NCBI GenBank assembly: GCA_016192145.1
Contig: JACPUT010000006.1
Coordinates: 124,001-188,000 of the forward strand
Direction: 5' to 3'
DNA length: 64,000 nucleotides
DNA from: Acidobacteriota bacterium
GTDB taxonomy: Bacteria; Acidobacteriota; Holophagae; Holophagales; Holophagaceae
The notes under the pieces are model-generated. The model saw nothing but the letters and a program-made list of their open reading frames with translations. It was not told the DNA's origin and did not search any database. Of the stretch, positions 1 through 64,000 are shown piece after piece (positions within the stretch are counted from its first letter, which is position 1; the number at the start of each line of letters is the position of its first letter). A program made the position numbers and the translations under genes.

Positions 1-1173
1 AAAGACCACGGGCACGAGCAGGGTTCCGTGGAAGGCCCCCGTGAGGGCGGTGGCGCCGATCACCGTCATGAGGCCTCCGTACCCCGGCAGGAGCCAGGCG
101 TCGAAGGCGGCGCCGAGGGCCGCCCCCAGAGCGGCACAGGGCAGCCAGGTTCCCCCCACGCCACCACAGGCCAGCGTCAACGCGGTGGCCACCAGCTTGA
201 GGGCCAGGAAGAGCAGGGCCAGCTTCAGATTCGGGGGCAGGGCCAACAGGTGATTGATGAGTTCCACCCCCCCGCCGAGGGTGATGGGCAGATCGTGGAA
301 CTGCAGGTGGCCGGGCAAGAGGAGCGCGCAGAGTCCCAGGGCGCCGATGACTCCGCGCCATTGAAGCGGTATGGGAGCGAGGGCCCGCCGCATCCAGGCC
401 TGCAGGGCGCTGAACAGGCTGGACGTGAGGCCACAGGCGAGGCCCAGAGGCAGGGCGTAGAGGATCTCCGTCCACCGTAGGCCGTAGGGCCGGGTCATCT
501 GGAGGAGGGGCCCGTGGCCCATGAGCGCGGCGAAGGCGAGGTACCCCCCGGCCGCCGCAACGAGGGGGCCGATGAGGTGCTCCGTGCGGAGGTTTCCGTC
601 ATGTTCCGCCGCGAAGAGGGCCCCGGAGAGGGGTGCGCGGAATACGGCGGCGAGGGCCCCTGCCGCGCCGCTGGTCACCATGGTGCGCGCGGAGGTGAGG
701 AAGCGCCGGATGGGGCGGAAGGTAACGGAAAGGGCGGCGGTGGCTCGGTGCAGCTGTAGGCCCAAGGCGGCGCCCATCCACTTGCCCGGGCCTTCCAGCC
801 CGCTGGACCCTCCGAGCCCCACGGTGGCGGCGCAGGCTGCGGCCTTGATGAGAGAGGCGCGGAAGGGGAAGGCCACGTAGGGATCCGCGTGGCCCATGTG
901 GACGTCCTCGGCCAGGCTCACTTCACCCACCCTACTGCGGGAGAGCAGGTTGGTGGCCAGGAACAGGCCCACCAGGGGGAGAAGGAGGATCAGGTGGCTC
1001 GGGGCCAAGTGGTGGACGAGGGCTTCCGCGAGGTGCTGGAAGCCGCGGATGGTCCAGGCCATGATCCACCCGGCAAGCACGCCAAGGGGGAACACGAGCA
1101 GGAGCAGGCGCCGCGTGTGGGAGAGGAGGCGCAGGTTGCGGCTCCGGGTGAGGAACAATGGTTTGATCGCCAC
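1..1173 (-). CDS. ClC-family chloride channel/transporter (C-terminus beyond window)
   Basis: The minus-strand frame is open from a GTG at 1173 (alternative GTG at 1179) through position 1, so the 3' end is outside the window. The translated part is about 391 residues and mostly hydrophobic, with repeated long membrane helices. Two ClC selectivity-filter motifs are visible: GSSGLEGP near residues 122-129 (family pattern GKEGP) and GGVGGTWLP later (family pattern GxFxP). The first family motif, GSGIP, is degenerate. Members move chloride, often as Cl-/H+ exchangers, in the inner membrane. It is divergent from a MarR regulator, with only about 45 bp and a palindrome between them, so that regulator may control it. 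The family assignment is firm; ion selectivity is unknown. Confidence 0.85.
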   Translation of the reverse strand, partial: MAIKPLFLTRSRNLRLLSHTRRLLLLVFPLGVLAGWIMAWTIRGFQHLAEALVHHLAPSHLILLLPLVGLFLATNLLSRSRVGEVSLAEDVHMGHADPYVAFPFRASLIKAAACAATVGLGGSSGLEGPGKWMGAALGLQLHRATAALSVTFRPIRRFLTSARTMVTSGAAGALAAVFRAPLSGALFAAEHDGNLRTEHLIGPLVAAAGGYLAFAALMGHGPLLQMTRPYGLRWTEILYALPLGLACGLTSSLFSALQAWMRRALAPIPLQWRGVIGALGLCALLLPGHLQFHDLPITLGGGVELINHLLALPPNLKLALLFLALKLVATALTLACGGVGGTWLPCAALGAALGAAFDAWLLPGYGGLMTVIGATALTGAFHGTLLVPVVF

Positions 1174-1210
1174 GGCCACGGTATTCCTTCCTGGGATCCA
1201 TTGTGGCAGA

Positions 1211-1230
1211 TTGATTGGCATGCCAATTAA
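1211..1230. promoter_or_regulatory. Palindromic operator candidate between clc and marR genes
   Basis: A perfect 14-bp palindrome (ATTGGCATGCCAAT, 1214-1227) sits in a 20-bp near-palindrome with one mismatch pair. It lies between divergent genes, and its centre contains the first possible ATG of the MarR gene. MarR proteins are dimers that bind such palindromes, usually in their own promoters, so autoregulation and control of the channel gene are plausible. Confidence 0.55.
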
Positions 1231-1711
1231 AAGGACCTTCGACTCCGCGAAGCCCGACCTCGTCGAGGCTTCCATGAATCATTTGCGACGCATCGTCCAG
1301 GCCCTTGAACTGTATTCGAAGGAAGTGGAGGCCAATTTTGGCCTCACGGGCCCTCAGCTGTGGGCCCTGTGGGAGCTGGGTCAGGGTGGGCCCATGGCGC
1401 TGAAGGAACTGGCGGCTCGAATGCACCTGCACCCGAGCACGGTGGTGGGAGTGGTGGATCGTCTATCGGCCAAGAACCTCGTCGTGCGGGCCGAGGATCC
1501 GCTGGATCGCCGCCGGGTGCGCGTGAGCCTCACGGCGAAAGGCAAGACGACCCTTCGCAAGGCACCGCACCCAGCCCAAGGCAGGCTCGTTCACGGCCTG
1601 AGATCCATGTCTTCGCGTCAATTGAGTTCCCTGCACAGGTCTCTTGGGAGGTTGGTGCAAATCATGGAGGCAGATGATTTGGAAGCTCGCTTCTTCTTCT
1701 CTCCCGAGTAG
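1220..1711 (+). CDS. MarR-family transcriptional regulator
   Basis: A 163-residue protein with the MarR winged-helix layout. There is an N-terminal dimerisation helix, a helix-turn-helix around MALKELAARMHLHPSTVVGV, the wing motif DRRRVRVSLTAKG, and C-terminal helices that return to the dimer interface. MarR proteins are usually repressors released by small phenolic or oxidising ligands. The ATG at 1220 lies inside a palindrome and lacks a clear ribosome-binding site. An in-frame ATG at 1274 has GAGG five bases upstream and may be the true start, giving 145 residues. The divergent ClC gene is the likely partner target. Confidence 0.85.
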   Translation: MPIKRTFDSAKPDLVEASMNHLRRIVQALELYSKEVEANFGLTGPQLWALWELGQGGPMALKELAARMHLHPSTVVGVVDRLSAKNLVVRAEDPLDRRRVRVSLTAKGKTTLRKAPHPAQGRLVHGLRSMSSRQLSSLHRSLGRLVQIMEADDLEARFFFSPE

Positions 1712-1851
1712 CTCCACCGACCTGGGATTCGATGCCGCCCGACCCGGGCGACCGACCGTTCGAGGGGGCGAATGAACGCTTGCCCTGGGCCAGGGTTGTT
1801 CGGTGAGGGGAGGGGCGGACCCTGGGTTCGGAACAACCAGCGAGGGATCCG

Positions 1852-2520
1852 ATGACGACCAGCATCCATCCTCTCGGAGGAGCACTTGTCCTTGAGAATG
1901 TCGGCACCTTGGTGCGTGTCCGGCAGTTACGGAGTGAAGACCTCCCCCGGATTCCGGGCCTCATGCGCCGGGTCTACGCCCCTCCCCAGTACGGCCCGGA
2001 GGCCGTGTGGTCCGAGCACAGCCTGTCCCGGCACCTGGAGATCTATCCCCAGGGGCAATTCGTGGCGGTGACTTCCGAAGGGCGTCTCGCGGGCACGGCC
2101 ACGGGCATGCGGGTGTCTCTCACCAGGGCTTTGGGGCCCCACACCTGGCATGGGATCACCGCCCGGGGCACGCTGGAATCCCATGACCCGCAAGGGAAGG
2201 CCTTCTATGGCGTGAACATCGCGGTGGATCCGGAACTCCAGGGCCTGGGGATCGGCCGCCTGCTCTACCGCGCGCGTTTGCGCGTGGGCCAGGAGGAGGG
2301 CTGCCTGGCCTTCGTGGCGGGCGCCCGGCTGGCGGGTTACCACCGGCACCGCGCCATGGCTCCCGAGGAATATCTGGGGGAAGTGTGCGCCGGCCGGATC
2401 TACGATCCCACCCTCAGCAAACAGTTGGCCCTGGGCTTCATCGTGCGGGGCCTCCTGAGGGACTATGCCCCCGATCCGCAGACGGGAGGCCACGCCGCCC
2501 TCATCTATCGCGCCTTGTGA
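1852..2520 (+). CDS. GNAT-family N-acetyltransferase (first of tandem pair)
   Basis: A 222-residue GNAT acetyltransferase. The acetyl-CoA pyrophosphate-binding loop is QGLGIGR (residues 130-136), preceded by the VNIAVDPEL strand typical of motif A. Its substrate is unknown. The next gene is a paralogue: both share the pattern FPPxRFG/YAPPQYG, EGQxVA near residue 68-82, H-T-R/W-H, and a late LGF-V-LLRDY segment. Both precede a nitrilase-family hydrolase. In some bacteria, such as Bacillus YhcX, a GNAT domain is fused to a nitrilase domain, so these genes look like the unfused version with the acetyltransferase duplicated. The start follows a GAGGG. Confidence 0.85.
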   Translation: MTTSIHPLGGALVLENVGTLVRVRQLRSEDLPRIPGLMRRVYAPPQYGPEAVWSEHSLSRHLEIYPQGQFVAVTSEGRLAGTATGMRVSLTRALGPHTWHGITARGTLESHDPQGKAFYGVNIAVDPELQGLGIGRLLYRARLRVGQEEGCLAFVAGARLAGYHRHRAMAPEEYLGEVCAGRIYDPTLSKQLALGFIVRGLLRDYAPDPQTGGHAALIYRAL

Positions 2521-2528
2521 GGGATCCC

Positions 2529-3236
2529 ATGCGAACGACGAATTTGGAACGGCATGATCCCTCCCCCAGGGAGTGGCGGCGGCGCGCCGAGGATATCGAG
2601 GCCCCCCGACCCCGATCCGAACTGCCCGTGCGCGTCCGGTTCAGGGCCCAGCGGGATGCGGAGCCCTTGATGGACCTGGCCTCGCGGGTCTTCCCGCCGG
2701 CCAGGTTCGGCAAGGGCTTCCTGGGAAGCGAGGAGATCCTGCGGCGCCACCTGGCCTGGTTTCCCGAGGGGCAGTGGGTGGCGGAGCGCGCCGATGGCCG
2801 CCTGGTGGGCGCCTCCATGTGCCTTCGCGTGGACCTGGGGGAGGCCCTGGCTCCCCACACCCGGCACCAGCTCATGGAGAGTTGCTTCCATGATGGGGAG
2901 CAGCCTTGGGGCAATGCGCTCTATGGGGTCGGGCTCATGGTTGAACCCGCGTATCAGGGGAAAGGGATCGGCCGGTTCCTCGTGCAAGTCCAGGTGGAGA
3001 TGGGTCGGGTGTTGGGCTGCCGCGCATTCCTCTGGGGCGCCCGGATGGCGGGGTTGCACAAGCAGGAGAACCTCACGGCCCAGGCCTACCTGGATCGGGT
3101 GCGCCTGGGGCTCACCTGGGATCCCTCGCTGGGGCCCATGCTGGCCATGGGGTTCCAGGTGCTGGGTTTGCTGGAACGGTACACGGTGGATCCCGATGCG
3201 TTGGGGTACGGGACCCTGCTCCATCGGACGCTCTGA
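2529..3236 (+). CDS. GNAT-family N-acetyltransferase (second of tandem pair)
   Basis: A 235-residue paralogue of the preceding gene, 8 bp downstream of its stop. The acetyl-CoA loop QGKGIG is at residues 143-148, after the VGLMVEPAY strand. An N-terminal extension of about 35 charged residues has no equivalent in the first copy. The ATG at 2529 is chosen because the frame upstream overlaps the first gene. The stop is 3 bp before the nitrilase-family gene, so all three genes almost certainly form one transcript. The substrate is not known. Confidence 0.85.
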   Translation: MRTTNLERHDPSPREWRRRAEDIEAPRPRSELPVRVRFRAQRDAEPLMDLASRVFPPARFGKGFLGSEEILRRHLAWFPEGQWVAERADGRLVGASMCLRVDLGEALAPHTRHQLMESCFHDGEQPWGNALYGVGLMVEPAYQGKGIGRFLVQVQVEMGRVLGCRAFLWGARMAGLHKQENLTAQAYLDRVRLGLTWDPSLGPMLAMGFQVLGLLERYTVDPDALGYGTLLHRTL

Positions 3237-3239
3237 GCC

Positions 3240-4187
3240 ATGCGATTCAAGGCGCCCAAGCCCGTCCTCTCGCGCCCCGTCCGGGTCTGCAGCATCCAGT
3301 ACGCGCTGCGCCCCGTGGCGGATTTCGACACCTTCGCCCGGCACGTCGAGACCTTCGTGGACGTGGGCGACGACTACGACGCCGACGTGGTCGTGTTTCC
3401 GGAACTGCTCACGGCGCAGCTCATCAGTACCCTGCCCAAGGGCATCACCCCCGGGGAGAGCATGCGCGAGGTCGCCGAGCGCTACACGGAGGACTACGAT
3501 CGCCTCTTCCGCGGGCTGTCGGCTTCCTACGACCGCATCATCCTCGGGGGCACCCACCCGCGATTCGTGGACGGGGACCTCATGAACGTGGCGGCCACCT
3601 TCGTGCCGGGCCACCCCCCGGTGCTCCAGCCCAAGCTGCACCTCACCCCCACGGAGCGGAAGGTCTGGAACTTCCGGCCGGGCCACGAGCTTCACGTGGT
3701 GGAAACGGACTTCGGGATCTTCGGGGTGACGATCTGCTACGACAACCAATTCCCCGAAGTCGCCCGCATCCTCGCCGAGCAGGGCGTCCAGCTCCTGCTC
3801 GTGCCTTACCTCACGGATGATCGCCGGGGCTGGGCGCGGGTCACCACCTGTTCCCGGGCCCGGGCCGTGGAGAACCAGATCTTCGTCGTCACCTCGGGCA
3901 TGGTGGGCAGCCTTCCGCACATCACGGATCTGACGGCTCAATACGCCCAGAGCGGGGTCTACACGCCCGCGGACTATGCGTTTCCGCAGGATGGCGTGGC
4001 GACGGAAGTCTCCGTGAACACGGAGATGGTGGCCGTGGCCGACCTGGATCTCGCCCTGCTGGATCAGGTTCGGCGGGATGGCACCGTGCTCAATCACCAG
4101 GATGCCGCGGAGGATGGACTCCACGTCCGCTTCGATGGCCGGGTGATCGTCCATCGCGTGCCGTGGGGATCCAAGAGCGAGGGCTGA
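3240..4187 (+). CDS. Carbon-nitrogen hydrolase (nitrilase superfamily)
   Basis: A 315-residue member of the nitrilase/amidase superfamily. The catalytic triad is complete: E55 in VVFPELL, K132 in QPKLHLTP and C166 in GVTICYDNQFPE. These enzymes hydrolyse amides or nitriles through a cysteine thioester. The KLHLTPTER context resembles the domain found fused to GNAT acetyltransferases (YhcX-type) rather than a true nitrilase. With the two upstream acetyltransferases this suggests an acyl-transfer/deamidation module on small amines or amino acids, but the substrate cannot be read from sequence. It is the last gene of the three-gene unit. Confidence 0.9.
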   Translation: MRFKAPKPVLSRPVRVCSIQYALRPVADFDTFARHVETFVDVGDDYDADVVVFPELLTAQLISTLPKGITPGESMREVAERYTEDYDRLFRGLSASYDRIILGGTHPRFVDGDLMNVAATFVPGHPPVLQPKLHLTPTERKVWNFRPGHELHVVETDFGIFGVTICYDNQFPEVARILAEQGVQLLLVPYLTDDRRGWARVTTCSRARAVENQIFVVTSGMVGSLPHITDLTAQYAQSGVYTPADYAFPQDGVATEVSVNTEMVAVADLDLALLDQVRRDGTVLNHQDAAEDGLHVRFDGRVIVHRVPWGSKSEG

Positions 4188-4212
4188 GGCGCACCGCCCG
4201 GGGGGCTCAACC

Positions 4213-4380
4213 CGGATCGTGCAGTTGGGTTTGCATGGAGTGGGCTATGGGCTATTGGCTCTAGGCTCTTGCAGGTTCCGGCCTTCCATTGGTCCGGCCA
4301 ATGGTGGATCGACCGGAATTGCCGTGCCCAGCTGGAGCCTAGAGCCGAGAGCCCAGAGCCAATCGCACGATCCGGGCTCA
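4213..4380. repeat. 168-bp inverted-repeat element, copy A
   Basis: An intergenic element with inverted ends CCCGGATCGTGC (4211-4222) and GCACGATCCGGG (4365-4376). Inside are arms built of degenerate heptamers: GGCTATG/GGCTATT/GGCTCTA on the left and GAGCCTA/GAGCCGA/GAGCCCA on the right. They can pair into a long stem. A same-length copy with most bases identical lies at 11208-11375. The right edge overlaps the TGA stop of mtnP. It contains no transposase. Confidence 0.85.
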
Positions 4381-5241
4381 ATACCCGTAGCGCTCCACCA
4401 GGAGCCCCAGCCTCTCCGCCGTGGCGGCGGGCACGTGGTCGGGCGGGGTCATCAGGGCGAACCGCAGGGCATTCCGGGCGGGGTCATCGGCGGGGGCGCC
4501 CCCCGCCAGATCCGCCACGACCGCCCGAAGCAGGGCCTGGGCCTTGCCCACGTTGGCGGCCATCACGGCCAGCACGTCGTGGGTCTCCACGGCCTCTTCA
4601 TCCTTCCAGGCGTCGAAGTCGGTGACGAGGGCGATGCAGGCCCACACCAGCTCGGCTTCGCGGGCGAGCTTGGCTTCCGTGGCCTGGGTCATGCCGATGA
4701 GATCGGCACCCCAGGATTGGTGGAGGCGGCTCTCGGCCCGGGTGGAGAACTGGGGGCCCTCCATGTTCACGTAAGTGCCCACCTCCGGCAGCTCCAGGCC
4801 CAGGCGGGCCGCGGCCGCGGATAGCTTCCCCCGCAGCCAGACCGAGGTCGGTTCCGCGAAGCCCACGTGGGCCACGAGGCCCTGGCCGAAGAAGGTGCTC
4901 TCCCGCCGGTGGGTCTTGTCCATGAATTGGGTGGGCAGGCAGAGGGCCCCCGGGTGCAGGTGGCCTTGCAGGCTGCCCACGGCGGAAACGGACAGCAGGA
5001 TCTCCACGCCGGCGGCCTTCATGGCCCAGACGTTGGCGCGGTAGTTCACTTCCGAGGGCGTGAAGCGGTGCCCCTCCCCGTGGCGGGGCAGGAAGGCCAC
5101 GGGCACGCCCTCCAGGGTGCCGAGCACCACGGGGCCGCTGGGATCGCCGAAAGGAGTTGGGATGCTCCGGCGCTCCGTCACCACCACGCCGGGCATGCCA
5201 TAGAGCCCGCTGCCGCCAAGGATGCCGATGGGTGCCGTCAT
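4378..5241 (-). CDS. mtnP: S-methyl-5'-thioadenosine phosphorylase
   Basis: A 287-residue purine-nucleoside-phosphorylase-family enzyme that cleaves methylthioadenosine with phosphate to adenine and 5-methylthioribose-1-phosphate, feeding methionine salvage. Visible motifs are the phosphate loop GGSGLYG near residue 9, PRHGEGH at 52-58, the sugar-binding MEGPQFSTRAES at 160-171, and the base-specificity segment TDFDAW at 207-212. The aspartates there (rather than Asn) mark the 6-aminopurine type. No other methionine-salvage genes are adjacent. The stop codon forms the edge of the repeat element. Confidence 0.93.
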   Translation of the reverse strand: MTAPIGILGGSGLYGMPGVVVTERRSIPTPFGDPSGPVVLGTLEGVPVAFLPRHGEGHRFTPSEVNYRANVWAMKAAGVEILLSVSAVGSLQGHLHPGALCLPTQFMDKTHRRESTFFGQGLVAHVGFAEPTSVWLRGKLSAAAARLGLELPEVGTYVNMEGPQFSTRAESRLHQSWGADLIGMTQATEAKLAREAELVWACIALVTDFDAWKDEEAVETHDVLAVMAANVGKAQALLRAVVADLAGGAPADDPARNALRFALMTPPDHVPAATAERLGLLVERYGY

Positions 5242-5253
5242 GAAGGACCTCGG

Positions 5254-5340
5254 AACGCGAAGAGCGCGAAGAAAGGCGCGAAGGGCGCGAATCCATTCTG
5301 GTTCATTCGCGGCCTTCGCTCCATTCGCGTTATTCGCGAT
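5254..5340. repeat. Hairpin element with GCGAA-type tandem arms
   Basis: Between mtnP and the DUF3187 gene. The left arm repeats units of the type GCGCGAAG four times; the right arm is the complementary TTCGCG-type series (5304-5340). The arms can pair around a short loop. The same unit type recurs at 17549-17643 and 61579-61639. Confidence 0.75.
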
Positions 5341-5343
5341 CCC

Positions 5344-6426
5344 CTAGAACCGCGTGGTGACGCCCACCGCGAAGGCCATGTCGGCCGTGTTCTCGTTGTG
5401 GGAGATGTTGTTCACGTAGCGGAAGGTGGCGAAGGTGCGGGGAGACCAGAACCAGTGCAGGCCCAGATCATGGGTGAAGGAGGGGCGGTGGAAAGTGGCG
5501 CCCTCGATGCGGCGCGCGAAGCCGCTGAGCACCTGGAGCTGAAGGTAGGGCTGCAGCACCTTCTTCGTCCGCCAGCGCAGGCCCAGGTGGCCGGCCAGCT
5601 CATCTCGGTAGCCGATCTGCCCGTAGGCGGGGCTGCCTGCGGCGCGGTGGGTGTAGGCGCCGCCAAAGGTCAGCTGATGCCCCCGGGCGAAATCCCACCA
5701 GCCGCTCAGGCCCACCTGCGTATCCCAGCCACTTTGGTAGACGTTGTAGGTGCGGGTGAGCGGGGGCTTCACGGAGGCCGTCAGGCTGAGGCCGCCCTGG
5801 GAACCCGAGAAGAGCTGATGCACGAGGCCCAACACGGGATCCTGGGGCTTCCGCTTGATGGGATCGTCGGAAAAAAAGGTCACCTGGCCCTGCGACATCA
5901 TGGCCACCACGAGCTGGTTGCGGGCCACGAGGTCCCGGCCCCACTGACGGAAGCCGAGGCCGGCATGGAAGCGCTCGATGGTGGAGTCCAGGGCGCCCCC
6001 CGTGTGGCTCACCCAGGCCCATTGGAGGAAGGCATCCGTTCGGGCTCCCAGGCCCGTGCGGACCTCCAGGGTGGTGCGGAGGATCTCCTCGTCGAACCAG
6101 AAGGCGAAGGGGAGCTGGGTGTAATCGCCGGCATGCTGGGTCCAGTAGGCGCGGGTGAGCTGGATGCGCCCCTGGAGATCGCGGGGGGGGCCGTTCTTGA
6201 TGGCGTCGCTGAACTCGAAGACGTTGCCGCGGGCGCTGTGGAGCGCCACCTGCCAGCGCCCGGTGCCCAGCGGCTTGGGGGACAGGGGTTGGTAGGTGAG
6301 GGGGACCAGTTGCAGCGGGAAGAGCTCCCGGGTGGGGGCCACGCCGGGGTCGAGTTCCGGGGCCTCCTGGGCGCGGAGGGACAAACCGAGGGCGAGCATG
6401 GGGATGAACCGTAGGCCGGGGTGCAT
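5344..6426 (-). CDS. DUF3187-type outer-membrane protein
   Basis: A 360-residue protein with a signal peptide ending near LSLRAQ (residues 12-20). The body has alternating hydrophobic and polar strands and ends in an aromatic (VTTRF), as expected for an outer-membrane beta-barrel. The spacing of conserved stretches (GRWQVALHSARGN, the NVYQSGWDTQVG region) matches what I recognise as DUF3187, a barrel family of unknown function. A hairpin element separates it from mtnP downstream. The location is well supported by sequence; the family name is moderately supported and the function is unknown. Confidence 0.75.
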   Translation of the reverse strand: MHPGLRFIPMLALGLSLRAQEAPELDPGVAPTRELFPLQLVPLTYQPLSPKPLGTGRWQVALHSARGNVFEFSDAIKNGPPRDLQGRIQLTRAYWTQHAGDYTQLPFAFWFDEEILRTTLEVRTGLGARTDAFLQWAWVSHTGGALDSTIERFHAGLGFRQWGRDLVARNQLVVAMMSQGQVTFFSDDPIKRKPQDPVLGLVHQLFSGSQGGLSLTASVKPPLTRTYNVYQSGWDTQVGLSGWWDFARGHQLTFGGAYTHRAAGSPAYGQIGYRDELAGHLGLRWRTKKVLQPYLQLQVLSGFARRIEGATFHRPSFTHDLGLHWFWSPRTFATFRYVNNISHNENTADMAFAVGVTTRF

Positions 6427-6446
6427 CCCGATAGTTTAGAGGGAGC

Positions 6447-10490
<4,044 letters not shown>

Positions 10491-10512
10491 TGATTGATTC
10501 TACGGCTGGAAC

Positions 10513-11376
10513 CTAGGGGGAAGCCCCCGCGCCCGAACGATTCCGCAGATCGAGGCCCCACACATCCTGCACCCTGGTGATTTCCCCCGGGGTGAGATCC
10601 AGGGCCGCGGCGAATCCAGGGCCATCCAGGACGACGGAGTGGTATTCGCCTTCTTCACCGCAGGCGTCGCAGCCGTGGGCCTCGATGGCCCCCACGAGGG
10701 CCGCGTCGAGGGTGCGCCCCAGGAACGCCATGGGGAGCCGCCCCTCCCGCACGGCCACGAGGCAGGCCTTGAAGCCCTCGCGGAGCAACTCATCCACGAG
10801 CTTCCGGCGGGGCTCCAGCCAGAGGGGCAGGAGGGGGGTGAGACCCGCGGCGGCGCAGACCTTCTCCTCCCACTCCCGGTGGGGCTGGAGATCGATGTCG
10901 CCGAAGACGGCGGCCTCCGCGCCCAGGGCCTTGGCCTCCCCCAGCTTCTGGATGAAGACGGCCTCGTAGCCCTCCCAGGTGGCGTGGCCCTGGATCAGGG
11001 GCAGCCCCAGGGCTCTCGCCTGTTCGGCGAGGATCTCCGGGCGCAGGCCGTGGCTCCGGCTGCGCGCCCCGTCCTCCTTGAACATGGTCAGCAGGGCCAC
11101 GGGTCGCAGATCCGCCTTCACGGCGCGGTGGAAGGCGAGGGCGCTGTCCTTGCCGCCGCTCCAGGAGCAGATGAAGGGGGTGCCGGGAGCTGGGGTCGGA
11201 CTCGACTCGGATCGTGCAGTTGGGTTTGTATGGAGTGGGCTTTGGGCTTTCGGCTCTAGGCTCTTGCCGATTCCGGTTTTGCATTGGCCCGTCCGATGGT
11301 GAATTGAACGGAAAGGTCGTGCCCAGCTAGAGGCTAGAGCCGAAAGCCCAGAGCCAATCGCACGATCAGGGCTCAT
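10513..11376 (-). CDS. Dph6-like PP-loop ATPase (diphthine-ammonia ligase family), N-terminus altered by repeat
   Basis: The conserved part begins near 11178 with FICSWSGGKDSALAF, the SGGKDS PP-loop that activates a substrate by adenylation. Later motifs include the GDIDLQPHREWEEKVC segment and CGEEGEYHS, typical of the diphthine-ammonia ligase family (COG2102). Bacteria lack diphthamide, so the substrate is unknown. No ATG, GTG or TTG lies just before the PP-loop. The only start in frame is the ATG at 11376, which overlaps the cobU stop as ATGA and would translate through the 168-bp repeat, adding about 66 residues. Either the repeat created a new N-terminus or the gene is damaged. It is the last gene of the B12 operon. 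Confidence 0.75.
   Translation of the reverse strand: MSPDRAIGSGLSALASSWARPFRSIHHRTGQCKTGIGKSLEPKAQSPLHTNPTARSESSPTPAPGTPFICSWSGGKDSALAFHRAVKADLRPVALLTMFKEDGARSRSHGLRPEILAEQARALGLPLIQGHATWEGYEAVFIQKLGEAKALGAEAAVFGDIDLQPHREWEEKVCAAAGLTPLLPLWLEPRRKLVDELLREGFKACLVAVREGRLPMAFLGRTLDAALVGAIEAHGCDACGEEGEYHSVVLDGPGFAAALDLTPGEITRVQDVWGLDLRNRSGAGASP
11208..11375. repeat. 168-bp inverted-repeat element, copy B
   Basis: The second copy of the element at 4213-4380, same orientation and same length. The left end CGGATCGTGCAGTTGGGTTT is identical; the right end differs by a base (GATCAGGG against GATCCGGG). The heptameric arms are conserved (GGCTCTA and GAGCCGA types). Its right edge overlaps the TGA of cobU. 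On the minus strand it is an open frame continuing into the Dph6-like gene. Confidence 0.85.
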
Positions 11377-11888
11377 TTCAACCTCACCGCGCAGCCGGCC
11401 ACCATCAGGAACGCCTCTTCCGAAGCCGCGGCCGTGGCCTGTCCCAGCCAGCCCGCGAGGTCGCGCCAACGCCGCAGCACGGGGCTCTCGGGCACGGGGC
11501 TCCAGCCTACCTCGTTGCCGACGATCACCACGGGGTACGGCGCCTCCCGCAGGGCGGCGAGGATGGCCTGCCATTCGGCGAGGATCGCGGTGTCCTGCCA
11601 ATCCAGGCGCGCCGAGAGCCAGAGGGTCTGGCAGTCGAAGAGGAGGCCCGAGGGCGGGGGATTCACTTTGGCGAGGGCGCCGACCACGTCCTCCGGGGCC
11701 TCCAGGGTGCGCCAGGCCGGGCGCTCGGCGCGGTGCCGGGCCACGCGCGCCAGCATTTCCGGATCGGCGCCCTGGGGGTTGAAGGTGGCGAGCACGACGA
11801 CGCGATCCCCGAAGGTGGCGGCCAGCTCCACGGCGCGTCGGCTCTTGCCGCTGCGCACGGGGCCCGTGAGGTAGGTGATCCGCCCCAT
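11373..11888 (-). CDS. cobU: Adenosylcobinamide kinase / adenosylcobinamide-phosphate guanylyltransferase
   Basis: A 171-residue CobU/CobP. It phosphorylates adenosylcobinamide and transfers GMP to give adenosylcobinamide-GDP, the step before joining to the lower ligand. Visible are the P-loop LTGPVRSGKSRRA (residues 7-19), the DCQTLWLSARL segment, and VGNEVGWSPVPES followed by RRWRDLAGWLGQ, the guanylylation region. The start overlaps the cobO stop by one base (TGATG), so translation is coupled. The stop overlaps the next start and coincides with the edge of the repeat element. Confidence 0.92.
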   Translation of the reverse strand: MGRITYLTGPVRSGKSRRAVELAATFGDRVVVLATFNPQGADPEMLARVARHRAERPAWRTLEAPEDVVGALAKVNPPPSGLLFDCQTLWLSARLDWQDTAILAEWQAILAALREAPYPVVIVGNEVGWSPVPESPVLRRWRDLAGWLGQATAAASEEAFLMVAGCAVRLK

Positions 11889-12484
11889 CAGAACTCCAAT
11901 CCTGGCTGGGCCCGGATGCCCTGCTGGAAGGGATGCTTCACCTCCCGCATCTCCGTGACGAGGTCGGCCACGTCCATGAGCGGCTGCGGGGCGCCGCGGC
12001 CCGTGATGACCACGTGCTGATGGTCGGGGCGGGCGGCCAGGGCCTCCAGCAATTCCTCGACAGGGAAATAGCCGTATTGCAGCACGACGTTGAACTCGTC
12101 CAGGAAGAGGAAGCGCAGCTCGGGATCCGCGAGGTGGCGTTTCACGATCTCCCAGCCCTCCCGCACCCGGGCGATGTCGGCGGCGCGATCCTGGGTGTCC
12201 CAGGTGAAGCCGTCGCCGCAGCGATCCCAGGTGAGCTGGCCCGGGAAGGCCTGCACGAGGCTCGTCTCCGCCGTGGGCTGCTCGCCCTTGATGAACTGCA
12301 CCACGGCGCATTTGAAGCCGTGGCCCAGGCTCCGCACGAGCATGCCCACCGCCGCGGTGCTCTTCCCCTTGCCGTTGCCCGTGTGGACGAGCACGAGGCC
12401 CCTCCGCGCCGTGGAGGCCTTCATCCGGGCGCGCATGGCGGCCTGGAGTTTCTGCATGCGCAGCTTGTGGGCTTCATCCGTCAT
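11888..12484 (-). CDS. cobO: Cob(I)yrinic acid a,c-diamide adenosyltransferase
   Basis: A 198-residue CobA/CobO-type ATP:corrinoid adenosyltransferase, which attaches the 5'-deoxyadenosyl group to cobalt. The P-loop is HTGNGKGKSTAAVG (about residues 34-47); FIKGEQPTAE and LDEFNVVLQYGYF are family signatures. The ATG overlaps the btuD stop as TGATG, and the stop overlaps the cobU start the same way. In this salvage cluster it would adenosylate imported cobinamide or cobalamin. Confidence 0.93.
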   Translation of the reverse strand: MTDEAHKLRMQKLQAAMRARMKASTARRGLVLVHTGNGKGKSTAAVGMLVRSLGHGFKCAVVQFIKGEQPTAETSLVQAFPGQLTWDRCGDGFTWDTQDRAADIARVREGWEIVKRHLADPELRFLFLDEFNVVLQYGYFPVEELLEALAARPDHQHVVITGRGAPQPLMDVADLVTEMREVKHPFQQGIRAQPGLEF

Positions 12485-13200
12485 CAGGGCAGCTCCAGCA
12501 CGAGGCCGGGCAGCGTCCGGGCCTTCACCCCGAACACCGCCTGGATGCGCTCCGGGGTGAGGGCCTCCTCCGGGCTGCCCTGAGCCACGAGGCGGCCCTG
12601 CTGCAGCACGAGGACCCGATCCATGCAGTGGGCCACGCGGAGGTCGTGGATGCTGAGCAGCATGGTGCGGCCCTGTTCCGCGAGGCGCTTGGCCAGCACG
12701 AGCACCTCCAGCTGATGCCTCACGTCCAGCTGGGCCAAGGGCTCATCCCACAGCTGCAGCGGCGCTTCCGTGGCCAGGGCGCGAGCGAGCATCACGCGGG
12801 CGCGCTCGCCCCCGGAGAGGCGGGTCACGGGACGGTCGGCGAGCTGCACGAGGTCCAGGGCCGAGAGGGCCTCCTCCACGCCCACGCCGTCGTCCCCATG
12901 GGCGTGGCGACCCATGGCCACCACCTCCCGCACGGGGAAGTCGAACTCGAAGCGGCTCTCCTGCGGCACCCAGGTGCAGGTGCGGCCGCGCTCCACCATG
13001 GGCAGGTTCGAGAGCTCGCGGCCCCGCCAGGCCACGCGTCCCGTCGCTTCGAGGAGTCCACCCAAGGACTGGAGCAACGTGGATTTGCCGGCGCCGTTGG
13101 GACCGACGACGGCGGCGAGGCAGCCTTCCGGCAGATCCAGGTCCAGGGGGCCGAGGCGGCCGGGAACGGCGAGGGCGCGAGCTTCCAAGGCGGGGGTCAT
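12484..13200 (-). CDS. btuD: Vitamin B12 ABC transporter ATP-binding protein
   Basis: A 238-residue ABC ATPase. Walker A GPNGAGKST is at residues 33-41, the Q-loop is in WVPQES, the signature is RLSGGERARVMLARAL, Walker B is LQLWDEPLAQLD, and the switch histidine is in SIHDLRV. It powers the BtuC permease encoded upstream. A 247-bp gap with a hairpin element separates it from btuC, whereas btuD-cobO-cobU are tightly overlapped, so expression could be uncoupled at this gap. Confidence 0.9.
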   Translation of the reverse strand: MTPALEARALAVPGRLGPLDLDLPEGCLAAVVGPNGAGKSTLLQSLGGLLEATGRVAWRGRELSNLPMVERGRTCTWVPQESRFEFDFPVREVVAMGRHAHGDDGVGVEEALSALDLVQLADRPVTRLSGGERARVMLARALATEAPLQLWDEPLAQLDVRHQLEVLVLAKRLAEQGRTMLLSIHDLRVAHCMDRVLVLQQGRLVAQGSPEEALTPERIQAVFGVKARTLPGLVLELP

Positions 13201-13310
13201 GGCGTGGGCTCGAGGGGCGGAAGGCGGAACGGAAATCCATCCCAGTGCCCCATTGCCACGGCACCGAGCCTGTGAATCCGACCCACCGGAAAGGTTGAAG
13301 AAACAGATCC

Positions 13311-13418
13311 ACGCAGAGGCGCGGAGGCGCAGAGACGCAGAGGGATTTGGAGGGAGCTGGGTCCAGTCCCGACACCGGATGCCTTCTCTGCGCCTCTGCG
13401 TCTCTGCGCCTCTGCGTT
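13311..13418. repeat. Hairpin element with CGCAGAG-type tandem arms
   Basis: The left arm (13311-13344) repeats octamers of the type GCGCAGAG/ACGCAGAG. The right arm (about 13384-13418) is the complementary CTCTGCGT/CTCTGCGC series. The arms can pair around a loop of about 40 nt. The element lies in the btuC-btuD gap. Confidence 0.8.
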
Positions 13419-13447
13419 ATGCAGTTCCTCACTGGAGAATTGAGAGA

Positions 13448-14419
13448 TCACGCCGGCCTCCTTCGCAGGAGCCACAGGAAGAATGGCCCGCCCACGAGCG
13501 ACGTCACCACGCCCAGCTTCAACGTGAAGATCCGGCACGCGAGGTCGCAGGCCAGCACGAAGGCCGCGCCGCCGAGCATGGAGAGGGGCAGGAGGCGGCG
13601 GTGGTCGGGGCCCAGGACGAGGCGGAGCATGTGGGGCACCACGAGCCCCACGAAGCCCACGACGCCCCCCACGGCGGTGGCCAGGGCCGTGAGGATGGTG
13701 GAGAGGGCCAGCAGCCCCCGGCGCAGCTTCGGCACGTCCACGCCGAGGCTCTGGGCGGAGGTCTCCCCGAGGCTCAGCAGGTTGGTGGCGCGGCCCAGGG
13801 GCAGGAGGAGGGCGCAGGCGATCACCGTACCCGGGAGCACCATCCACACGTGATCCCAGGTGCGATCCTCCAGGCCGCCCATGAGCCAGAAGAGGATCTG
13901 GGCGCTGCGCTCGTAGAGGCCGGCGCTGCTCATGAGCACGTAGCTGGTGAGGGCGCCGAGGAAGGCGTTGAGGGCCACGCCCGACAGGAGGAGGCGCTCC
14001 ATGCCCGCGCCCTTGCGGCTGAGGAGGAGCACGGCCCATGTGGCGAGGAAAGCCCCCGCGATGGAGGCCAAGGGCAACGGCAGCAGGCCCTTGCCCGCCC
14101 ACCCCAGCGCGATGGCGATCACGGCGCCCAGGGCGCCGCCGCTGCTCACGCCCAGGAGCCCCGGGCTCGCCAGGGGATTGCGAAAGAAGGCCTGCATCAC
14201 GGTGCCGGAGGCGGCCAGGGCCGCCCCCACGGCCATGCCCACCAGGGCGCGGGGGAGCCGGATCTGGAAGAGGATCGTGTGGGCCAGTTCATCCTGGCCC
14301 CGGAATCCGGCCCAGATGCGGCCCAGCGATAGGGGCATGTCCCCCACACCCAGCGCGGCGACGAGGAGCAGGCCCAGGATGAGGGCCGTGATCGGGGTCG
14401 CCCACCGCGCTGCCTTCAC
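13448..14419 (-). CDS. btuC: Vitamin B12 ABC transporter permease
   Basis: A 323-residue FecCD/BtuC-family permease with about ten membrane helices. Signature segments are IRLPRALVGMAVGAALAASG, QAFFRNPLASPGLLGVSSGG and the coupling region VGFVGLVVPHMLRLVLGPDH. The start is a GTG at 14419 whose last two bases overlap the btuF stop (GTGA). It forms the inner-membrane channel of a BtuCDF importer fed by BtuB. The gap to btuD holds a hairpin repeat. Confidence 0.9.
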   Translation of the reverse strand: MKAARWATPITALILGLLLVAALGVGDMPLSLGRIWAGFRGQDELAHTILFQIRLPRALVGMAVGAALAASGTVMQAFFRNPLASPGLLGVSSGGALGAVIAIALGWAGKGLLPLPLASIAGAFLATWAVLLLSRKGAGMERLLLSGVALNAFLGALTSYVLMSSAGLYERSAQILFWLMGGLEDRTWDHVWMVLPGTVIACALLLPLGRATNLLSLGETSAQSLGVDVPKLRRGLLALSTILTALATAVGGVVGFVGLVVPHMLRLVLGPDHRRLLPLSMLGGAAFVLACDLACRIFTLKLGVVTSLVGGPFFLWLLRRRPA

Positions 14420-15243
14420 CGGAAAGCCTCGGGATGCAGCTGCCGGGCGAGGAGTTCGTAGCCGTCGATGCGCAGGTGGCTCACGCTGCTGAGCAGGTGG
14501 CCCGGGAGCAACGCGCAGCGCCCCTGCCGCACGGCGGGCAGGAGCCGGAAGGGCGTGAGGTTGCGGAAGGGGGCGAGGCTCTCGGCACAGGAGGTCCCGC
14601 CCACGACGAGCACCTCGATGCGCCAGCCGAGCATCTGCTCGCCGGGCGTCGGGGCGTGGCCCTTGAGCCCCGCTTCGGCCGCCACATTGATGGCCCCCGC
14701 GTGATCGCACAGATCCTGGAAGGTGGTGTCGCTGCCGCCCGTGTAGCCATAGGTGGAAGGGGCCATCACCCGCACGGGCTTTCGCCCCTTCAGCCGCGCC
14801 GCGAGGGCCTCCACCCGCTGGCGGCACTTCTGGATGAGGGCCTCGGCCCGCTCGGGGTGGCCCACGGCCCGTGCGACGAGGCGCAGGTTGGCGTAGGCGT
14901 CCTCCAGGGATTCATAGCGTTCGATGAAGCAGACCTGCACGCCCGTCTTGCGTATCTGGGTCACCAGCTCGGGGCGGCTGTAGGAGGTCATGAGCACGAG
15001 GTCGGGCTTGAACTTGAGGATGTCCTCGGCGTCGCCCCCGTTGAGCTGGGCATGGGTCATGGCCTCTTTCGCCACGCCGCTGAAATCGGGATTGCGGCTG
15101 ATGTGGCTGAGGGCGGCCACCTGACCGGGGTCGGCGAGGGCGAGCAGCAGCTCATCGGTGCCCACGGCCTGGGACACCACCCGCCGCGGCGGCCCGCCGA
15201 AGCAGGCCGCCGCGCAGAGGAGAAGGGCGAGGAGGGCGCGCAT
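14416..15243 (-). CDS. btuF: Periplasmic corrinoid-binding protein
   Basis: A 275-residue class III solute-binding protein with a short signal peptide (LLALLLCAAACFGG). An AAC-F stretch resembles a lipobox, so it may be lipid-anchored. Family features are RVVSQAVGTDELLLALADPGQ, the segment ILKFKPDLVLMTSYSRPE, and two lobes joined by a long helix. It captures cobalamin or cobinamide in the periplasm and delivers it to BtuCD. The start lies 2 bp beyond the btuB stop, and the stop overlaps the btuC GTG. Confidence 0.9.
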   Translation of the reverse strand: MRALLALLLCAAACFGGPPRRVVSQAVGTDELLLALADPGQVAALSHISRNPDFSGVAKEAMTHAQLNGGDAEDILKFKPDLVLMTSYSRPELVTQIRKTGVQVCFIERYESLEDAYANLRLVARAVGHPERAEALIQKCRQRVEALAARLKGRKPVRVMAPSTYGYTGGSDTTFQDLCDHAGAINVAAEAGLKGHAPTPGEQMLGWRIEVLVVGGTSCAESLAPFRNLTPFRLLPAVRQGRCALLPGHLLSSVSHLRIDGYELLARQLHPEAFR

Positions 15244-15244
15244 C

Positions 15245-17248
15245 TCAGAAACGGTAGCGCAGCTCGAGGCTCCAGGTGGGGCCGGGAGCGGGGAAGCCGT
15301 AGATTTGGGAGGCGTCGTTGCGCTGGTCGTAGGTGCGGGCCATCCAGTCGGCCTTGGTGATCCGGGGCTGAAGCAGGTGTTCGCCGCGCAGGCCCAGGCT
15401 GAGACCCGGTCGGAAGGCCCAGGTGCCCAGCACGGCGAGATCCGAGAAATGGGTTCGGTTGGCACCGTACACGGCTGAGAAGGTGCTGTCGTAGCCGTAG
15501 TACTCGTAGTGGTGGCCGGACTGGCTGAAGCGGCCGGAGGCCTCGAAGGGCCCGCGCTTCCACTTGCCGGAGAGGCCGTAAATGAAGAAGGGGCGGCGCA
15601 GCACACCGGCGGCACGGAGCTGCCGATCCGCGGGGGCGCTGAGGTCCCGGGCTTCCTGGCCGCGGGCGAAGGCTTCCACTTCCCAATCCGCGGCGTGGTA
15701 ACCCACGGAGGACTCCAGGCCCTGGATGCGGAGGTCCTGGGTGTTCACGTAGTCATAGGTGGACAGGTCGAAGCTCACCAGGGTCTCGTAGGTGGTGCGG
15801 CTCGCCTCGAGGCGGGCGCTCCAGGGCCCCCGCTGCCAGCCCGCACCCAGCTGGAGGAACTTGCTCCGCTCGTTCCGGAGGCGCTCGTAGGCGCCGGGAA
15901 GGGCCTGTTTGGCGTGGTAGAGCTCCGCCTGGAGGAAGGGTACGCTGAAGCCCGTGCCGCCGGAGGCGTAGATGCGGAATCCCGTGGCGAGATCAAGGTT
16001 CGCGCCCAGTCGGTAGGTGGTCTCCCCGGAGGTGCCCTCGGGCAGGGGGATGGCGCCGGTGTAGGTGAAGGACTGGCGGTCCCGCTGGGCCCGCAGGCCG
16101 TAGACGAGGCGCAGGGCGGGGACGGGGACGCTCTGGATTTCGAGGGTGGCGCCGAGGTGACGGCCCTCCGCCCGGTCGGTGCCGCTGGGGTAGCCGGGCG
16201 TGGCGGCGAACTCCTCGTAGGCATCCAGCGCGAGGCTCGCGCCCCACTGCGCGCTGGGCTCCCAGCGCAGCAGGGCGCCGGCCTGGTTGCGGCGGCTGTC
16301 GTAGCCGTCCTGGCCGGTGGGATAGCCCGGCTCCATGCGGGACTGGAGGGCCTGGCCGAGGCTCAGCTCCCCCCGGAAAGTGGTGCCGAGGGTCGTGCTC
16401 AGGCGCGCCGTGAGCTGCTCGTTGCGCAGGGAGCTTTCCCGGGCCGCGTCGTAGTCGAACTCAGTGCGGGGCAGGTCCAGGTTGGCGCCCTTGATGGGGA
16501 TGGGGATGCCCTCGTAGCTGTTGCGATAGCTGGCCGTGAGGAGGGTCTCCTCGCCCAGCTGCTGCCCGAAGGAGAGGAAGGTGGCGGTGCTGCGGAAGGG
16601 GTTGTCGGACTCCGTGGGGGCGTCCTCCCTGAAGGCCTCGGCCCCCAGGCGAACCCAGCCGCCGGACCAAGCGTAGGCCCCGCTGAAGGCACCAGCCCGG
16701 TGGCCTCGGGTTCCCGTGGACAGAAGGGTGTTGGCCGAGAAGCCCTCCTTCGGGGCGCCGCCCGTGTAGAGGGCGATGACGCCACCCTGGGCATCCGCAC
16801 CGTACAGCGTGGAGGCGGGGCCCGTGAGGACCTCCACCCGTTGAAGGCCCGCGAGGCTCAGGCTGTTGGGGTTCACGGCGCCGAGGCCCGAGGCGTCCGT
16901 GAGGCGGAGGCCGTCCAGCAGCACCACCACGTCCTGGGGGCGGCTGGCGCCGAGGTAGAAAGAGGCCGCGCTGCCGGGACCGCCGTTGCTCAGCACCTGG
17001 CCGGGGAAGAACTGGGAGAGCAGCTCCCCCAGGGTCTTCGCGCCGCTCTGTTCGATCTGGGCTTCGGTGATGACCTTCACGGGGTTGGGCGTCTTCGCCA
17101 GCTCCACGGGGATGGTCTCCGCCGTGATGGTGACCGTGGCGGAGGCATCCGCCTTGGCCTTGGGCTTGTCGCCGCCTTCAGCGTCAGCCGCCAGGGGAAG
17201 GGCGGCCACGCCGGCCACCAGGATCAGGGAAAGGGAACGCAGGCCCAT
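15245..17248 (-). CDS. btuB: TonB-dependent vitamin B12 receptor
   Basis: A 667-residue TonB-dependent outer-membrane receptor. It has a signal peptide (LILVAGVAALPLAADA), a candidate TonB box around ATVTITAE, a plug domain (KTLGELLSQFFPGQV, DVVVLLDGLRLTDASG, VEVLTGPASTLYGADAQGGVI), then a barrel ending in the aromatic ELRYRF. A B12 riboswitch sits directly upstream, which supports corrinoid as the ligand. Starts at 17263, 17251 and 17248 are possible; 17248 best fits the GGAGG at 17253-17257. No exbBD-tonB genes are in the window. Confidence 0.92.
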   Translation of the reverse strand: MGLRSLSLILVAGVAALPLAADAEGGDKPKAKADASATVTITAETIPVELAKTPNPVKVITEAQIEQSGAKTLGELLSQFFPGQVLSNGGPGSAASFYLGASRPQDVVVLLDGLRLTDASGLGAVNPNSLSLAGLQRVEVLTGPASTLYGADAQGGVIALYTGGAPKEGFSANTLLSTGTRGHRAGAFSGAYAWSGGWVRLGAEAFREDAPTESDNPFRSTATFLSFGQQLGEETLLTASYRNSYEGIPIPIKGANLDLPRTEFDYDAARESSLRNEQLTARLSTTLGTTFRGELSLGQALQSRMEPGYPTGQDGYDSRRNQAGALLRWEPSAQWGASLALDAYEEFAATPGYPSGTDRAEGRHLGATLEIQSVPVPALRLVYGLRAQRDRQSFTYTGAIPLPEGTSGETTYRLGANLDLATGFRIYASGGTGFSVPFLQAELYHAKQALPGAYERLRNERSKFLQLGAGWQRGPWSARLEASRTTYETLVSFDLSTYDYVNTQDLRIQGLESSVGYHAADWEVEAFARGQEARDLSAPADRQLRAAGVLRRPFFIYGLSGKWKRGPFEASGRFSQSGHHYEYYGYDSTFSAVYGANRTHFSDLAVLGTWAFRPGLSLGLRGEHLLQPRITKADWMARTYDQRNDASQIYGFPAPGPTWSLELRYRF

Positions 17249-17324
17249 CATGCCTCCACGCATGAGCCGGAGCGCGGGCGGATGAGCCCCGAGGGGGGCG
17301 CACCGCCCGCTCCCACGGCGGGGG

Positions 17325-17500
17325 TCAAGGTCCTGGACCGGTCTCCGGACTCGCACGCGACAAGGACCGTTGGATCCTCCCGAACCTTCCCGGTTTCCCA
17401 GTGGTTCGGCTTGCGGTCTCACCCTTTCGGATGGTGCACACCGTTGCGGGGCAGTGCCGGATTCCCACCGGCTTCCCGAGCATCACAGGACGCGATGTCA
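17325..17500 (-). promoter_or_regulatory. Cobalamin riboswitch upstream of btuB
   Basis: Read on the minus strand, the leader carries the recognisable B12 element: AAGCCGGTGGGAATCCGGC, then CACTGCCCCGCAACGG (B12 box region, near 17440-17457), then GAGTCCGGAGACC (17341-17353). These match the conserved core and 3' part of cobalamin riboswitches. It would lower btuB and downstream operon expression when adenosylcobalamin is plentiful. Exact 5' and 3' ends are estimates. Confidence 0.9.
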
Positions 17501-17548
17501 GAACTCCCAGGGGAACATGGGGTGGGGCTCCTTGCAAGGGAAAGCCTG

Positions 17549-17643
17549 GAACGCGAAGAGCGCGAAGAAAAGCGCCAAGAGCGCCAAGGAACCCCCAGCA
17601 TGGCTTCGCGCCCTTCGCGCTTATCTTCGCGCTCTTTGCGTTC
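17549..17643. repeat. Hairpin element with GCGAAG-type tandem arms
   Basis: The left arm from 17549 repeats GCGCGAAG/GCGCCAAG-type units. The right arm (to 17643) repeats the complementary TTCGCGC/TTTGCGT units; the outer GAACGC/GCGTTC ends pair exactly. It lies downstream of the cobC-like gene and upstream of the B12 riboswitch. Confidence 0.8.
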
Positions 17644-18227
17644 TAACCGAGGACCCGGTTGTGGAACCTCAGCAATCCCCGGTTGGGGCCGTAGACTTCG
17701 AGGGCGCTCAGGCCGAAGGGCGCCCAGGCGAGGTCCAGGGCGCGCTCCAGGGGGAGGCCGAGGAAGTGGGCGAGCAGGGCGCGGAGGGTTCCGCCATGGG
17801 CGAGCACCAGGGTGGGCGCCTCGCCTTCGAGGGCGGTCTGGAGGGCCATGACGGCGCGGCTGGCGGTGCGGCCGAAGCTTTCGCCGCCGGGGGGGGTGGC
17901 GCGCACGGGGTCGGCGAAGAAGGCTTTCGTGGCCACGGGATCCTGGTCGGAGAGTTCATCCCAAGAGCGGCCCTCCCAGGCGCCGAAGGCCTGCTCGGCG
18001 AGGTCGTCCAGCACGAGGAAGGGCAGGCCCAGATCCTCGGCGTGCCTGCGGCTGCGCTGGAGCGGCGAGCAGAGCACGCGCTGCAGGCCGAGCTGCAGCA
18101 GTTCGTCCTTGGCCATGGGCCAGCGGGCCTCGCCCTCGGGGCTCACGGGGAGATCCAACCGGCCCAGGGGAGCCCCGCTCTGGCTGGCGGCGGTGGGCCC
18201 GTGGCGGAGGAGGAAGAGGGGAGTCAC
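17643..18227 (-). CDS. cobC: Histidine phosphatase family protein (CobC-like, alpha-ribazole phosphatase)
   Basis: A 194-residue histidine-phosphatase protein with the catalytic FLLRHGPTAAS motif at the N-terminus and the second histidine in VLAHGGTLRALL. It starts with a GTG at 18227 overlapping the cobS stop (GTGA). Its place directly after cobS and cobT argues for CobC, which dephosphorylates alpha-ribazole-5'-phosphate or adenosylcobalamin-phosphate. Phosphoglycerate-mutase-like functions cannot be excluded from sequence alone. Confidence 0.85.
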   Translation of the reverse strand: MTPLFLLRHGPTAASQSGAPLGRLDLPVSPEGEARWPMAKDELLQLGLQRVLCSPLQRSRRHAEDLGLPFLVLDDLAEQAFGAWEGRSWDELSDQDPVATKAFFADPVRATPPGGESFGRTASRAVMALQTALEGEAPTLVLAHGGTLRALLAHFLGLPLERALDLAWAPFGLSALEVYGPNRGLLRFHNRVLG

Positions 18228-18967
18228 TGGGCGATCCAGACGAGAAGGGCCGCGGCCTCTCCGAGCATGGCAGTGGCGCCCAGGCAATCGCCACTGTGGC
18301 CACCCAACCGCACCTTCAATCGCCACGCCCAGATCAGGCTGGCGCCCAGGGCGGCGGCGCAGGCCAGGGGAACCCGGCCCAGCCCCAGGCGGATGGCGAC
18401 GGCGCCGAGGAGGAAGGTGAGCAGCGAGCTGCCGAACCAGAGCCGGAAGGTGCCCTTGCGGTGCACCTCCTTGGCGAGGCCCTCGGCGATGGGGGGCAGC
18501 AGGGCGAGCACGTGCACGATGGACCAGCGGCCCAGGGCCATGGCCAGGGGGAAGGCGAGGAGGGCGCGCTCACCCAGCGCCACGAGCAGGCTCCAGCGCA
18601 GGAGCAGGGCGCACACCAGCGCCATGCTGCCATAGGCGCCGATGCGGCTGTCCTTCATGATGGCGAGCACCTTGTCGCGGGTGAAGCCGCCACCCAGGCC
18701 ATCCACGGCATCACTGAGGCCATCCTCGTGGAAGCCGCCCGTGAGCAGGAGCCCCGCCGCCACGGCCAGGGCCGCAGCCACGGTGGGGGGCCAGAGGCGG
18801 CACGCGAGGAGGAAGAGGCCCGCGGTGAAGAGCCCCACGAGGGCGCCCACCAGGGGGAACCAGGCGACCGCGCCTTGGAGCTCATCCGCTTCCGTGGGCC
18901 GGCCCGGCAAGGGGATCCGGGTGAGGAAGCGGAAGGCGGCGAGGAGGCTTCTCAAGGGTTGATCCAA
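18224..18967 (-). CDS. cobS: Adenosylcobinamide-GDP ribazoletransferase (cobalamin synthase)
   Basis: A 247-residue integral membrane protein. It joins adenosylcobinamide-GDP to alpha-ribazole (phosphate) to complete the nucleotide loop. The family signature is EDGLSDAVDGLGGGFTRDKVLAIMKDSRIGAYG (about residues 81-113), holding the metal-binding acidic residues; several membrane helices follow. Its stop overlaps the GTG of the CobC-like gene. A 55-bp gap with a single-arm repeat separates it from cobT. Confidence 0.93.
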   Translation of the reverse strand: MDQPLRSLLAAFRFLTRIPLPGRPTEADELQGAVAWFPLVGALVGLFTAGLFLLACRLWPPTVAAALAVAAGLLLTGGFHEDGLSDAVDGLGGGFTRDKVLAIMKDSRIGAYGSMALVCALLLRWSLLVALGERALLAFPLAMALGRWSIVHVLALLPPIAEGLAKEVHRKGTFRLWFGSSLLTFLLGAVAIRLGLGRVPLACAAALGASLIWAWRLKVRLGGHSGDCLGATAMLGEAAALLVWIAQ

Positions 18968-18994
18968 AAGGGAATGAACCGTTCGTCCTGAATG

Positions 18995-19026
18995 AATTTC
19001 GTGCCCTTCGTGTCTTCGTGGTTCAT
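18995..19026. repeat. Single arm of CACGAAG-type repeat
   Basis: Units TTCGTGCC/TTCGTGTC/TTCGTGG match one arm of the hairpin at 59885-59962. No complementary arm is present here, so it may be a decayed element. It lies between cobT and cobS. Confidence 0.55.
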
Positions 19027-20063
19027 ACGAGTGCTTCGCTAACGCCGGCTCCGCTGAACGTCGCCATCTCCCGCATCACGGCGCAGGCGCTCCGGAGGAG
19101 GGGCACCGCGAGGGCGGCCCCGCTGCCTTCGCCCAGGCGCATCCCCATGTCGAGCACGGGTTCCGCGCCCAGGTTCGCGAGGAGGCGCGCGGCGCCGGGT
19201 TCGGCGCTGCGGTGGGCCCAGATGAGGAAGTCCGCGAGGCTGGGGTCCAGGCGCAGGGCCACCAGCGCGGCGGCTCCGGCGATGTAGCCATCGACGACGA
19301 CGGCCCAGCCTCGGGCGGCACCCGCGAACATGGCGCCGGCCATGGCGGCGAACTCGGCCCCGCCCACTTCCGCGAGCACGCCGAGGGGATCGGCAGGATC
19401 CGGCTGACGGGCTTCCAGGACGCGGCGGACGATTTCCCGCTTCCGCTGGAGGGCCTCGCCTTGAACACCCGTGCCGGGGCCCACGGCTTCCTCGGGGGTC
19501 AGGCCGCCCAGGGCGCAGGCGAGCAGCGCGGCCACGGCGGAGTTGCCGATGCCCATCTCGCCCAGGCAGAGCAGGGCGAAGGGCGGAGCGGGGAGTTCCA
19601 GCACTTCGTCGATGCCCGCCTGGAAACAGGCCTCGGCTTCGGCCCGGGTCATGGCGGGGCCCGCCAGGGGATCGCGGGTCCCAGGCAGCACCTTGCGCTG
19701 GCTCACGCCGGGGAAGGGGCAGGGGACGGCGACGCCCACATCCACCACCCGATGGCGGATGTCGTGCAGGCGGCAGAGCACGGAGGCGGCCGCGCCGCCG
19801 GCGGCGAGGTTGGCCACCATCTGGGGGGTGACCTCGGCGGGATAGGCGGAGGTCCCGTGGCGGGTGATGCCGTGATCCCCCGCGAAGGTGAGGAGGAAGG
19901 CCGGGGGATCCACGGGGCGGGTGGTGCCGGCGATGCGGGCCAGCCGGTGGCCGATCCGCTCGAGCTGACCCAGGGCGCCCAGGGGCTTGGTGAGGTCATC
20001 GAGGTGGGCCTGGGCGCGCAGGCCGAGGGTAGGGTCCAGGTGCGGGAGTCGTGGCAGATGCAT
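19023..20063 (-). CDS. cobT: Nicotinate-nucleotide-dimethylbenzimidazole phosphoribosyltransferase
   Basis: A 346-residue CobT that makes alpha-ribazole-phosphate from dimethylbenzimidazole and nicotinate mononucleotide. Visible are TKPLGALGQLERI near the N-terminus, FAGDHGITRHGTSAYP, GEMGIGNSAVAALLACALGG, and the catalytic glutamate in MRLGEGSGAALAVPLL. It is the first gene of the cobT-cobS-cobC unit. No second B12 riboswitch is visible upstream, so this unit may be regulated separately from btuB. Confidence 0.94.
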   Translation of the reverse strand: MHLPRLPHLDPTLGLRAQAHLDDLTKPLGALGQLERIGHRLARIAGTTRPVDPPAFLLTFAGDHGITRHGTSAYPAEVTPQMVANLAAGGAAASVLCRLHDIRHRVVDVGVAVPCPFPGVSQRKVLPGTRDPLAGPAMTRAEAEACFQAGIDEVLELPAPPFALLCLGEMGIGNSAVAALLACALGGLTPEEAVGPGTGVQGEALQRKREIVRRVLEARQPDPADPLGVLAEVGGAEFAAMAGAMFAGAARGWAVVVDGYIAGAAALVALRLDPSLADFLIWAHRSAEPGAARLLANLGAEPVLDMGMRLGEGSGAALAVPLLRSACAVMREMATFSGAGVSEALV

Positions 20064-20162
20064 CCGCTCACTCTAGGGCACAAAACCGAGTTGAGTCACC
20101 TGCCGGCCAAGAGCGTCCCAACCCCGACTGGTCTTTCCAGGAACCTCTGCCATCCTCTGGCA

Positions 20163-20591
20163 ATGGCTCAACGCGTGGCACTCCAACCCAGCCCGAAGTT
20201 GCAATCCCTGTTGAAGGAATTTCAGCAGATCGCGGGCATGGCGGGTTTCCTGAATCACGGGTTCGACCCACCGCAGCTGCGCCTGCAGTTCACGCTCTAC
20301 GGTCGCCTTCGCGTGGAGGATGAAGCCCAGGCGCTCCTCCTCCAGCCGCCCCTGCAAGCCTGGGCGGAGCAGCTGGGGGAGCGCCTTCGCGAAGAGAGCA
20401 GCGGAGGGGTGCTGCAGCCCCAGATCATGATGGGCCCCCCCCAACCCTTTCCAGGAGGCGGCTTCGTCGTGGTGGCCACCCTGACCTTCGCCACCAAGGT
20501 CACCGACAGCGGGTACTTCAAAGTGAAGACGGCGGTGTTGGCTGCATACCAGGAAGCCGTACGCCTCCGGGAAACCGGGCTGCCGGGTTAG
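20163..20591 (+). CDS. Hypothetical protein, 142 residues
   Basis: I do not recognise this protein. The start at 20163 is used because the frame further upstream is antisense to cobT. It lacks a signal peptide and membrane segments. The middle is Gln/Leu-rich (LLLQPPLQAWAEQLGERL), with a Pro/Gly turn (MMGPPQPFPGGGF) and a beta-like segment FVVVATLTFATKV. It is divergent from cobT and its stop adjoins a hairpin element. Coding is likely from normal composition and an open frame; the function is unknown. Confidence 0.6.
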   Translation: MAQRVALQPSPKLQSLLKEFQQIAGMAGFLNHGFDPPQLRLQFTLYGRLRVEDEAQALLLQPPLQAWAEQLGERLREESSGGVLQPQIMMGPPQPFPGGGFVVVATLTFATKVTDSGYFKVKTAVLAAYQEAVRLRETGLPG

Positions 20592-20751
20592 ACCGGAGAC
20601 TGGAGACCGGAGACTGGAGACTGGAGACTGGAGGCTCGAGGCTGGAGGCTGGATATCGTGTACGGGCGCAAGGCGCCCGCAGCTTTGACTTCCAGTGCGG
20701 GGCGGAGCCCGGCCTCGCATCGGACCTCCAGTCTCCAGCCTCCAGTCTCCG
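20592..20751. repeat. Hairpin element with GACTGGA-type heptamer arms
   Basis: The left arm (20592-20652) is a run of about eight heptamers GACTGGA/GACCGGA/GGCTGGA. The right arm (20725-20751) is the complementary TCCAGTC/TCCAGCC series. About 70 nt of non-repeat sequence lie between. It fills the gap between two convergent genes. Confidence 0.8.
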
Positions 20752-20754
20752 CCC

Positions 20755-23070
20755 CTAACCCGCCCCCAGGCTCTGCTCCACGGCCTGGAAGAGCCGGTGC
20801 AGGGTGAAGGGCTTGGGGAGCAAGGTGAGGTTGGGATCTCGCCTCAGTTCCGATTCGAGGCCTTCGAGGCCGCGGCCGCTGGCGAGGATCACGGGCAAAG
20901 TGGGGGCGATCCCGCGGATGAGGCCGAGCAGCTCCAGGCCCGTGCGCTGGGGCATCAGCTGGTCACTGAGGACGAGGTCGAAGGGCGCCTCCTGGAAGGC
21001 CTCCCATCCCTCCACGCCATTGCTGGCCAGGGTGATCTCCGCGCCGTGGATGCGCAGGGCCTCATGCACGAGGGAGCGGATGGAATCTTCGTCCTCCACC
21101 ACGAGGATCTTCCGTCCCTTCAGCTGGCGCGGCACGGGGGCCGTGGAAACCGTGGCATTCGACCGCGGGGCCTGGGCGCGGTTGAGGTGCACGAGGAAGG
21201 TGGATCCCAGCCCCCACTGGCTCTGCACCTCGATGCGCCCCTTGTGGGCCTGCACGAGGCCCATGACCATGGAGAGGCCGAGCCCCGTGCCCTTGCCCAA
21301 CTCCTTGGTGGTGTAAAAGGGCTCGAAGATGCGGGCCTGGACTTCGGGCGTCATGCCCACGCCGTTGTCGCGGACCCAGAAGGCGATCCCCTCCTCGTGG
21401 CGCCCCGTCCCCACCTGGATGGTGCCACCGGCGGGAAGGGAATCCCGGGCGTTGACCACCAGGTTCACGAGGATCTGCTCGAGCTGCACCTGATCGCCGA
21501 GCACGAAGGGAAGGTCCTCCGTGAAGTCGGTGGTCAGCGTGATGCGCTTGTCGAGCACGCGGCTCAGGAGGACGATCCCCTCCTTCATGACGGCGTTGAG
21601 ATCCAAGGACACGAGGTCCGATTGGGAGGGCCGGCTGAAGGAGAGGAGGGCCCGGGTCGTCTCCGCGCAGCGGTTGGTGGCATCCTCGGCGGCCCGGAGG
21701 TTCCGCTGGGCGGGATGGTCCTGGGGCAGCTGCTCCATGCTCAGGCCGATCTGCCCGAGGATGGCCGTGAGCTGGTTGTTCACGTCATGGGCGATGCCCC
21801 CGGCGAGGGTGCCGACGGTTTCCAGCTTCTGGCTCTGTCGCAGCTGATCCTGGAGGGCTTCCCGTTCCTGGAGGGCCTGGTGGGCGCTGGCCAGGGCTTC
21901 ACCCAGGGCGTGGAGCTCCACCAGGTCCGAGGGGGGAAGGGAGGGGACTTCATGGCGCCCGAGGGCTTCGGCCGCGGCGGCCAGTTCATCGAGGGGTCCC
22001 GTGAAGCGGCGGGCCAGGCGGCGGGCCTGCCAGGCGAGCCCGAGCATGAGGAGGATCGCGAGGCCCCCGACGAGCAGGGCCCGGCGGTTGGGGGCCGAGA
22101 GGATATCCTCGTTGGGCTGGGCGAGGATCAGCTCCCAGCGGATCCCCTCGGAGGGGGCGAAGGACCTGAGGCGGCCACTCCAAGGGCCGGTGGCGCGGTC
22201 GAGGGTCACGCCCCTATCCTGCCCTTTCCGGAAGTCCTGGTGGAGTTTCCAGAGGAGGGGGAACCGTTCCTCGGAAATGGCCTGGAGGGTGATTTCCCGC
22301 CGCAGGGCTGGATCCGCGTAGCGGCCGGAGGTGGGTGCCACGAGGATGCGGCCGTCCTGGTCCAGGATCGTGACCACGCTGCCCGGGGTGGGTTTGATGG
22401 TGTGCAGGGCCGTCGTGAGCTCCTCCAGGAGCACGTCGATGCAGAGCACGCCGATGAGAGCCCCCGTGCGATCCTTCACGGGCACCACGTGGGCGAGCCC
22501 GTGCTGGCCGGCGAGGCGCCCCACGAAGGGATAGGGCGCCATCCAGGCGGGGCCTCCCCGGGAGATGGCGAACTCGAACCAGGGGCGCGTGCGGAAATCC
22601 ATGACGCGGTTGGCCAGGTGGGCATCGGAACGGATGATGTTTTCGGGATCGCCCAGGACGGGGCCCGAACTCCAGCCCGCTCCCTCCGTTCGGATGCTCC
22701 GCCCGGCCCAGCCCTTGGGCAGGCGGCCCATGCCGAACCCGCCTCCGTCGGCCTTGATGAGGTTCAGGCCAGTGATGAGGGGGACGGAGTCCACGAGGGT
22801 GAGCAGCTGATCGAAGGAGGCCTGGTCCTTCAAGGGATCCAACCGCCCCGCCTCCCAGGCCCGGGCGATCACTTCGGAGGTATGCTCCACCTGCTGGATG
22901 CCACCGGTGAGGTTTCGCTCCAGGTGGCGCAATTCCGCCACGACGCGTTCATCGGCCTGGCGCTGCGCGAGCCGGGCCATGCCGAGCCAGAAAAGACCCA
23001 CCACCACCGCAAGGGCGACCCCGAGGAGCAGGACGAGCTCCTTGTGCAGGACCTTGCGGAGGCTCCTCAT
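20755..23070 (-). CDS. Hybrid sensor histidine kinase with periplasmic Cache-like sensor
   Basis: A 771-residue protein. A membrane helix (about residues 12-32), a large extracytoplasmic region of about 290 residues resembling a dCache sensor, a second helix (LLVGGLAILLMLGLAW) and a HAMP-like linker come first. The kinase follows, with H-box GIAHDVNNQLTAI, N-box QILVNLVVNARDSL, and G-boxes DNGVGMTP and GKGTGLGLSMVMG. A C-terminal receiver has ILVVEDEDS and the phospho-acceptor in LVLSDQLMPQRTG. The ATG at 23070 overlaps the rdgB stop (ATGA); a GTG at 23076 is an alternative. There is no output regulator nearby, so the signalling partner is unknown. Confidence 0.9.
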   Translation of the reverse strand: MRSLRKVLHKELVLLLGVALAVVVGLFWLGMARLAQRQADERVVAELRHLERNLTGGIQQVEHTSEVIARAWEAGRLDPLKDQASFDQLLTLVDSVPLITGLNLIKADGGGFGMGRLPKGWAGRSIRTEGAGWSSGPVLGDPENIIRSDAHLANRVMDFRTRPWFEFAISRGGPAWMAPYPFVGRLAGQHGLAHVVPVKDRTGALIGVLCIDVLLEELTTALHTIKPTPGSVVTILDQDGRILVAPTSGRYADPALRREITLQAISEERFPLLWKLHQDFRKGQDRGVTLDRATGPWSGRLRSFAPSEGIRWELILAQPNEDILSAPNRRALLVGGLAILLMLGLAWQARRLARRFTGPLDELAAAAEALGRHEVPSLPPSDLVELHALGEALASAHQALQEREALQDQLRQSQKLETVGTLAGGIAHDVNNQLTAILGQIGLSMEQLPQDHPAQRNLRAAEDATNRCAETTRALLSFSRPSQSDLVSLDLNAVMKEGIVLLSRVLDKRITLTTDFTEDLPFVLGDQVQLEQILVNLVVNARDSLPAGGTIQVGTGRHEEGIAFWVRDNGVGMTPEVQARIFEPFYTTKELGKGTGLGLSMVMGLVQAHKGRIEVQSQWGLGSTFLVHLNRAQAPRSNATVSTAPVPRQLKGRKILVVEDEDSIRSLVHEALRIHGAEITLASNGVEGWEAFQEAPFDLVLSDQLMPQRTGLELLGLIRGIAPTLPVILASGRGLEGLESELRRDPNLTLLPKPFTLHRLFQAVEQSLGAG

Positions 23071-23657
23071 GGACACGCTCCCAGGCGAAGGGCCAGAGCC
23101 CGTGCCGCCCGGCCGCGGTGGCTGAGCCCGTGCTTGACCTCGGCGGGCAGCTCGCCGAAGGTGCGGTCATGTCCCTCGGGAATGAAGATGGGATCGTAGC
23201 CGAAGCCCCCGCAACCACTGGGTTCGCGGGCGAGGGTTCCCTCGATGGCTCCGTCCACGGTCCAGGGCTCGCCCTGGGCCGGGTAATAGGCGAGCACGCA
23301 CACGAACCGGGCCGTTCGCGGGGCGCCTCCAGGGAGGAGTCCAAGCAGCATGCGGTTCTTTTCGTCTTGGGAGTGGCCCGAGGCGAATCGGGCGCTCAAG
23401 ACCCCGGGCCCTCCCCACAAGGCATCCACGCAGAGGCCGGAGTCGTCGGCCAGGAAACCATCCACGCCTTCCTTGGCCCGCGCCTGCCACCAGGCCCGCG
23501 CTTCCCGGGCCTTCTGCAGCGCGTTGTCGTGGAAGAAGGCCCCCGTCTCGGGCAGCTCCGGGGCCTCCGCGGGCCATGGAAGGAGCTCCACCCCGGGCAG
23601 GAGGTCCTGGAATTCCCCCAGTTTCCCGGCGTTGCGAGTGGCGAGGACGACTCGCAT
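23067..23657 (-). CDS. rdgB: XTP/dITP diphosphatase (RdgB/HAM1 family)
   Basis: A 196-residue non-canonical purine NTP pyrophosphatase that removes dITP, ITP and XTP. Motifs are LATRNAGKLGEF at the N-terminus, FHDNALQKAREA, the catalytic ADDSGLCVDAL, and GCGGFGYDPIFIP followed by GLSHRGRAARAL. The ATG at 23657 begins exactly at the family's first strand and follows AGGTGGGG. An upstream ATG at 23681 overlaps the preceding gene's stop and would add 8 residues. The stop overlaps the kinase start. Confidence 0.93.
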   Translation of the reverse strand: MRVVLATRNAGKLGEFQDLLPGVELLPWPAEAPELPETGAFFHDNALQKAREARAWWQARAKEGVDGFLADDSGLCVDALWGGPGVLSARFASGHSQDEKNRMLLGLLPGGAPRTARFVCVLAYYPAQGEPWTVDGAIEGTLAREPSGCGGFGYDPIFIPEGHDRTFGELPAEVKHGLSHRGRAARALALRLGACP

Positions 23658-23677
23658 TCCCCACCTTTCCTGCGGCC

Positions 23678-24676
23678 TCATGCGCCCACCACTTCGGAAT
23701 ACCAGCTCCGGGCCCGCTCGGGGGTGATGGGCCCGTGCAGGAGGGCGCGCCCATCGGAGAACAGGGTGATGCGGTTGTCGCCATCCTGCCCCCGGAGCAG
23801 CATGGGGGCCCGGTGCCAGTCGCTGCCGGTGCGGGACTGAAGCCGTTCCTGGAGGCGGGGGAGATCCAGCTGTCGGGGCGGGTTCACGCGGATCTGCACG
23901 CCCTCCAGCCCGCAAAGGCGGCTGGCCTTGAGGGTCCAACGGGCGTCGAGAAACTCCGTGACCCGTTCCCGGCAGTAGCGGCAGCGGGTGGCGGGCGGTT
24001 TCAGGAACTGGCGCTCGTTGCGCCAGAGGTCGAACCGGACGAGGTCGACATGGGGCGCGGTGCCGCTGAGGAGCTTCAGGGCCTCCATGGCGGCCCAGGA
24101 GGCGGCCACGCCCACGGCGGGGCCCAGCACGCCGGCGCTGTCGCAGGTGTCCACGTCGGCGCTTTCGGGAGGCTCTTCCATGAGGCAGCGCAGGCAGGCG
24201 GTGGCGGGGGGATGGAGGGGCCACACCATGGCCTCGCCCCCGATGGCCCCGCAGTAGATCCAGGGCGTGCCCGTGGCGATGGCCACGTCGTTGAGGAGGA
24301 AGCGGACCTCGAAATTGTCCGAACCATCCAGCAATAGATCAAAGCCCGTCAGCACCTCGCGAGCGTTGCCGCTCGTGAGATCTGTGACGAGGGGGGTCAG
24401 GACCACATCCGGGTTGGCATCTGCCAGGCGCCGCGCGGCGGCTTCGGCCTTGGGTTCCCCCAGATCGGATTCTCCATACAGCAGCTGCCGCTGGAGGTTG
24501 CTTCGTTCGACGAGGTCGCGGTCGATCAACGTGAGGTGGCCCACGCCGGCCCGGGCCAGCCAGGAGGCGATCACGGAGCCCGTGGCGCCCAGGCCGATCA
24601 CGGCGACACGGCGCTCCCGAAGCCGGGCGTCCGCCTCCTTGCCGAGATAGATGCGCTGCTTGGCGTAACGGGACAT
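23678..24676 (-). CDS. ThiF/MoeB-like E1 adenylyltransferase
   Basis: A 332-residue ThiF-family protein. The nucleotide-binding loop GLGATGSVIASWLARAGVG is at about residues 27-45. It is followed by the acidic DRDLVERSNLQRQ, the DGSDNFEVRFLLND motif with the conserved D and R, and zinc-binding cysteine pairs in CLRC and CRYC. Such enzymes adenylate the C-terminal Gly-Gly of a sulphur carrier (ThiS or MoaD). Beyond about residue 240 there is an extra C-terminal segment of roughly 90 residues that I do not recognise. No carrier protein gene is adjacent, so thiamine versus molybdopterin use is open; thiC and moaA lie elsewhere in the window. Confidence 0.85.
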   Translation of the reverse strand: MSRYAKQRIYLGKEADARLRERRVAVIGLGATGSVIASWLARAGVGHLTLIDRDLVERSNLQRQLLYGESDLGEPKAEAAARRLADANPDVVLTPLVTDLTSGNAREVLTGFDLLLDGSDNFEVRFLLNDVAIATGTPWIYCGAIGGEAMVWPLHPPATACLRCLMEEPPESADVDTCDSAGVLGPAVGVAASWAAMEALKLLSGTAPHVDLVRFDLWRNERQFLKPPATRCRYCRERVTEFLDARWTLKASRLCGLEGVQIRVNPPRQLDLPRLQERLQSRTGSDWHRAPMLLRGQDGDNRITLFSDGRALLHGPITPERARSWYSEVVGA

Positions 24677-24711
24677 GGGAGCCTTGGCGTTCAACCTTCC
24701 AGGATCAGCAT

Positions 24712-24740
24712 AAAAGCAACGGCGCCCCGGAGGGCGCCGT
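24712..24740 (-). terminator. Rho-independent terminator after the 24762-25235 gene
   Basis: Hairpin with arms ACGGCGCC and GGCGCCGT (24719-24740). On the minus strand it is followed by TGCTTTT. It lies just downstream of the minus-strand gene that ends at 24762. Confidence 0.8.
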
Positions 24741-24761
24741 ACCTGAAAGAGGGTGGATTCG

Positions 24762-25235
24762 TTAGTTGGCGGGCTGGCCGGCCTGCTGCTGCTCGGCCAT
24801 GGCCTTCTCCCACTCGGCCTGGAGGCGGCGGGCGTCGGAGATGGCGAACTTGTAGACGTACTCGAAGCGGTCGGCACCCTTAGTGAGGGCGAGGATCACT
24901 TCGTAGATGCCGTCCTGGGTCACTTCGAAGGGGGAGGCGATGACGTTGAAGGTGCCTTCCTTGGCGCCCTCGGGGATCTGCACATCGCTGTCGCGGATCA
25001 CGTCCTTGCGCTCGCCGCCGGGGGAGACGATGGCGAAGGAGAACTTGAAGTCCCCGTCCATGCGGCTGAAGCGGGTGTAGAAGCACACCTTGGGGAGGGA
25101 GAAGGGAACCTGGGGGACCACGATGTGGTGGTCGTAGAGGCCCATGAGGGAGGTTTTGCCACCCATCTCCTGACGGATGTCGTCACAGAGGAGGGTGAAC
25201 TCGTGCTTGGGGGCCTTGATTTGGACTTCCTGCAT
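24762..25235 (-). CDS. Conserved hypothetical protein (possibly DUF6941)
   Basis: A 157-residue cytoplasmic-looking protein, all-beta in appearance (alternating strands such as FKFSFAIVSPGG and GIYEVILALTKG). A helical tail is rich in Glu and Gln (AEWEKAMAEQQQ). The opening LLCDDIRQEMGGKTSLMGLYD resembles what I recall as DUF6941, but I cannot confirm this. It has its own terminator and a divergent 5'-nucleotidase gene upstream, so it is probably monocistronic. The function is unknown. Confidence 0.7.
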   Translation of the reverse strand: MQEVQIKAPKHEFTLLCDDIRQEMGGKTSLMGLYDHHIVVPQVPFSLPKVCFYTRFSRMDGDFKFSFAIVSPGGERKDVIRDSDVQIPEGAKEGTFNVIASPFEVTQDGIYEVILALTKGADRFEYVYKFAISDARRLQAEWEKAMAEQQQAGQPAN

Positions 25236-25340
25236 GACAGCTCCGAAAAGGGGATTGGCATTCGGTGTGGAGAGATGAGTTTACCCTGGAGTCGGGGCCC
25301 CTCCAAGCCAAGCGTGATGAAGGGCGCCCTCGGAGGCTAA

Positions 25341-26957
25341 ATGCTGCGTCGCCTTGTGATCGTTTTGTGCCTTCTCGGCTCCCTCCGGGCCCAGGAAGTG
25401 CGCCTGCAGGTTCTTTCCACCACGGACGTGCATGGCCATGTCATGGCCGAGGACACCTACAGCCTGCAGCCCCGGAACCTGGGCTGGGCCAAGCTGGCCA
25501 CCCTCATCCGCCAGCGGAAGGCCCTGAACGCCCACACGATCCTCATCGACAGTGGCGACACGATCCAAGGCGAGCCCATCAACTACGTGAGGCACCGGCT
25601 GCGGCGGGATCTGCCCGATCCCAGCATGCCGATCATGAACGACCTGGGTTTCGCGGCCATGGCCCTCGGCAACCATGAATTCGACTTCGGCCTCGAGGTG
25701 CTCCGGGAGGTGGAACAGCAGGCGAAATTCCCCTGGATCTGCGCCAACGCCGTGAACGTCAAGGACGGGAAGCCCGCCTTCAAGCCCTTCGTGAAGGTCA
25801 GGGTGGGCGAGGTGACCGTCGGCATCCTGGGATTCGTCACCCCCCAGATCCCCCGCTGGGCGGAACCCGCCACCTTCGAGGGCCTCGCCTTCGAGGACAT
25901 CGTGGCCTCGGCCAAGGTCTGGGTGCCGAGGCTCCGCGAGAAGGAGAAGGTCGATGTGGTGCTCGTGGCCATGCATTCTGGCCTGGGCGAGGCGCAAGGG
26001 CGCCCTGGGGACGAGAACGCGGCGCTTCGGCTCGCGCAGGAGGTGCGGGGCATCGACGGGATCCTCTCCGGTCATACCCATCGTCCCATCGTCACACGCC
26101 ACAACGGGGTCCCCATCCTCCAGGCCCACATGCATGGCCTCGCCCTCGGCGTGCTTGAGATGACCCTCCGGAAGGAGCAGGGCCGCTGGATGGTCGCGGC
26201 CAGCGAGCCGAGCCTGCTGCGCCCGACCGATGATACGGCCGTGGATCCGGCGGTCCTGGCCCTCACGGCGGAGCTGCGCGAAGGGACTCGGACCTACCTC
26301 GATACCTTCGCCACGAACCTGCAGGTGGACATGGACACGCGCTTCGCCCGGATGGAGGATTCGCCGGTGATGCAGGTGCTCCACCGCAGCCTGCGGGAGG
26401 CCACCGGAGCCCAGCTCACGGCCGCGGCCTGCTTCAACGCGGGGCTCTACATCCCCAAGGGCCCGACGAGCGTGCGCCAGTGGTACGCCCTGCTGCCCTA
26501 CGAGAACCGCGTGGCCCGGATCCGGATCACCGGGCGGCAGCTGAAGCTCTACCTGGAGCATGCGGCCCGCTATTACAACCCCCCCTACATGCCTGAACTC
26601 GTCAGCGGCGAACTGGGAGGGTACGACTTCGACACGGTGGACGGCGCGAGCTATGCCCTGGATCTCATGAAACCCGTGGGGCAGCGGGTGGTGAACCTCC
26701 GCTTCCAGGGGAAACCCGTGGACATGGAACAGGTCTTCACCCTGGGAATCACGTCCTACCGCCTGCGGGGAGGCGGGGGTTACATGGCCGCCATGGAGTG
26801 GTCGGGCGTGCCGGAGCTCGTGACGAAGGAATCCCAGCGGAATCTCTTCCTGGAGCACGCGCTCAGGAGCCCCACCCTCACCGTGAGCCCGGACCATAAT
26901 TGGCGCACCATCCCCTTCCTGGACCGGGAGCGGGTGATGCAGGGCGGAGGTCGGTAG
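25341..26957 (+). CDS. Secreted 5'-nucleotidase / metallophosphatase (UshA family)
   Basis: A 538-residue protein with a signal peptide ending in LRAQ (about residue 18). The N-terminal metallophosphatase domain has metal ligands in STTDVHGHV, DSGDTIQG, GNHEFDFG, AMHSG and SGHTHRP. The C-terminal 5'-nucleotidase domain includes LPYENRVARIRITGRQLKLYLEHA and the SYRLRGGGGYMA substrate-binding loop. It would hydrolyse nucleotides or cyclic nucleotides in the periplasm for phosphate and nucleoside scavenging. The exact substrate cannot be read from sequence. It stands alone between two divergent or convergent neighbours. Confidence 0.92.
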   Translation: MLRRLVIVLCLLGSLRAQEVRLQVLSTTDVHGHVMAEDTYSLQPRNLGWAKLATLIRQRKALNAHTILIDSGDTIQGEPINYVRHRLRRDLPDPSMPIMNDLGFAAMALGNHEFDFGLEVLREVEQQAKFPWICANAVNVKDGKPAFKPFVKVRVGEVTVGILGFVTPQIPRWAEPATFEGLAFEDIVASAKVWVPRLREKEKVDVVLVAMHSGLGEAQGRPGDENAALRLAQEVRGIDGILSGHTHRPIVTRHNGVPILQAHMHGLALGVLEMTLRKEQGRWMVAASEPSLLRPTDDTAVDPAVLALTAELREGTRTYLDTFATNLQVDMDTRFARMEDSPVMQVLHRSLREATGAQLTAAACFNAGLYIPKGPTSVRQWYALLPYENRVARIRITGRQLKLYLEHAARYYNPPYMPELVSGELGGYDFDTVDGASYALDLMKPVGQRVVNLRFQGKPVDMEQVFTLGITSYRLRGGGGYMAAMEWSGVPELVTKESQRNLFLEHALRSPTLTVSPDHNWRTIPFLDRERVMQGGGR

Positions 26958-26975
26958 GCCCCGGCGCGGTGGGGT

Positions 26976-27869
26976 CTACTTCAGCTTCAGGTAGATCAGC
27001 CCGCCGCCGGGTTTGGTGAAGCAGACTTCCGATTCCTGGGCCCCGACCAGGGTGGCGTTCTCGGGAAGGCCCGTCGCCAGCAGTTCCATGGAACCCATGG
27101 AGAAATCGACCTTGGCCAGGATGAGCCCCGCGAGGTTGCCCTTGATGGAGGGGGCGAGCTGGGAGGCCGGCAGGGCCGCGAGGACCTGCGAGCTGGATTC
27201 GTACCAGATGACGGCCAGGCGATCAGGCGCGATGGCCTGCAAGGCCGGGAGCGGGGCGTTGGCCAACGCCAGCGAGGTCTGCCCGGCGGGCTTCCCGTTA
27301 CCGCAGTTGAAGATCGTGAAATTCAGATCCGCCCCGAGGCTCATGACGAGCTGGCCATTGCTGCTGCAGGCGATGCGGTAAAGCGTGGGCGCGGGGGCCT
27401 CTCCCTTTTTCGGCTTCGTCCCGGCCGACCAAATGACTTCGCCCTTCTTGAAATCCCGCTTTTCGAGGTAGAAGGATTCGGTGCGGTAGCTCAGGTAGAA
27501 CCCGCTGCTGTCCCAGGCCATGTCGGCCACCAGGGCGGGCAGGTTTTCCTTCCGCGCCACCTTGCCCGACTTGTCGACTAAATGCACGGCGGTGCCCGAG
27601 ACCACCCAGGCGTTATCCCAGGGATCGAGCAGCCAAAACTCCGCAACCCCCTCGACCTTGGAGATGTCGAGGCTGCCGCTGAGGCTTCCATCCTTGGTCC
27701 AGGTTCGGAGGGTATAGCCCTCCTTGAAGGTCAGCGCCCCGGTGATGTCCTGGCGGGCCCATCCCTTGGCGAGGGTCTTCCCATCCCAGTCCTGGGCTGC
27801 GCATAGGACGGGTAGGGCGAAGCCAAGAGTCAGGGCACTGAGGGTTCGGAGCCGCACGGGGGGCCTCAT
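26976..27869 (-). CDS. Secreted hypothetical protein, beta-propeller-like
   Basis: A 297-residue protein with a clear signal peptide (LSALTLGFALPVLCAAQ, cleavage near residue 26). The rest is rich in short beta strands with recurring Trp-Asp and Gly turns (DPWDNAWVVSG, MAWDSSGFYLSYR, SSNGQLVMSLG), which suggests a propeller-type fold; no named family is evident. It has its own strong-looking promoter and follows dxs on the same strand. A role in the periplasm or outside the cell is likely; the substrate or partner is unknown. Confidence 0.75.
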   Translation of the reverse strand: MRPPVRLRTLSALTLGFALPVLCAAQDWDGKTLAKGWARQDITGALTFKEGYTLRTWTKDGSLSGSLDISKVEGVAEFWLLDPWDNAWVVSGTAVHLVDKSGKVARKENLPALVADMAWDSSGFYLSYRTESFYLEKRDFKKGEVIWSAGTKPKKGEAPAPTLYRIACSSNGQLVMSLGADLNFTIFNCGNGKPAGQTSLALANAPLPALQAIAPDRLAVIWYESSSQVLAALPASQLAPSIKGNLAGLILAKVDFSMGSMELLATGLPENATLVGAQESEVCFTKPGGGLIYLKLK

Positions 27870-27890
27870 GGTGGAGCGGAGTCTAGGGGA

Positions 27891-27919
27891 ACAATAGGAA
27901 ATTCCCGGAAAATAAGCAA
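27891..27919 (-). promoter_or_regulatory. Sigma-70-type promoter for the 26976-27869 gene
   Basis: On the minus strand, TTGCTT (27914-27919) and TATTGT (27891-27896) are separated by 17 bp. The gene's ATG is 22 bp downstream of the -10. It indicates transcription independent of the dxs operon. Confidence 0.5.
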
Positions 27920-27941
27920 GCCGGACTAGGAAGGGATCTTT

Positions 27942-29849
27942 TTACAGGCGGGTCTGGAAGGCCCGGATCCGCTCCACCAGGCGGGCCGTGCTGAGCCCTT
28001 CCTCGTCCAGCAGGCGCTTCTGGTCTCCGTGGTGCACGATGTGGTCCGCCACGGCGATGCGCAGCAGGGGCTTCACGACCCCCCCGTCGGCAAGGGCCTC
28101 GGCCACGGCGGCGGTGAATCCGCCCTTTTCGATGCCATCCTCCAGGGCCACCACGCCCTTGCAGGAATTGGCCAGGGAGAGGATCAGATCGGCATCCAGC
28201 GGCTTGAGGAAGCGGGCGTTGAGGACGGCGCAGGCGATCCCCTCCTTGGCCAGCACCTCGGCGGCCTCCAGGGCCGTCTGCACCATGGTGCCGTAGGCCA
28301 CCAAGGCCAGATCGGCGCCCTCCCGGAGCAGTTCGCCCTTGCCCACGGGCAGGGGCACGATGGTTTCGTCCATGGCCACCCCGAGGCCATTGCCGCGGGG
28401 ATAGCGCAGGGCGGCGGGGTGGCCGCAGTAGAGGGCCGTCATGAGCATGCGGCGCAGCTCGTTCTCGTCCTTGGGGGCCATGAGCACGATGTGCGGCAGG
28501 CTGCGCAGGAAGGACATGTCGTAGAGGCCGTGATGGGTGGGGCCGTCGGCGCCGACGATGCCCGCGCGATCCATGGCGAAGACGACGGGGAGATCCTGGA
28601 GGCACACGTCGTGGGCCACCTGGTCGAAACCGCGCTGCAGGAAGGTGCTGTAGATGGCGCACACGGGGTGCATGCCCTTGGTGGCCATGCCGGCCGCGAA
28701 GGTGACGGCGTGCTGCTCGGCGATGCCCACGTCGAAGGTGCGCCCGGGGAAGGCCTTCTGGAAGTGGTTGAGGCCCGTGCCATCCAGCATGGCGGCCGTG
28801 ATGGCGACGATGCGCTCATCCTTCTTCGCCAGCTCGATGAGGGCGTCGGCGAACACCTTGGTGTAGGCGGGGGCCGTGGGGGTGGCGCCCTTCTTCATGA
28901 CGCCGGCCTCGGCGTCGAAGGCGGTGACGCCGTGCCACTTGAGGGGGTCCTGGACGGCGGGTTCGTAGCCGAAGCCCTTCTTGGTCTGCACGTGAAGAAG
29001 GACGGGGCCGTCCTTCATGATCTCCTTGGCTTCCTGGATGGCGCGGCTCGTGGCCACGGCATCGTTGCCGTCCACGGGACCCATGTAGCGGAAGCCCAGA
29101 TCCTCGAAGAGGAGGCCAGGCACCATGAGGCGCTTCATGCTCTCCTCCGTCCACTTGGCGGCTTTGGCCACGCCCTTGCTCACGCTCTCCAGGGGGATGG
29201 CCTTGATGGCGTGTTCGATGCGGTCGCGCCAGCGGTTGTAGTACTGGCCGTTCATGATCTGGTTCAGGTAACCCTGCAGCGAGCCGACGTTCGGATTGAT
29301 CGACATGTCGTTGTCGTTGAGGATCACGAGGAAGTTCTTCGTCTCCAGATAGCCCGCCTGGTTCAAGGCCTCGAAGGCCATGCCGGCGGTCATGGAGCCG
29401 TCGCCGATGACTGCGACGCAGGTGAAATCCTCCTTCTGCAGATCCCGGGCCGCGGCCATGCCCAAGGCCGCGGAGATGGAGGTGGAAGCGTGGCCCGCGC
29501 CGAAGTGGTCATAAACGGGGCTCTCCTCGATCTTGAGGAAGCCGCTGAGGCCGTGGTGCTGGCGAAGGGTGGGGAAGCGGTCCTTGCGGCCCGTGAGGAT
29601 CTTGTGGGGGTAGGCCTGGTGGCCCACGTCCCAGACCACCCGATCCGTGCGGAAGTCGAACTGGTGGAAGAGGGCGACGGTCATCTCCACGGTGCCGAGG
29701 TTCGAAGCGAAGTGCCCGCCCGTTTCGCTCACGCTATCGATGATGAAGCGCCGCACCTCGGCGGAGAGGTCGCGCAGCTGGTCGTCGGTGAACTGGCGCA
29801 CGGCTTCGGGGGTGCCGAGGGCGTCGAGGAGGGGGTATTTCGAGGTCAC
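27942..29849 (-). CDS. dxs: 1-deoxy-D-xylulose-5-phosphate synthase
   Basis: A 635-residue thiamine-diphosphate enzyme joining pyruvate and glyceraldehyde-3-phosphate at the first step of the MEP isoprenoid pathway. Motifs are VGHQAYPHKILTGR, the TPP/Mg loop GDGSMTAGMAFEALNQAG followed by NDNDMSINPN, and the catalytic-domain glutamate in IAEQHAVTFAAGMA. The GTG at 29849 overlaps the ispA stop (GTGA). The frame can be extended upstream, but that part is antisense-free overlap with ispA and lacks family similarity. It is the last gene of xseB-ispA-dxs. Confidence 0.95.
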   Translation of the reverse strand: MTSKYPLLDALGTPEAVRQFTDDQLRDLSAEVRRFIIDSVSETGGHFASNLGTVEMTVALFHQFDFRTDRVVWDVGHQAYPHKILTGRKDRFPTLRQHHGLSGFLKIEESPVYDHFGAGHASTSISAALGMAAARDLQKEDFTCVAVIGDGSMTAGMAFEALNQAGYLETKNFLVILNDNDMSINPNVGSLQGYLNQIMNGQYYNRWRDRIEHAIKAIPLESVSKGVAKAAKWTEESMKRLMVPGLLFEDLGFRYMGPVDGNDAVATSRAIQEAKEIMKDGPVLLHVQTKKGFGYEPAVQDPLKWHGVTAFDAEAGVMKKGATPTAPAYTKVFADALIELAKKDERIVAITAAMLDGTGLNHFQKAFPGRTFDVGIAEQHAVTFAAGMATKGMHPVCAIYSTFLQRGFDQVAHDVCLQDLPVVFAMDRAGIVGADGPTHHGLYDMSFLRSLPHIVLMAPKDENELRRMLMTALYCGHPAALRYPRGNGLGVAMDETIVPLPVGKGELLREGADLALVAYGTMVQTALEAAEVLAKEGIACAVLNARFLKPLDADLILSLANSCKGVVALEDGIEKGGFTAAVAEALADGGVVKPLLRIAVADHIVHHGDQKRLLDEEGLSTARLVERIRAFQTRL

Positions 29850-30745
29850 GCGATCCGCTCCGCCAAATACCTGGCCCAGGCTTGCAGGGACGACGGGTTG
29901 GGAAGGGACGGCAGGTGACATAGGGCTCGCTCGGTGGCTTCCTGGAGGGCACGGCGCGCGCCATCCAGGCCCAGAAGACTCGGGTAGGTGATCTTACCCC
30001 GCCCCTGGTCCTTCCCGGCGCGCTTACCCAGGGTTGCAGCGTCGGAGGTGGCGTCCAGGATGTCATCTTGGATCTGGAAGGCGAGCCCGATGGCCTCGCC
30101 GTAGGCCCGCAGGGAGGCTTGTTGAATGGAATCGGCTCCACCCAGGAGGCCGCCCAATTCCACGGAGGCCCGGAGCAGGGCACCCGTCTTGAGCCGGTGG
30201 ATGGTCTGGAGGTGTTCCCAGCCGAAGTCGGTTCCGGAGGCGGTGAGGGCCTCCCCTTCAAGATCCAGGGCCTGCCCACCCACCATGCCCCGCCAACCTG
30301 CCGCTTCGGCAAGGAGGGCCACCGCGTCGGCCCGGCCCGAGGCCGCGAGCACGGCGAAGGCCTCCGTAAGGAGTCCGTCCCCGGCGAGGATGGCGTGCCC
30401 TTCGCCGTAGACCTTGTGGTTCGTGGGGCGGCCCCGCCGGAGGTCATCGTCATCCATGGCGGGGAGATCGTCGTGGATCAACGAATAGGTGTGAACGTAC
30501 TCCAGGGCGATGGCGCCCGGGAGGGCCGACTCAAGGCCTCCTCCCACGGATTCGGCGGCGAGGAGGCAGAGGACGGGGCGCACGCGCTTGCCGCCGGCTT
30601 CGAGGCTGTAGCGCATGCCCTCGGCGAGTCGCATCGCCTCGCCCAACCGGAAGGGGGTTAATAAGCGGGGTTCCAGGACGGGGAGCAGGCGGTCGAGGTC
30701 GGCACGGACCTGATCCGAGGCCTTGGCGGCTTCAGGCGGGATCAA
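29846..30745 (-). CDS. ispA: Polyprenyl (farnesyl/geranylgeranyl) diphosphate synthase
   Basis: A 299-residue trans-prenyltransferase with both aspartate-rich motifs: DDLPAMDDDDLRRG (first) and QDDILD (second). GGKRVRP and HKVYGEG also match the family. It condenses isopentenyl and allylic diphosphates to farnesyl or longer diphosphates. Its ATG overlaps the xseB stop, and its stop overlaps the dxs GTG. This xseB-ispA-dxs order is common in bacteria and supports the assignment. Confidence 0.93.
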   Translation of the reverse strand: MIPPEAAKASDQVRADLDRLLPVLEPRLLTPFRLGEAMRLAEGMRYSLEAGGKRVRPVLCLLAAESVGGGLESALPGAIALEYVHTYSLIHDDLPAMDDDDLRRGRPTNHKVYGEGHAILAGDGLLTEAFAVLAASGRADAVALLAEAAGWRGMVGGQALDLEGEALTASGTDFGWEHLQTIHRLKTGALLRASVELGGLLGGADSIQQASLRAYGEAIGLAFQIQDDILDATSDAATLGKRAGKDQGRGKITYPSLLGLDGARRALQEATERALCHLPSLPNPSSLQAWARYLAERIA

Positions 30746-30987
30746 GCCTCCCCTCCATCCAGGGCTTCGGCCCGGTACTCGCCGCCCAAGCCGGCCTTGA
30801 GGACTTCGACCCGCCGCTGGGCCTCGCCGAGCTGACCTTGGAGTGCATGGGTGAGCTTGACGCCTTCTTCGAAGGTGGCGAGCGCCTCTTCGAGGCTCAG
30901 GGCGCCGCCTTCGAGCTTCAGGACAAGCGCTTCGAGGCGCTCAAGTCCCTCGTCGAAACGGGGGGCCTCCGGATTGGGCTGGCTCAT
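30742..30987 (-). CDS. xseB: Exodeoxyribonuclease VII small subunit
   Basis: An 81-residue XseB. The family pattern is clear: RFDEGLERLEALVLKLEGGALSLEEALATFEEGVKL, a helical hairpin that wraps the large subunit XseA. The start is taken at MSQPNPE (30987) rather than an upstream start that reads through a terminator. The stop overlaps the ispA ATG. XseA is not in the window. Confidence 0.92.
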   Translation of the reverse strand: MSQPNPEAPRFDEGLERLEALVLKLEGGALSLEEALATFEEGVKLTHALQGQLGEAQRRVEVLKAGLGGEYRAEALDGGEA

Positions 30988-30997
30988 GGTGCACCAA

Positions 30998-31026
30998 AAT
31001 GAAGGGGCCATGGGGCCCCCTTCATT
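30998..31026 (-). terminator. Rho-independent terminator after the 31045-31809 gene
   Basis: Near-perfect stem ATGAAGGGGCC/GGCCCCCTTCAT. On the minus strand it is followed by TTTTGG. It separates the upstream secreted-protein gene from xseB. Confidence 0.75.
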
Positions 31027-31044
31027 CTACGACGCCGGAGCGCC

Positions 31045-31809
31045 TCAGCGCTTGCGGCCGCCCTTTTGGCTCTGCTCGAGCAGCTTCTTGCCCGTATCTT
31101 CCATCTTGTAACCCTCGGGCAGGGCGAACACGGTGGGGGCGATGGGGCCTTCCTTCACCTCCGTGGCCTCGCTGGTGATCTGGCCGAGCATGGGCACCTG
31201 GGTGACGGATTTGAGGGTGAAGCCCTTGATCTTCGCCATCTCGGCGGCCATCTTCGCGGCCGCGGGGCTGGCCGCGAACTTCATCAGGTTCGTGAACTTG
31301 GTGAAGCGCGCGAAGTTGGCGGGGTTCATGGGGATCTTGAGGGTCGGATCCGTGCTGAGCACCATGTCCATCTTCATGATGACCATGTGGTACTTCGTGC
31401 ATTTACGGCTGGCCACGGTCTCGCTGCCCACTTGATCCACGGAGAAGTTGTTGGGGTCGCCCATGATCTTGGCCATCATGGCGCCCACGCCGGGCTGGTT
31501 CATCTGCTCCTGCATCTCGGCCATGCGAGCGCTCATGGCTTCCGCGAATTTCTCCATGTCCTCGAAGGACATGAACTCGACCTTCTTCTCCTTGTGTTTG
31601 ATGGTGTAGATCATCCCCTTCTGGAGATCGATCATCGAATCGGTCTGGATGCCTTCGTGGTTGGTGCGATGGCGATCGGCGGTCATGTACTGATGGGAGA
31701 TGCCCTCGTTGTGCTTGCCGGAGTTCTTGAAGGTGATCGTGAGATCGCCGGCGAGGGCCGCCATGACGGAGAGACTTGCGAACATCGCGATAAGGGGGGC
31801 AAGGCGCAT
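31045..31809 (-). CDS. Periplasmic DUF4412-like hypothetical protein
   Basis: A 254-residue protein with an N-terminal signal peptide (MRLAPLIAMFASLSVMAALAGD) preceded by GGAGG. It has Met-rich helical stretches (MEKFAEAMSARMAEMQEQM), paired strands such as DSMIDLQKGMIYTI, and a cysteine in SRKCTKYHMV. The pattern resembles DUF4412 periplasmic proteins; this is recalled, not searched. It ends in a Lys/Arg-rich tail. It has its own terminator and is divergent from an NtrC-type activator. The function is unknown. Confidence 0.7.
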   Translation of the reverse strand: MRLAPLIAMFASLSVMAALAGDLTITFKNSGKHNEGISHQYMTADRHRTNHEGIQTDSMIDLQKGMIYTIKHKEKKVEFMSFEDMEKFAEAMSARMAEMQEQMNQPGVGAMMAKIMGDPNNFSVDQVGSETVASRKCTKYHMVIMKMDMVLSTDPTLKIPMNPANFARFTKFTNLMKFAASPAAAKMAAEMAKIKGFTLKSVTQVPMLGQITSEATEVKEGPIAPTVFALPEGYKMEDTGKKLLEQSQKGGRKR

Positions 31810-31834
31810 GGGACCTCCGGAGGTGTGGGCCAAC

Positions 31835-31859
31835 GATAGCCATTCGAGATTTGGCTATC
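31835..31859. promoter_or_regulatory. Inverted repeat between divergent genes
   Basis: GATAGCCA (31835-31842) and TGGCTATC (31852-31859) form a perfect 8-bp inverted repeat with a 9-bp centre. It lies between the DUF4412-like gene and the NtrC-type gene and could be an operator; the binding protein is unknown. Confidence 0.4.
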
Positions 31860-31925
31860 AATGGTCAAAAACCGGTGCGGGCAACCGGGGCCCTGGATCC
31901 GGTACCTTCAAGGGTGGAGGCGTGA

Positions 31926-33302
31926 ATGGCCCGGATCCTGGTGGTGGACGACGATAAGGCGACCTGCGAGCTCCTCGAGGAGCTCATGGGCACCATGGGC
32001 CTCGAAGTGGAGAAATCCACGAATCCGGATCAGGCGCTGGAGTTGCTCCGCAAGGGCGGATTCGACCTGCTCCTCTCCGACATCAATCTGGAGGCGGCGA
32101 AGGATGGGCTGGACCTCCTCCGGGAAGCCAAGCCCCAGGGCGTGGACACGATCCTCCTCTCGGGATTCGGCACCCTGGAAACCGCCATTGAAGCCGTGAA
32201 GGAGGGGGCCTTCGACTTCCTTTCCAAGCCCTGGAACAACGAGGAACTCAAGGCCCTCGTGAAGCGGGCCCTGGCCAAGCGGGCCTCCAAGGGCGGCGCG
32301 CCAGTCGCCACGGGCAAGACGCGGCGCAGCCTCATGATCGGCTCCAGCCCGAAGATGATGGCCGTCTACAAAACCATCGCGAGCCTGCAATCCTCCAAGG
32401 CCACGGTGCTCATCTCCGGCGAAAGCGGCACGGGCAAGGAACTGGTGGCCCGCAGCATCCACCTCAGCAGCGATCGCAAAGATCGCCCCTTCGTGGCCGT
32501 GAACTGCGGCGCCCTCACGGAGACCTTGCTGGAGAGCGAGCTTTTCGGCCACGCCAAGGGTTCCTTCACGGGAGCCGTGGCCGAGAAGAAGGGGCTCTTC
32601 GAGGAGGCGGATGGCGGCACCATCTTCCTCGATGAGATCGGCGAGACGAGCCTCAGCTTCCAGGTCCGCCTCCTGCGCGTGCTCCAGGAACAGGAAGTCC
32701 GCAAGGTGGGCGGCAACAAGACGGTGAAGGTGGATATCCGGGTCATCGCGGCCAGCAACCGGGATCTGACCCAGATGGTGAAGGCCGGGACCTTCCGCGA
32801 AGATCTCTACTACCGGCTCGGCGTCGTGGAAGTTCCCGTGCCCCCTTTGCGGGAGCGCAAGGAGGATATCCCCCTCCTGCTGGAGCATTTCATCGGGGAA
32901 TTCGGCCAGAAGGATGGGGTGGCCTACCGGATCCACCCCGAGGCCCTGCGGGTGCTGGAAGCCTATAGCTGGCCGGGCAATGTGCGGGAACTTGCCAACG
33001 TCGTGGAGAACCTGACCCAGCTGAGCCGCGGCCGGGAAGTCACGGTCGATGAACTCCCCGCGAAGATCCAGGCCGATGTCCTCAAGCGGACCCTTCGGGT
33101 GGGGGATGGCGGCGAATCCGTACCGGAACTGATCCAGGATTGGCCCAGCCTGGACGAGCTGGAACGCCGATATATCCAGGTGCTCCTGAAACGGCACAAG
33201 GAGAAGCAGCGGGTGGCCGAGATCCTGGGTGTCGACCGCACCACGCTGTACCGGAAATTGAAGCGCTATGGGTTCCACGAGGGTCCCGAAGAGGGGCTTT
33301 GA
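31926..33302 (+). CDS. Sigma-54-dependent response regulator (NtrC family)
   Basis: A 458-residue three-domain activator. The receiver has ILVVDDDK and the phospho-acceptor D52 in LLLSDINLE. The AAA+ domain has Walker A GESGTGKE, the sigma-54-contact loop as GSFTGA, Walker B FLDEIGE and the RYIQ linker. The Fis-type helix-turn-helix at the C-terminus is QRVAEILGVDRTTLYRKLKR. It opens sigma-54 promoters on phosphorylation. No cognate kinase is adjacent, so it is an orphan here. The gene starts 116 bp from a divergent secreted-protein gene. Confidence 0.94.
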   Translation: MARILVVDDDKATCELLEELMGTMGLEVEKSTNPDQALELLRKGGFDLLLSDINLEAAKDGLDLLREAKPQGVDTILLSGFGTLETAIEAVKEGAFDFLSKPWNNEELKALVKRALAKRASKGGAPVATGKTRRSLMIGSSPKMMAVYKTIASLQSSKATVLISGESGTGKELVARSIHLSSDRKDRPFVAVNCGALTETLLESELFGHAKGSFTGAVAEKKGLFEEADGGTIFLDEIGETSLSFQVRLLRVLQEQEVRKVGGNKTVKVDIRVIAASNRDLTQMVKAGTFREDLYYRLGVVEVPVPPLRERKEDIPLLLEHFIGEFGQKDGVAYRIHPEALRVLEAYSWPGNVRELANVVENLTQLSRGREVTVDELPAKIQADVLKRTLRVGDGGESVPELIQDWPSLDELERRYIQVLLKRHKEKQRVAEILGVDRTTLYRKLKRYGFHEGPEEGL

Positions 33303-33461
33303 GCTGTTGCAATCTGCCACGGGTTGCAGGGTGCAGCGTCTTTGGGTGTTGGTTGCCAATTCTAAGTATTGAAATAAAAAGCTGTTTGTATTGGCTTCAA
33401 ACGTGCATGAGTGCTTTCAACCAGATTCCGGCCGTGCCGGACTTTTGCTTTGGGAGTTTCC

Positions 33462-34103
33462 ATGAAGAAGCTTGCTGCCCTGCTCGTGGCCGCCGGACTG
33501 ATCGCCCCCGTCTTCGCCGCCGACGAGGCCAAGAAGCCCGAGACCAAGAAGGCCGAGAAGGTCGAGAAGAAGGCTGACAAAAAAGAAGAGAAGAAGCACG
33601 TCCTGACCCTCGACGAGAAGAAGGCCGAGAAGAAGGACGAGAAGAAGGCTGACAAGAAGGACGAGAAGAAGGCCGAGAAGAAGCACGCCCTGACCCTCGA
33701 CGAGAAGAAGGCCGAGAAGAAGGACGAGAAGAAGGCTGATAAGAAGGATGAGAAGAAGGCCGAGAAGAAGCACGCCCTGACCCTCGACGAGAAGAAGGCC
33801 GAGGCCGCTCCCGCCGCCGAGAAGAAGGCCGCCAAGAAGGCCAAGAAGGCCGCCAAGAAGGCCGAGGCCGCTCCCGCCGCCGAGAAGAAGGCCATGATCC
33901 TGGCCGACGAGAAGAAGGCTGAAGCCGCCCCCAAGGCCGAGAAGAAGGCCGCCAAGAAGGCCAAGAAGGCTGCCAAGAAGGCTGAGGCCGCCCCTGCCGC
34001 CGCCGAGAAGAAGGCCCTGAACCTCGACGAGAAGAAGGCCGAGAAGAAGGCCGAGAAGAAGGCTGAGAAGAAGGACGAGAAGAAGGCCGAGAAGAAGGGC
34101 TAA
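33462..34103 (+). CDS. Secreted lysine/alanine-rich repeat protein
   Basis: A 213-residue protein with a typical signal peptide (MKKLAALLVAAGLIAPVFAA). The rest is almost entirely Lys, Glu, Asp and Ala. A 29-residue repeat, marked by HVLTLDEKK/HALTLDEKK at residues 46, 75 and 104 (87-bp DNA period), gives way to AAPAAEKKAAKKAKKAAKK units. It is predicted to be disordered or helical and strongly charged. Histone-like and cell-envelope linker proteins share such composition, but the export signal argues for the envelope. The gene has a strong terminator and stands alone. The function is unknown. Confidence 0.8.
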   Translation: MKKLAALLVAAGLIAPVFAADEAKKPETKKAEKVEKKADKKEEKKHVLTLDEKKAEKKDEKKADKKDEKKAEKKHALTLDEKKAEKKDEKKADKKDEKKAEKKHALTLDEKKAEAAPAAEKKAAKKAKKAAKKAEAAPAAEKKAMILADEKKAEAAPKAEKKAAKKAKKAAKKAEAAPAAAEKKALNLDEKKAEKKAEKKAEKKDEKKAEKKG

Positions 34104-34121
34104 GCTCTTCCAATCCAGTGC

Positions 34122-34150
34122 AAAGACGGGCCTTCGGGCCCGTCTTTTTT
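34122..34150 (+). terminator. Rho-independent terminator of the lysine-rich protein gene
   Basis: Arms AAAGACGGGCC and GGCCCGTCTTT around a TTCG loop, followed by a run of T. This is a textbook intrinsic terminator 19 bp after the stop codon. Confidence 0.95.
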
Positions 34151-34192
34151 GGTGTGACGTATCCGGCGCGGAGGATCGGGTAGTTTGTTGGG

Positions 34193-35023
34193 ATGGGCAT
34201 GCGATGGTTGGATCGAACCTCTGAACTCCGGGGCCGGCTGGATGGGGTAAACCTCCCGCGGCCGGTGCTCCTGGCTGGGGACGGGGTGGCGGCGCTGCTG
34301 CTGGAGCAGGGGGCGCTCAGGGAATGCGCCCTGGCGGAAGCCATGGCCATGAAACCCACCTTGGCCCCCCTGCTGGATCACACGCTGCTCAAGGCAGGGG
34401 CCACTTCCGGTGAGATCGCCGGTCTCTGCGCCGAAGCCCGGGAACATGGATTCGCCTCCGTGTGCGTCAACCCCGCATGGGTCCCCTTCGCCGCGGCCCA
34501 GCTGGCGGGGAGCCGGGTTCGCGTTTGCACCGTCGTGGGATTCCCCCTGGGGGCCACCTCCCTGGCGGCCAAGGCTTTCGAGGCCGAGCAGGCCCTGCGG
34601 GATGGGGCCGCCGAAGTGGATATGGTGCTTGACCTCGGGGCCGCCCGGGATGGGGATTGGGCGCACGTCCGCGCCGACTTCAGGGGGTTGAGGAATGCTG
34701 TGCCCCGGCCCGCGGTGCTCAAGGTGATCCTGGAGACCTGCCTTCTGGATGACGAACAGAAACGTCGCGCCTGTGCCTTGGCCGCGGAGGAGGGCCTCGA
34801 TTTCGTGAAGACGAGCACCGGATTCTCCACCGGCGGTGCCACGACGGCGGATGTGGCGCTGATGCGCAGCGTGGTGGGAGAGGGCATTGGCGTGAAGGCC
34901 TCGGGCGGCATCCGAACCTTCGAGCAGGCCCTGGCCATGGTGCAGGCCGGGGCGACGCGCCTCGGCGTCAGCGCCTCCCTGGCCATCGTCGGCGCCGCCC
35001 CGGGGCCCGCCTTGGGCTATTGA
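34193..35023 (+). CDS. deoC: Deoxyribose-phosphate aldolase
   Basis: A TIM-barrel aldolase that splits 2-deoxyribose-5-phosphate into acetaldehyde and glyceraldehyde-3-phosphate. Motifs are LLDHTLLKAGAT near the core start, VCTVVGFPLGATS, the AAEVDMVLDLGA segment, the Schiff-base lysine in FVKTSTGFSTGGAT, and GVKASGGIRT. The frame gives 276 residues from 34193. The conserved enzyme begins at the internal ATG at 34343 or 34349 (about 226 residues, the usual length). The extra 50 N-terminal residues have no recognised match and may be untranslated. Confidence 0.9.
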   Translation: MGMRWLDRTSELRGRLDGVNLPRPVLLAGDGVAALLLEQGALRECALAEAMAMKPTLAPLLDHTLLKAGATSGEIAGLCAEAREHGFASVCVNPAWVPFAAAQLAGSRVRVCTVVGFPLGATSLAAKAFEAEQALRDGAAEVDMVLDLGAARDGDWAHVRADFRGLRNAVPRPAVLKVILETCLLDDEQKRRACALAAEEGLDFVKTSTGFSTGGATTADVALMRSVVGEGIGVKASGGIRTFEQALAMVQAGATRLGVSASLAIVGAAPGPALGY

Positions 35024-35099
35024 GCCAATTGGTCTTGATTTCACCAGGGGGGCCCCAAAGACGGTATCCTGGCGATTAGGGAATCCCCTGGAGGCAATT

Positions 35100-35597
35100 G
35101 TGGCGAAGCTTGATCTCGTGATGTTCGAGGAGGAGTACAAGCTCCTTCAGGAGATCATCGGCCGCCTCCAAAAGGATGCTCAGGCCAAAGTCGTCTTCCT
35201 CGTGGACAAGAACGGCCAACAGATCGCCGCGTCCGGCGACCTGAAGAGCATCGATGCCACCAGCCTCGCCTCCCTCACGGCCGGCAACGTCGCCGCGACG
35301 GATGGCCTGGCCAAGCTCATCGGGGAGAAGGAGTTCAGCCTCCTCTTCCATGAGGGCGAGAAGGATAACCTGCACATCTCCATCGTGGGCAAGCGGGGCA
35401 TCCTCGTGGTGCTCTTCGACCAGAACAGCAGCCTCGCGCTCGTCCGTTTGCGGGTGAAGAAGGCCAGCAAGGAATTGCAGGACATCTTCGACCAGGTGGA
35501 GAACCGGGCCCAGACGGAGACTGGCGTCGGCGCCCGCTTCGAGAGTCCCTTCTCGGAGATCACGGACGAGGACATCGACAAGCTCTTCGGCGATTGA
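35100..35597 (+). CDS. mglB: MglB-like roadblock/LC7 GTPase-activating protein
   Basis: A 165-residue roadblock/LC7-domain protein starting at a GTG after a GGAGG. The fold core is EEEYKLLQEIIGRLQKDA, then AKVVFLVDKNGQQIAASGD, DATSLASLTAGNVAATDGLAKLIGE and ISIVGKRGILVVLFD. The tail after about residue 125 is acidic. It lies 16 bp before mglA, the arrangement seen in Myxococcus, where MglB activates MglA GTP hydrolysis and sets cell polarity. Here it probably controls polar placement of motility or pilus machinery. Confidence 0.9.
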   Translation: MAKLDLVMFEEEYKLLQEIIGRLQKDAQAKVVFLVDKNGQQIAASGDLKSIDATSLASLTAGNVAATDGLAKLIGEKEFSLLFHEGEKDNLHISIVGKRGILVVLFDQNSSLALVRLRVKKASKELQDIFDQVENRAQTETGVGARFESPFSEITDEDIDKLFGD

Positions 35598-35613
35598 TGA
35601 GGGCGGGCCAGCC

Positions 35614-36198
35614 ATGACCTTCATCAACTACGCGTCCCGAGAGATCAATTGCAAGATCGTCTACTACGGGCCCGGCCTGTGTGGGAAGACGACCAATATC
35701 CAGTGGATCCACGAGCAGGCGAATCCCGAGAAGCGGGGCAAGCTGGTCTCCCTGGCCACCGAAACGGATCGCACCCTCTTCTTCGATTTCCTGCCCCTCG
35801 ACATGGGCACGGTCAAGGGGTTCAAGGTCCGTTTCCACCTCTACACCGTGCCGGGGCAGGTCTTCTACGACGCCAGCCGGAAGCTCATCCTGCGCGGTTG
35901 TGACGGGGTGATCTACGTGGCCGACAGCCAGAGGGCCCGCATGGAAGCGAACATCGAATCCATCGCGAACCTGGCCACGAACCTCAAGGAAAACGGCTTC
36001 GACATCCGCACCATCCCCTACGTGCTCCAGCTGAACAAGCGCGACATGCCCAGCGCTGCCACGGTCGACGAGATGGAGCGCCTCCTCCGCTTCCGCAACG
36101 AGCCCATGATCGAAGCCGTCGCCAACAAGGGCACCGGCGTCATCGAGACCCTCAAGGCCGCCGCGCGCCAGATCCTCCTTGAGCTCCAGAAGAGCTGA
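35614..36198 (+). CDS. mglA: MglA-family small Ras-like GTPase
   Basis: A 194-residue Ras-like GTPase. The P-loop is YYGPGLCGKTTN (residues 18-29), the switch region contains ETDRTLFFDFLPL, the G3 motif is TVPGQ (with the bacterial MglA TVPGQ in place of DTAGQ), the G4 motif is LNKRD, and there is a short C-terminal NKGTGV. MglA-GTP marks the leading cell pole and recruits motility effectors. It is paired with MglB upstream and followed by tRNA-Asn with its own promoter. Confidence 0.95.
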   Translation: MTFINYASREINCKIVYYGPGLCGKTTNIQWIHEQANPEKRGKLVSLATETDRTLFFDFLPLDMGTVKGFKVRFHLYTVPGQVFYDASRKLILRGCDGVIYVADSQRARMEANIESIANLATNLKENGFDIRTIPYVLQLNKRDMPSAATVDEMERLLRFRNEPMIEAVANKGTGVIETLKAAARQILLELQKS

Positions 36199-36202
36199 AT
36201 GC

Positions 36203-36230
36203 TTGAATCGTGCCGCCAATCTGGTACCCT
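36203..36230 (+). promoter_or_regulatory. Promoter of tRNA-Asn
   Basis: TTGAAT (36203-36208) and TACCCT (36225-36230) with a 16-bp spacer, ending 13 bp before the mature tRNA 5' end. It fits a sigma-70-type promoter. Confidence 0.55.
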
Positions 36231-36243
36231 GATGAGACCCTAT

Positions 36244-36319
36244 TCCGGAGTAGCTCAGGGGTCAGAGCGGGTGGCTGTTAACCACTAGGTCGGGGGTTCA
36301 AATCCCTCCTCCGGAGCCA
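36244..36319 (+). tRNA. tRNA-Asn (GTT)
   Basis: A 76-nt tRNA with a 7-bp acceptor stem (TCCGGAG/CTCCGGA), discriminator G and an encoded CCA (36317-36319). The anticodon loop CTGTTAA gives anticodon GTT. The T-arm has the usual GTTCAAATC. A strong terminator begins at its 3' end, so it is transcribed alone. Confidence 0.97.
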
Positions 36320-36361
36320 ACAAAGATGAAGGGCCCCAACTGGGGCCCTTCATCTTTGTTG
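36318..36361 (+). terminator. Terminator after tRNA-Asn
   Basis: A long perfect inverted repeat: arms CAACAAAGATGAAGGGCCCC and GGGGCCCTTCATCTTTGTTG around a 4-nt centre. It is positioned at the tRNA 3' end. It could also stop transcription from the opposite strand. Confidence 0.85.
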
Positions 36362-36377
36362 GGCCCAATTAAGCGGG

Positions 36378-36470
36378 GGATTTGAACCCCCGAATGGGAC
36401 CGCGGAGGCAGCCCGGGGGGCTGCCGGGAGTGAGACCGGCGAACGGCGCAGCCGGGCGCGGTTCAAATCC
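36378..36470. repeat. Inverted pair of tRNA T-arm-like sequences
   Basis: GGATTTGAACC (36378-36388) and GGTTCAAATCC (36460-36470) are exact reverse complements and resemble tRNA T-arms. Between them are further hairpins (GGCAGCCC/GGGCTGCC, near 36408-36425). No complete cloverleaf with matching acceptor arms can be built on either strand. Confidence 0.55.
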
Positions 36471-36498
36471 GGGTGGGATGGGTCGAACTCCTCAGTTT

Positions 36499-37788
36499 TC
36501 AGTCCTTCTTCCCCAGCTGATCCCGGAGATGCGCCGGCAGCGCGGGAATCGGCTGGGTGCTCACCATTCCATCGGCCTTGGTCGCGGGTCGAGGTGCGGA
36601 AGGCCGGGCGGCGGGAGGTCGGGTCGCCGTGGGGGCAGAAGGCGCGGGAGGCGCGGGAGACGCCGCCGGCGCGGAGGGCCCTTCCATGAGCCCGCGCATC
36701 TGCTCGGGTGTGACGGCCTGATCCAGGCGGGCCAGCTGCTCAGAGGTGGGGAATCCGGAATAGCGGAGGCGGCGGGGCCCCCAGACGGGGAGGGGCTCGC
36801 CCCTCATCTCCGTGAGGCGGGGCAGGGTGGTTCGGACGTAGAGCCCCAGGGGCTTGGAATCCCGGGTGATGAAGGCGATGAGGTCCACCTCGGGGATCAG
36901 CACGGGCTGGTCGCCCTCCTGCCAGGTGGCCACCGTGAGGGGCTTGCCCTGGGCGCCGCGGATCATTCCCACGGGGGCGGGCAATCCGAGGGCGGGATCG
37001 ATGTCCAGGGCCTGGGCGCGGAGGGCCTCCATGAGGTCCAGCTGCTTGAGCTCCTTCTGGGGGCTCGCCATGGGGTGGGGTTCCTGAAGCCGGGCCGGGA
37101 CGAGCTTGTCGCCCACGCGCTGAAGCAGGCCGGCCTGGAGCAGCGCGCCTTCCCGCATCACCTCACCCGTGGCCTCCACGAGCTTGGGGAGGAGGATCTG
37201 GGGCGCCACGAGCAGCACGGAGGCATTGGGGATGGTGTAGAAGGGGCTCTGGTCCGGGAAGATGGGGTGCCAGATCTCGGGCAGGAGCAGGCGGGCCGCA
37301 TCCAGGGCGTCATTCCAGGGGCTCCGGTAGATGCCGCTGGGCAGGCGGACGAAGGCCCGGGCCTCGGTGCGCGCGCGGAGGGTGTCCAGGGCCCTTTCCA
37401 GGATCTCGGCCTCGGAACGGGCCCAGAGGGCGAGCCAGGGGGAGGGGATGGCTTGGCCATGGAGGACGAGCCGCTGGTGGAGGCCCTCGACGAACAGTCG
37501 CTTCCAGCGCCCTTCGCGCTCGGCCTGCCAGGTGGGCACCAGCTCCGGAAGCAGTTGATCCTGGATGTCCTCATAGGGGGGAGGCAGCTCCTGCCCCTTC
37601 CGGTACAGCTCATCCACGGCGGAGGCCCAACCCTCCCGCTCCAGGAGGCTGTGCAGGTGGTCGTACTCGGGCCGGAGGGCCTTCAGCCCGGGCAGCTCAG
37701 ACGGGCATTCCCGGGCCGAAAGCAGGTTCTCCAGCGGGGGGAGGTTCGCCTGATCCCGACGGCCGAAGAGGGAATTGAAGAGGCCCAT
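36499..37788 (-). CDS. Hypothetical protein, 429 residues
   Basis: I do not recognise this family. The start is MGLFNSLFGRRDQ at 37788, in the divergent gap with moaA; frame further upstream is antisense to moaA. The protein has no signal peptide or membrane helix. The middle contains helical, Leu-rich stretches and WHPIFPDQSPFYTIPNASVLLVAPQ. The last roughly 70 residues are low-complexity Pro/Ala/Ser/Thr (APAASPAPPAPSAPTATRPP), ending LRDQLGKKD, like a flexible tether. It is a single gene. The function is unknown. Confidence 0.75.
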   Translation of the reverse strand: MGLFNSLFGRRDQANLPPLENLLSARECPSELPGLKALRPEYDHLHSLLEREGWASAVDELYRKGQELPPPYEDIQDQLLPELVPTWQAEREGRWKRLFVEGLHQRLVLHGQAIPSPWLALWARSEAEILERALDTLRARTEARAFVRLPSGIYRSPWNDALDAARLLLPEIWHPIFPDQSPFYTIPNASVLLVAPQILLPKLVEATGEVMREGALLQAGLLQRVGDKLVPARLQEPHPMASPQKELKQLDLMEALRAQALDIDPALGLPAPVGMIRGAQGKPLTVATWQEGDQPVLIPEVDLIAFITRDSKPLGLYVRTTLPRLTEMRGEPLPVWGPRRLRYSGFPTSEQLARLDQAVTPEQMRGLMEGPSAPAASPAPPAPSAPTATRPPAARPSAPRPATKADGMVSTQPIPALPAHLRDQLGKKD

Positions 37789-37811
37789 AGTTGTGATCCG
37801 TTCCCAAAGCT

Positions 37812-37842
37812 TTGATTGTGACGGGAAACCTCGAACTATGCT
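37812..37842 (+). promoter_or_regulatory. Candidate moaA promoter
   Basis: TATGCT (37837-37842) as a -10. TTGATT (37812-37817, 19-bp spacer) or TTGTGA (37816-37821, 15-bp spacer) may serve as the -35. The moaA start is only 7 bp further on, implying a very short leader. Confidence 0.35.
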
Positions 37843-37848
37843 GGATCG

Positions 37849-38856
37849 ATGATGGTCGTCGACCCCATGAACCGCCCCTTGGGGGCATTGAGGATCTCGG
37901 TCACCGACCGGTGCAACTACCGCTGCACCTATTGCATGCCCCGGGAGGCCTTCGGGGCCGACCATCCCTTCCTGCCCAAGGATCAGGTGCTCACCTTTGA
38001 GGAGATCGAGCGCCTGGCGCGGGTCTTCGTGGGGTTGGGGGTGCGGAAGATCCGCCTGACGGGCGGAGAGCCCCTGCTCCGGCGCGAGCTCCCCGACCTC
38101 ATCCGGGAGCTGGCGGCGATCCCCGGGCTGGAGGATCTGGCCATGACCACCAACGGGGCCCTGCTCGCGGGCATGGCGGATTCCCTCCGGAAGGCCGGGC
38201 TGAAGCGGCTCACCATGAGCCTGGACACCCTGGACCCCGAGCGCTTCCGGAAGCTGTGCGATACCCCCGTGCCCCTGGCCCAGGTCCTGTCCGGCCTGGA
38301 GGCCGCCCTCGCCGCGGGGTTCCCGCCGCCCAAGCTCAATTGCGTCATGCAGCGCGGGGTCAACGAGGACGAGGTGGAGGCGCTCGCGGCCTACGCCCGG
38401 GAACGGGGCCACGCGCTGCGCTTCATCGAGTTCATGGACGTGGGCACCACCAACGGCTGGAACCTGGACGCCGTGGTGCCTTCCGCCGAGCTGCGGGCCA
38501 GGGTGCACGCGCGTTGGCCCCTGGAGCCCGTGGGCGAGCCCTTGGCCGGACGGGTGGCTGAACGCTGGCGTTACGTGGACGGCCGGGGCGAGGTGGGCTT
38601 CATTTCCTCCGTGACCGCGCCCTTCTGTGGCGGCTGTGATCGGGCCCGGCTTTCGGCGGAGGGTCGGCTCTACACCTGCCTCTTCGCCGCGGAGGGATTG
38701 GATCTCCGGGGCTTCCTCCGGGCCGGTCACTCCGACGGTGAAGTCGCGGCCGTCCTCACGGCGCTCTGGGGCCGCCGGGAGGACCGCTACTCGGAGCTTC
38801 GGACCCAGGCGACTCCGCGGCTCCCTCGGGTGGAGATGAGCCGGATGGGCGGCTGA
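37849..38856 (+). CDS. moaA: GTP 3',8-cyclase MoaA
   Basis: A 335-residue radical SAM enzyme that rearranges GTP in the first step of molybdopterin synthesis. The N-terminal cluster motif is CNYRCTYC (residues 22-29); TGGEPLLR is the SAM-binding loop; the second cluster is CGGCDRARLSAEGRLYTC near the C-terminus. The usual terminal Gly-Gly is present (SRMGG). No moaC is adjacent, so the rest of the pathway must lie elsewhere. It is divergent from the 429-residue hypothetical. Confidence 0.95.
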   Translation: MMVVDPMNRPLGALRISVTDRCNYRCTYCMPREAFGADHPFLPKDQVLTFEEIERLARVFVGLGVRKIRLTGGEPLLRRELPDLIRELAAIPGLEDLAMTTNGALLAGMADSLRKAGLKRLTMSLDTLDPERFRKLCDTPVPLAQVLSGLEAALAAGFPPPKLNCVMQRGVNEDEVEALAAYARERGHALRFIEFMDVGTTNGWNLDAVVPSAELRARVHARWPLEPVGEPLAGRVAERWRYVDGRGEVGFISSVTAPFCGGCDRARLSAEGRLYTCLFAAEGLDLRGFLRAGHSDGEVAAVLTALWGRREDRYSELRTQATPRLPRVEMSRMGG

Positions 38857-38947
38857 CGCCCGCCTTCAAACGGATTAAACCTTCGGGGCAGGGCGGAGTC
38901 CATGGGAGGTGATCCTTCCGGAGGTGCGCCATGCTCAGGGAAACCCC

Positions 38948-40225
38948 ATGATGGCCCGGGTGCCGGGATTCGGCGTGGGGGCATGGGCACGGGCCGTGGG
39001 TGCCTCGCTGCTGCTCCTGGCCTGCGGGGGCGGAAGTTCCGAGCCCCCCTCGGCGGGGCCCCCGCCCCCTTCGCCCCTCCGTTTGACGATCTCCGGAAGG
39101 CAGTTGCTGGGGCCGGATGGCCGTCCCGTCTTGCTGCATGGGGCCAACCTCAGGGACAACTTGACGGGTGGCGGGGGGAGCAGCCCCATGGTCACGGCGG
39201 AAGAAGCCGCGGATCTGGCCCTTCAGCTCCGGTTCAACTTCGTGCGCCTTCGGATTTCCTTCGAGCAGGGGAACCGGGATGATGCGGATCCCAGCGGCCT
39301 GTCCGCAGCTTTCCGCCAAGAGCTGCTCGCTTCCGTCGAACCGTTGAAAGCCCAGCGCATCTGGATCCTGTTGGAAATGCGCACCGACGATGAAACCGCG
39401 AACCACGCGCCCCTCTACGATCCCGCGAGCCCTGGCTTCGCGGCTTACCGAAAGGCCTGGACGTGGATCGCGCGGACCTTCAAGGGCACGGATTGGATCG
39501 CGGGGTACGGGCTGCTGGCGGAGCCGAGCCCCGACAAGGCCGGGCTCGATCCCGTGCCCGCCTTGATCACCTTCCAGGCCGCGTTGATGGAGGCCATCAC
39601 CCGGGAAGACGCGGTCACGCCCTTCTTCGTGGGGCCCGCCTTCAACTACGACACGATGGGATACCGCTGGGATGCGTACCAAACGGATCCGAAGTTGGCG
39701 GCCTATCGGGGGAGGCTCGTGTATGAGGTGAACCTGCTCATGCCCAAGCCCTGGATCGTGGATGGCAGCGTGCCTCCGGGTGTGGCCCTGGAAGCCGGAA
39801 CCTGGCCCCAGCCCAGCGGTGGGGATTTCGGGGCGCTCCTCCAAGTGGCCCCAGGGGAGGACTTGCTGAGGCCCCGGGACGACGAACGGATCTTCACCCG
39901 GCGCCGCCAGGAACCGGCGACCTTCCCCCTGCTCATGACCCGCGAATTCCCGGCCTGGTACCTGGGATTCGCGAAGGCCTTCGCCGAGCGCCACCAAGTC
40001 CCCATGGTGCTGGATCAATTCGGGGCGAGCACCACCGTGAACACGCTGGCGAACCCCAATCAGCAGCTGGCCTATGAGCAGGCCGTGATCGAAGCCGCCG
40101 AGGCGGCTGGCATGGGATGGTGCCGCTGGATCTACAGCGGCCACCCCTCGGATCGCAGCATCGCGGGCAACGCCTCCGTCCACGCCTTCTACGCAAGCCT
40201 TGGAGCCACCCGTCCCGGCCCCTAA
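38948..40225 (+). CDS. Glycoside hydrolase family 5-like lipoprotein
   Basis: A 425-residue protein with a lipoprotein signal (SLLLLACGGGSS, Cys near residue 26), then a Pro-rich linker and a TIM-barrel similar to cellulase family GH5: HGANLRDN, FNFVRLRISFEQ, then the acid/base region YGLLAEPSP (E192; usual motif NEP). The strand that normally carries the nucleophile as GE(F/W)G reads VLDQFGAS, with Gln at residue 357. If the alignment is right, the enzyme has lost its nucleophile and may bind sugar without cleaving it. It follows moaA by 91 bp but is functionally unrelated. Confidence 0.7.
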   Translation: MMARVPGFGVGAWARAVGASLLLLACGGGSSEPPSAGPPPPSPLRLTISGRQLLGPDGRPVLLHGANLRDNLTGGGGSSPMVTAEEAADLALQLRFNFVRLRISFEQGNRDDADPSGLSAAFRQELLASVEPLKAQRIWILLEMRTDDETANHAPLYDPASPGFAAYRKAWTWIARTFKGTDWIAGYGLLAEPSPDKAGLDPVPALITFQAALMEAITREDAVTPFFVGPAFNYDTMGYRWDAYQTDPKLAAYRGRLVYEVNLLMPKPWIVDGSVPPGVALEAGTWPQPSGGDFGALLQVAPGEDLLRPRDDERIFTRRRQEPATFPLLMTREFPAWYLGFAKAFAERHQVPMVLDQFGASTTVNTLANPNQQLAYEQAVIEAAEAAGMGWCRWIYSGHPSDRSIAGNASVHAFYASLGATRPGP

Positions 40226-40231
40226 ACCCAC

Positions 40232-41338
40232 TCAGGCCCGGGGGTAGCTGCCCAGCACCTGCGGTTCGGCGCCGAGGGCCCTGAGGGAGGCCAGGGCCGC
40301 TTGGAGGATCGGATCTTCCCGGTGGGCGTCCGCATCCACGAAGAAGGCCACATCCCAGGCTTTGCGCCGGGTGTGCCGGCTGAGGATCCGGCTCAGGTTC
40401 ACGCGGAATCGCGCGAAGGGCTCCAGCAGTTTGAGCAGGGCGCCGGGGCCATCGGGGGCCCTGAGGAGCAGGGTCGTGCGATCGCGATCCGTGCGGGGGT
40501 GGGCTTCGCCCCCGATGACGAGGAAGCGCGTGGCGTTGCCCTCCAGGTCCTGGATGGCGGTTGCGCCCACCTGGAGGCCCAGGCGATCCGCGAGGGAGGC
40601 GGGTCCGATGGCGGCGGCGGAAGGATCCAGGGCCGCGCGCCGGGCCGCGGCGGCCGTGCTCGCCGCCTCCAGCTGGGTGGCGGCCGGCAGGTGGACCTCC
40701 AGCCAACGGCGGCACTGGGCCAACCCCATGGGGTGGCTATGCACCGTGCGCACGTCGGCGAGGGCCGCTCCCTCGGGCAGGAGCAGTGAAAGCTCCACGG
40801 GAAGACTCAGCTCCGCCGTCACGGGCAAGGGCCACTCCAGGAAGGCGTCCAAGGTGGCGTCCACGCTGCCCTCGGTGGCGTTCTCCACGGGCACCACACC
40901 GAGATCCGCGCGGCCCCGGGTCACGGCCTCGAACACGGCGGCGACGGTGGCCTGGCCCAGTTCCGCGGCGCTGCCGCCGTAGAGACGTCGCGCGGCCTGA
41001 TGGCTGAAGGTGCCCTCTGGTCCGAGGAAGGCGACGCGGAGCGGCTGTTCGAGGGCGAGGCAACCGCTCATGATTTCCCGAAACACCCGCGTGGCGGCAT
41101 CGGCGGGGAAGGCTCCCTGGGCCAGGGCCGCCACGCGCGAAAGCACCTGTCGTTCCCGCTCGGGTGCGTGGAGGGGGCCCGTGGGGCGGAGGGAGCGCTT
41201 GATGCGCCCGATCTCCTGGGCGGCTTCGGCGCGTTGGCCGAGGAGGCGCAGCAATTCCGAATCCAGCGAATCGATGCGCTCCCGCAGATCGAGGAGCCGA
41301 TCCGGGTGGGGGAAGAGGTGCTGGGGGGCGGTGGGCAT
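40232..41338 (-). CDS. pheA: Bifunctional chorismate mutase/prephenate dehydratase
   Basis: A 368-residue P-protein for phenylalanine synthesis. Residues about 15-95 are the AroQ mutase (LLDLRERIDSLDSELLRLLGQR, then EIGRIK and APERERQV). Residues about 105-285 form the dehydratase (AFLGPEGTFSHQAA, PVENATEGSV, NATRFLVIG). The rest is an ACT domain (DGPGALLKLLEPFARFRVNL). The ACT motif usually written ESRP reads LSRH here, so phenylalanine feedback may be weakened. A leader peptide and terminator precede it, pointing to attenuation. Confidence 0.94.
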   Translation of the reverse strand: MPTAPQHLFPHPDRLLDLRERIDSLDSELLRLLGQRAEAAQEIGRIKRSLRPTGPLHAPERERQVLSRVAALAQGAFPADAATRVFREIMSGCLALEQPLRVAFLGPEGTFSHQAARRLYGGSAAELGQATVAAVFEAVTRGRADLGVVPVENATEGSVDATLDAFLEWPLPVTAELSLPVELSLLLPEGAALADVRTVHSHPMGLAQCRRWLEVHLPAATQLEAASTAAAARRAALDPSAAAIGPASLADRLGLQVGATAIQDLEGNATRFLVIGGEAHPRTDRDRTTLLLRAPDGPGALLKLLEPFARFRVNLSRILSRHTRRKAWDVAFFVDADAHREDPILQAALASLRALGAEPQVLGSYPRA

Positions 41339-41354
41339 GGGCGCTCCGACGGCA

Positions 41355-41392
41355 TAAAGCAAAACCCCCGAGCCGGCGAGGGTCTCGGGGGT
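41355..41392 (-). terminator. Attenuator terminator upstream of pheA
   Basis: On the minus strand, stem CCCCCGAG/CTCGGGGG (41366-41391) is followed by TTTTGCTTT. It lies between the leader peptide stop and the pheA start. An upstream segment CTCGGGTG inside the leader frame can pair with the first arm and so act as an antiterminator. Confidence 0.75.
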
Positions 41393-41411
41393 GTTCCGGG
41401 AATGGGTTGGT

Positions 41412-41486
41412 CTAGTTCGACGCGCCGCCGGTCCACGCACCCGAGGGGGCGTAGCTAAAGGCGAAATAGAGGGCGCGGGAGGTCAT
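41412..41486 (-). CDS. pheA leader peptide (aromatic-rich, 24 residues)
   Basis: A short frame starting ATG at 41486 and ending TAG at 41412. It begins MTSRALYFAFSYAP and contains two Tyr, two Phe and one Trp, the composition expected of an attenuation control peptide for an aromatic pathway gene. The terminator hairpin begins about 20 nt after its stop. Ribosome stalling at the Tyr/Phe codons when charged tRNA-Phe is scarce would favour readthrough into pheA. Its ribosome-binding site is weak. This is predicted from sequence and position only. Confidence 0.7.
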   Translation of the reverse strand: MTSRALYFAFSYAPSGAWTGGASN

Positions 41487-41507
41487 CGTCAGTTCTCGAT
41501 TTCGACT

Positions 41508-41536
41508 AATGTGCCGGAATCACGACGAATGGTCAA
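41508..41536 (-). promoter_or_regulatory. Promoter of the pheA leader
   Basis: On the minus strand TTGACC (41531-41536) precedes CACATT (41508-41513) with a 17-bp spacer; CATTAG at 19 bp is an alternative -10. The leader peptide starts about 22 bp downstream. The -35 overlaps the stop region of the DinB gene. Confidence 0.5.
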
Positions 41537-42039
41537 TCCTTTTGCGGGATGCCCAGCTGCACCCAGGCCTGGCCGGGGAAGGGCGGGGGCTCCAATCCGA
41601 ACAAGCGCATCACCATCGTCATCTGGGCCCGGTGGTGCACTTCCTCCACGAGCATGGACCGGAGGAAATTCCGGGGCGTGCTGCGATTCCCGAAGCGGGT
41701 GGTGAAGGGGGCATCGAGGCGGGCGCCATCCACCGCCGCGAGCAGGTGGAGACAGCGGAGGATGTGGGCTTCGAAGGCCGCAGGGAGATCGGCTTCGGGG
41801 TTGCGCCAGGCGGGCGCCTCGAAGGTTTCGCCCAGGCCCGTGGTGTCCACCCCTGCGAGGGCACGACAGATGCTCTCGCGCACGAGGGCGAGGTGGAGCA
41901 GTTGATCCCGCAGCGTGGCGGCGCTGCCGCCGGGAAGGCGATCCCATGCGGTGGCGGGGATCCGCCGGATCACGGCCAGGGTGTGGGCGGAATTGAGTTC
42001 GAAGACCGCCCGCTCAGGCCCCATCAATCCTTCAGGCAC
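41533..42039 (-). CDS. DinB-family protein
   Basis: A 168-residue DinB/YfiT-type four-helix bundle protein. The metal-binding histidines expected of the fold are present: an early H in LRDQLLHLALVRES and a later pair in MLVEEVHHRAQMTMVMR. Family members are bacillithiol or mycothiol S-transferases or hydrolases, or have unknown roles in stress responses. The substrate is unknown. The gene overlaps the upstream 154-residue hypothetical by 16 bp and ends at the pheA promoter. Confidence 0.8.
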   Translation of the reverse strand: MPEGLMGPERAVFELNSAHTLAVIRRIPATAWDRLPGGSAATLRDQLLHLALVRESICRALAGVDTTGLGETFEAPAWRNPEADLPAAFEAHILRCLHLLAAVDGARLDAPFTTRFGNRSTPRNFLRSMLVEEVHHRAQMTMVMRLFGLEPPPFPGQAWVQLGIPQKD

Positions 42040-42488
42040 GCCAGAGCCTCCTGGAGGCAGGCCTCCCAGGTCTCATCCGGGGTTTCCTCCAGGAAGAACT
42101 CCACGGCCTTTCCGGCGGGGCGCCCTTCGGGGTGGGCGGACCAGGCGTCGAAGAGGGCATCCAGGCTGCTGGGGTCGAGCTTGTTGGCGCGCAGCTTGTG
42201 GCTCTTCCGCACGCGATCCGGATCGGGGCCCTTGAGGAAGACGCCGTGCCGTTTGGTGGCTTCGAAGGTGAAGGCCTGCATCCAGTGGGTGCCGATGAGC
42301 TGATTGAAGTGGAGGAAGGTGCCATGGTGGCTGGCGGTCGCCTCGAGCCTGCGGTGCTTTCCCGTCCAGGCAGCGGCCCAGCGGGTGACCAGTTGGATGA
42401 ACCGTTCGCGATCCCGGGGATGGGAGATCTGCTTCCCGGCCAGGGCCAGGTAGTCCTCGAGGGGGGAATCGGACGGATGATGCGCCAT
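42024..42488 (-). CDS. Hypothetical protein, 154 residues
   Basis: No family recognised. It is a soluble, charged, mostly helical protein (RERFIQLVTRWAAAWTGKHRRLEATASHHG) with several His and Trp residues. The ATG at 42488 gives MAHHPSDSPLEDYL. A longer frame upstream is possible but lies in the divergent promoter region. Its 3' end overlaps the DinB gene in a different frame, so the two are probably co-transcribed. The function is unknown. Confidence 0.7.
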   Translation of the reverse strand: MAHHPSDSPLEDYLALAGKQISHPRDRERFIQLVTRWAAAWTGKHRRLEATASHHGTFLHFNQLIGTHWMQAFTFEATKRHGVFLKGPDPDRVRKSHKLRANKLDPSSLDALFDAWSAHPEGRPAGKAVEFFLEETPDETWEACLQEALACLKD

Positions 42489-42595
42489 GTCATCAAGTGT
42501 CGCGCACCCCACGCCGATGCGATGTCAGGATTATGAAATTGCTTCCAGTAACTTTAGGGACTCGGCATGGGCCGGCCCTGAACCGGAGCTCGATC

Positions 42596-44155
<1,560 letters not shown>

Positions 44156-44161
44156 AACACG

Positions 44162-44183
44162 CGCGCGCCCCGGAGGGCGCGCG
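44162..44183. terminator. Bidirectional hairpin between convergent genes
   Basis: Arms CGCGCGCCC and GGGCGCGCG around CGGA. It sits between the kinase stop and the thiC stop. There is no strong T-run on either side, so efficiency is uncertain. Confidence 0.6.
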
Positions 44184-44203
44184 GTTCAGGGCAGGATGAA
44201 GCG

Positions 44204-46750
<2,547 letters not shown>

Positions 46751-46776
46751 CTAACCTTCTGGAAGGAGGAGCTTTC

Positions 46777-47085
46777 ATGGTCCGACGTCACGTCAGTTTC
46801 ATCACCCTGGTGGCCACGGGCCTGGTGGCTCAGACACTGCCTCAGGAAGACCCGGTGATGCGCGCCCGGGCCCAGCGCGCCGCGCTTTCCCTGGAAGGGG
46901 ACTTGCCCCCCGTGCCTCGGGGGGTGATCGAACCGCCGCCCTTGCCACCCCCGGATACCCACCCCAAGGACCTTCGAGGAAGCCGGGGGAAGGCGAGGAA
47001 TGCCAAGGCGAGGAAGGCCACCTCCAAGCTGAAGTCCCGCCAGGGCCGCAAAGCCAAGGCCCCTCGCTCCGTGAAGGCCCGCTGA
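46777..47085 (+). CDS. Small basic exported hypothetical protein
   Basis: A 102-residue protein with a short signal-like N-terminus (SFITLVATGLVAQ). A Pro-rich middle (IEPPPLPPPDTHP) and a very basic tail (RGKARNAKARKATSKLKSRQ) follow. GGAGG lies 10 bp before the ATG. I do not recognise a family. It is 3 bp from the phosphofructokinase GTG, so the two may share a transcript. The function is unknown; the basic tail could bind nucleic acid or acidic envelope polymer. Confidence 0.65.
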   Translation: MVRRHVSFITLVATGLVAQTLPQEDPVMRARAQRAALSLEGDLPPVPRGVIEPPPLPPPDTHPKDLRGSRGKARNAKARKATSKLKSRQGRKAKAPRSVKAR

Positions 47086-47088
47086 CCC

Positions 47089-48057
47089 GTGCGGCTGGCG
47101 CTGCTGACCTCCGGCGGCGATAGCCCGGGCATGAACGCGGCCATCCGGGCGGTCGTCCGGCAGGCGGACGCCCTGGGGGTGGGCATCCTCGGTGTGCGGC
47201 GGGGCTTCGAGGGCCTCATTGAAGGTGACTGGCGGGACCTGCGCAGCCGGGATTGCGCCAACATCCTGCAGCGGGGCGGGACGATCCTCCATACGGCCCG
47301 ATGCCGGGAATGGCTGGATCCCGCGGTCAGGGCCAAGGCCCATGGGGCCCTCAGGGCCGAAGGCGTCCAGGGGCTCGTGATCATCGGAGGGGATGGCAGC
47401 TTCCGGGGGGCGCAGGCCCTCTGGGAGGAGCACGGGATGCCCTGCGCGGGAATCCCCGGCACCATCGATAACGACCTACCGGGCACCGACCTCACGCTGG
47501 GCTTCGACACGGCGCTGAACACCGCAGTGGAGGCCATCGACCGCATCCGAGATACGGCGAGCAGCCATGAGCGTCTCTTCCTGGTCGAGGTCATGGGCCG
47601 CCACAGCGGGATGATCGCCGTCCACACCGCCCTCGCCTGCGGCGCCGAAGCCGTGCTCTATCCGGAATCGGAATCCGACCATTACGAAGCGCTGCTGGCC
47701 AACCTCCAGGCCAGTTGGGCCCGTGGGAAGAAGGCCTCCATCATCGTGGTGGCCGAGGGGGATCGACTGGGGTCCGCCTACGTCGTGGGCGAGCGCCTTC
47801 GGAAGGAGCACAACCTGGATCTGCGGGTGGTGGTGTTGGGACACATCCAGCGGGGGGGATCTCCTTCGGCCATGGACCGCATCTGGGGGAGTCGATGGGG
47901 GGCCGAAGCCGTGCGTCGGCTGGCCGCTGGGAGTGGGGCCTTCTACCTGGGGCGGTTGAATGGCGACCTCGTGGCGCAACCGATGGAAGCCTTGCTGGGT
48001 CCGCCGCCGGTCCCTCCGGCCTTCTTGGGTGAATTGGTGCCGATCCTTTCGCGCTGA
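47089..48057 (+). CDS. pfkA: ATP-dependent 6-phosphofructokinase
   Basis: A 322-residue PFK starting at a GTG. Motifs are TSGGDSPGMNAAIR at the N-terminus, GGDGS (the Gly that marks ATP rather than PPi use), the catalytic PGTIDNDLPG, EVMGRHSG and GHIQRGGSPSA. It commits fructose-6-phosphate to glycolysis. Residues between the ATP and sugar sites follow the usual spacing, and the length matches the bacterial enzyme. Neighbours are not glycolytic. Confidence 0.94.
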   Translation: MRLALLTSGGDSPGMNAAIRAVVRQADALGVGILGVRRGFEGLIEGDWRDLRSRDCANILQRGGTILHTARCREWLDPAVRAKAHGALRAEGVQGLVIIGGDGSFRGAQALWEEHGMPCAGIPGTIDNDLPGTDLTLGFDTALNTAVEAIDRIRDTASSHERLFLVEVMGRHSGMIAVHTALACGAEAVLYPESESDHYEALLANLQASWARGKKASIIVVAEGDRLGSAYVVGERLRKEHNLDLRVVVLGHIQRGGSPSAMDRIWGSRWGAEAVRRLAAGSGAFYLGRLNGDLVAQPMEALLGPPPVPPAFLGELVPILSR

Positions 48058-48097
48058 GGCGCGGGTCGCGGCGTCTCCCTGCTAGGCTGGGGGCACC

Positions 48098-48205
48098 ATG
48101 GACACCCCGAAGCCTGAGCACACCCAAATTGCGGTCATCGTCTTGGTATCGCCTACGGCGATACGCAAGGCCCCGCGCGGGTTGGAGATGGGGAAGAGGG
48201 CATGA
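48098..48205 (+). CDS. Upstream mini-ORF 1 (truncated manC start copy)
   Basis: A 35-residue frame. Its first 14 residues (MDTPKPEHTQIAVI) resemble the start of the GDP-mannose pyrophosphorylase. It then reads into VLVSPTAIRKAPRGLEMGKRA and stops at TGA 48203-48205. The stop overlaps the next ATG (ATGATG). It may be the remnant of the original gene start; whether the peptide is made is unknown. Confidence 0.45.
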   Translation: MDTPKPEHTQIAVIVLVSPTAIRKAPRGLEMGKRA

Positions 48206-48352
48206 TGGCGACTCCGCGGATTAAGCACACCAAAGTTGCGGTCATCGTCTTGGTATCGCCGGCGGCGATACGCAAGGCCCCGCGCGGGTTGGAGATGGGG
48301 AAGAGGGCATGATGGCGACTCCGCGGATTGAGCACACCAAAGTTGCGGTCAT
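48115..48352 (+). repeat. 107-bp tandem repeat over the manC 5' end
   Basis: The sequence GCGGTCAT recurs at 48131, 48238 and 48345, an exact 107-bp period. Two units are complete; the third becomes the coding sequence. Each complete unit has a palindrome GTATCGCC-NNN-GGCGATAC, then GCCCCGCGCGGG, then GGGGAAGAGGG, which serves as a ribosome-binding site before ATGATG. Units 2 and 3 start regions differ at one base; unit 1 differs more. Confidence 0.9.
48202..48312 (+). CDS. Upstream mini-ORF 2 (second truncated manC start copy)
   Basis: A 36-residue frame starting MMATPRIKHTKVAVI, nearly the same as the real gene start (MMATPRIEHTKVAVI), then VLVSPAAIRKAPRGLEMGKRA and TGA at 48310-48312. Its stop overlaps the manC ATG. 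The chain of TGA/ATG overlaps would allow coupled reinitiation. A functional peptide seems unlikely. Confidence 0.45.
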   Translation: MMATPRIKHTKVAVIVLVSPAAIRKAPRGLEMGKRA

Positions 48353-49382
48353 TATGGCCGGAGGCCGGGGCACGCGGTTCTGGCCGCGGTCGCGCACGAG
48401 TCGGCCCAAACAATTCCTCAACATCGTTGGCCAGGAGAGCCTGCTTCGGCAGACCTTCACCCGCCTGGATGGGGCCTTCGCGCCTGAGCATGTCTTCGTG
48501 GTCACCACCTCCGACCTCGCGGCGGAAACGGCCCGGCTCCTTCCGGAGCTCCCGGCGGAGAACATCCTCATCGAGCCGGAAGGCCGCAACACCGCGCCCT
48601 GTCTCGCCCTGGCCCTCGTGCAGGTCGAGCGCAAAGTCCCCGGCGGGGTCATGGCCGTGCTGAGCGCGGATCACTGGATCGCCGAACCCTCCCTGTTCCT
48701 GGAGGATATCGATACGGCGGTGAAACACGCGGCCTGGACCGGGGAACTGGTGGTCTTCGGCATCCGTCCCACCTATCCCGAGACAGGCTTCGGGTACATC
48801 GAAGCGGATGGGCAGGGCCCCGTTCGCAAAGTGGCGGCCTTCCGCGAGAAGCCCCCCATGGATGTGGCCCTCACCTACCTCGCCAGCGGCCGCCACTTCT
48901 GGAACGCCGGCATGTTCGTGTGGACCCTGGCGGATTTCCGGGCCCAGCTGCAGCAGCACGCCCCGGCGGTGCTCGCGCCTTTGGACGCCTGGGTTGAATC
49001 GGGAGGCGATCCCGCCCAGCTCAAATCCGCCTATGGGCAGGTACCCGAGGTGGCCATCGATGTGGCCCTCATGGAGAAGGCCACCGAAGTGGCCGTCGTC
49101 CCCGCCCGATTCACCTGGTCCGACGTGGGCAGCTGGCCCGCGGCCATGGAATTCCAGGAAGCCGATGCCGAAGGGAACATCACCCAGGGGCAGGCCCTCC
49201 TGCTGGATACGCGCAACTGCGCCTTCTTCGGGGGGCGCCGTCTCATCGCCGCCAGCGGGGTTCAGGACCTGATCGTGGTGGACGACGAGGATGCCCTCCT
49301 GATCTGCCACCGGGACAAGGCCCAGTCCGTGAAAAAGATCGTGGAGCGGTTGAAGGCCGAAGGGCGAGAGGACCTGTTGTAA
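48309..49382 (+). CDS. manC: Mannose-1-phosphate guanylyltransferase
   Basis: A 357-residue nucleotidyltransferase making GDP-mannose for polysaccharide or glycoprotein synthesis. The signature is VIMAGGRGTRFWPRSR near the N-terminus, then RPKQFL, the metal-binding SADHWI, and FREKPPMD followed by WNAGMFVW. The usual type II enzyme carries a C-terminal cupin; here that domain is a separate gene 12 bp downstream. The 5' end is repeated in tandem upstream. The start at 48309 follows GGGGAAGAGGG. Confidence 0.92.
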   Translation: MMATPRIEHTKVAVIMAGGRGTRFWPRSRTSRPKQFLNIVGQESLLRQTFTRLDGAFAPEHVFVVTTSDLAAETARLLPELPAENILIEPEGRNTAPCLALALVQVERKVPGGVMAVLSADHWIAEPSLFLEDIDTAVKHAAWTGELVVFGIRPTYPETGFGYIEADGQGPVRKVAAFREKPPMDVALTYLASGRHFWNAGMFVWTLADFRAQLQQHAPAVLAPLDAWVESGGDPAQLKSAYGQVPEVAIDVALMEKATEVAVVPARFTWSDVGSWPAAMEFQEADAEGNITQGQALLLDTRNCAFFGGRRLIAASGVQDLIVVDDEDALLICHRDKAQSVKKIVERLKAEGREDLL

Positions 49383-49394
49383 CCTGAGCAGATC

Positions 49395-49754
49395 ATGGAA
49401 CGTCCCGCAACCCTCCACGTCGACAAGCCCTGGGGCTCTTTCGATCAGTTCGTCCTGAACGAGCGGTGCACGGTCAAGATCCTCACCTGCGCGCCGGGCC
49501 GGAAGCTGAGCCTCCAGCGCCATCGGGACCGGGGGGAGCTATGGGTGGCCCTGGATCCAGGCGTCATCGTTGAGCGGGATGGCGAACTGCTCCGCCCCGC
49601 CGTGGGTGAACAGGTTTGGCTCCCCGCTGGGAGTACGCATCGGCTGAGCTGCGAGAGCGAGACGGCCCACCCGGTTCGGGTGCTGGAGGTTTCCCTGGGC
49701 ACCTTTGATGAGGCGGATATCGAGCGGCTGCAGGACGACTACGGCCGTGCGTAG
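49395..49754 (+). CDS. Cupin protein, phosphomannose-isomerase type II C-terminal domain
   Basis: A 119-residue single cupin. The motif order HVDKPWGSFDQF, PGRKLSLQRHRDRGELW and LPAGSTHRLSCESE matches the C-terminal isomerase domain of bifunctional ManC/AlgA proteins, with metal-binding histidines in QRHRDR and the later H. It probably isomerises fructose-6-phosphate to mannose-6-phosphate, or stabilises ManC. It lies directly after manC, so the usual fusion is split here. Its last 8 bp overlap the next gene. Confidence 0.85.
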   Translation: MERPATLHVDKPWGSFDQFVLNERCTVKILTCAPGRKLSLQRHRDRGELWVALDPGVIVERDGELLRPAVGEQVWLPAGSTHRLSCESETAHPVRVLEVSLGTFDEADIERLQDDYGRA

Positions 49755-50439
49755 GGGAACCTTCGTCGCCTGGGCCGCGGCGCTGGGCGTGACCTTGGCC
49801 GCGCAGGCCCCCACCGCCGCGGAGCTCCTCACCGCCGCCGATCGCCATCGCCACCCCTGGAGCGCCTTCCAGGTGGAGATCGGGCTCAAGGTATCCCGGG
49901 ACGAGCAACGGTGGCGGGTCCACACCCGGGAGAATGGGGATGCGCGGGTGGATGGCCTGTCCGATAAGGAGAAGGGCCGCAGCGTGCTCGTCCTGGGTGA
50001 CGACATGTGGCTGCTGCTGCCCAACACGAAACGCCCCGTGCGGGTGAGCCCCCAGCAGCGCCTGCTAGGGCCTGCGAGCGGCGGGGACATCGCCCGGACC
50101 CGGTTCCAGGAGGACTACTCGGCGGAGGTGGCGGGGGAGGAGGCGATGGACGGTGAACCCTGCCACCGCCTTGAACTCAAGGCGCGGCGGCCGGCGGTGG
50201 CCTTCCAGAAGGCGACCCTTTGGGTGGCCAAGGCGGGCCGCCGACCCGTGAAGGCGGAATTCCGGATGGCCTCCGGCAAGCTCGCCCGCACGGTCCGGTT
50301 CCGGGAGGGCGGAACCGTGCAGGGGCGCCCGGTTCTCCGGAGCATGGAAGTCGAAGCATCCGGGGGGAAGGTGGAGCTGCGCTTCGAGAAGTGGTCGCCG
50401 GAGCCGCCCGAACCGTCGATGTTCAAGCTGCCCGAGTAA
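49747..50439 (+). CDS. Outer-membrane lipoprotein-sorting (LolA-like) protein
   Basis: A 230-residue exported protein beginning at a GTG that overlaps the cupin stop. It has a signal peptide (AWAAALGVTLAAQA) and a half-barrel-like series of strands: LKVSRDEQRWRVHTRENG, GRSVLVLGDDMWLLLPNTKRPVRV, then GEPCHRLELKARR. The pattern fits the LolA/LppX fold described as outer membrane lipoprotein-sorting proteins. It may carry lipid-linked material to the outer membrane. The upstream GDP-mannose genes could be incidental. The family call is moderate. Confidence 0.7.
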   Translation: MRRGTFVAWAAALGVTLAAQAPTAAELLTAADRHRHPWSAFQVEIGLKVSRDEQRWRVHTRENGDARVDGLSDKEKGRSVLVLGDDMWLLLPNTKRPVRVSPQQRLLGPASGGDIARTRFQEDYSAEVAGEEAMDGEPCHRLELKARRPAVAFQKATLWVAKAGRRPVKAEFRMASGKLARTVRFREGGTVQGRPVLRSMEVEASGGKVELRFEKWSPEPPEPSMFKLPE

Positions 50440-50828
50440 GCGAAATTCTGGGGCTGGCGCGGCGGTACACCGCGGCCTACACTCGTAGGCGAGGTGCCCT
50501 TCGGGGCTTCCCGCCACCAAACGTCCCACCACCTGAAACCCGTGCCAAAGGCACGCCCGCTTGATCTTCCCACCATCCTAATCCCTCCAAAATCTCCCTC
50601 ACGAAACGCGCCCGCCTCGGCGCGTTTCACTTTTATCTGGGGAGTTCGGCCCGGCGGGCGCTGCGCGCCTCCGTCGATCGCGACGCTCTCGCGTCGCTCC
50701 CCGTCGCTCGGCCCTTGAGGGGCCGTGCTCCGGGAGACGGAGCCTCCCTCGGCGCGTTTCACTTCGGGGTGAAGTGAAACGATGAAATTGGGAAATCGGA
50801 ACCGGGATGGCTTGGGCTGATCGCTTGA
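50440..50828. other. 389-bp gap with hairpins, no gene
   Basis: No frame with credible coding features. It holds the terminator at 50603-50628, a second hairpin GTTTCACTTC/GAAGTGAAAC (50756-50780), and a direct repeat of CCTCGGCGCGTTTCACTT (50615-50632 and 50747-50764). It separates a plus-strand gene from convergent motB. Confidence 0.7.
50603..50636 (+). terminator. Rho-independent terminator after the LolA-like gene
   Basis: Arms GAAACGCGCC and GGCGCGTTTC (50603-50628) around a 6-nt loop, followed by ACTTTTAT. It lies 163 bp after the gene's stop. Confidence 0.75.
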
Positions 50829-51773
50829 TCAGTGGGGCTTGGGCTCGGCTTTCGGGGCTTCCGGTTTGGCCTCGCCGGTGAGTTCCTTGGCATCCATGGG
50901 TTTCACTTCCTTGGGGGCCTTGGCGAGGTTGCGTTTGGCTTCGGCGGCCTCGGTGGTGGCGCTGAGGACGACGATGCTGATGCGGCGGTTGGCGGGGTCC
51001 TTGGGGTCCTTGCCTTCCATGGGGATGGTGTCGGCGTAGCCGGTGACGCGGCGAACCTGGCCAAGCCGGAGGCCGCCCTTGACGGACTCCATGACGCGGC
51101 GGGCGGCGTTCGCGCGCTCGGCGCTGAGCTCCCAGTTGGTGTAGGTCTTCCCGGGATATTGCTGGCTGTCGGTGTGGCCGCCGAGCACCACGCGGTTGGG
51201 TAGCTTGCCCAGCTCCATGGCGATCTCTTTCAAGACGGAGAGGGTGTAGGGTTTCAGCACGCTGGAGCCGGAATCGAAGAGCACCTGGGCGGCCTTGTCG
51301 CTGATCTGGATGCGGAGGCCCTCATCGGTGAAGTCCATGGCGAGCTGATCTTCGAAGGCGGAAAGCAGCTGATCGTCATGGAAGGCCTTCTGGATGGCGT
51401 CGGCGGTCTGCTGCATCGTCTTCTGTTCGGCGTCGGCCGCCGCTTCGATCGCCGCGGAATCAGGGCCACCCCCGTCACCGTCCGGGCCGGGGGCCATGCC
51501 GCGGCCGCCGGGAAGGATGCCCTTCCCGTGCTGATCGAGGATTTCCTTGCCCCGCTCCGTGGCGAAGAAGTTGGTGTCCTTGAAGAATCCCGCGACACCG
51601 GCCTTGGTGTTGGCGTTGGCGCTGGCGAGGAGCCACATCAGGAGGAAGAAGGCCATCATCGCCGTCACGAAGTCGGCGTAGGCGACCTTCCAGGCGCCGC
51701 CGTGGGCCGCCGCATGGCCGCCCTTCTTCTTCTTGACGATGATTTTGACTTCAGGGGTCTGCTGCTCGCTCAT
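50829..51773 (-). CDS. motB: Flagellar motor stator protein MotB
   Basis: A 314-residue stator subunit. The single membrane helix is VAYADFVTAMMAFFLLMWLLA with the proton-binding aspartate at D34. Next comes a plug/linker rich in Gly and Pro. The OmpA-like peptidoglycan-binding domain follows (VVLGGHTDSQQYPGKTYTNWELSAERANAARRVM). The C-terminal tail is Glu/Lys/Pro-rich and longer than usual. With MotA it forms the ion channel that drives flagellar rotation. The start is 16 bp after motA. Confidence 0.94.
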   Translation of the reverse strand: MSEQQTPEVKIIVKKKKGGHAAAHGGAWKVAYADFVTAMMAFFLLMWLLASANANTKAGVAGFFKDTNFFATERGKEILDQHGKGILPGGRGMAPGPDGDGGGPDSAAIEAAADAEQKTMQQTADAIQKAFHDDQLLSAFEDQLAMDFTDEGLRIQISDKAAQVLFDSGSSVLKPYTLSVLKEIAMELGKLPNRVVLGGHTDSQQYPGKTYTNWELSAERANAARRVMESVKGGLRLGQVRRVTGYADTIPMEGKDPKDPANRRISIVVLSATTEAAEAKRNLAKAPKEVKPMDAKELTGEAKPEAPKAEPKPH

Positions 51774-51788
51774 CCCGGCTCCGCAGCG

Positions 51789-52655
51789 CTACCGCGGCTT
51801 GATCTGGCGGACCACTTCTTCCAATTCGCCGGAACCCGGCCGATCGGCGTGGGGGATGTTGCGGCGGGCGAACTCCACGGCCGTCACGGGGGCCGCGCCG
51901 TTGCCGAAAGCCGTGAGGCCGGCGCGGAGCATGTTGTAGTACCAGGCTTCGTTGTGGAGCACCTGCTCGATGTTCTTGGCCAGGGGCTTCACGATGCCGT
52001 AGGCGAGCAGGATGCCGAGGAAGGTGCCCACGAGGGCGGCGCCCACCTTGCCGCCGATGACGTTGGGGGGTTGATCCAGGAAGCCCATGGTCACCACCAC
52101 GCCCATCACGGCCGCCACGATGCCGAAGGCGGGGAAGCCGTCGCCCATCTCGGCCAAGGCCGCGCCGGGAACGGCCGCCCCCGCGTGGTGGACGTCCAGA
52201 TCCGCTTCCATGGCTTGGTCGATCTCGTCCATCTTGGCGCTGCCGTTGATGAGCAGCCGCATGGAGTCGCAGTAGAAATCCATGGCGTGGTGGTTGTGGG
52301 TGAAGGTGGGGTACTTCTTGAAGATGGCGCTGTTGTGGGGGTCGTTCACATCCTGCTCGAGGGCGAGCAGGCCTCCCTTTTTGATGTTCACGTAGACTTC
52401 GTACTGCATCATCAAGGCCTCCATGTAGACGGCCTTGTTGTAGGGGCTGCCCTTGAGGGGAAGCATGATGCTGCCCGCCACGGACTTGATGACGGGCATG
52501 GGATTCGTGACGAGGAAGGAGCCCAACGCGGCGCCGAAGATGATGGTGCCTTCCGCGGGGAGGGGGTGGAGGAGCACACCGATCTGCCCGCCCTCCATGG
52601 AGTAACCCGCCAACACGGCACCGAGGACGACGATGAGGCCGATGATGACGAACAT
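51789..52655 (-). CDS. motA: Flagellar motor stator protein MotA
   Basis: A 288-residue stator subunit with four membrane helices. Helix 1 is [19 protein letters not shown]. Helices 3 and 4 contain the conserved prolines in [18 protein letters not shown] and the [19 protein letters not shown] segment. The cytoplasmic loop carries charged residues that contact FliG. A sigma-28-like promoter precedes it, consistent with late flagellar expression. motB follows directly. Confidence 0.95.
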
Positions 52656-52674
52656 GGTGCAGCTCCTGCCTGTT

Positions 52675-52701
52675 TGATCGGGATCTCCGGTGGGGTCTTG
52701 A
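52675..52701 (-). promoter_or_regulatory. Sigma-28-like promoter of motAB
   Basis: On the minus strand, TCAAGACC (52694-52701), an 11-bp spacer and CCCGATCA (52675-52682) resemble the flagellar sigma-28 pattern. It lies 20 bp before the motA ATG. Confidence 0.55.
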
Positions 52702-52756
52702 ATCTGGTGACCGCGAATTCCATGCCGAATGGCACAATGGACGGTTGGAGGTCGCC

Positions 52757-53977
52757 ATGTCCCAGCACGAACCCCTGGAAGATCCCTCGGAATTCCTGAG
52801 TGGCCAGCGCATCGCCCCGGGCGGCGTCCGGGCGGGCATCTCTGCGGCGGACCTCGTGGACGAGGCCTTTTTGGCCTACAACGGCGGTCGTTTGGGCGAG
52901 GCCGCCCGGCTCCTGGTCCACAAGATCTTGAAGCCTGAAGTCACCCTGGGCGTGACGCTCACCGGCGCCCTCACCCCCGCGGGCCTGGGGGGCAGCTGCA
53001 TCATCCCCCTCATCCTGCACGGCTACATCGACTGGATGATCAGCACCGGCGCGAACCTCTACCACGACACCCACTTCGCCCTGGACTTGGCCCTCCACCG
53101 GGGTAACCCCTTCACCAGCGACACGATCCTCCGGGATGCGGGTGTGGTGCGCATCTACGACATCCTCTTCGACTACACGGTGCTGTTGGATACGGATGCC
53201 TTCTATCGGGAACTCATCAAGGCGCCGGCCTTCCAGAAGGCCATGAGCACCGCCGAGTTCCACACGCTCGTGGGCAAGGCCCTGCACGAGCGGGAGCAGG
53301 CCCTGGGGCTCGGCACCGTGTCCATCCTCTCCGCCGCCTACCAGGCTGGCGTGCCCATCTACACCTCCAGCCCCGGCGACAGCAGCATCGGCATGAACGT
53401 GGCCGCGCTGGCCCTCGAGGGCAACCAGCTCATGTACGACGTGAACGCCGACGTGAATGAGACGGCCTCCATCGTCCTCGACGCCAAGCTCACCGGCGGC
53501 AAGAGCGCCGTGTGGATCCTCGGCGGCGGCTCCCCCAAGAACTTCATCCTGCAGACGGAGCCCCAGATCCAGGAGGTGCTCGGCATCGACGAGCGCGGCC
53601 ACGACTACTTCCTGCAGATCACGGACGCCCGCCCCGACACGGGTGGCCTCTCCGGCGCCACGCCCGGCGAGGCGGTGAGCTGGGGCAAGATCGATCCCGA
53701 CAACCTGCCCGACGCCGTCGTTTGCTACACGGACAGCACCATCGCGTTGCCCATCCTCACGGCCTACATCCTTACCCGGGCCGACAAGCGCCCCCTCAAG
53801 CGCCTGGCCGATCGCCGCGTGGCCCTCATGGATCGCCTCAAGTCCGAATACGCCTCCCGCGGCCGCCTCAGCGGCGCGCCCACCACCAGCCGGGATGTGG
53901 CCAAGCGAGGCATCACCGTGGGGATGCCCGAGCGTGACAAGGGCGATGCCTGGCCCTGCGGCACGCCCAAGAAGTAA
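52757..53977 (+). CDS. Deoxyhypusine synthase family protein
   Basis: A 406-residue member of the deoxyhypusine synthase fold. Family stretches are [18 protein letters not shown], the NAD-binding [12 protein letters not shown] and [16 protein letters not shown], and EAVSWGKI, in which K311 aligns with the catalytic lysine of the eukaryotic enzyme. Eukaryotes use it to modify eIF5A with spermidine. Bacteria lack eIF5A, and bacterial homologues act on polyamines (for example homospermidine) or remain uncharacterised. It is divergent from motA and directly abuts the convergent methyltransferase. Confidence 0.85.
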
Positions 53978-54736
53978 TCAGCCCTTCGATCTGATCACCC
54001 ATCCCCGGAGGCAGGCGCCCTCGCGTCCGGGGAGGGGATGGGTCCAATCCTCCGGATGACCGGGCACCGCGAAGGTGTGGCTGAGGAAAAGGGACCCCGG
54101 CTCCATTTCCGCCCTTACCTTCTCCCACAGGCGGGCCATGGGGGCGGGGCTGAGGAAGGCGTGCACGACGTCGAAGCCGGCGAGGTGCATGGACCAGAGG
54201 CTTCCGAGGCGCACCTTCACTCGGGGGTGGGGCAGGCAGCGCAGCCAGGCGGCCAGGCAGGTGAGGGGCGAGGCCTCGATTCCCACCAGCTCCAGCTCGG
54301 GCCGGGTGCGGGCGAGGTGGGCCAGGGGGCCGCCGAGGCCACAGCCCAGGTCCACGAAGCGCCGCGCCTCCAGGGGGATGCGGGCCTCCAGGGCGCGCCA
54401 GGCCTCCCGGTTGGAGTGGTAGAGCGGCACTTGGATGAGGAGGCCGCCCCCGAAGACCAGCACCAGGATGAGGAAGCCGCCCAGGTAGATCCCACCCGGG
54501 AGCTGCAGCAGGGAGGCCCCCTGCAGCATCCAGGGGAGGAGCAGGTTGAGCGGCATCCACCAGGAGGCCAGCCCGAGCCTTCGGCCCAGCGCCGCGGCCA
54601 GCACCGAGTCCACGGCCAACCAGGCGAGCGGCGCCAAGGCGATGGGGCTCAGGCGCACGAGCAGAAGCGTCGCCAGGAACGCGCCGCCCTGGGCGAGCAG
54701 CGCCCTTGACGCGGGAGGCCAGGTCGTGGGGGACAT
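53978..54736 (-). CDS. Membrane-anchored class I methyltransferase
   Basis: A 252-residue protein. The first about 105 residues contain three to four hydrophobic helices (GGAFLATLLLVRLSPIALAPLAWLAVD, YLGGFLILVLVFGGGLLI). The C-terminal half is a SAM-binding Rossmann fold with motif I RFVDLGCGLGGPLAHLA, the acidic ELVGIEASPL, and FDVVHAFLSPAPM. The substrate is unknown; lipid or quinone methylation is possible given the membrane anchor. Its stop abuts the convergent synthase stop. Its start overlaps the start of a divergent small gene. Confidence 0.8.
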   Translation of the reverse strand: MSPTTWPPASRALLAQGGAFLATLLLVRLSPIALAPLAWLAVDSVLAAALGRRLGLASWWMPLNLLLPWMLQGASLLQLPGGIYLGGFLILVLVFGGGLLIQVPLYHSNREAWRALEARIPLEARRFVDLGCGLGGPLAHLARTRPELELVGIEASPLTCLAAWLRCLPHPRVKVRLGSLWSMHLAGFDVVHAFLSPAPMARLWEKVRAEMEPGSLFLSHTFAVPGHPEDWTHPLPGREGACLRGWVIRSKG

Positions 54737-54989
54737 GAGCGATTATGCTAGCCGGATGGATGAGATCCTCGGCCAGGTCCTGGATTTGCTTCCCCTGCTC
54801 CGGGAGGCGGGGCGGGAGGCCGAAGCCCGGGCTCTCCTGAAGGCCCTCACGGAGGGTTGCAACCCAAGGGAAATCCTCTGCTCCCTTCAGGTCGCCCTGG
54901 CGGAGCTGCCCGAGGGACTGGATGGGGGGTTGGAGCGGCGCGTGTCGGAGCTGCTGGGGGCCGTGGGCCGCCTCGTTCAGGAACTCTGA
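54735..54989 (+). CDS. Small helical hypothetical protein (84 residues)
   Basis: An acidic, Leu-rich, all-helical protein. The ATG at 54735 overlaps the divergent methyltransferase ATG; an internal ATG at 54756 (78 residues) would avoid that overlap. The sequence alternates Leu/Glu/Arg (LPLLREAGREAEARALLKAL), like a TPR-like or coiled-coil pair of helices. No family is recognised. Its 3' end overlaps the convergent HPt gene by 13 bp. Confidence 0.55.
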   Translation: MSDYASRMDEILGQVLDLLPLLREAGREAEARALLKALTEGCNPREILCSLQVALAELPEGLDGGLERRVSELLGAVGRLVQEL

Positions 54990-55330
54990 AGCTCGCGAAG
55001 CGCTTCCATCACCCGGCCGATCTCGCGCGTCACGTCGTCCAGGCAGGATGCCACCCAGGGGCCGTCGGCAACCAGGGCGGCCGATTCGAGGGTCTTGGCC
55101 TGCTCGGATAGCACCTTGGCCCCGAAGCTCCCGCTGGTTCCCTTCAAGGTATGGGCGGTCCGGCGGAGGGCCTCCCAGTCCGCCTGGGCCGCGCACTCGT
55201 GGAGTTTCTGCGCGTGGGTGGGCAGGGCTTCCATGGCCAACCGGATCACGTGATCCACCAAGGGGCGACCATCCGGCCCCGGCACGAGGCGGAGGGCCTG
55301 GAGGGTTCCGGTGTCGAGGGGCGCATCCAT
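54977..55330 (-). CDS. HPt-domain phosphotransfer protein
   Basis: A 117-residue four-helix HPt protein. The phospho-accepting histidine is H60 in RTAHTLKGTSGSFGA, the standard Hpt motif. The ATG at 55330 gives MDAPLDTGTLQAL; longer starts run into the next gene. HPt proteins shuttle phosphate between hybrid kinases and response regulators. Two hybrid kinases in this window have C-terminal receivers but no HPt, so this could be their partner, though no link is shown. Confidence 0.88.
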   Translation of the reverse strand: MDAPLDTGTLQALRLVPGPDGRPLVDHVIRLAMEALPTHAQKLHECAAQADWEALRRTAHTLKGTSGSFGAKVLSEQAKTLESAALVADGPWVASCLDDVTREIGRVMEALRELQSS

Positions 55331-55365
55331 GGGCACCTCATCGGTGCCTCCGGTCCAGGCCTGAG

Positions 55366-56586
55366 TCAGAGCCGGAAGGCCTGGGCCCGGCCATAGGTGA
55401 GGCTCCGCCAGAGCCACTCGGCGGGCCCCATGCGGAAAGTGGAAAGCCAGGCCTGGCAGAGGGGGATCATCGCCAGCCAGAGGATCAGGGCCATCAGCAG
55501 GGCGGGCCCCAGGCCCACCTTACCGAAGAGGCCGAGACCGTAGGCGTTGAAGATCAAGGTGAATACCACCGAGTGCGCGAGGTAGCAGCTGAGGGCCATG
55601 CGCCCGGGCCAGGCCAGGGCCCGCAGCCAGGCGCCGCCGGGGCGGCGGTGGGCCAAGGCCAGGAAGGCGGCGTACCCCAGGCAGAGCAGCGCGGAACCCG
55701 GGATGAATGCCCCCATGCCCACCACGGCCCAGGGGTTGGCGGGACCACCTGGGCCCCGGGTCACCAGGAACACGTAGGCGAGGTTCAAGGGGAGCCCCAG
55801 GCCCAAACCCCACCGGGCCACCCGCCTCACCACCCGGTCGCGTTCCGGGGATTCCCGCAGGAGCCCGAGTCGTGCGGTCAGGAGCCCCAGCAGGAAGAGG
55901 GCGAGGATCTGAGGGGAAACGGCGAGGGTGAGCCCGTAGTTACCCATGAGATCCCGCAGGCGCTGCCGGAGGATCGCCGGGAAGGGGCCTTGTCCATAGA
56001 TCTGGAGGGAGGTCCGGATGCTGGCTTCGAGGTGGCCGAGTTGCTCCGCGGCGGCCTTGGCCGCCTCTTGGGGGTGGAACTTCGCCCAAAGGAGCATGAG
56101 CATCCCGACGCCCACCATGAGCACCGTGAGGCCGCCCAGCAGCGCCATGATCCAGATGCGGATCACCCGGTCGCTGCGGGATCCGAAGCCCAGCAGGATG
56201 AAGCCGATCACGGCATACATGAACAGGATGTCCCCCGGCCAGATGAGGGCCCCGTGGGCCAGGCCCAGGCCGGCGAGCACCAGAAACCGCCTGCGGATGC
56301 GGCGGGGGGCCTGCTCGCCGCGAACCCTGAAGCGTTCCATCTGCACGGCGAATCCGAGGCCGAAGAGGAACGAGAAGAGGCCGTAGAACTTCCCCTGGGC
56401 GAGCCAGAGCAGGGCGCTGAGGGTCCACGGCGAGGGATGTTGCCCCAAGGGCCGCAGGAAGTGGCTTTCCATCGGTTGCGCGAAGAACAGCATGTTCACG
56501 GCGAACACCCCCAGCAGGGCGAAGCCGCGCAGCACGTCCAGGACCTCGATCCGCTCATGGGGCGCGGTGGGTTGCAGGGGCTCCAA
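55366..56586 (-). CDS. DUF418 (YeiB-like) membrane protein
   Basis: A 406-residue protein with about ten membrane helices. The N-terminus ERIEVLDVLRGFALLGVFAVNM is the hallmark of the YeiB/DUF418 group, related to acyltransferase_3. The C-terminal DUF418 region includes PGRMALSCYLAHSVVFTLIF. The function is uncertain; the fold suggests transfer of an acyl or similar group across or within the membrane. It is adjacent to the HPt gene and divergent from gluQ. Confidence 0.88.
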   Translation of the reverse strand: MEPLQPTAPHERIEVLDVLRGFALLGVFAVNMLFFAQPMESHFLRPLGQHPSPWTLSALLWLAQGKFYGLFSFLFGLGFAVQMERFRVRGEQAPRRIRRRFLVLAGLGLAHGALIWPGDILFMYAVIGFILLGFGSRSDRVIRIWIMALLGGLTVLMVGVGMLMLLWAKFHPQEAAKAAAEQLGHLEASIRTSLQIYGQGPFPAILRQRLRDLMGNYGLTLAVSPQILALFLLGLLTARLGLLRESPERDRVVRRVARWGLGLGLPLNLAYVFLVTRGPGGPANPWAVVGMGAFIPGSALLCLGYAAFLALAHRRPGGAWLRALAWPGRMALSCYLAHSVVFTLIFNAYGLGLFGKVGLGPALLMALILWLAMIPLCQAWLSTFRMGPAEWLWRSLTYGRAQAFRL

Positions 56587-56628
56587 GGACGCTCCGGAAG
56601 GGGTGGGGGGATGGGCTATGCTACCGGG

Positions 56629-57576
56629 ATGGAGGCGCCCATCACGCAGCGGGATTCAGGCGAAGGGGCCATCCACCCACCCGTCGGCCGATTCGCACCC
56701 TCCCCCACGGGAGTGCTGCACCTGGGGAATCTGAGGACGGCCCTGGCTTCCTGGCTTTCGGCGAAGGCGGCGGGCGGATCCTGGATGGTGCGCGTGGAGG
56801 ATGTGGATGGTCCCCGCTGCCACTCCGCCCATGAGCAGCGGCAGCTGCGGGACCTGGAGCAGCTCGGCTTGGGCTGGGACGGGCCGGTGCTGCGGCAGTC
56901 CCAGCGGTCGGAGGTGTACCGGGAGGCCCTGGCGCGGCTCCACGCTTCGGATCTCCTTTACCCCTGCCACTGCACCCGCAAGGATCTGCAGGTCCTGGCC
57001 CGCGCGCCGCACCTGGAGGATGGACTCCGCGCCTACCCCGGCCGGTGCCGGTCCCGGGCTTGGGAGGGCTTCGAGGCCGCCCTCCGGTTCCGGCTTTCCG
57101 AGGGGGCCGTGGGGTGGGTGGACCACCGGCTGGGGCCCCAGTTGGATGATCCCAACGCCCTCACGGGGGACCCCCTGCTGTTCCGCCGGGATGGCTGCTT
57201 CGCCTACCACCTGGCCGTGGTGGTGGACGATGGCGCCCAGGGCGTCACGGAGGTGGTGCGCGGGGCGGATCTGAGGTCCGTCACCGCCACCCAGATCCGG
57301 CTTCAAGAGGCCCTTGGCCTGGCCCGCCCGATCTATGCCCATCTCGGGATGGTCCTGGCCCCGGATGGCGCCCGCCTGGGTAAGCGGGCCGGGGCCTTGG
57401 GGCTCGCGGAGCTGGAAGCCCGGGGCCTGGCTCCGGCGGAGATCCTCGGGTGGTTGGGCCACTCCCTGGGTTGCCTGGAACAGCAGGGGCCCTGCTCGGC
57501 CGCGGACCTGATCCCCCGCTTCCGCTGGGACCGGGTTCCGTCCGGAGATTGCCGGGTGCCCGCCGAGTGGATGTGA
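56629..57576 (+). CDS. gluQ: Glutamyl-queuosine tRNA(Asp) synthetase
   Basis: A 315-residue truncated glutamyl-tRNA synthetase paralogue. It has GRFAPSPTGVLHLGNLRTALASW (the HIGH region) and the KMSKS-equivalent LGKRAGALGL. It lacks the anticodon-binding half, as in GluQRS, which glutamylates queuosine at position 34 of tRNA-Asp. Zinc ligands appear as CHC and a later C (PGRC). The start is the ATG at 56629, since the frame further upstream is antisense to the DUF418 gene. Confidence 0.92.
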   Translation: MEAPITQRDSGEGAIHPPVGRFAPSPTGVLHLGNLRTALASWLSAKAAGGSWMVRVEDVDGPRCHSAHEQRQLRDLEQLGLGWDGPVLRQSQRSEVYREALARLHASDLLYPCHCTRKDLQVLARAPHLEDGLRAYPGRCRSRAWEGFEAALRFRLSEGAVGWVDHRLGPQLDDPNALTGDPLLFRRDGCFAYHLAVVVDDGAQGVTEVVRGADLRSVTATQIRLQEALGLARPIYAHLGMVLAPDGARLGKRAGALGLAELEARGLAPAEILGWLGHSLGCLEQQGPCSAADLIPRFRWDRVPSGDCRVPAEWM

Positions 57577-57591
57577 ATCCATAAACGGGAA

Positions 57592-57613
57592 AGGACCCGG
57601 TCGCCCGGGTCCT
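57592..57613 (-). terminator. rpsT terminator
   Basis: Arms AGGACCCG and CGGGTCCT. On the minus strand it is followed by TTCCCGTTT. It lies between the convergent gluQ and rpsT ends. Confidence 0.7.
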
Positions 57614-57634
57614 CATCCCACAGCCTTTCGGCTG

Positions 57635-57898
57635 TTAGGCCATCGCGTTCACTTTCAGGGTGAAGCGGCTCTTGTGGCGGTTGGCGGCGTTCTTGTGCAG
57701 CACGCCCTTGCGCTCGGCGACATCCACCACGCCCATGACGACGGGCAGGGCGGCGACGGCCTTCGTCTTGTCCCCGCTGGCCACGGCGGCCAGGAAGCTC
57801 TTGACGGCGCTTTTCATGCTGGAACGGCTCGCACGGTTGCGGAGGCGGGCCTCAGCATCGCGACGGGCCTTCTTGGCGGCAGACTTGTGATTGGCCAT
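57635..57898 (-). CDS. rpsT: 30S ribosomal protein S20
   Basis: An 87-residue basic protein: ANHKSAAKKARRDAEARLRN at the start, then KSAVKSFLAAVASGD and VLHKNAANRHKSRFTLKVN at the end, which is the S20 signature. AGGAG lies upstream of the ATG. It binds 16S rRNA early in small-subunit assembly. It is transcribed alone, with its own terminator. Confidence 0.97.
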   Translation of the reverse strand: MANHKSAAKKARRDAEARLRNRASRSSMKSAVKSFLAAVASGDKTKAVAALPVVMGVVDVAERKGVLHKNAANRHKSRFTLKVNAMA

Positions 57899-58043
57899 TG
57901 CTTGACTCCTGCTCCCGTTCGTACGGAAGCGTGAAGGGTTATCCTATCAAACCCACCGCCCGGGTCAAGGGGAAAAAGCAGGCTCCAGCACTGTTCCGGG
58001 CCTTCCATCCTCGCCCCCACCCAGGCAGACTGGTCGGAGGCGA

Positions 58044-59876
58044 ATGGCTTCCGGATCGGGATTGAAAATGGAGCGCATTCGCGAGGCTTTTCAGAGGGCG
58101 TTGACCGGGGCATTACCTCCCGGAGCGGACCTGACCCTCGAGCGCCCCAAGTCGGTGGAGCTGGGCGACCTCGCCTATCCCTGCTTCCGGGCCGCCAAGG
58201 CCGCCGGCAAGAACCCCGCCCAGCTGGCCCAGGACCTGGCCGCTTCCTTGAAGGTGGAAGGGGCCGAGCTGTTGGCCGCCGGGCCCTACCTGAACCTCCG
58301 CCTCACCGCCGAGACCCGCTCCCGCCTCCTCGTGGGCAGCCTCCTCTCCGATCGCCCCTTCGGCGCCGGGCCCGCCTCGGGCCGCAGGGTCATCGTGGAG
58401 TACAGCTCCCCCAACATCGCCAAGCTCTTCACCATCGGCCACCTGCGGTCCACCATGATCGGCCACGGCATGGTGCAGGTGCACCGCTTCCTGGGCGACG
58501 AGGTCATCCGCCTCAACCACCTGGGCGACTGGGGCACCCAGTTCGGAACCCTGCTGGCGGCCTACAAGCTCTGGGCTGAGGCCGGGAACGCAGATCTCAC
58601 GAAGGACTTCGACTGGGCGGACGACGCCCCCGAGAAGCGCCGCAGCCCCCTCTTCCGCCTCTTTCAGCTCTACGTGCGCTTCCACGCCGAAGAGGAGAAG
58701 GACCCCGCCCTGCGGGACGACGCCCGCGGCTGGTTCCGCAAGCTGGAGACCGGCGATGCCGAGGCCCGCCGCCTTTGGTCCTGGTTCCGGGAGATCTCCC
58801 TCGCGGAGTTCAAGCGCCTCTACGATCGCCTGGGCGTCGGCTTCGACACCTTCGAAGAGGGCGAGGCCTTCTATGAAGACCGTATGGCCGACACCATCCA
58901 GGCCCTGGAGGCCGCGGGTCTGCTCATTGAGGGCGACAAGGGTGCCCGCATCGTGGATCTGGAGGATGTCGGCATCAAGACCCCCTGCATGGTGGTGAAG
59001 GCCGATGGCGGCTCCGTGTATGCCACGCGGGATCTTGCCACCGGCGTGTACCGCCGCGACCACTACAAGTACGACAAGTGCGTCTACGTCATCGGCGGCG
59101 AGCAGATCCTCCACATGCAGCAGGTCTTCGCCGTGCTGAAGAAGCTGGATCCCGCCTGGTTCACGGACGGCAAGCTCGTGCACACCCCCTTCGGTCTCAT
59201 CAAGCTGCCCGAGGGCAAGATGAGCACCCGCAAGGGCAACGTGATCTTCCTGGAGGACGTGCTGGATGAAGCCCGGGAGCGGGTGCTGGCCGTCATCGAG
59301 GAGAAGAACCCCGAGCTGAAGGACAAGGCCGACGTGGCCGAGGCTCTGGGCATGGGAGCCGTCGTCTTCTTCAACGCTATCAACGACCGCACCAAGGCCA
59401 TCACCTTCGAGTGGGACCGCGTCGTGGCCCTCGATGGCGACACGGGCCCCTACGTGCAGTACGCCCACGCCCGCATCATGTCCGTGCTGCGCAAGGCGGG
59501 CGGCACCTGGGCGGCGCAAGCCACGCCCGGCGCCTTCGATGGCCGCCAGGGCCCCGTCGTCCCCTACGCCGCGGCCGAGCTTCCGGTTGATCTGGCCGGG
59601 CTCGAGGCCCCCGAGGCCCAAGCCCTGCTCTTCGAGCTGGCGGGCCTGCCCAGTGCCTACCGCATGGCCCAGGAGCAGCTCCAGGCCACGCCCATTGCCC
59701 GCCAGCTGCTGGCGGTGGCCCGGGCCTTCAGCGGCTTCTACACCAACTGCCCGATCCTCAAGGACGAGACCTCGCCCGCGGATCGCGACGCCCGCCTGGC
59801 CCTCTGCGTGGCCACGGCCCGCGCGCTGCGGCAGGGGTTGTTCCTGATGGGCATTCAGGCTCCGGATGAGATGTGA
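58044..59876 (+). CDS. argS: Arginyl-tRNA synthetase
   Basis: A 610-residue class I synthetase. The HIGH region reads IGHLRSTMIGHGMV within SSPNIAKLFTIGHLRS; LNHLGDWGTQFG and the KMSKS-equivalent MSTRKGNVIFLEDVL are clear. A DALR-type anticodon-binding domain forms the C-terminus (VARAFSGFYTNCPIL). The ATG at 58044 follows GGAGG. A second ATG at 58068 (602 residues) is also possible. Confidence 0.96.
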   Translation: MASGSGLKMERIREAFQRALTGALPPGADLTLERPKSVELGDLAYPCFRAAKAAGKNPAQLAQDLAASLKVEGAELLAAGPYLNLRLTAETRSRLLVGSLLSDRPFGAGPASGRRVIVEYSSPNIAKLFTIGHLRSTMIGHGMVQVHRFLGDEVIRLNHLGDWGTQFGTLLAAYKLWAEAGNADLTKDFDWADDAPEKRRSPLFRLFQLYVRFHAEEEKDPALRDDARGWFRKLETGDAEARRLWSWFREISLAEFKRLYDRLGVGFDTFEEGEAFYEDRMADTIQALEAAGLLIEGDKGARIVDLEDVGIKTPCMVVKADGGSVYATRDLATGVYRRDHYKYDKCVYVIGGEQILHMQQVFAVLKKLDPAWFTDGKLVHTPFGLIKLPEGKMSTRKGNVIFLEDVLDEARERVLAVIEEKNPELKDKADVAEALGMGAVVFFNAINDRTKAITFEWDRVVALDGDTGPYVQYAHARIMSVLRKAGGTWAAQATPGAFDGRQGPVVPYAAAELPVDLAGLEAPEAQALLFELAGLPSAYRMAQEQLQATPIARQLLAVARAFSGFYTNCPILKDETSPADRDARLALCVATARALRQGLFLMGIQAPDEM

Positions 59877-59884
59877 ACAAGATC

Positions 59885-59962
59885 AGCCACGAAGAGACAC
59901 GAAGGAACACGAAGAAAACCACATCGTGTTCTATTCGTGTCCCTTCGTGTGACTTCGTGGCT
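59885..59962. repeat. Hairpin element with CACGAAG-type tandem arms
   Basis: The left arm repeats CCACGAAG/ACACGAAG/ACACGAAG; the right arm repeats CGTGT-CCCTTCGTGT-CTTCGTGG. The outer AGCCACGAAG/CTTCGTGGCT ends pair exactly. It occupies the argS-pyrG gap. A single arm of the same family is at 18995-19026. Confidence 0.85.
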
Positions 59963-59981
59963 AAGGCTTTTGAGGTGGACC

Positions 59982-61577
59982 ATGACTAAATACGTATTCG
60001 TGACCGGCGGTGTGCTGAGTTCCCTGGGCAAGGGCATCGCGGCAGCTTCCCTGGGCGCCCTGCTGGAGGCCCGCGGGCTGAAGGTGACGCTCATGAAGAT
60101 GGATCCCTACCTCAACGTGGATCCCGGCACCATGAGCCCCTTCCAGCACGGCGAAGTGTTCGTCACGGACGACGGCGCCGAGACGGACCTCGACCTGGGC
60201 CACTACGAGCGCTTCACCAGCGTGCCCACCACGCAAAACCACACCATCACCACGGGCCGCATCTACAACACCGTGATCCAGAAGGAGCGCCGCGGCGACT
60301 ACCTGGGCAAGACGGTGCAGGTGATCCCCCACATCACCGACGAGATCAAGGGCGTGATGAAGAAGGTCGCCAAGGACATGGACGTCGTGATCATCGAGAT
60401 CGGCGGCACCGTGGGCGACATCGAGAGCCAGCCCTTCCTCGAGGCCATCCGCCAGGCGAAGTTGGAACTGGGCCTGGGCAACGCCATCAACATGCACCTC
60501 ACCTACGTGCCCTTCATCAAGACGGCGGGCGAACTCAAGTCCAAGCCCACCCAGCACAGCGTCAAGGAGCTGCGGGCCCTGGGCATCCAGCCCGACGTGC
60601 TCCTCTGCCGCGCCGAGCAGGAGATCCCCCGGGAACTGAAGGACAAGATCGCCCTCTTCTGCTCCGTCACCCCCGATGCCGTCTTCAGCGCCAAGGATGC
60701 GAGCTCCATCTACGAAGTGCCCCTGCTGCTCCACCAGGAGGGCCTGGATGCCAAGGTGGCCAAGCTCCTGGGCCTGGAAGAGAAGACCCCGGACCTCAAG
60801 CCCTGGACGGACCTCCTGCACCGCATCCACAACCCCAAGGGCAGCGTGCGCATCGCGGTGGTGGGCAAGTACGTGGAGTTCAAGGAGAGCTACAAGAGCC
60901 TCATCGAGAGCCTGCACCATGCGGGCTATGGCCTGGAGACCCACGTGGATCTCAAGTGGGTGGAGGCCGAGGATCTGGAAGGTCACGATCCCGCCCCCTT
61001 CCTCAAGGATTGTCACGGCATCCTCGTGCCCGGCGGCTTCGGCGTGCGCGGCACCCGCGGCATGATCGAATCCATCCGCTACGCCCGTGAGCACAAGATC
61101 CCCTTCTTCGGCATCTGCCTCGGCATGCAGATGGCCTCCGTGGAGTACGCCCGCAACGTGGTGGGCCTCGAGGGCGCCGACAGCACCGAGTTCGACGACA
61201 ACCCCAAGCACCGCGTGATCTTCAAACTGCGTGAACTGGTGGATGTGGAGGAACTGGGCGGCACCATGCGCCTGGGCGCCTACCCCTGCACGCTGTCCGC
61301 CGGCAGCCAGGCCCAGAAGGCCTATGGCAGCACCGACATCAGCGAGCGCCACCGCCACCGCTACGAATTCAACCACGAGTACCGCAAGGCGCTGGAGGAC
61401 AAGGGCCTCTCCTTCACCGGCATGAGCCCCGATGGCGTGTTCGTGGAGATCGTGGAGATCAAGGACCACCCCTACTACCTGGCCTGCCAGTTCCACCCCG
61501 AATTCAAGAGCCGGCCCCTCGCCCCGCACCCGCTCTTCACGGCCTTCGTGAAGGCGAGCGTCGAAAACGGCAAGTAA
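59982..61577 (+). CDS. pyrG: CTP synthase
   Basis: A 531-residue amidotransferase converting UTP to CTP. The synthetase domain opens [23 protein letters not shown] and has [22 protein letters not shown]. The glutaminase domain has the nucleophile in FFGICLGMQ and the H/E pair in QFHPEF. The start is the ATG at 59982, after GAGGTGG; upstream frame passes through the hairpin element. It follows argS. Confidence 0.97.
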
Positions 61578-61578
61578 T

Positions 61579-61639
61579 AACCGCGAATGTCGCGAATTTT
61601 CGCGAATGGGTTTAGCGTTCATTCGCGCCATTCGCGGTT
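61579..61639. repeat. Hairpin element with CGCGAAT-type tandem arms
   Basis: Left arm AACCGCGAAT/GTCGCGAAT/TTCGCGAAT; right arm ATTCGCGCC/ATTCGCGGTT. The ends AACCGCGAAT and ATTCGCGGTT pair exactly. It lies in the 75-bp pyrG-tkt gap and ends 13 bp before the tkt start. Confidence 0.85.
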
Positions 61640-61652
61640 CCATGAGGTTCTT

Positions 61653-63638
61653 ATGACCGCCCAGCTCGACAAACTCAGCATCGATACCCTCCGCGTCCTG
61701 GCCATGGACGGCGTGCAGAAGGCCAACAGCGGCCACCCCGGCACGCCCATGGCCCTGAGCCCCGCGGCCTACGTGCTGTGGACGAAGTTCCTCAAGCACA
61801 ACCCCAAGAACCCCCAGTGGTGGGATCGCGACCGCTTCGTGCTGAGCTGTGGCCACGCCTCCATGCTCATTTACGGCCTGCTGCACCTCACGGGCTACGA
61901 CCTGCCCCTGCGGGAGCTCGCGAACTTCCGCCAGTGGGGCTCCAAGACCCCCGGCCACCCCGAGGTGGGCCACACGCCCGGCGTGGAGACGACGACGGGG
62001 CCCCTGGGCCAGGGCATCGGCAACGCCGCGGGCATGGCCATCGCCGAGCGTTTTCTGGCGGCGAAGTTCAACAAGCCCGGCCATGACATCGTGAACCACC
62101 GCACCTTCGCCTTCATCAGCGATGGCGACGTGATGGAGGGCGTGGGCATGGAGGGCGCCGCCATCGCGGGCCATCTGGGCCTGGAGAAGCTCGTCTGCCT
62201 CTGGGATGACAACCACATCACCATCGAGGGCGATACGCACCTGGCCTTCACGGAAGACGTGCCCGCCCGCTTCACCGCCCTGGGCTGGCGCGTGATCACC
62301 GTGGCCGATGGGGAGGATCTCGGTGCCCTGGAGCGTGCCTTCCAGGATGCCCTCAAGCCCTGCGGCAAGCCCACCCTCATCGCCTGCCGCACCATCATCG
62401 GCTTCCCCGCCCCCACCCGGCAGGGCACGGCCAAGGCCCACGGCGAGCCCCTCGGCAAGGACGAGGTGGCCGCCACGAAGCAGATCCTGGGTTGGGACCC
62501 CGAGTCCCAGTTCCACATCCCCACGGAAGCGGCCGCGAACTGGGGCGCCTGCGTCGCCAAGGGCGCTGAGGCCGAGACCAAGTGGCGCACGCAGTTCCAG
62601 TCCTACGCCGCCGCCCACCCCTTGGAAGCCGCCGAGCTGGAACGTTGGATGAAGGGGGACTTGGGCCTGGATTGGCTCAACGCGCTGCCCAGTTTCACCG
62701 CCGACGACAAGATGGCCACCCGGGAAGCCAGTGGCAAGGTGCTCAACGCCGTGGCCTCGCACCTGCCCTTCCTCCTGGGCGGCAGCGCGGACCTCGCGCC
62801 CTCCAACAACACCCACCTCAAGGGCGAGGCCTCCTTCAGCGCCCGCGAGGTCGGCCGCAACTTCCACTGGGGCGTGCGCGAGCACGGCATGGGCGCCTGC
62901 CTCAACGGCATGAGCCTCCACGGGGGCCTGCGCGTCTACGGCGCCACCTTCCTCCAGTTCGCGGACTACATGCGTAGCAGCATCCGCCTGGCCGCGCTCA
63001 TGAACCAGCCCGTGATCTACGTGTTCACCCACGACAGCATCGGCCTCGGCGAGGACGGCCCCACGCACCAGCCCGTGGAGCACGTCATGAGCCTCCGGCT
63101 CATTCCCAACCTCCAGGTGCTGCGCCCCGCCGACGCCCAGGAAACGGTGGAGGCCTGGAAGGCCGCCCTCCGGAAGACCGACGGCCCCACGGCCCTCATC
63201 CTCACCCGCCAGAAGCTCCCGAGCCTCAGCGTGGGCAAGGCCGAGGGGCTGCAGCAGGGCGCCTACGTCCTGCAGGAGGCCTCCGCCGAGCCCAAGCTCA
63301 TCCTCCTGGCCACGGGCTCTGAAGTGGCGCTGGCCGCGCAGGCCCGCACGGCTCTCGAAGCGGAAGGCATCCCCACCCGCCTCGTCTCCATGCCCTGCAT
63401 GGAGACCTTCGCCGCCCAGCCAAAATCGGTGCGCGACGCCGTGCTGCCCCCTTCCGTGAAGGCCCGCGTGGCCATCGAAGCGGGCCGCAGCCTGGGTTGG
63501 GAGCGCTGGACGGGCGATGAAGGCGCCATCGTGGGCCTGGATCACTTCGGCGCTTCGGCCCCGGCGGAGATCCTCTTCGAGAAGTTCGGCTTCAGCGTCG
63601 CCAACGTGGTGGCGAAGGCCAAGCTGATCCTGAAATGA
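61653..63638 (+). CDS. tkt: Transketolase
   Basis: A 661-residue TPP enzyme of the pentose phosphate pathway. Visible are AMDGVQKANSGHPGTPM, the GDGxx-N TPP motif as SDGDVMEGVGMEGA followed by WDDNHITIEG, and HDSIGLGEDGPTHQPVEH in the second half. The C-terminal domain is complete. The start at 61653 is taken because upstream frame crosses a hairpin element. The stop overlaps the start of a small membrane gene (ATGA). Confidence 0.96.
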   Translation: MTAQLDKLSIDTLRVLAMDGVQKANSGHPGTPMALSPAAYVLWTKFLKHNPKNPQWWDRDRFVLSCGHASMLIYGLLHLTGYDLPLRELANFRQWGSKTPGHPEVGHTPGVETTTGPLGQGIGNAAGMAIAERFLAAKFNKPGHDIVNHRTFAFISDGDVMEGVGMEGAAIAGHLGLEKLVCLWDDNHITIEGDTHLAFTEDVPARFTALGWRVITVADGEDLGALERAFQDALKPCGKPTLIACRTIIGFPAPTRQGTAKAHGEPLGKDEVAATKQILGWDPESQFHIPTEAAANWGACVAKGAEAETKWRTQFQSYAAAHPLEAAELERWMKGDLGLDWLNALPSFTADDKMATREASGKVLNAVASHLPFLLGGSADLAPSNNTHLKGEASFSAREVGRNFHWGVREHGMGACLNGMSLHGGLRVYGATFLQFADYMRSSIRLAALMNQPVIYVFTHDSIGLGEDGPTHQPVEHVMSLRLIPNLQVLRPADAQETVEAWKAALRKTDGPTALILTRQKLPSLSVGKAEGLQQGAYVLQEASAEPKLILLATGSEVALAAQARTALEAEGIPTRLVSMPCMETFAAQPKSVRDAVLPPSVKARVAIEAGRSLGWERWTGDEGAIVGLDHFGASAPAEILFEKFGFSVANVVAKAKLILK

Positions 63639-63811
63639 GGCGGGCCTGGATCTTTGTTGCATTGACCCTAGGCTGGATGCTGATGGGTTGGGCCGTCACC
63701 ACGAATCATTGGGACTGGTGGAAGGGCTGGCGATTCGTGTTGGGGGTTCAGATGCCGAGCACTGTGTTCGCGGCATTGGCAGGGGCGGCGATGAGGCCCA
63801 AGAACCTCTAA
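63635..63811 (+). CDS. Small membrane protein (58 residues)
   Basis: Begins MRRAWIFVALTLGWMLMGWA, overlapping the tkt stop as ATGA, which suggests translational coupling. Two hydrophobic segments (IFVALTLGWMLMGWAV and VFAALAGAAM) are separated by a Trp-rich stretch (HWDWWKGWRF), so it likely spans the membrane with two helices. A strong terminator follows its stop. No family is recognised; too short for confident function. Confidence 0.65.
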   Translation: MRRAWIFVALTLGWMLMGWAVTTNHWDWWKGWRFVLGVQMPSTVFAALAGAAMRPKNL

Positions 63812-63821
63812 TTGAACCTTC

Positions 63822-63858
63822 CCAAGAAAAGCCCCCGCTGAGCGGGGGCTTTTCTTGG
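63822..63858. terminator. Bidirectional rho-independent terminator
   Basis: Arms AAGAAAAGCCCCCGC and GCGGGGGCTTTTCTT around TGA, with A-tract on one side and T-tract on the other. It serves both the tkt unit and the convergent citrate-synthase-family gene. Confidence 0.93.
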
Positions 63859-63869
63859 TTGGAGTTGGT

Positions 63870-64000
63870 TCAGCGGGCCTGAATCGCCACGTAATCCAGC
63901 TGCTCGGCGCCCGTGTACTCGGCGGCGGGGCGGATGATGCGGTTGTGGCCGTGTTGCTCGAGGATGTGGGCCGTCCAGCCGGCGATGCGGGACACGGCGA
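63870..64000 (-). CDS. Citrate synthase family protein, C-terminal fragment
   Basis: The visible 43 codons end at TGA 63870-63872. They read SRIAGWTAHILEQHGHNRIIRPAAEYTG then LDYVAIQAR, matching the C-terminus of citrate/2-methylcitrate synthases (the RxxGW helix and RPxxxYxG with the conserved arginine). The 5' part lies beyond the window. The exact substrate (oxaloacetate with acetyl- or propionyl-CoA) cannot be decided from the fragment. Confidence 0.85.
   Translation of the reverse strand, partial: AVSRIAGWTAHILEQHGHNRIIRPAAEYTGAEQLDYVAIQAR

What the first reader, a model, noticed from the sequence alone, without database searches (positions are those of the whole stretch)
4213..11375. 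Two 168-bp copies of a terminally inverted repeat, each ending at a gene's TGA stop
Copies at 4213-4380 and 11208-11375 have the same length and mostly identical sequence, with inverted ends around CGGATCGTGC. In both, the right edge forms the stop codon (TGAGCCC on the minus strand) of a minus-strand gene: mtnP in one, cobU in the other. The internal arms are degenerate heptamers. This could be a MITE-like or REP-like mobile element that inserts at gene 3' ends, or a conserved 3' RNA structure spread by recombination. No transposase is visible in the window.
Basis: seen in the sequence. Interest (0 to 1): 0.7.

Follow-up and report, generated by a model that had tools for sequence, protein, structure and literature searches.

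The report
Heptamer-armed palindromes linked to IVP genes
The two repeats are members of a dispersed family of DNA palindromes whose arms are tandem 7-base units; the same kind of arms frames small ring-protein (IVP/S23) genes in many bacterial phyla, so these repeats look like gene-less copies of a little-recognised class of mobile element that settles at the ends of genes.

Summary
The two 168-bp copies are real, but they are two of more than 50 in this genome. Each is a palindrome: [GGCTNTN]n, core, [NANAGCC]n. Copies hug stop codons; 37 of 51 have an arm edge within 20 bp of one. There is no Y1/RAYT transposase. A sister species lacks the cobU copy.

The key result came from outside the window. 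In relatives with arms about 470 bp apart, the core encodes a PF05635 protein (23S rRNA intervening-sequence protein, IVP/S23, a four-helix bundle). Tested automatically, 38 of 54 IVP genes, from several phyla, are framed by inverted tandem arrays (35 of unit 7, 3 of unit 8), against 0 of 482 control windows. Different IVPs have different heptamers, and these track the IVP tree. This genome's two IVPs have GTCCTTR and GGCTGGA arms. Short palindromes sharing one core motif carry exactly those two arm types plus GGCTCTN. An Azospirillum 23S rRNA IVS has, by eye, the same anatomy.

I conclude that the finding consists of IVP-less (MITE-like) members of an IVP element class. That the IVP ring protein binds the heptamers and drives spread is inferred, not shown.

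The parts
4211..4376 (.). Element 1, full window-type (type B) palindrome, CCCGGATCGTGC...GCACGATCCGGG
   Evidence: flanked by direct repeat CTCAA at 4206-4210 and 4377-4381
4243..4269 (+). left arm of element 1, four GGCTNT(N) heptamers
4334..4360 (-). right arm of element 1, heptamers on the minus strand
4206..4210 (.). left flank CTCAA, identical to right flank 4377-4381 (possible 5-bp target duplication, YTNAR)
4378..5241 (-). mtnP; its TGA stop (4378-4380) lies in the flanking CTCAA
3240..4187 (+). nitrilase-like gene, convergent with mtnP, ending just before element 1
11206..11371 (.). Element 2, full window-type palindrome
   Evidence: not seen at the matching junction of sister species G001 (L231)
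11238..11264 (+). left arm of element 2, four heptamers
11329..11355 (-). right arm of element 2, four heptamers (one with a mismatch)
11373..11888 (-). cobU; stop TGA 11373-11375 at the element edge
10513..11376 (-). DUF71-type ATP-binding gene downstream of cobU; its frame is open through element 2 back to an ATG (11376-11374) overlapping the cobU stop (ATGA)
20590..20750 (.). third short palindrome in the window, with GGCTGGA/GACTGGA arms, the arm type of this genome's IVP at G000:C1:468701-469009

Best explanation
The two repeats are non-autonomous (gene-less, MITE-like) members of a class of dispersed element whose full form is: inverted array of tandem heptamers, an IVP/S23 gene (PF05635, about 110-135 aa four-helix bundle), inverted array of the same heptamer. 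When such an element inserts in 23S rRNA it is known as an intervening sequence (IVS). Proposed mechanism: the element is transcribed and folds into one long hairpin. IVP, a five-membered ring in solved relatives, reads the heptamer arrays as sequence (one unit per subunit is my guess) and, with host enzymes or a reverse transcriptase in trans, copies full and IVP-deleted forms into new sites. Survivors sit just downstream of stop codons or between genes, where a hairpin that RNase III can process does little harm. Shown here: copy number, anatomy, 3'-end bias, absence from a sister species, framing of IVP genes by private heptamers across phyla, heptamer-IVP co-variation, and shared core and arms between short palindromes and this genome's IVP elements. 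Read by eye only: the same anatomy in one rRNA IVS. Inferred: IVP binding to the arms, IVP as the factor for spread, and the copying route.
For: At least 51 arm-bearing loci in this genome. In the loci held, 312 of 365 arrays are paired as arm-core-arm and 1 in the opposite sense (most cross-phylum loci were selected for being paired). IVP genes framed by inverted tandem arms: 38 of 54 against 0 of 482 control windows, unit 7 in 35. Independent set of 12 plasmid IVPs: 7 pass the same test (6 of unit 7, 1 of unit 8). 19 of 20 cross-phylum heptamer-rich genomes hold PF05635, against 0 of 14 control genomes. Heptamer similarity follows IVP identity: Mantel r = 0.37, p = 0.0002; the RGCTNTN label needs 8 changes on the IVP tree against 13.8 shuffled, 0 of 500. 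This genome's IVPs have GTCCTTR and GGCTGGA arms; 15 fetched short palindromes with the CGACCCA..TGGGTCG core carry GTCCTTR (3), GGCTGGA (5) or GGCTCTN (7) arms. The subterminal TGGGTCGGCGCCAGC of the GTCCTTR IVP element recurs beside short-palindrome arms. An IVP in 23S rRNA has heptamer-type arms by eye. Family genomes with an RGCTNTN-armed IVP: 7 of 9 have 10 or more triple hits, against 13 of 68 others, p = 0.0008. The Coxiella IVS has tandem GACAGAT heptamers before S23p and terminal inverted repeats (PMC4990558). Model of this genome's IVP (pLDDT 92) matches S23 proteins 2GSC and 2RLD, five chains each, and more weakly DGR Avd.
Against: No IVP with GGCTCTN arms was found in this assembly, so the direct parent of the window subfamily is missing. 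Several heptamer-rich relatives (G083, G075, G043) have no PF05635 hit. IVP has no known nuclease or transferase activity. About 30% of IVP loci fail the strict arm test; a few distant family members show no arms, and at least one (L338) has direct, not inverted, arrays. The window subfamily's outer ends and 5-bp flank duplications could instead reflect a separate DNA transposase.
Confidence: 0.7

Rival explanations
1. The window subfamily is an ordinary MITE moved by a DNA transposase that recognises CCCGGATCGTGC ends and duplicates a 5-bp YTNAR target; the heptamers and IVP are incidental.
For: Ten full copies share these ends. Flanks match 36 of 50 bases with 3 perfect 5-bp duplications; shuffling flanks among copies reaches this in 0.09% (sum) and 2% (perfect). 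YTNAR contains stop trinucleotides, which would give the stop-codon effect for free.
Against: The other ~40 loci have the arms but mostly not these ends. No Y1 transposase. No element with these ends around a longer body appeared in the genome searches; DDE families were not searched. Does not explain heptamer arms around IVP genes across phyla.
Confidence: 0.15
2. The heptamer palindromes are old intergenic repeats born by slippage and kept as 3'-end RNA structures (terminators, mRNA stabilisers); IVP genes merely home into them.
For: Heptameric repeats are over-represented in bacteria and occur as convergent pairs in Xanthomonas (PMC4692102). Strong 3'-end bias here and across phyla. Very stable hairpin.
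Against: Variable heptamer positions do not clearly covary (position 5: 46% identical against 49% shuffled; position 7: 43% against 34%), and on the transcribed strand C-A mismatches (16) are not fewer than U-G wobbles (13), although that tally used the earlier gene calls. Arms appear to travel with IVP into 23S rRNA. The heptamer follows IVP phylogeny. Nearest relatives lack the family.
Confidence: 0.1
3. REP/RAYT system.
For: Short palindromes at gene 3' ends.
Against: No Y1_Tnp in the genome while the same search finds it in 5 control genomes; arms are tandem heptamers.
Confidence: 0.03

Closest known systems
23S rRNA intervening sequences (IVS) with S23/IVP ORF (Leptospira, Coxiella)
   Same: Same protein family (PF05635); ORF inside an element with terminal inverted repeats; the Coxiella IVS has tandem GACAGAT heptamers before the ORF; mobility has been proposed but not shown (PMC4990558)
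   Different: Here the elements are genome-wide and intergenic, mostly lack the ORF, and are bounded by inverted tandem-heptamer arrays that differ from one IVP lineage to another
Intergenic heptameric repeats: GGGAATC in Xanthomonas, GGGGAYT in Nostoc, TAACTGA in Beggiatoaceae
   Same: Intergenic, tandem, unit of 7; in Xanthomonas 70-75 convergent inverted pairs per genome (PMC4692102)
   Different: Other heptamers; described as G-quadruplex, SSR or regulatory repeats; the two papers read contain no mention of S23 (PMC4692102, PMC4679880)
MITEs
   Same: Short, palindromic, multi-copy, gene-less, intergenic, with candidate target duplications in one subfamily
   Different: The apparent parent encodes a four-helix-bundle protein, not a transposase; arms are tandem heptamer arrays
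REP elements and RAYT (Y1 transposase)
   Same: Extragenic palindromes near gene ends
   Different: No Y1_Tnp gene; different anatomy
Diversity-generating retroelement protein Avd
   Same: Four-helix bundle of similar fold (4DWL, 8UB7/8UBE); homology with PF05635 was noted in PMC10053308
   Different: Avd works with a reverse transcriptase and template/variable repeats; no such partner was identified here

Membership tests
IVP/S23 element (IVS-like) | encodes a PF05635 protein | tested here: not met
   The short window copies encode none (cores 38-70 bp); the genome holds two PF05635 genes elsewhere. Hence 'IVP-less member', not a full element
IVP/S23 element (IVS-like) | IVP gene framed by inverted tandem-heptamer arms (feature proposed here) | tested here: met
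   38 of 54 IVP loci against 0 of 482 controls; 7 of 12 plasmid IVPs
IVP/S23 element (IVS-like) | short copies share arms and subterminal core with the genome's IVP elements | tested here: inconclusive
   Met for type-A copies: GTCCTTR and GGCTGGA arms and TGGGTCGGCGCCAGC shared. For the window's own type-B copies the arms match no IVP found; they join the class through the GGCTCTN arms they share with type-A copies
23S rRNA IVS | lies inside a 23S rRNA gene | tested here: not met
   Window copies are between protein genes; Rfam finds no rRNA there. L348 shows an IVP with heptamer-like arms inside LSU rRNA
MITE | multi-copy, short, inverted ends, no ORF | tested here: met
MITE | target site duplication | tested here: inconclusive
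   3 of 10 perfect 5-bp, 36 of 50 matches, shuffle p about 0.001; element ends were set by hand and YTNAR flanks could be partly element sequence
MITE | parent transposon with matching ends | tested here: inconclusive
   None seen in genome searches with the element and its arms; Y1_Tnp absent; DDE families were not searched
REP/RAYT | Y1_Tnp (PF01797) RAYT gene in the genome | tested here: not met
DGR | RT plus TR/VR repeats | not tested

The most novel reading that the evidence does not exclude
IVP/S23 proteins define a cross-phylum class of mobile element that moves without a transposase of its own: a ring-shaped RNA-binding protein reads tandem heptamers, one per subunit, and spreads hairpin RNAs or their DNA copies to gene ends. 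This one class would account for rRNA intervening sequences, for many unexplained heptameric intergenic repeats, and for gene-less palindromes, with each lineage changing its protein and its heptamer together.
Probability: 0.4. Interest if true: 0.95.

Novelty: new variant of a known kind. Interest (0 to 1): 0.85.

Why it matters
Two old puzzles would become one testable question: why heptameric repeats are so common in bacterial intergenic DNA, and what the S23/IVP protein of rRNA intervening sequences is for. A selfish element whose only gene is a small ring protein, without a transposase, would be a new kind of mobility. It also predicts a protein-heptamer code that can be read directly from genomes and tested with purified proteins.

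Tried and rejected
RAYT/REP: PF01797 absent. BLAST of the window element in 40 relatives: nothing; only the heptamer pattern reveals the family there. RNA-pairing selection: no clear covariation at the variable heptamer positions and no wobble preference (its strand assignment used the first gene calls). The first gene caller chose antisense ORFs in places; it was retrained, so only contexts are used for position statistics. mtnP as an empty-site test: relatives lack the element after mtnP but synteny differs, so it is not counted. Cold-shock protein as heptamer reader (idea from PMC4679880): searched and not followed after the IVP link. Literature searches for a published IVP-heptamer link found only the Coxiella IVS heptamers; subscription papers and bioRxiv were not searchable.

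Full report
Observation. Both copies exist as described. Each is a palindrome: outer inverted ends CCCGGATCGTGC, a left arm of tandem GGCTNT(N) heptamers, a core, and a right arm of the reverse complement. The mtnP and cobU stop codons sit exactly at the right edges. Folded as RNA, copy 1 reaches -85.5 kcal/mol, z = -8.05.

Copy number and anatomy. The genome (3.8 Mb, 98% complete) has ten near-full copies of the window type and at least 41 further loci with the same arms. The pattern GGCTNTNGGCTNTNGGCTNT has 204 hits, its reversed control none. A second core type, CGACCCA...TGGGTCG, occurs 33 times against 1 for the control. In all loci held, 312 of 365 heptamer arrays are paired as arm-core-arm, 1 in the opposite sense and 52 unpaired; cross-phylum loci were selected for pairing, loci of this genome only in part.

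Position. With a gene caller retrained on this genome, 19 of 51 elements lie between convergent genes, 3 between divergent genes (p = 0.0009), 28 between co-directional genes, 1 unclear. In the co-directional set the median distance is 13.5 bp to the upstream stop against 59 bp to the downstream start (p = 0.0008), and 37 of 51 have an arm edge within 20 bp of a stop. Across other phyla the co-directional bias holds (7 against 56 bp, 53 of 74 nearer the stop, p = 0.002); convergent and divergent counts there are equal (12 each), though convergent gaps are over-represented relative to their share of intergenic bases (p = 0.009).

Insertion. At the matching locus of the sister species G001 the cobU stop is followed by a spacer of about 40 bp holding the next gene's own start, without an element. 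In the present genome the next gene's frame runs open through the element to an ATG overlapping the cobU stop. The two species differ too much for base-exact borders. For the ten full copies the 5-bp flanks match in 36 of 50 positions and perfectly in 3 (CTCAA, TTGAA, CTGAG; consensus YTNAR); shuffling flanks among copies gives as much in 0.09% and 2%.

Pairing. The variable 5th base of the heptamers does not covary between arms (46% identical against 49% shuffled), the 7th only weakly (43% against 34%), and on the transcribed strand C-A mismatches (16) are not rarer than U-G wobbles (13) (strands there from the first, less accurate gene calls). The heptamer seems to be kept as a sequence unit, not as a perfect helix.

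Distribution. BLAST finds nothing in 40 relatives, but RGCTNTN arrays occur in 34 of 77 genomes of the family, patchily (0 to over 300 hits). Twenty such genomes hold 13 to 683 array hits each, mostly far above control.

The IVP link. In relatives L064 and L209 the arms are about 470 bp apart, and the L064 insert encodes PF05635, 23S_rRNA_IVP. A family-wide search found PF05635 in 23 of 77 genomes, including two genes in the present one, and their flanks show inverted tandem heptamers with many different sequences. 19 of 20 cross-phylum heptamer-rich genomes have PF05635, 0 of 14 control genomes do. An automated test (same unit length on both sides, consensus inverse-complementary in some rotation) passes for 38 of 54 IVP loci, 35 with unit 7 and 3 with unit 8, and for 0 of 482 displaced or unrelated windows. 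Twelve plasmid IVPs fetched afterwards pass in 7 cases. One of these twelve, in Azospirillum lipoferum, lies inside 23S rRNA and by eye carries GAGGACR-type heptamers on both sides, although it fails the strict test. The Coxiella IVS is published to have tandem GACAGAT heptamers before its S23p ORF, a 28-bp terminal inverted stem and RNase III processing (PMC4990558).

Co-variation of protein and heptamer. Among 44 IVPs with arms (35 automatic, 9 read by eye), heptamer similarity rises with protein identity (Mantel r = 0.37, p = 0.0002), and the RGCTNTN class is clustered on the IVP tree (8 changes against 13.8 shuffled, 0 of 500).

Short palindromes are IVP-less members. This genome's IVPs carry GTCCTTR and GGCTGGA arms. 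Fifteen fetched short palindromes with the CGACCCA core carry GTCCTTR (3), GGCTGGA (5) or GGCTCTN (7) arms (some read by eye). The 3' subterminal TGGGTCGGCGCCAGC of the GTCCTTR IVP element recurs next to arms of short copies. The window holds one GGCTGGA-type copy at 20590-20750. The window's GGCTCTN subfamily has no matching IVP in this assembly; its parent may be lost, divergent or unassembled. In the family, 7 of 9 genomes with an RGCTNTN-armed IVP have at least 10 triple hits, against 13 of 68 others (p = 0.0008); the IVP's own arms add a few hits to such counts.

Protein. The model of this genome's IVP (pLDDT 92) matches XCC0516 (2GSC) and BT_0352 (2RLD), five chains each, then more weakly DGR Avd (4DWL, 8UB7, 8UBE). 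The pentamer is published for XCC0516 (cited in PMC4990558 and PMC10053308). No catalytic activity is known for this family (my knowledge).

Mechanism. Best supported: the finding consists of gene-less members of IVP elements. Inferred: the IVP ring reads tandem heptamers in the RNA (or single-stranded DNA) of the element, and this complex, with host enzymes, inserts copies between genes. The bias to stop codons may come from target preference (YTNAR in the window subfamily), from selection against other sites, or both. The anatomy does not tell RNA-mediated from DNA-mediated copying.

Novelty. IVS elements with S23p are known, and heptameric intergenic repeats are known, including convergent pairs in Xanthomonas (PMC4692102). 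I found no paper joining them, within an open-access library only. I therefore file it as a new variant of a known kind (IVS/S23 elements), with a real chance that it is a separate class of mobile element.

Noticed in passing
window 5255-5340: Palindrome with ~9-nt units (GCGCGAAGA / TTCGCGNNA) that ends at the stop codon (CTA, minus strand) of the gene 5344-6426.
   Followed up: partly
window 13312-13416, 17552-17633, 59888-59959, 61582-61636: Further inverted tandem-unit palindromes with 8- to 12-nt periods (CGCAGAGG; CGCGAAGAG; CACGAAGAGA; CGCGAATGT), found by a scan with no hits in shuffled windows. They may be a related class with longer units.
   Followed up: partly
window 10513-11376 (minus): The gene after cobU appears to have lost its own start to the insertion; its frame is open through element 2 to an ATG overlapping the cobU stop, so the element may be translated as an N-terminal extension.
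   Followed up: partly
L338, L344, L345: Plasmid IVP genes lie between cas genes (cas6/cas4, cas10/cmr3) in cyanobacteria; PMC3936711 noted 23S_rRNA_IVP genes in cas loci. Insertion of IVP elements between operon genes would explain this.
   Followed up: partly
L338: IVP with long AAAAGCT/AAAAGCC arrays in direct, not inverted, orientation; an exception to the rule.
   Followed up: no
L307, L309, L313, L347: IVP loci whose arrays have unit 8 or 9 instead of 7 (L307: direct 9-mers).
   Followed up: no
window 17318-17517 (minus): Cobalamin riboswitch (Rfam RF00174) upstream of the cob genes.
   Followed up: no
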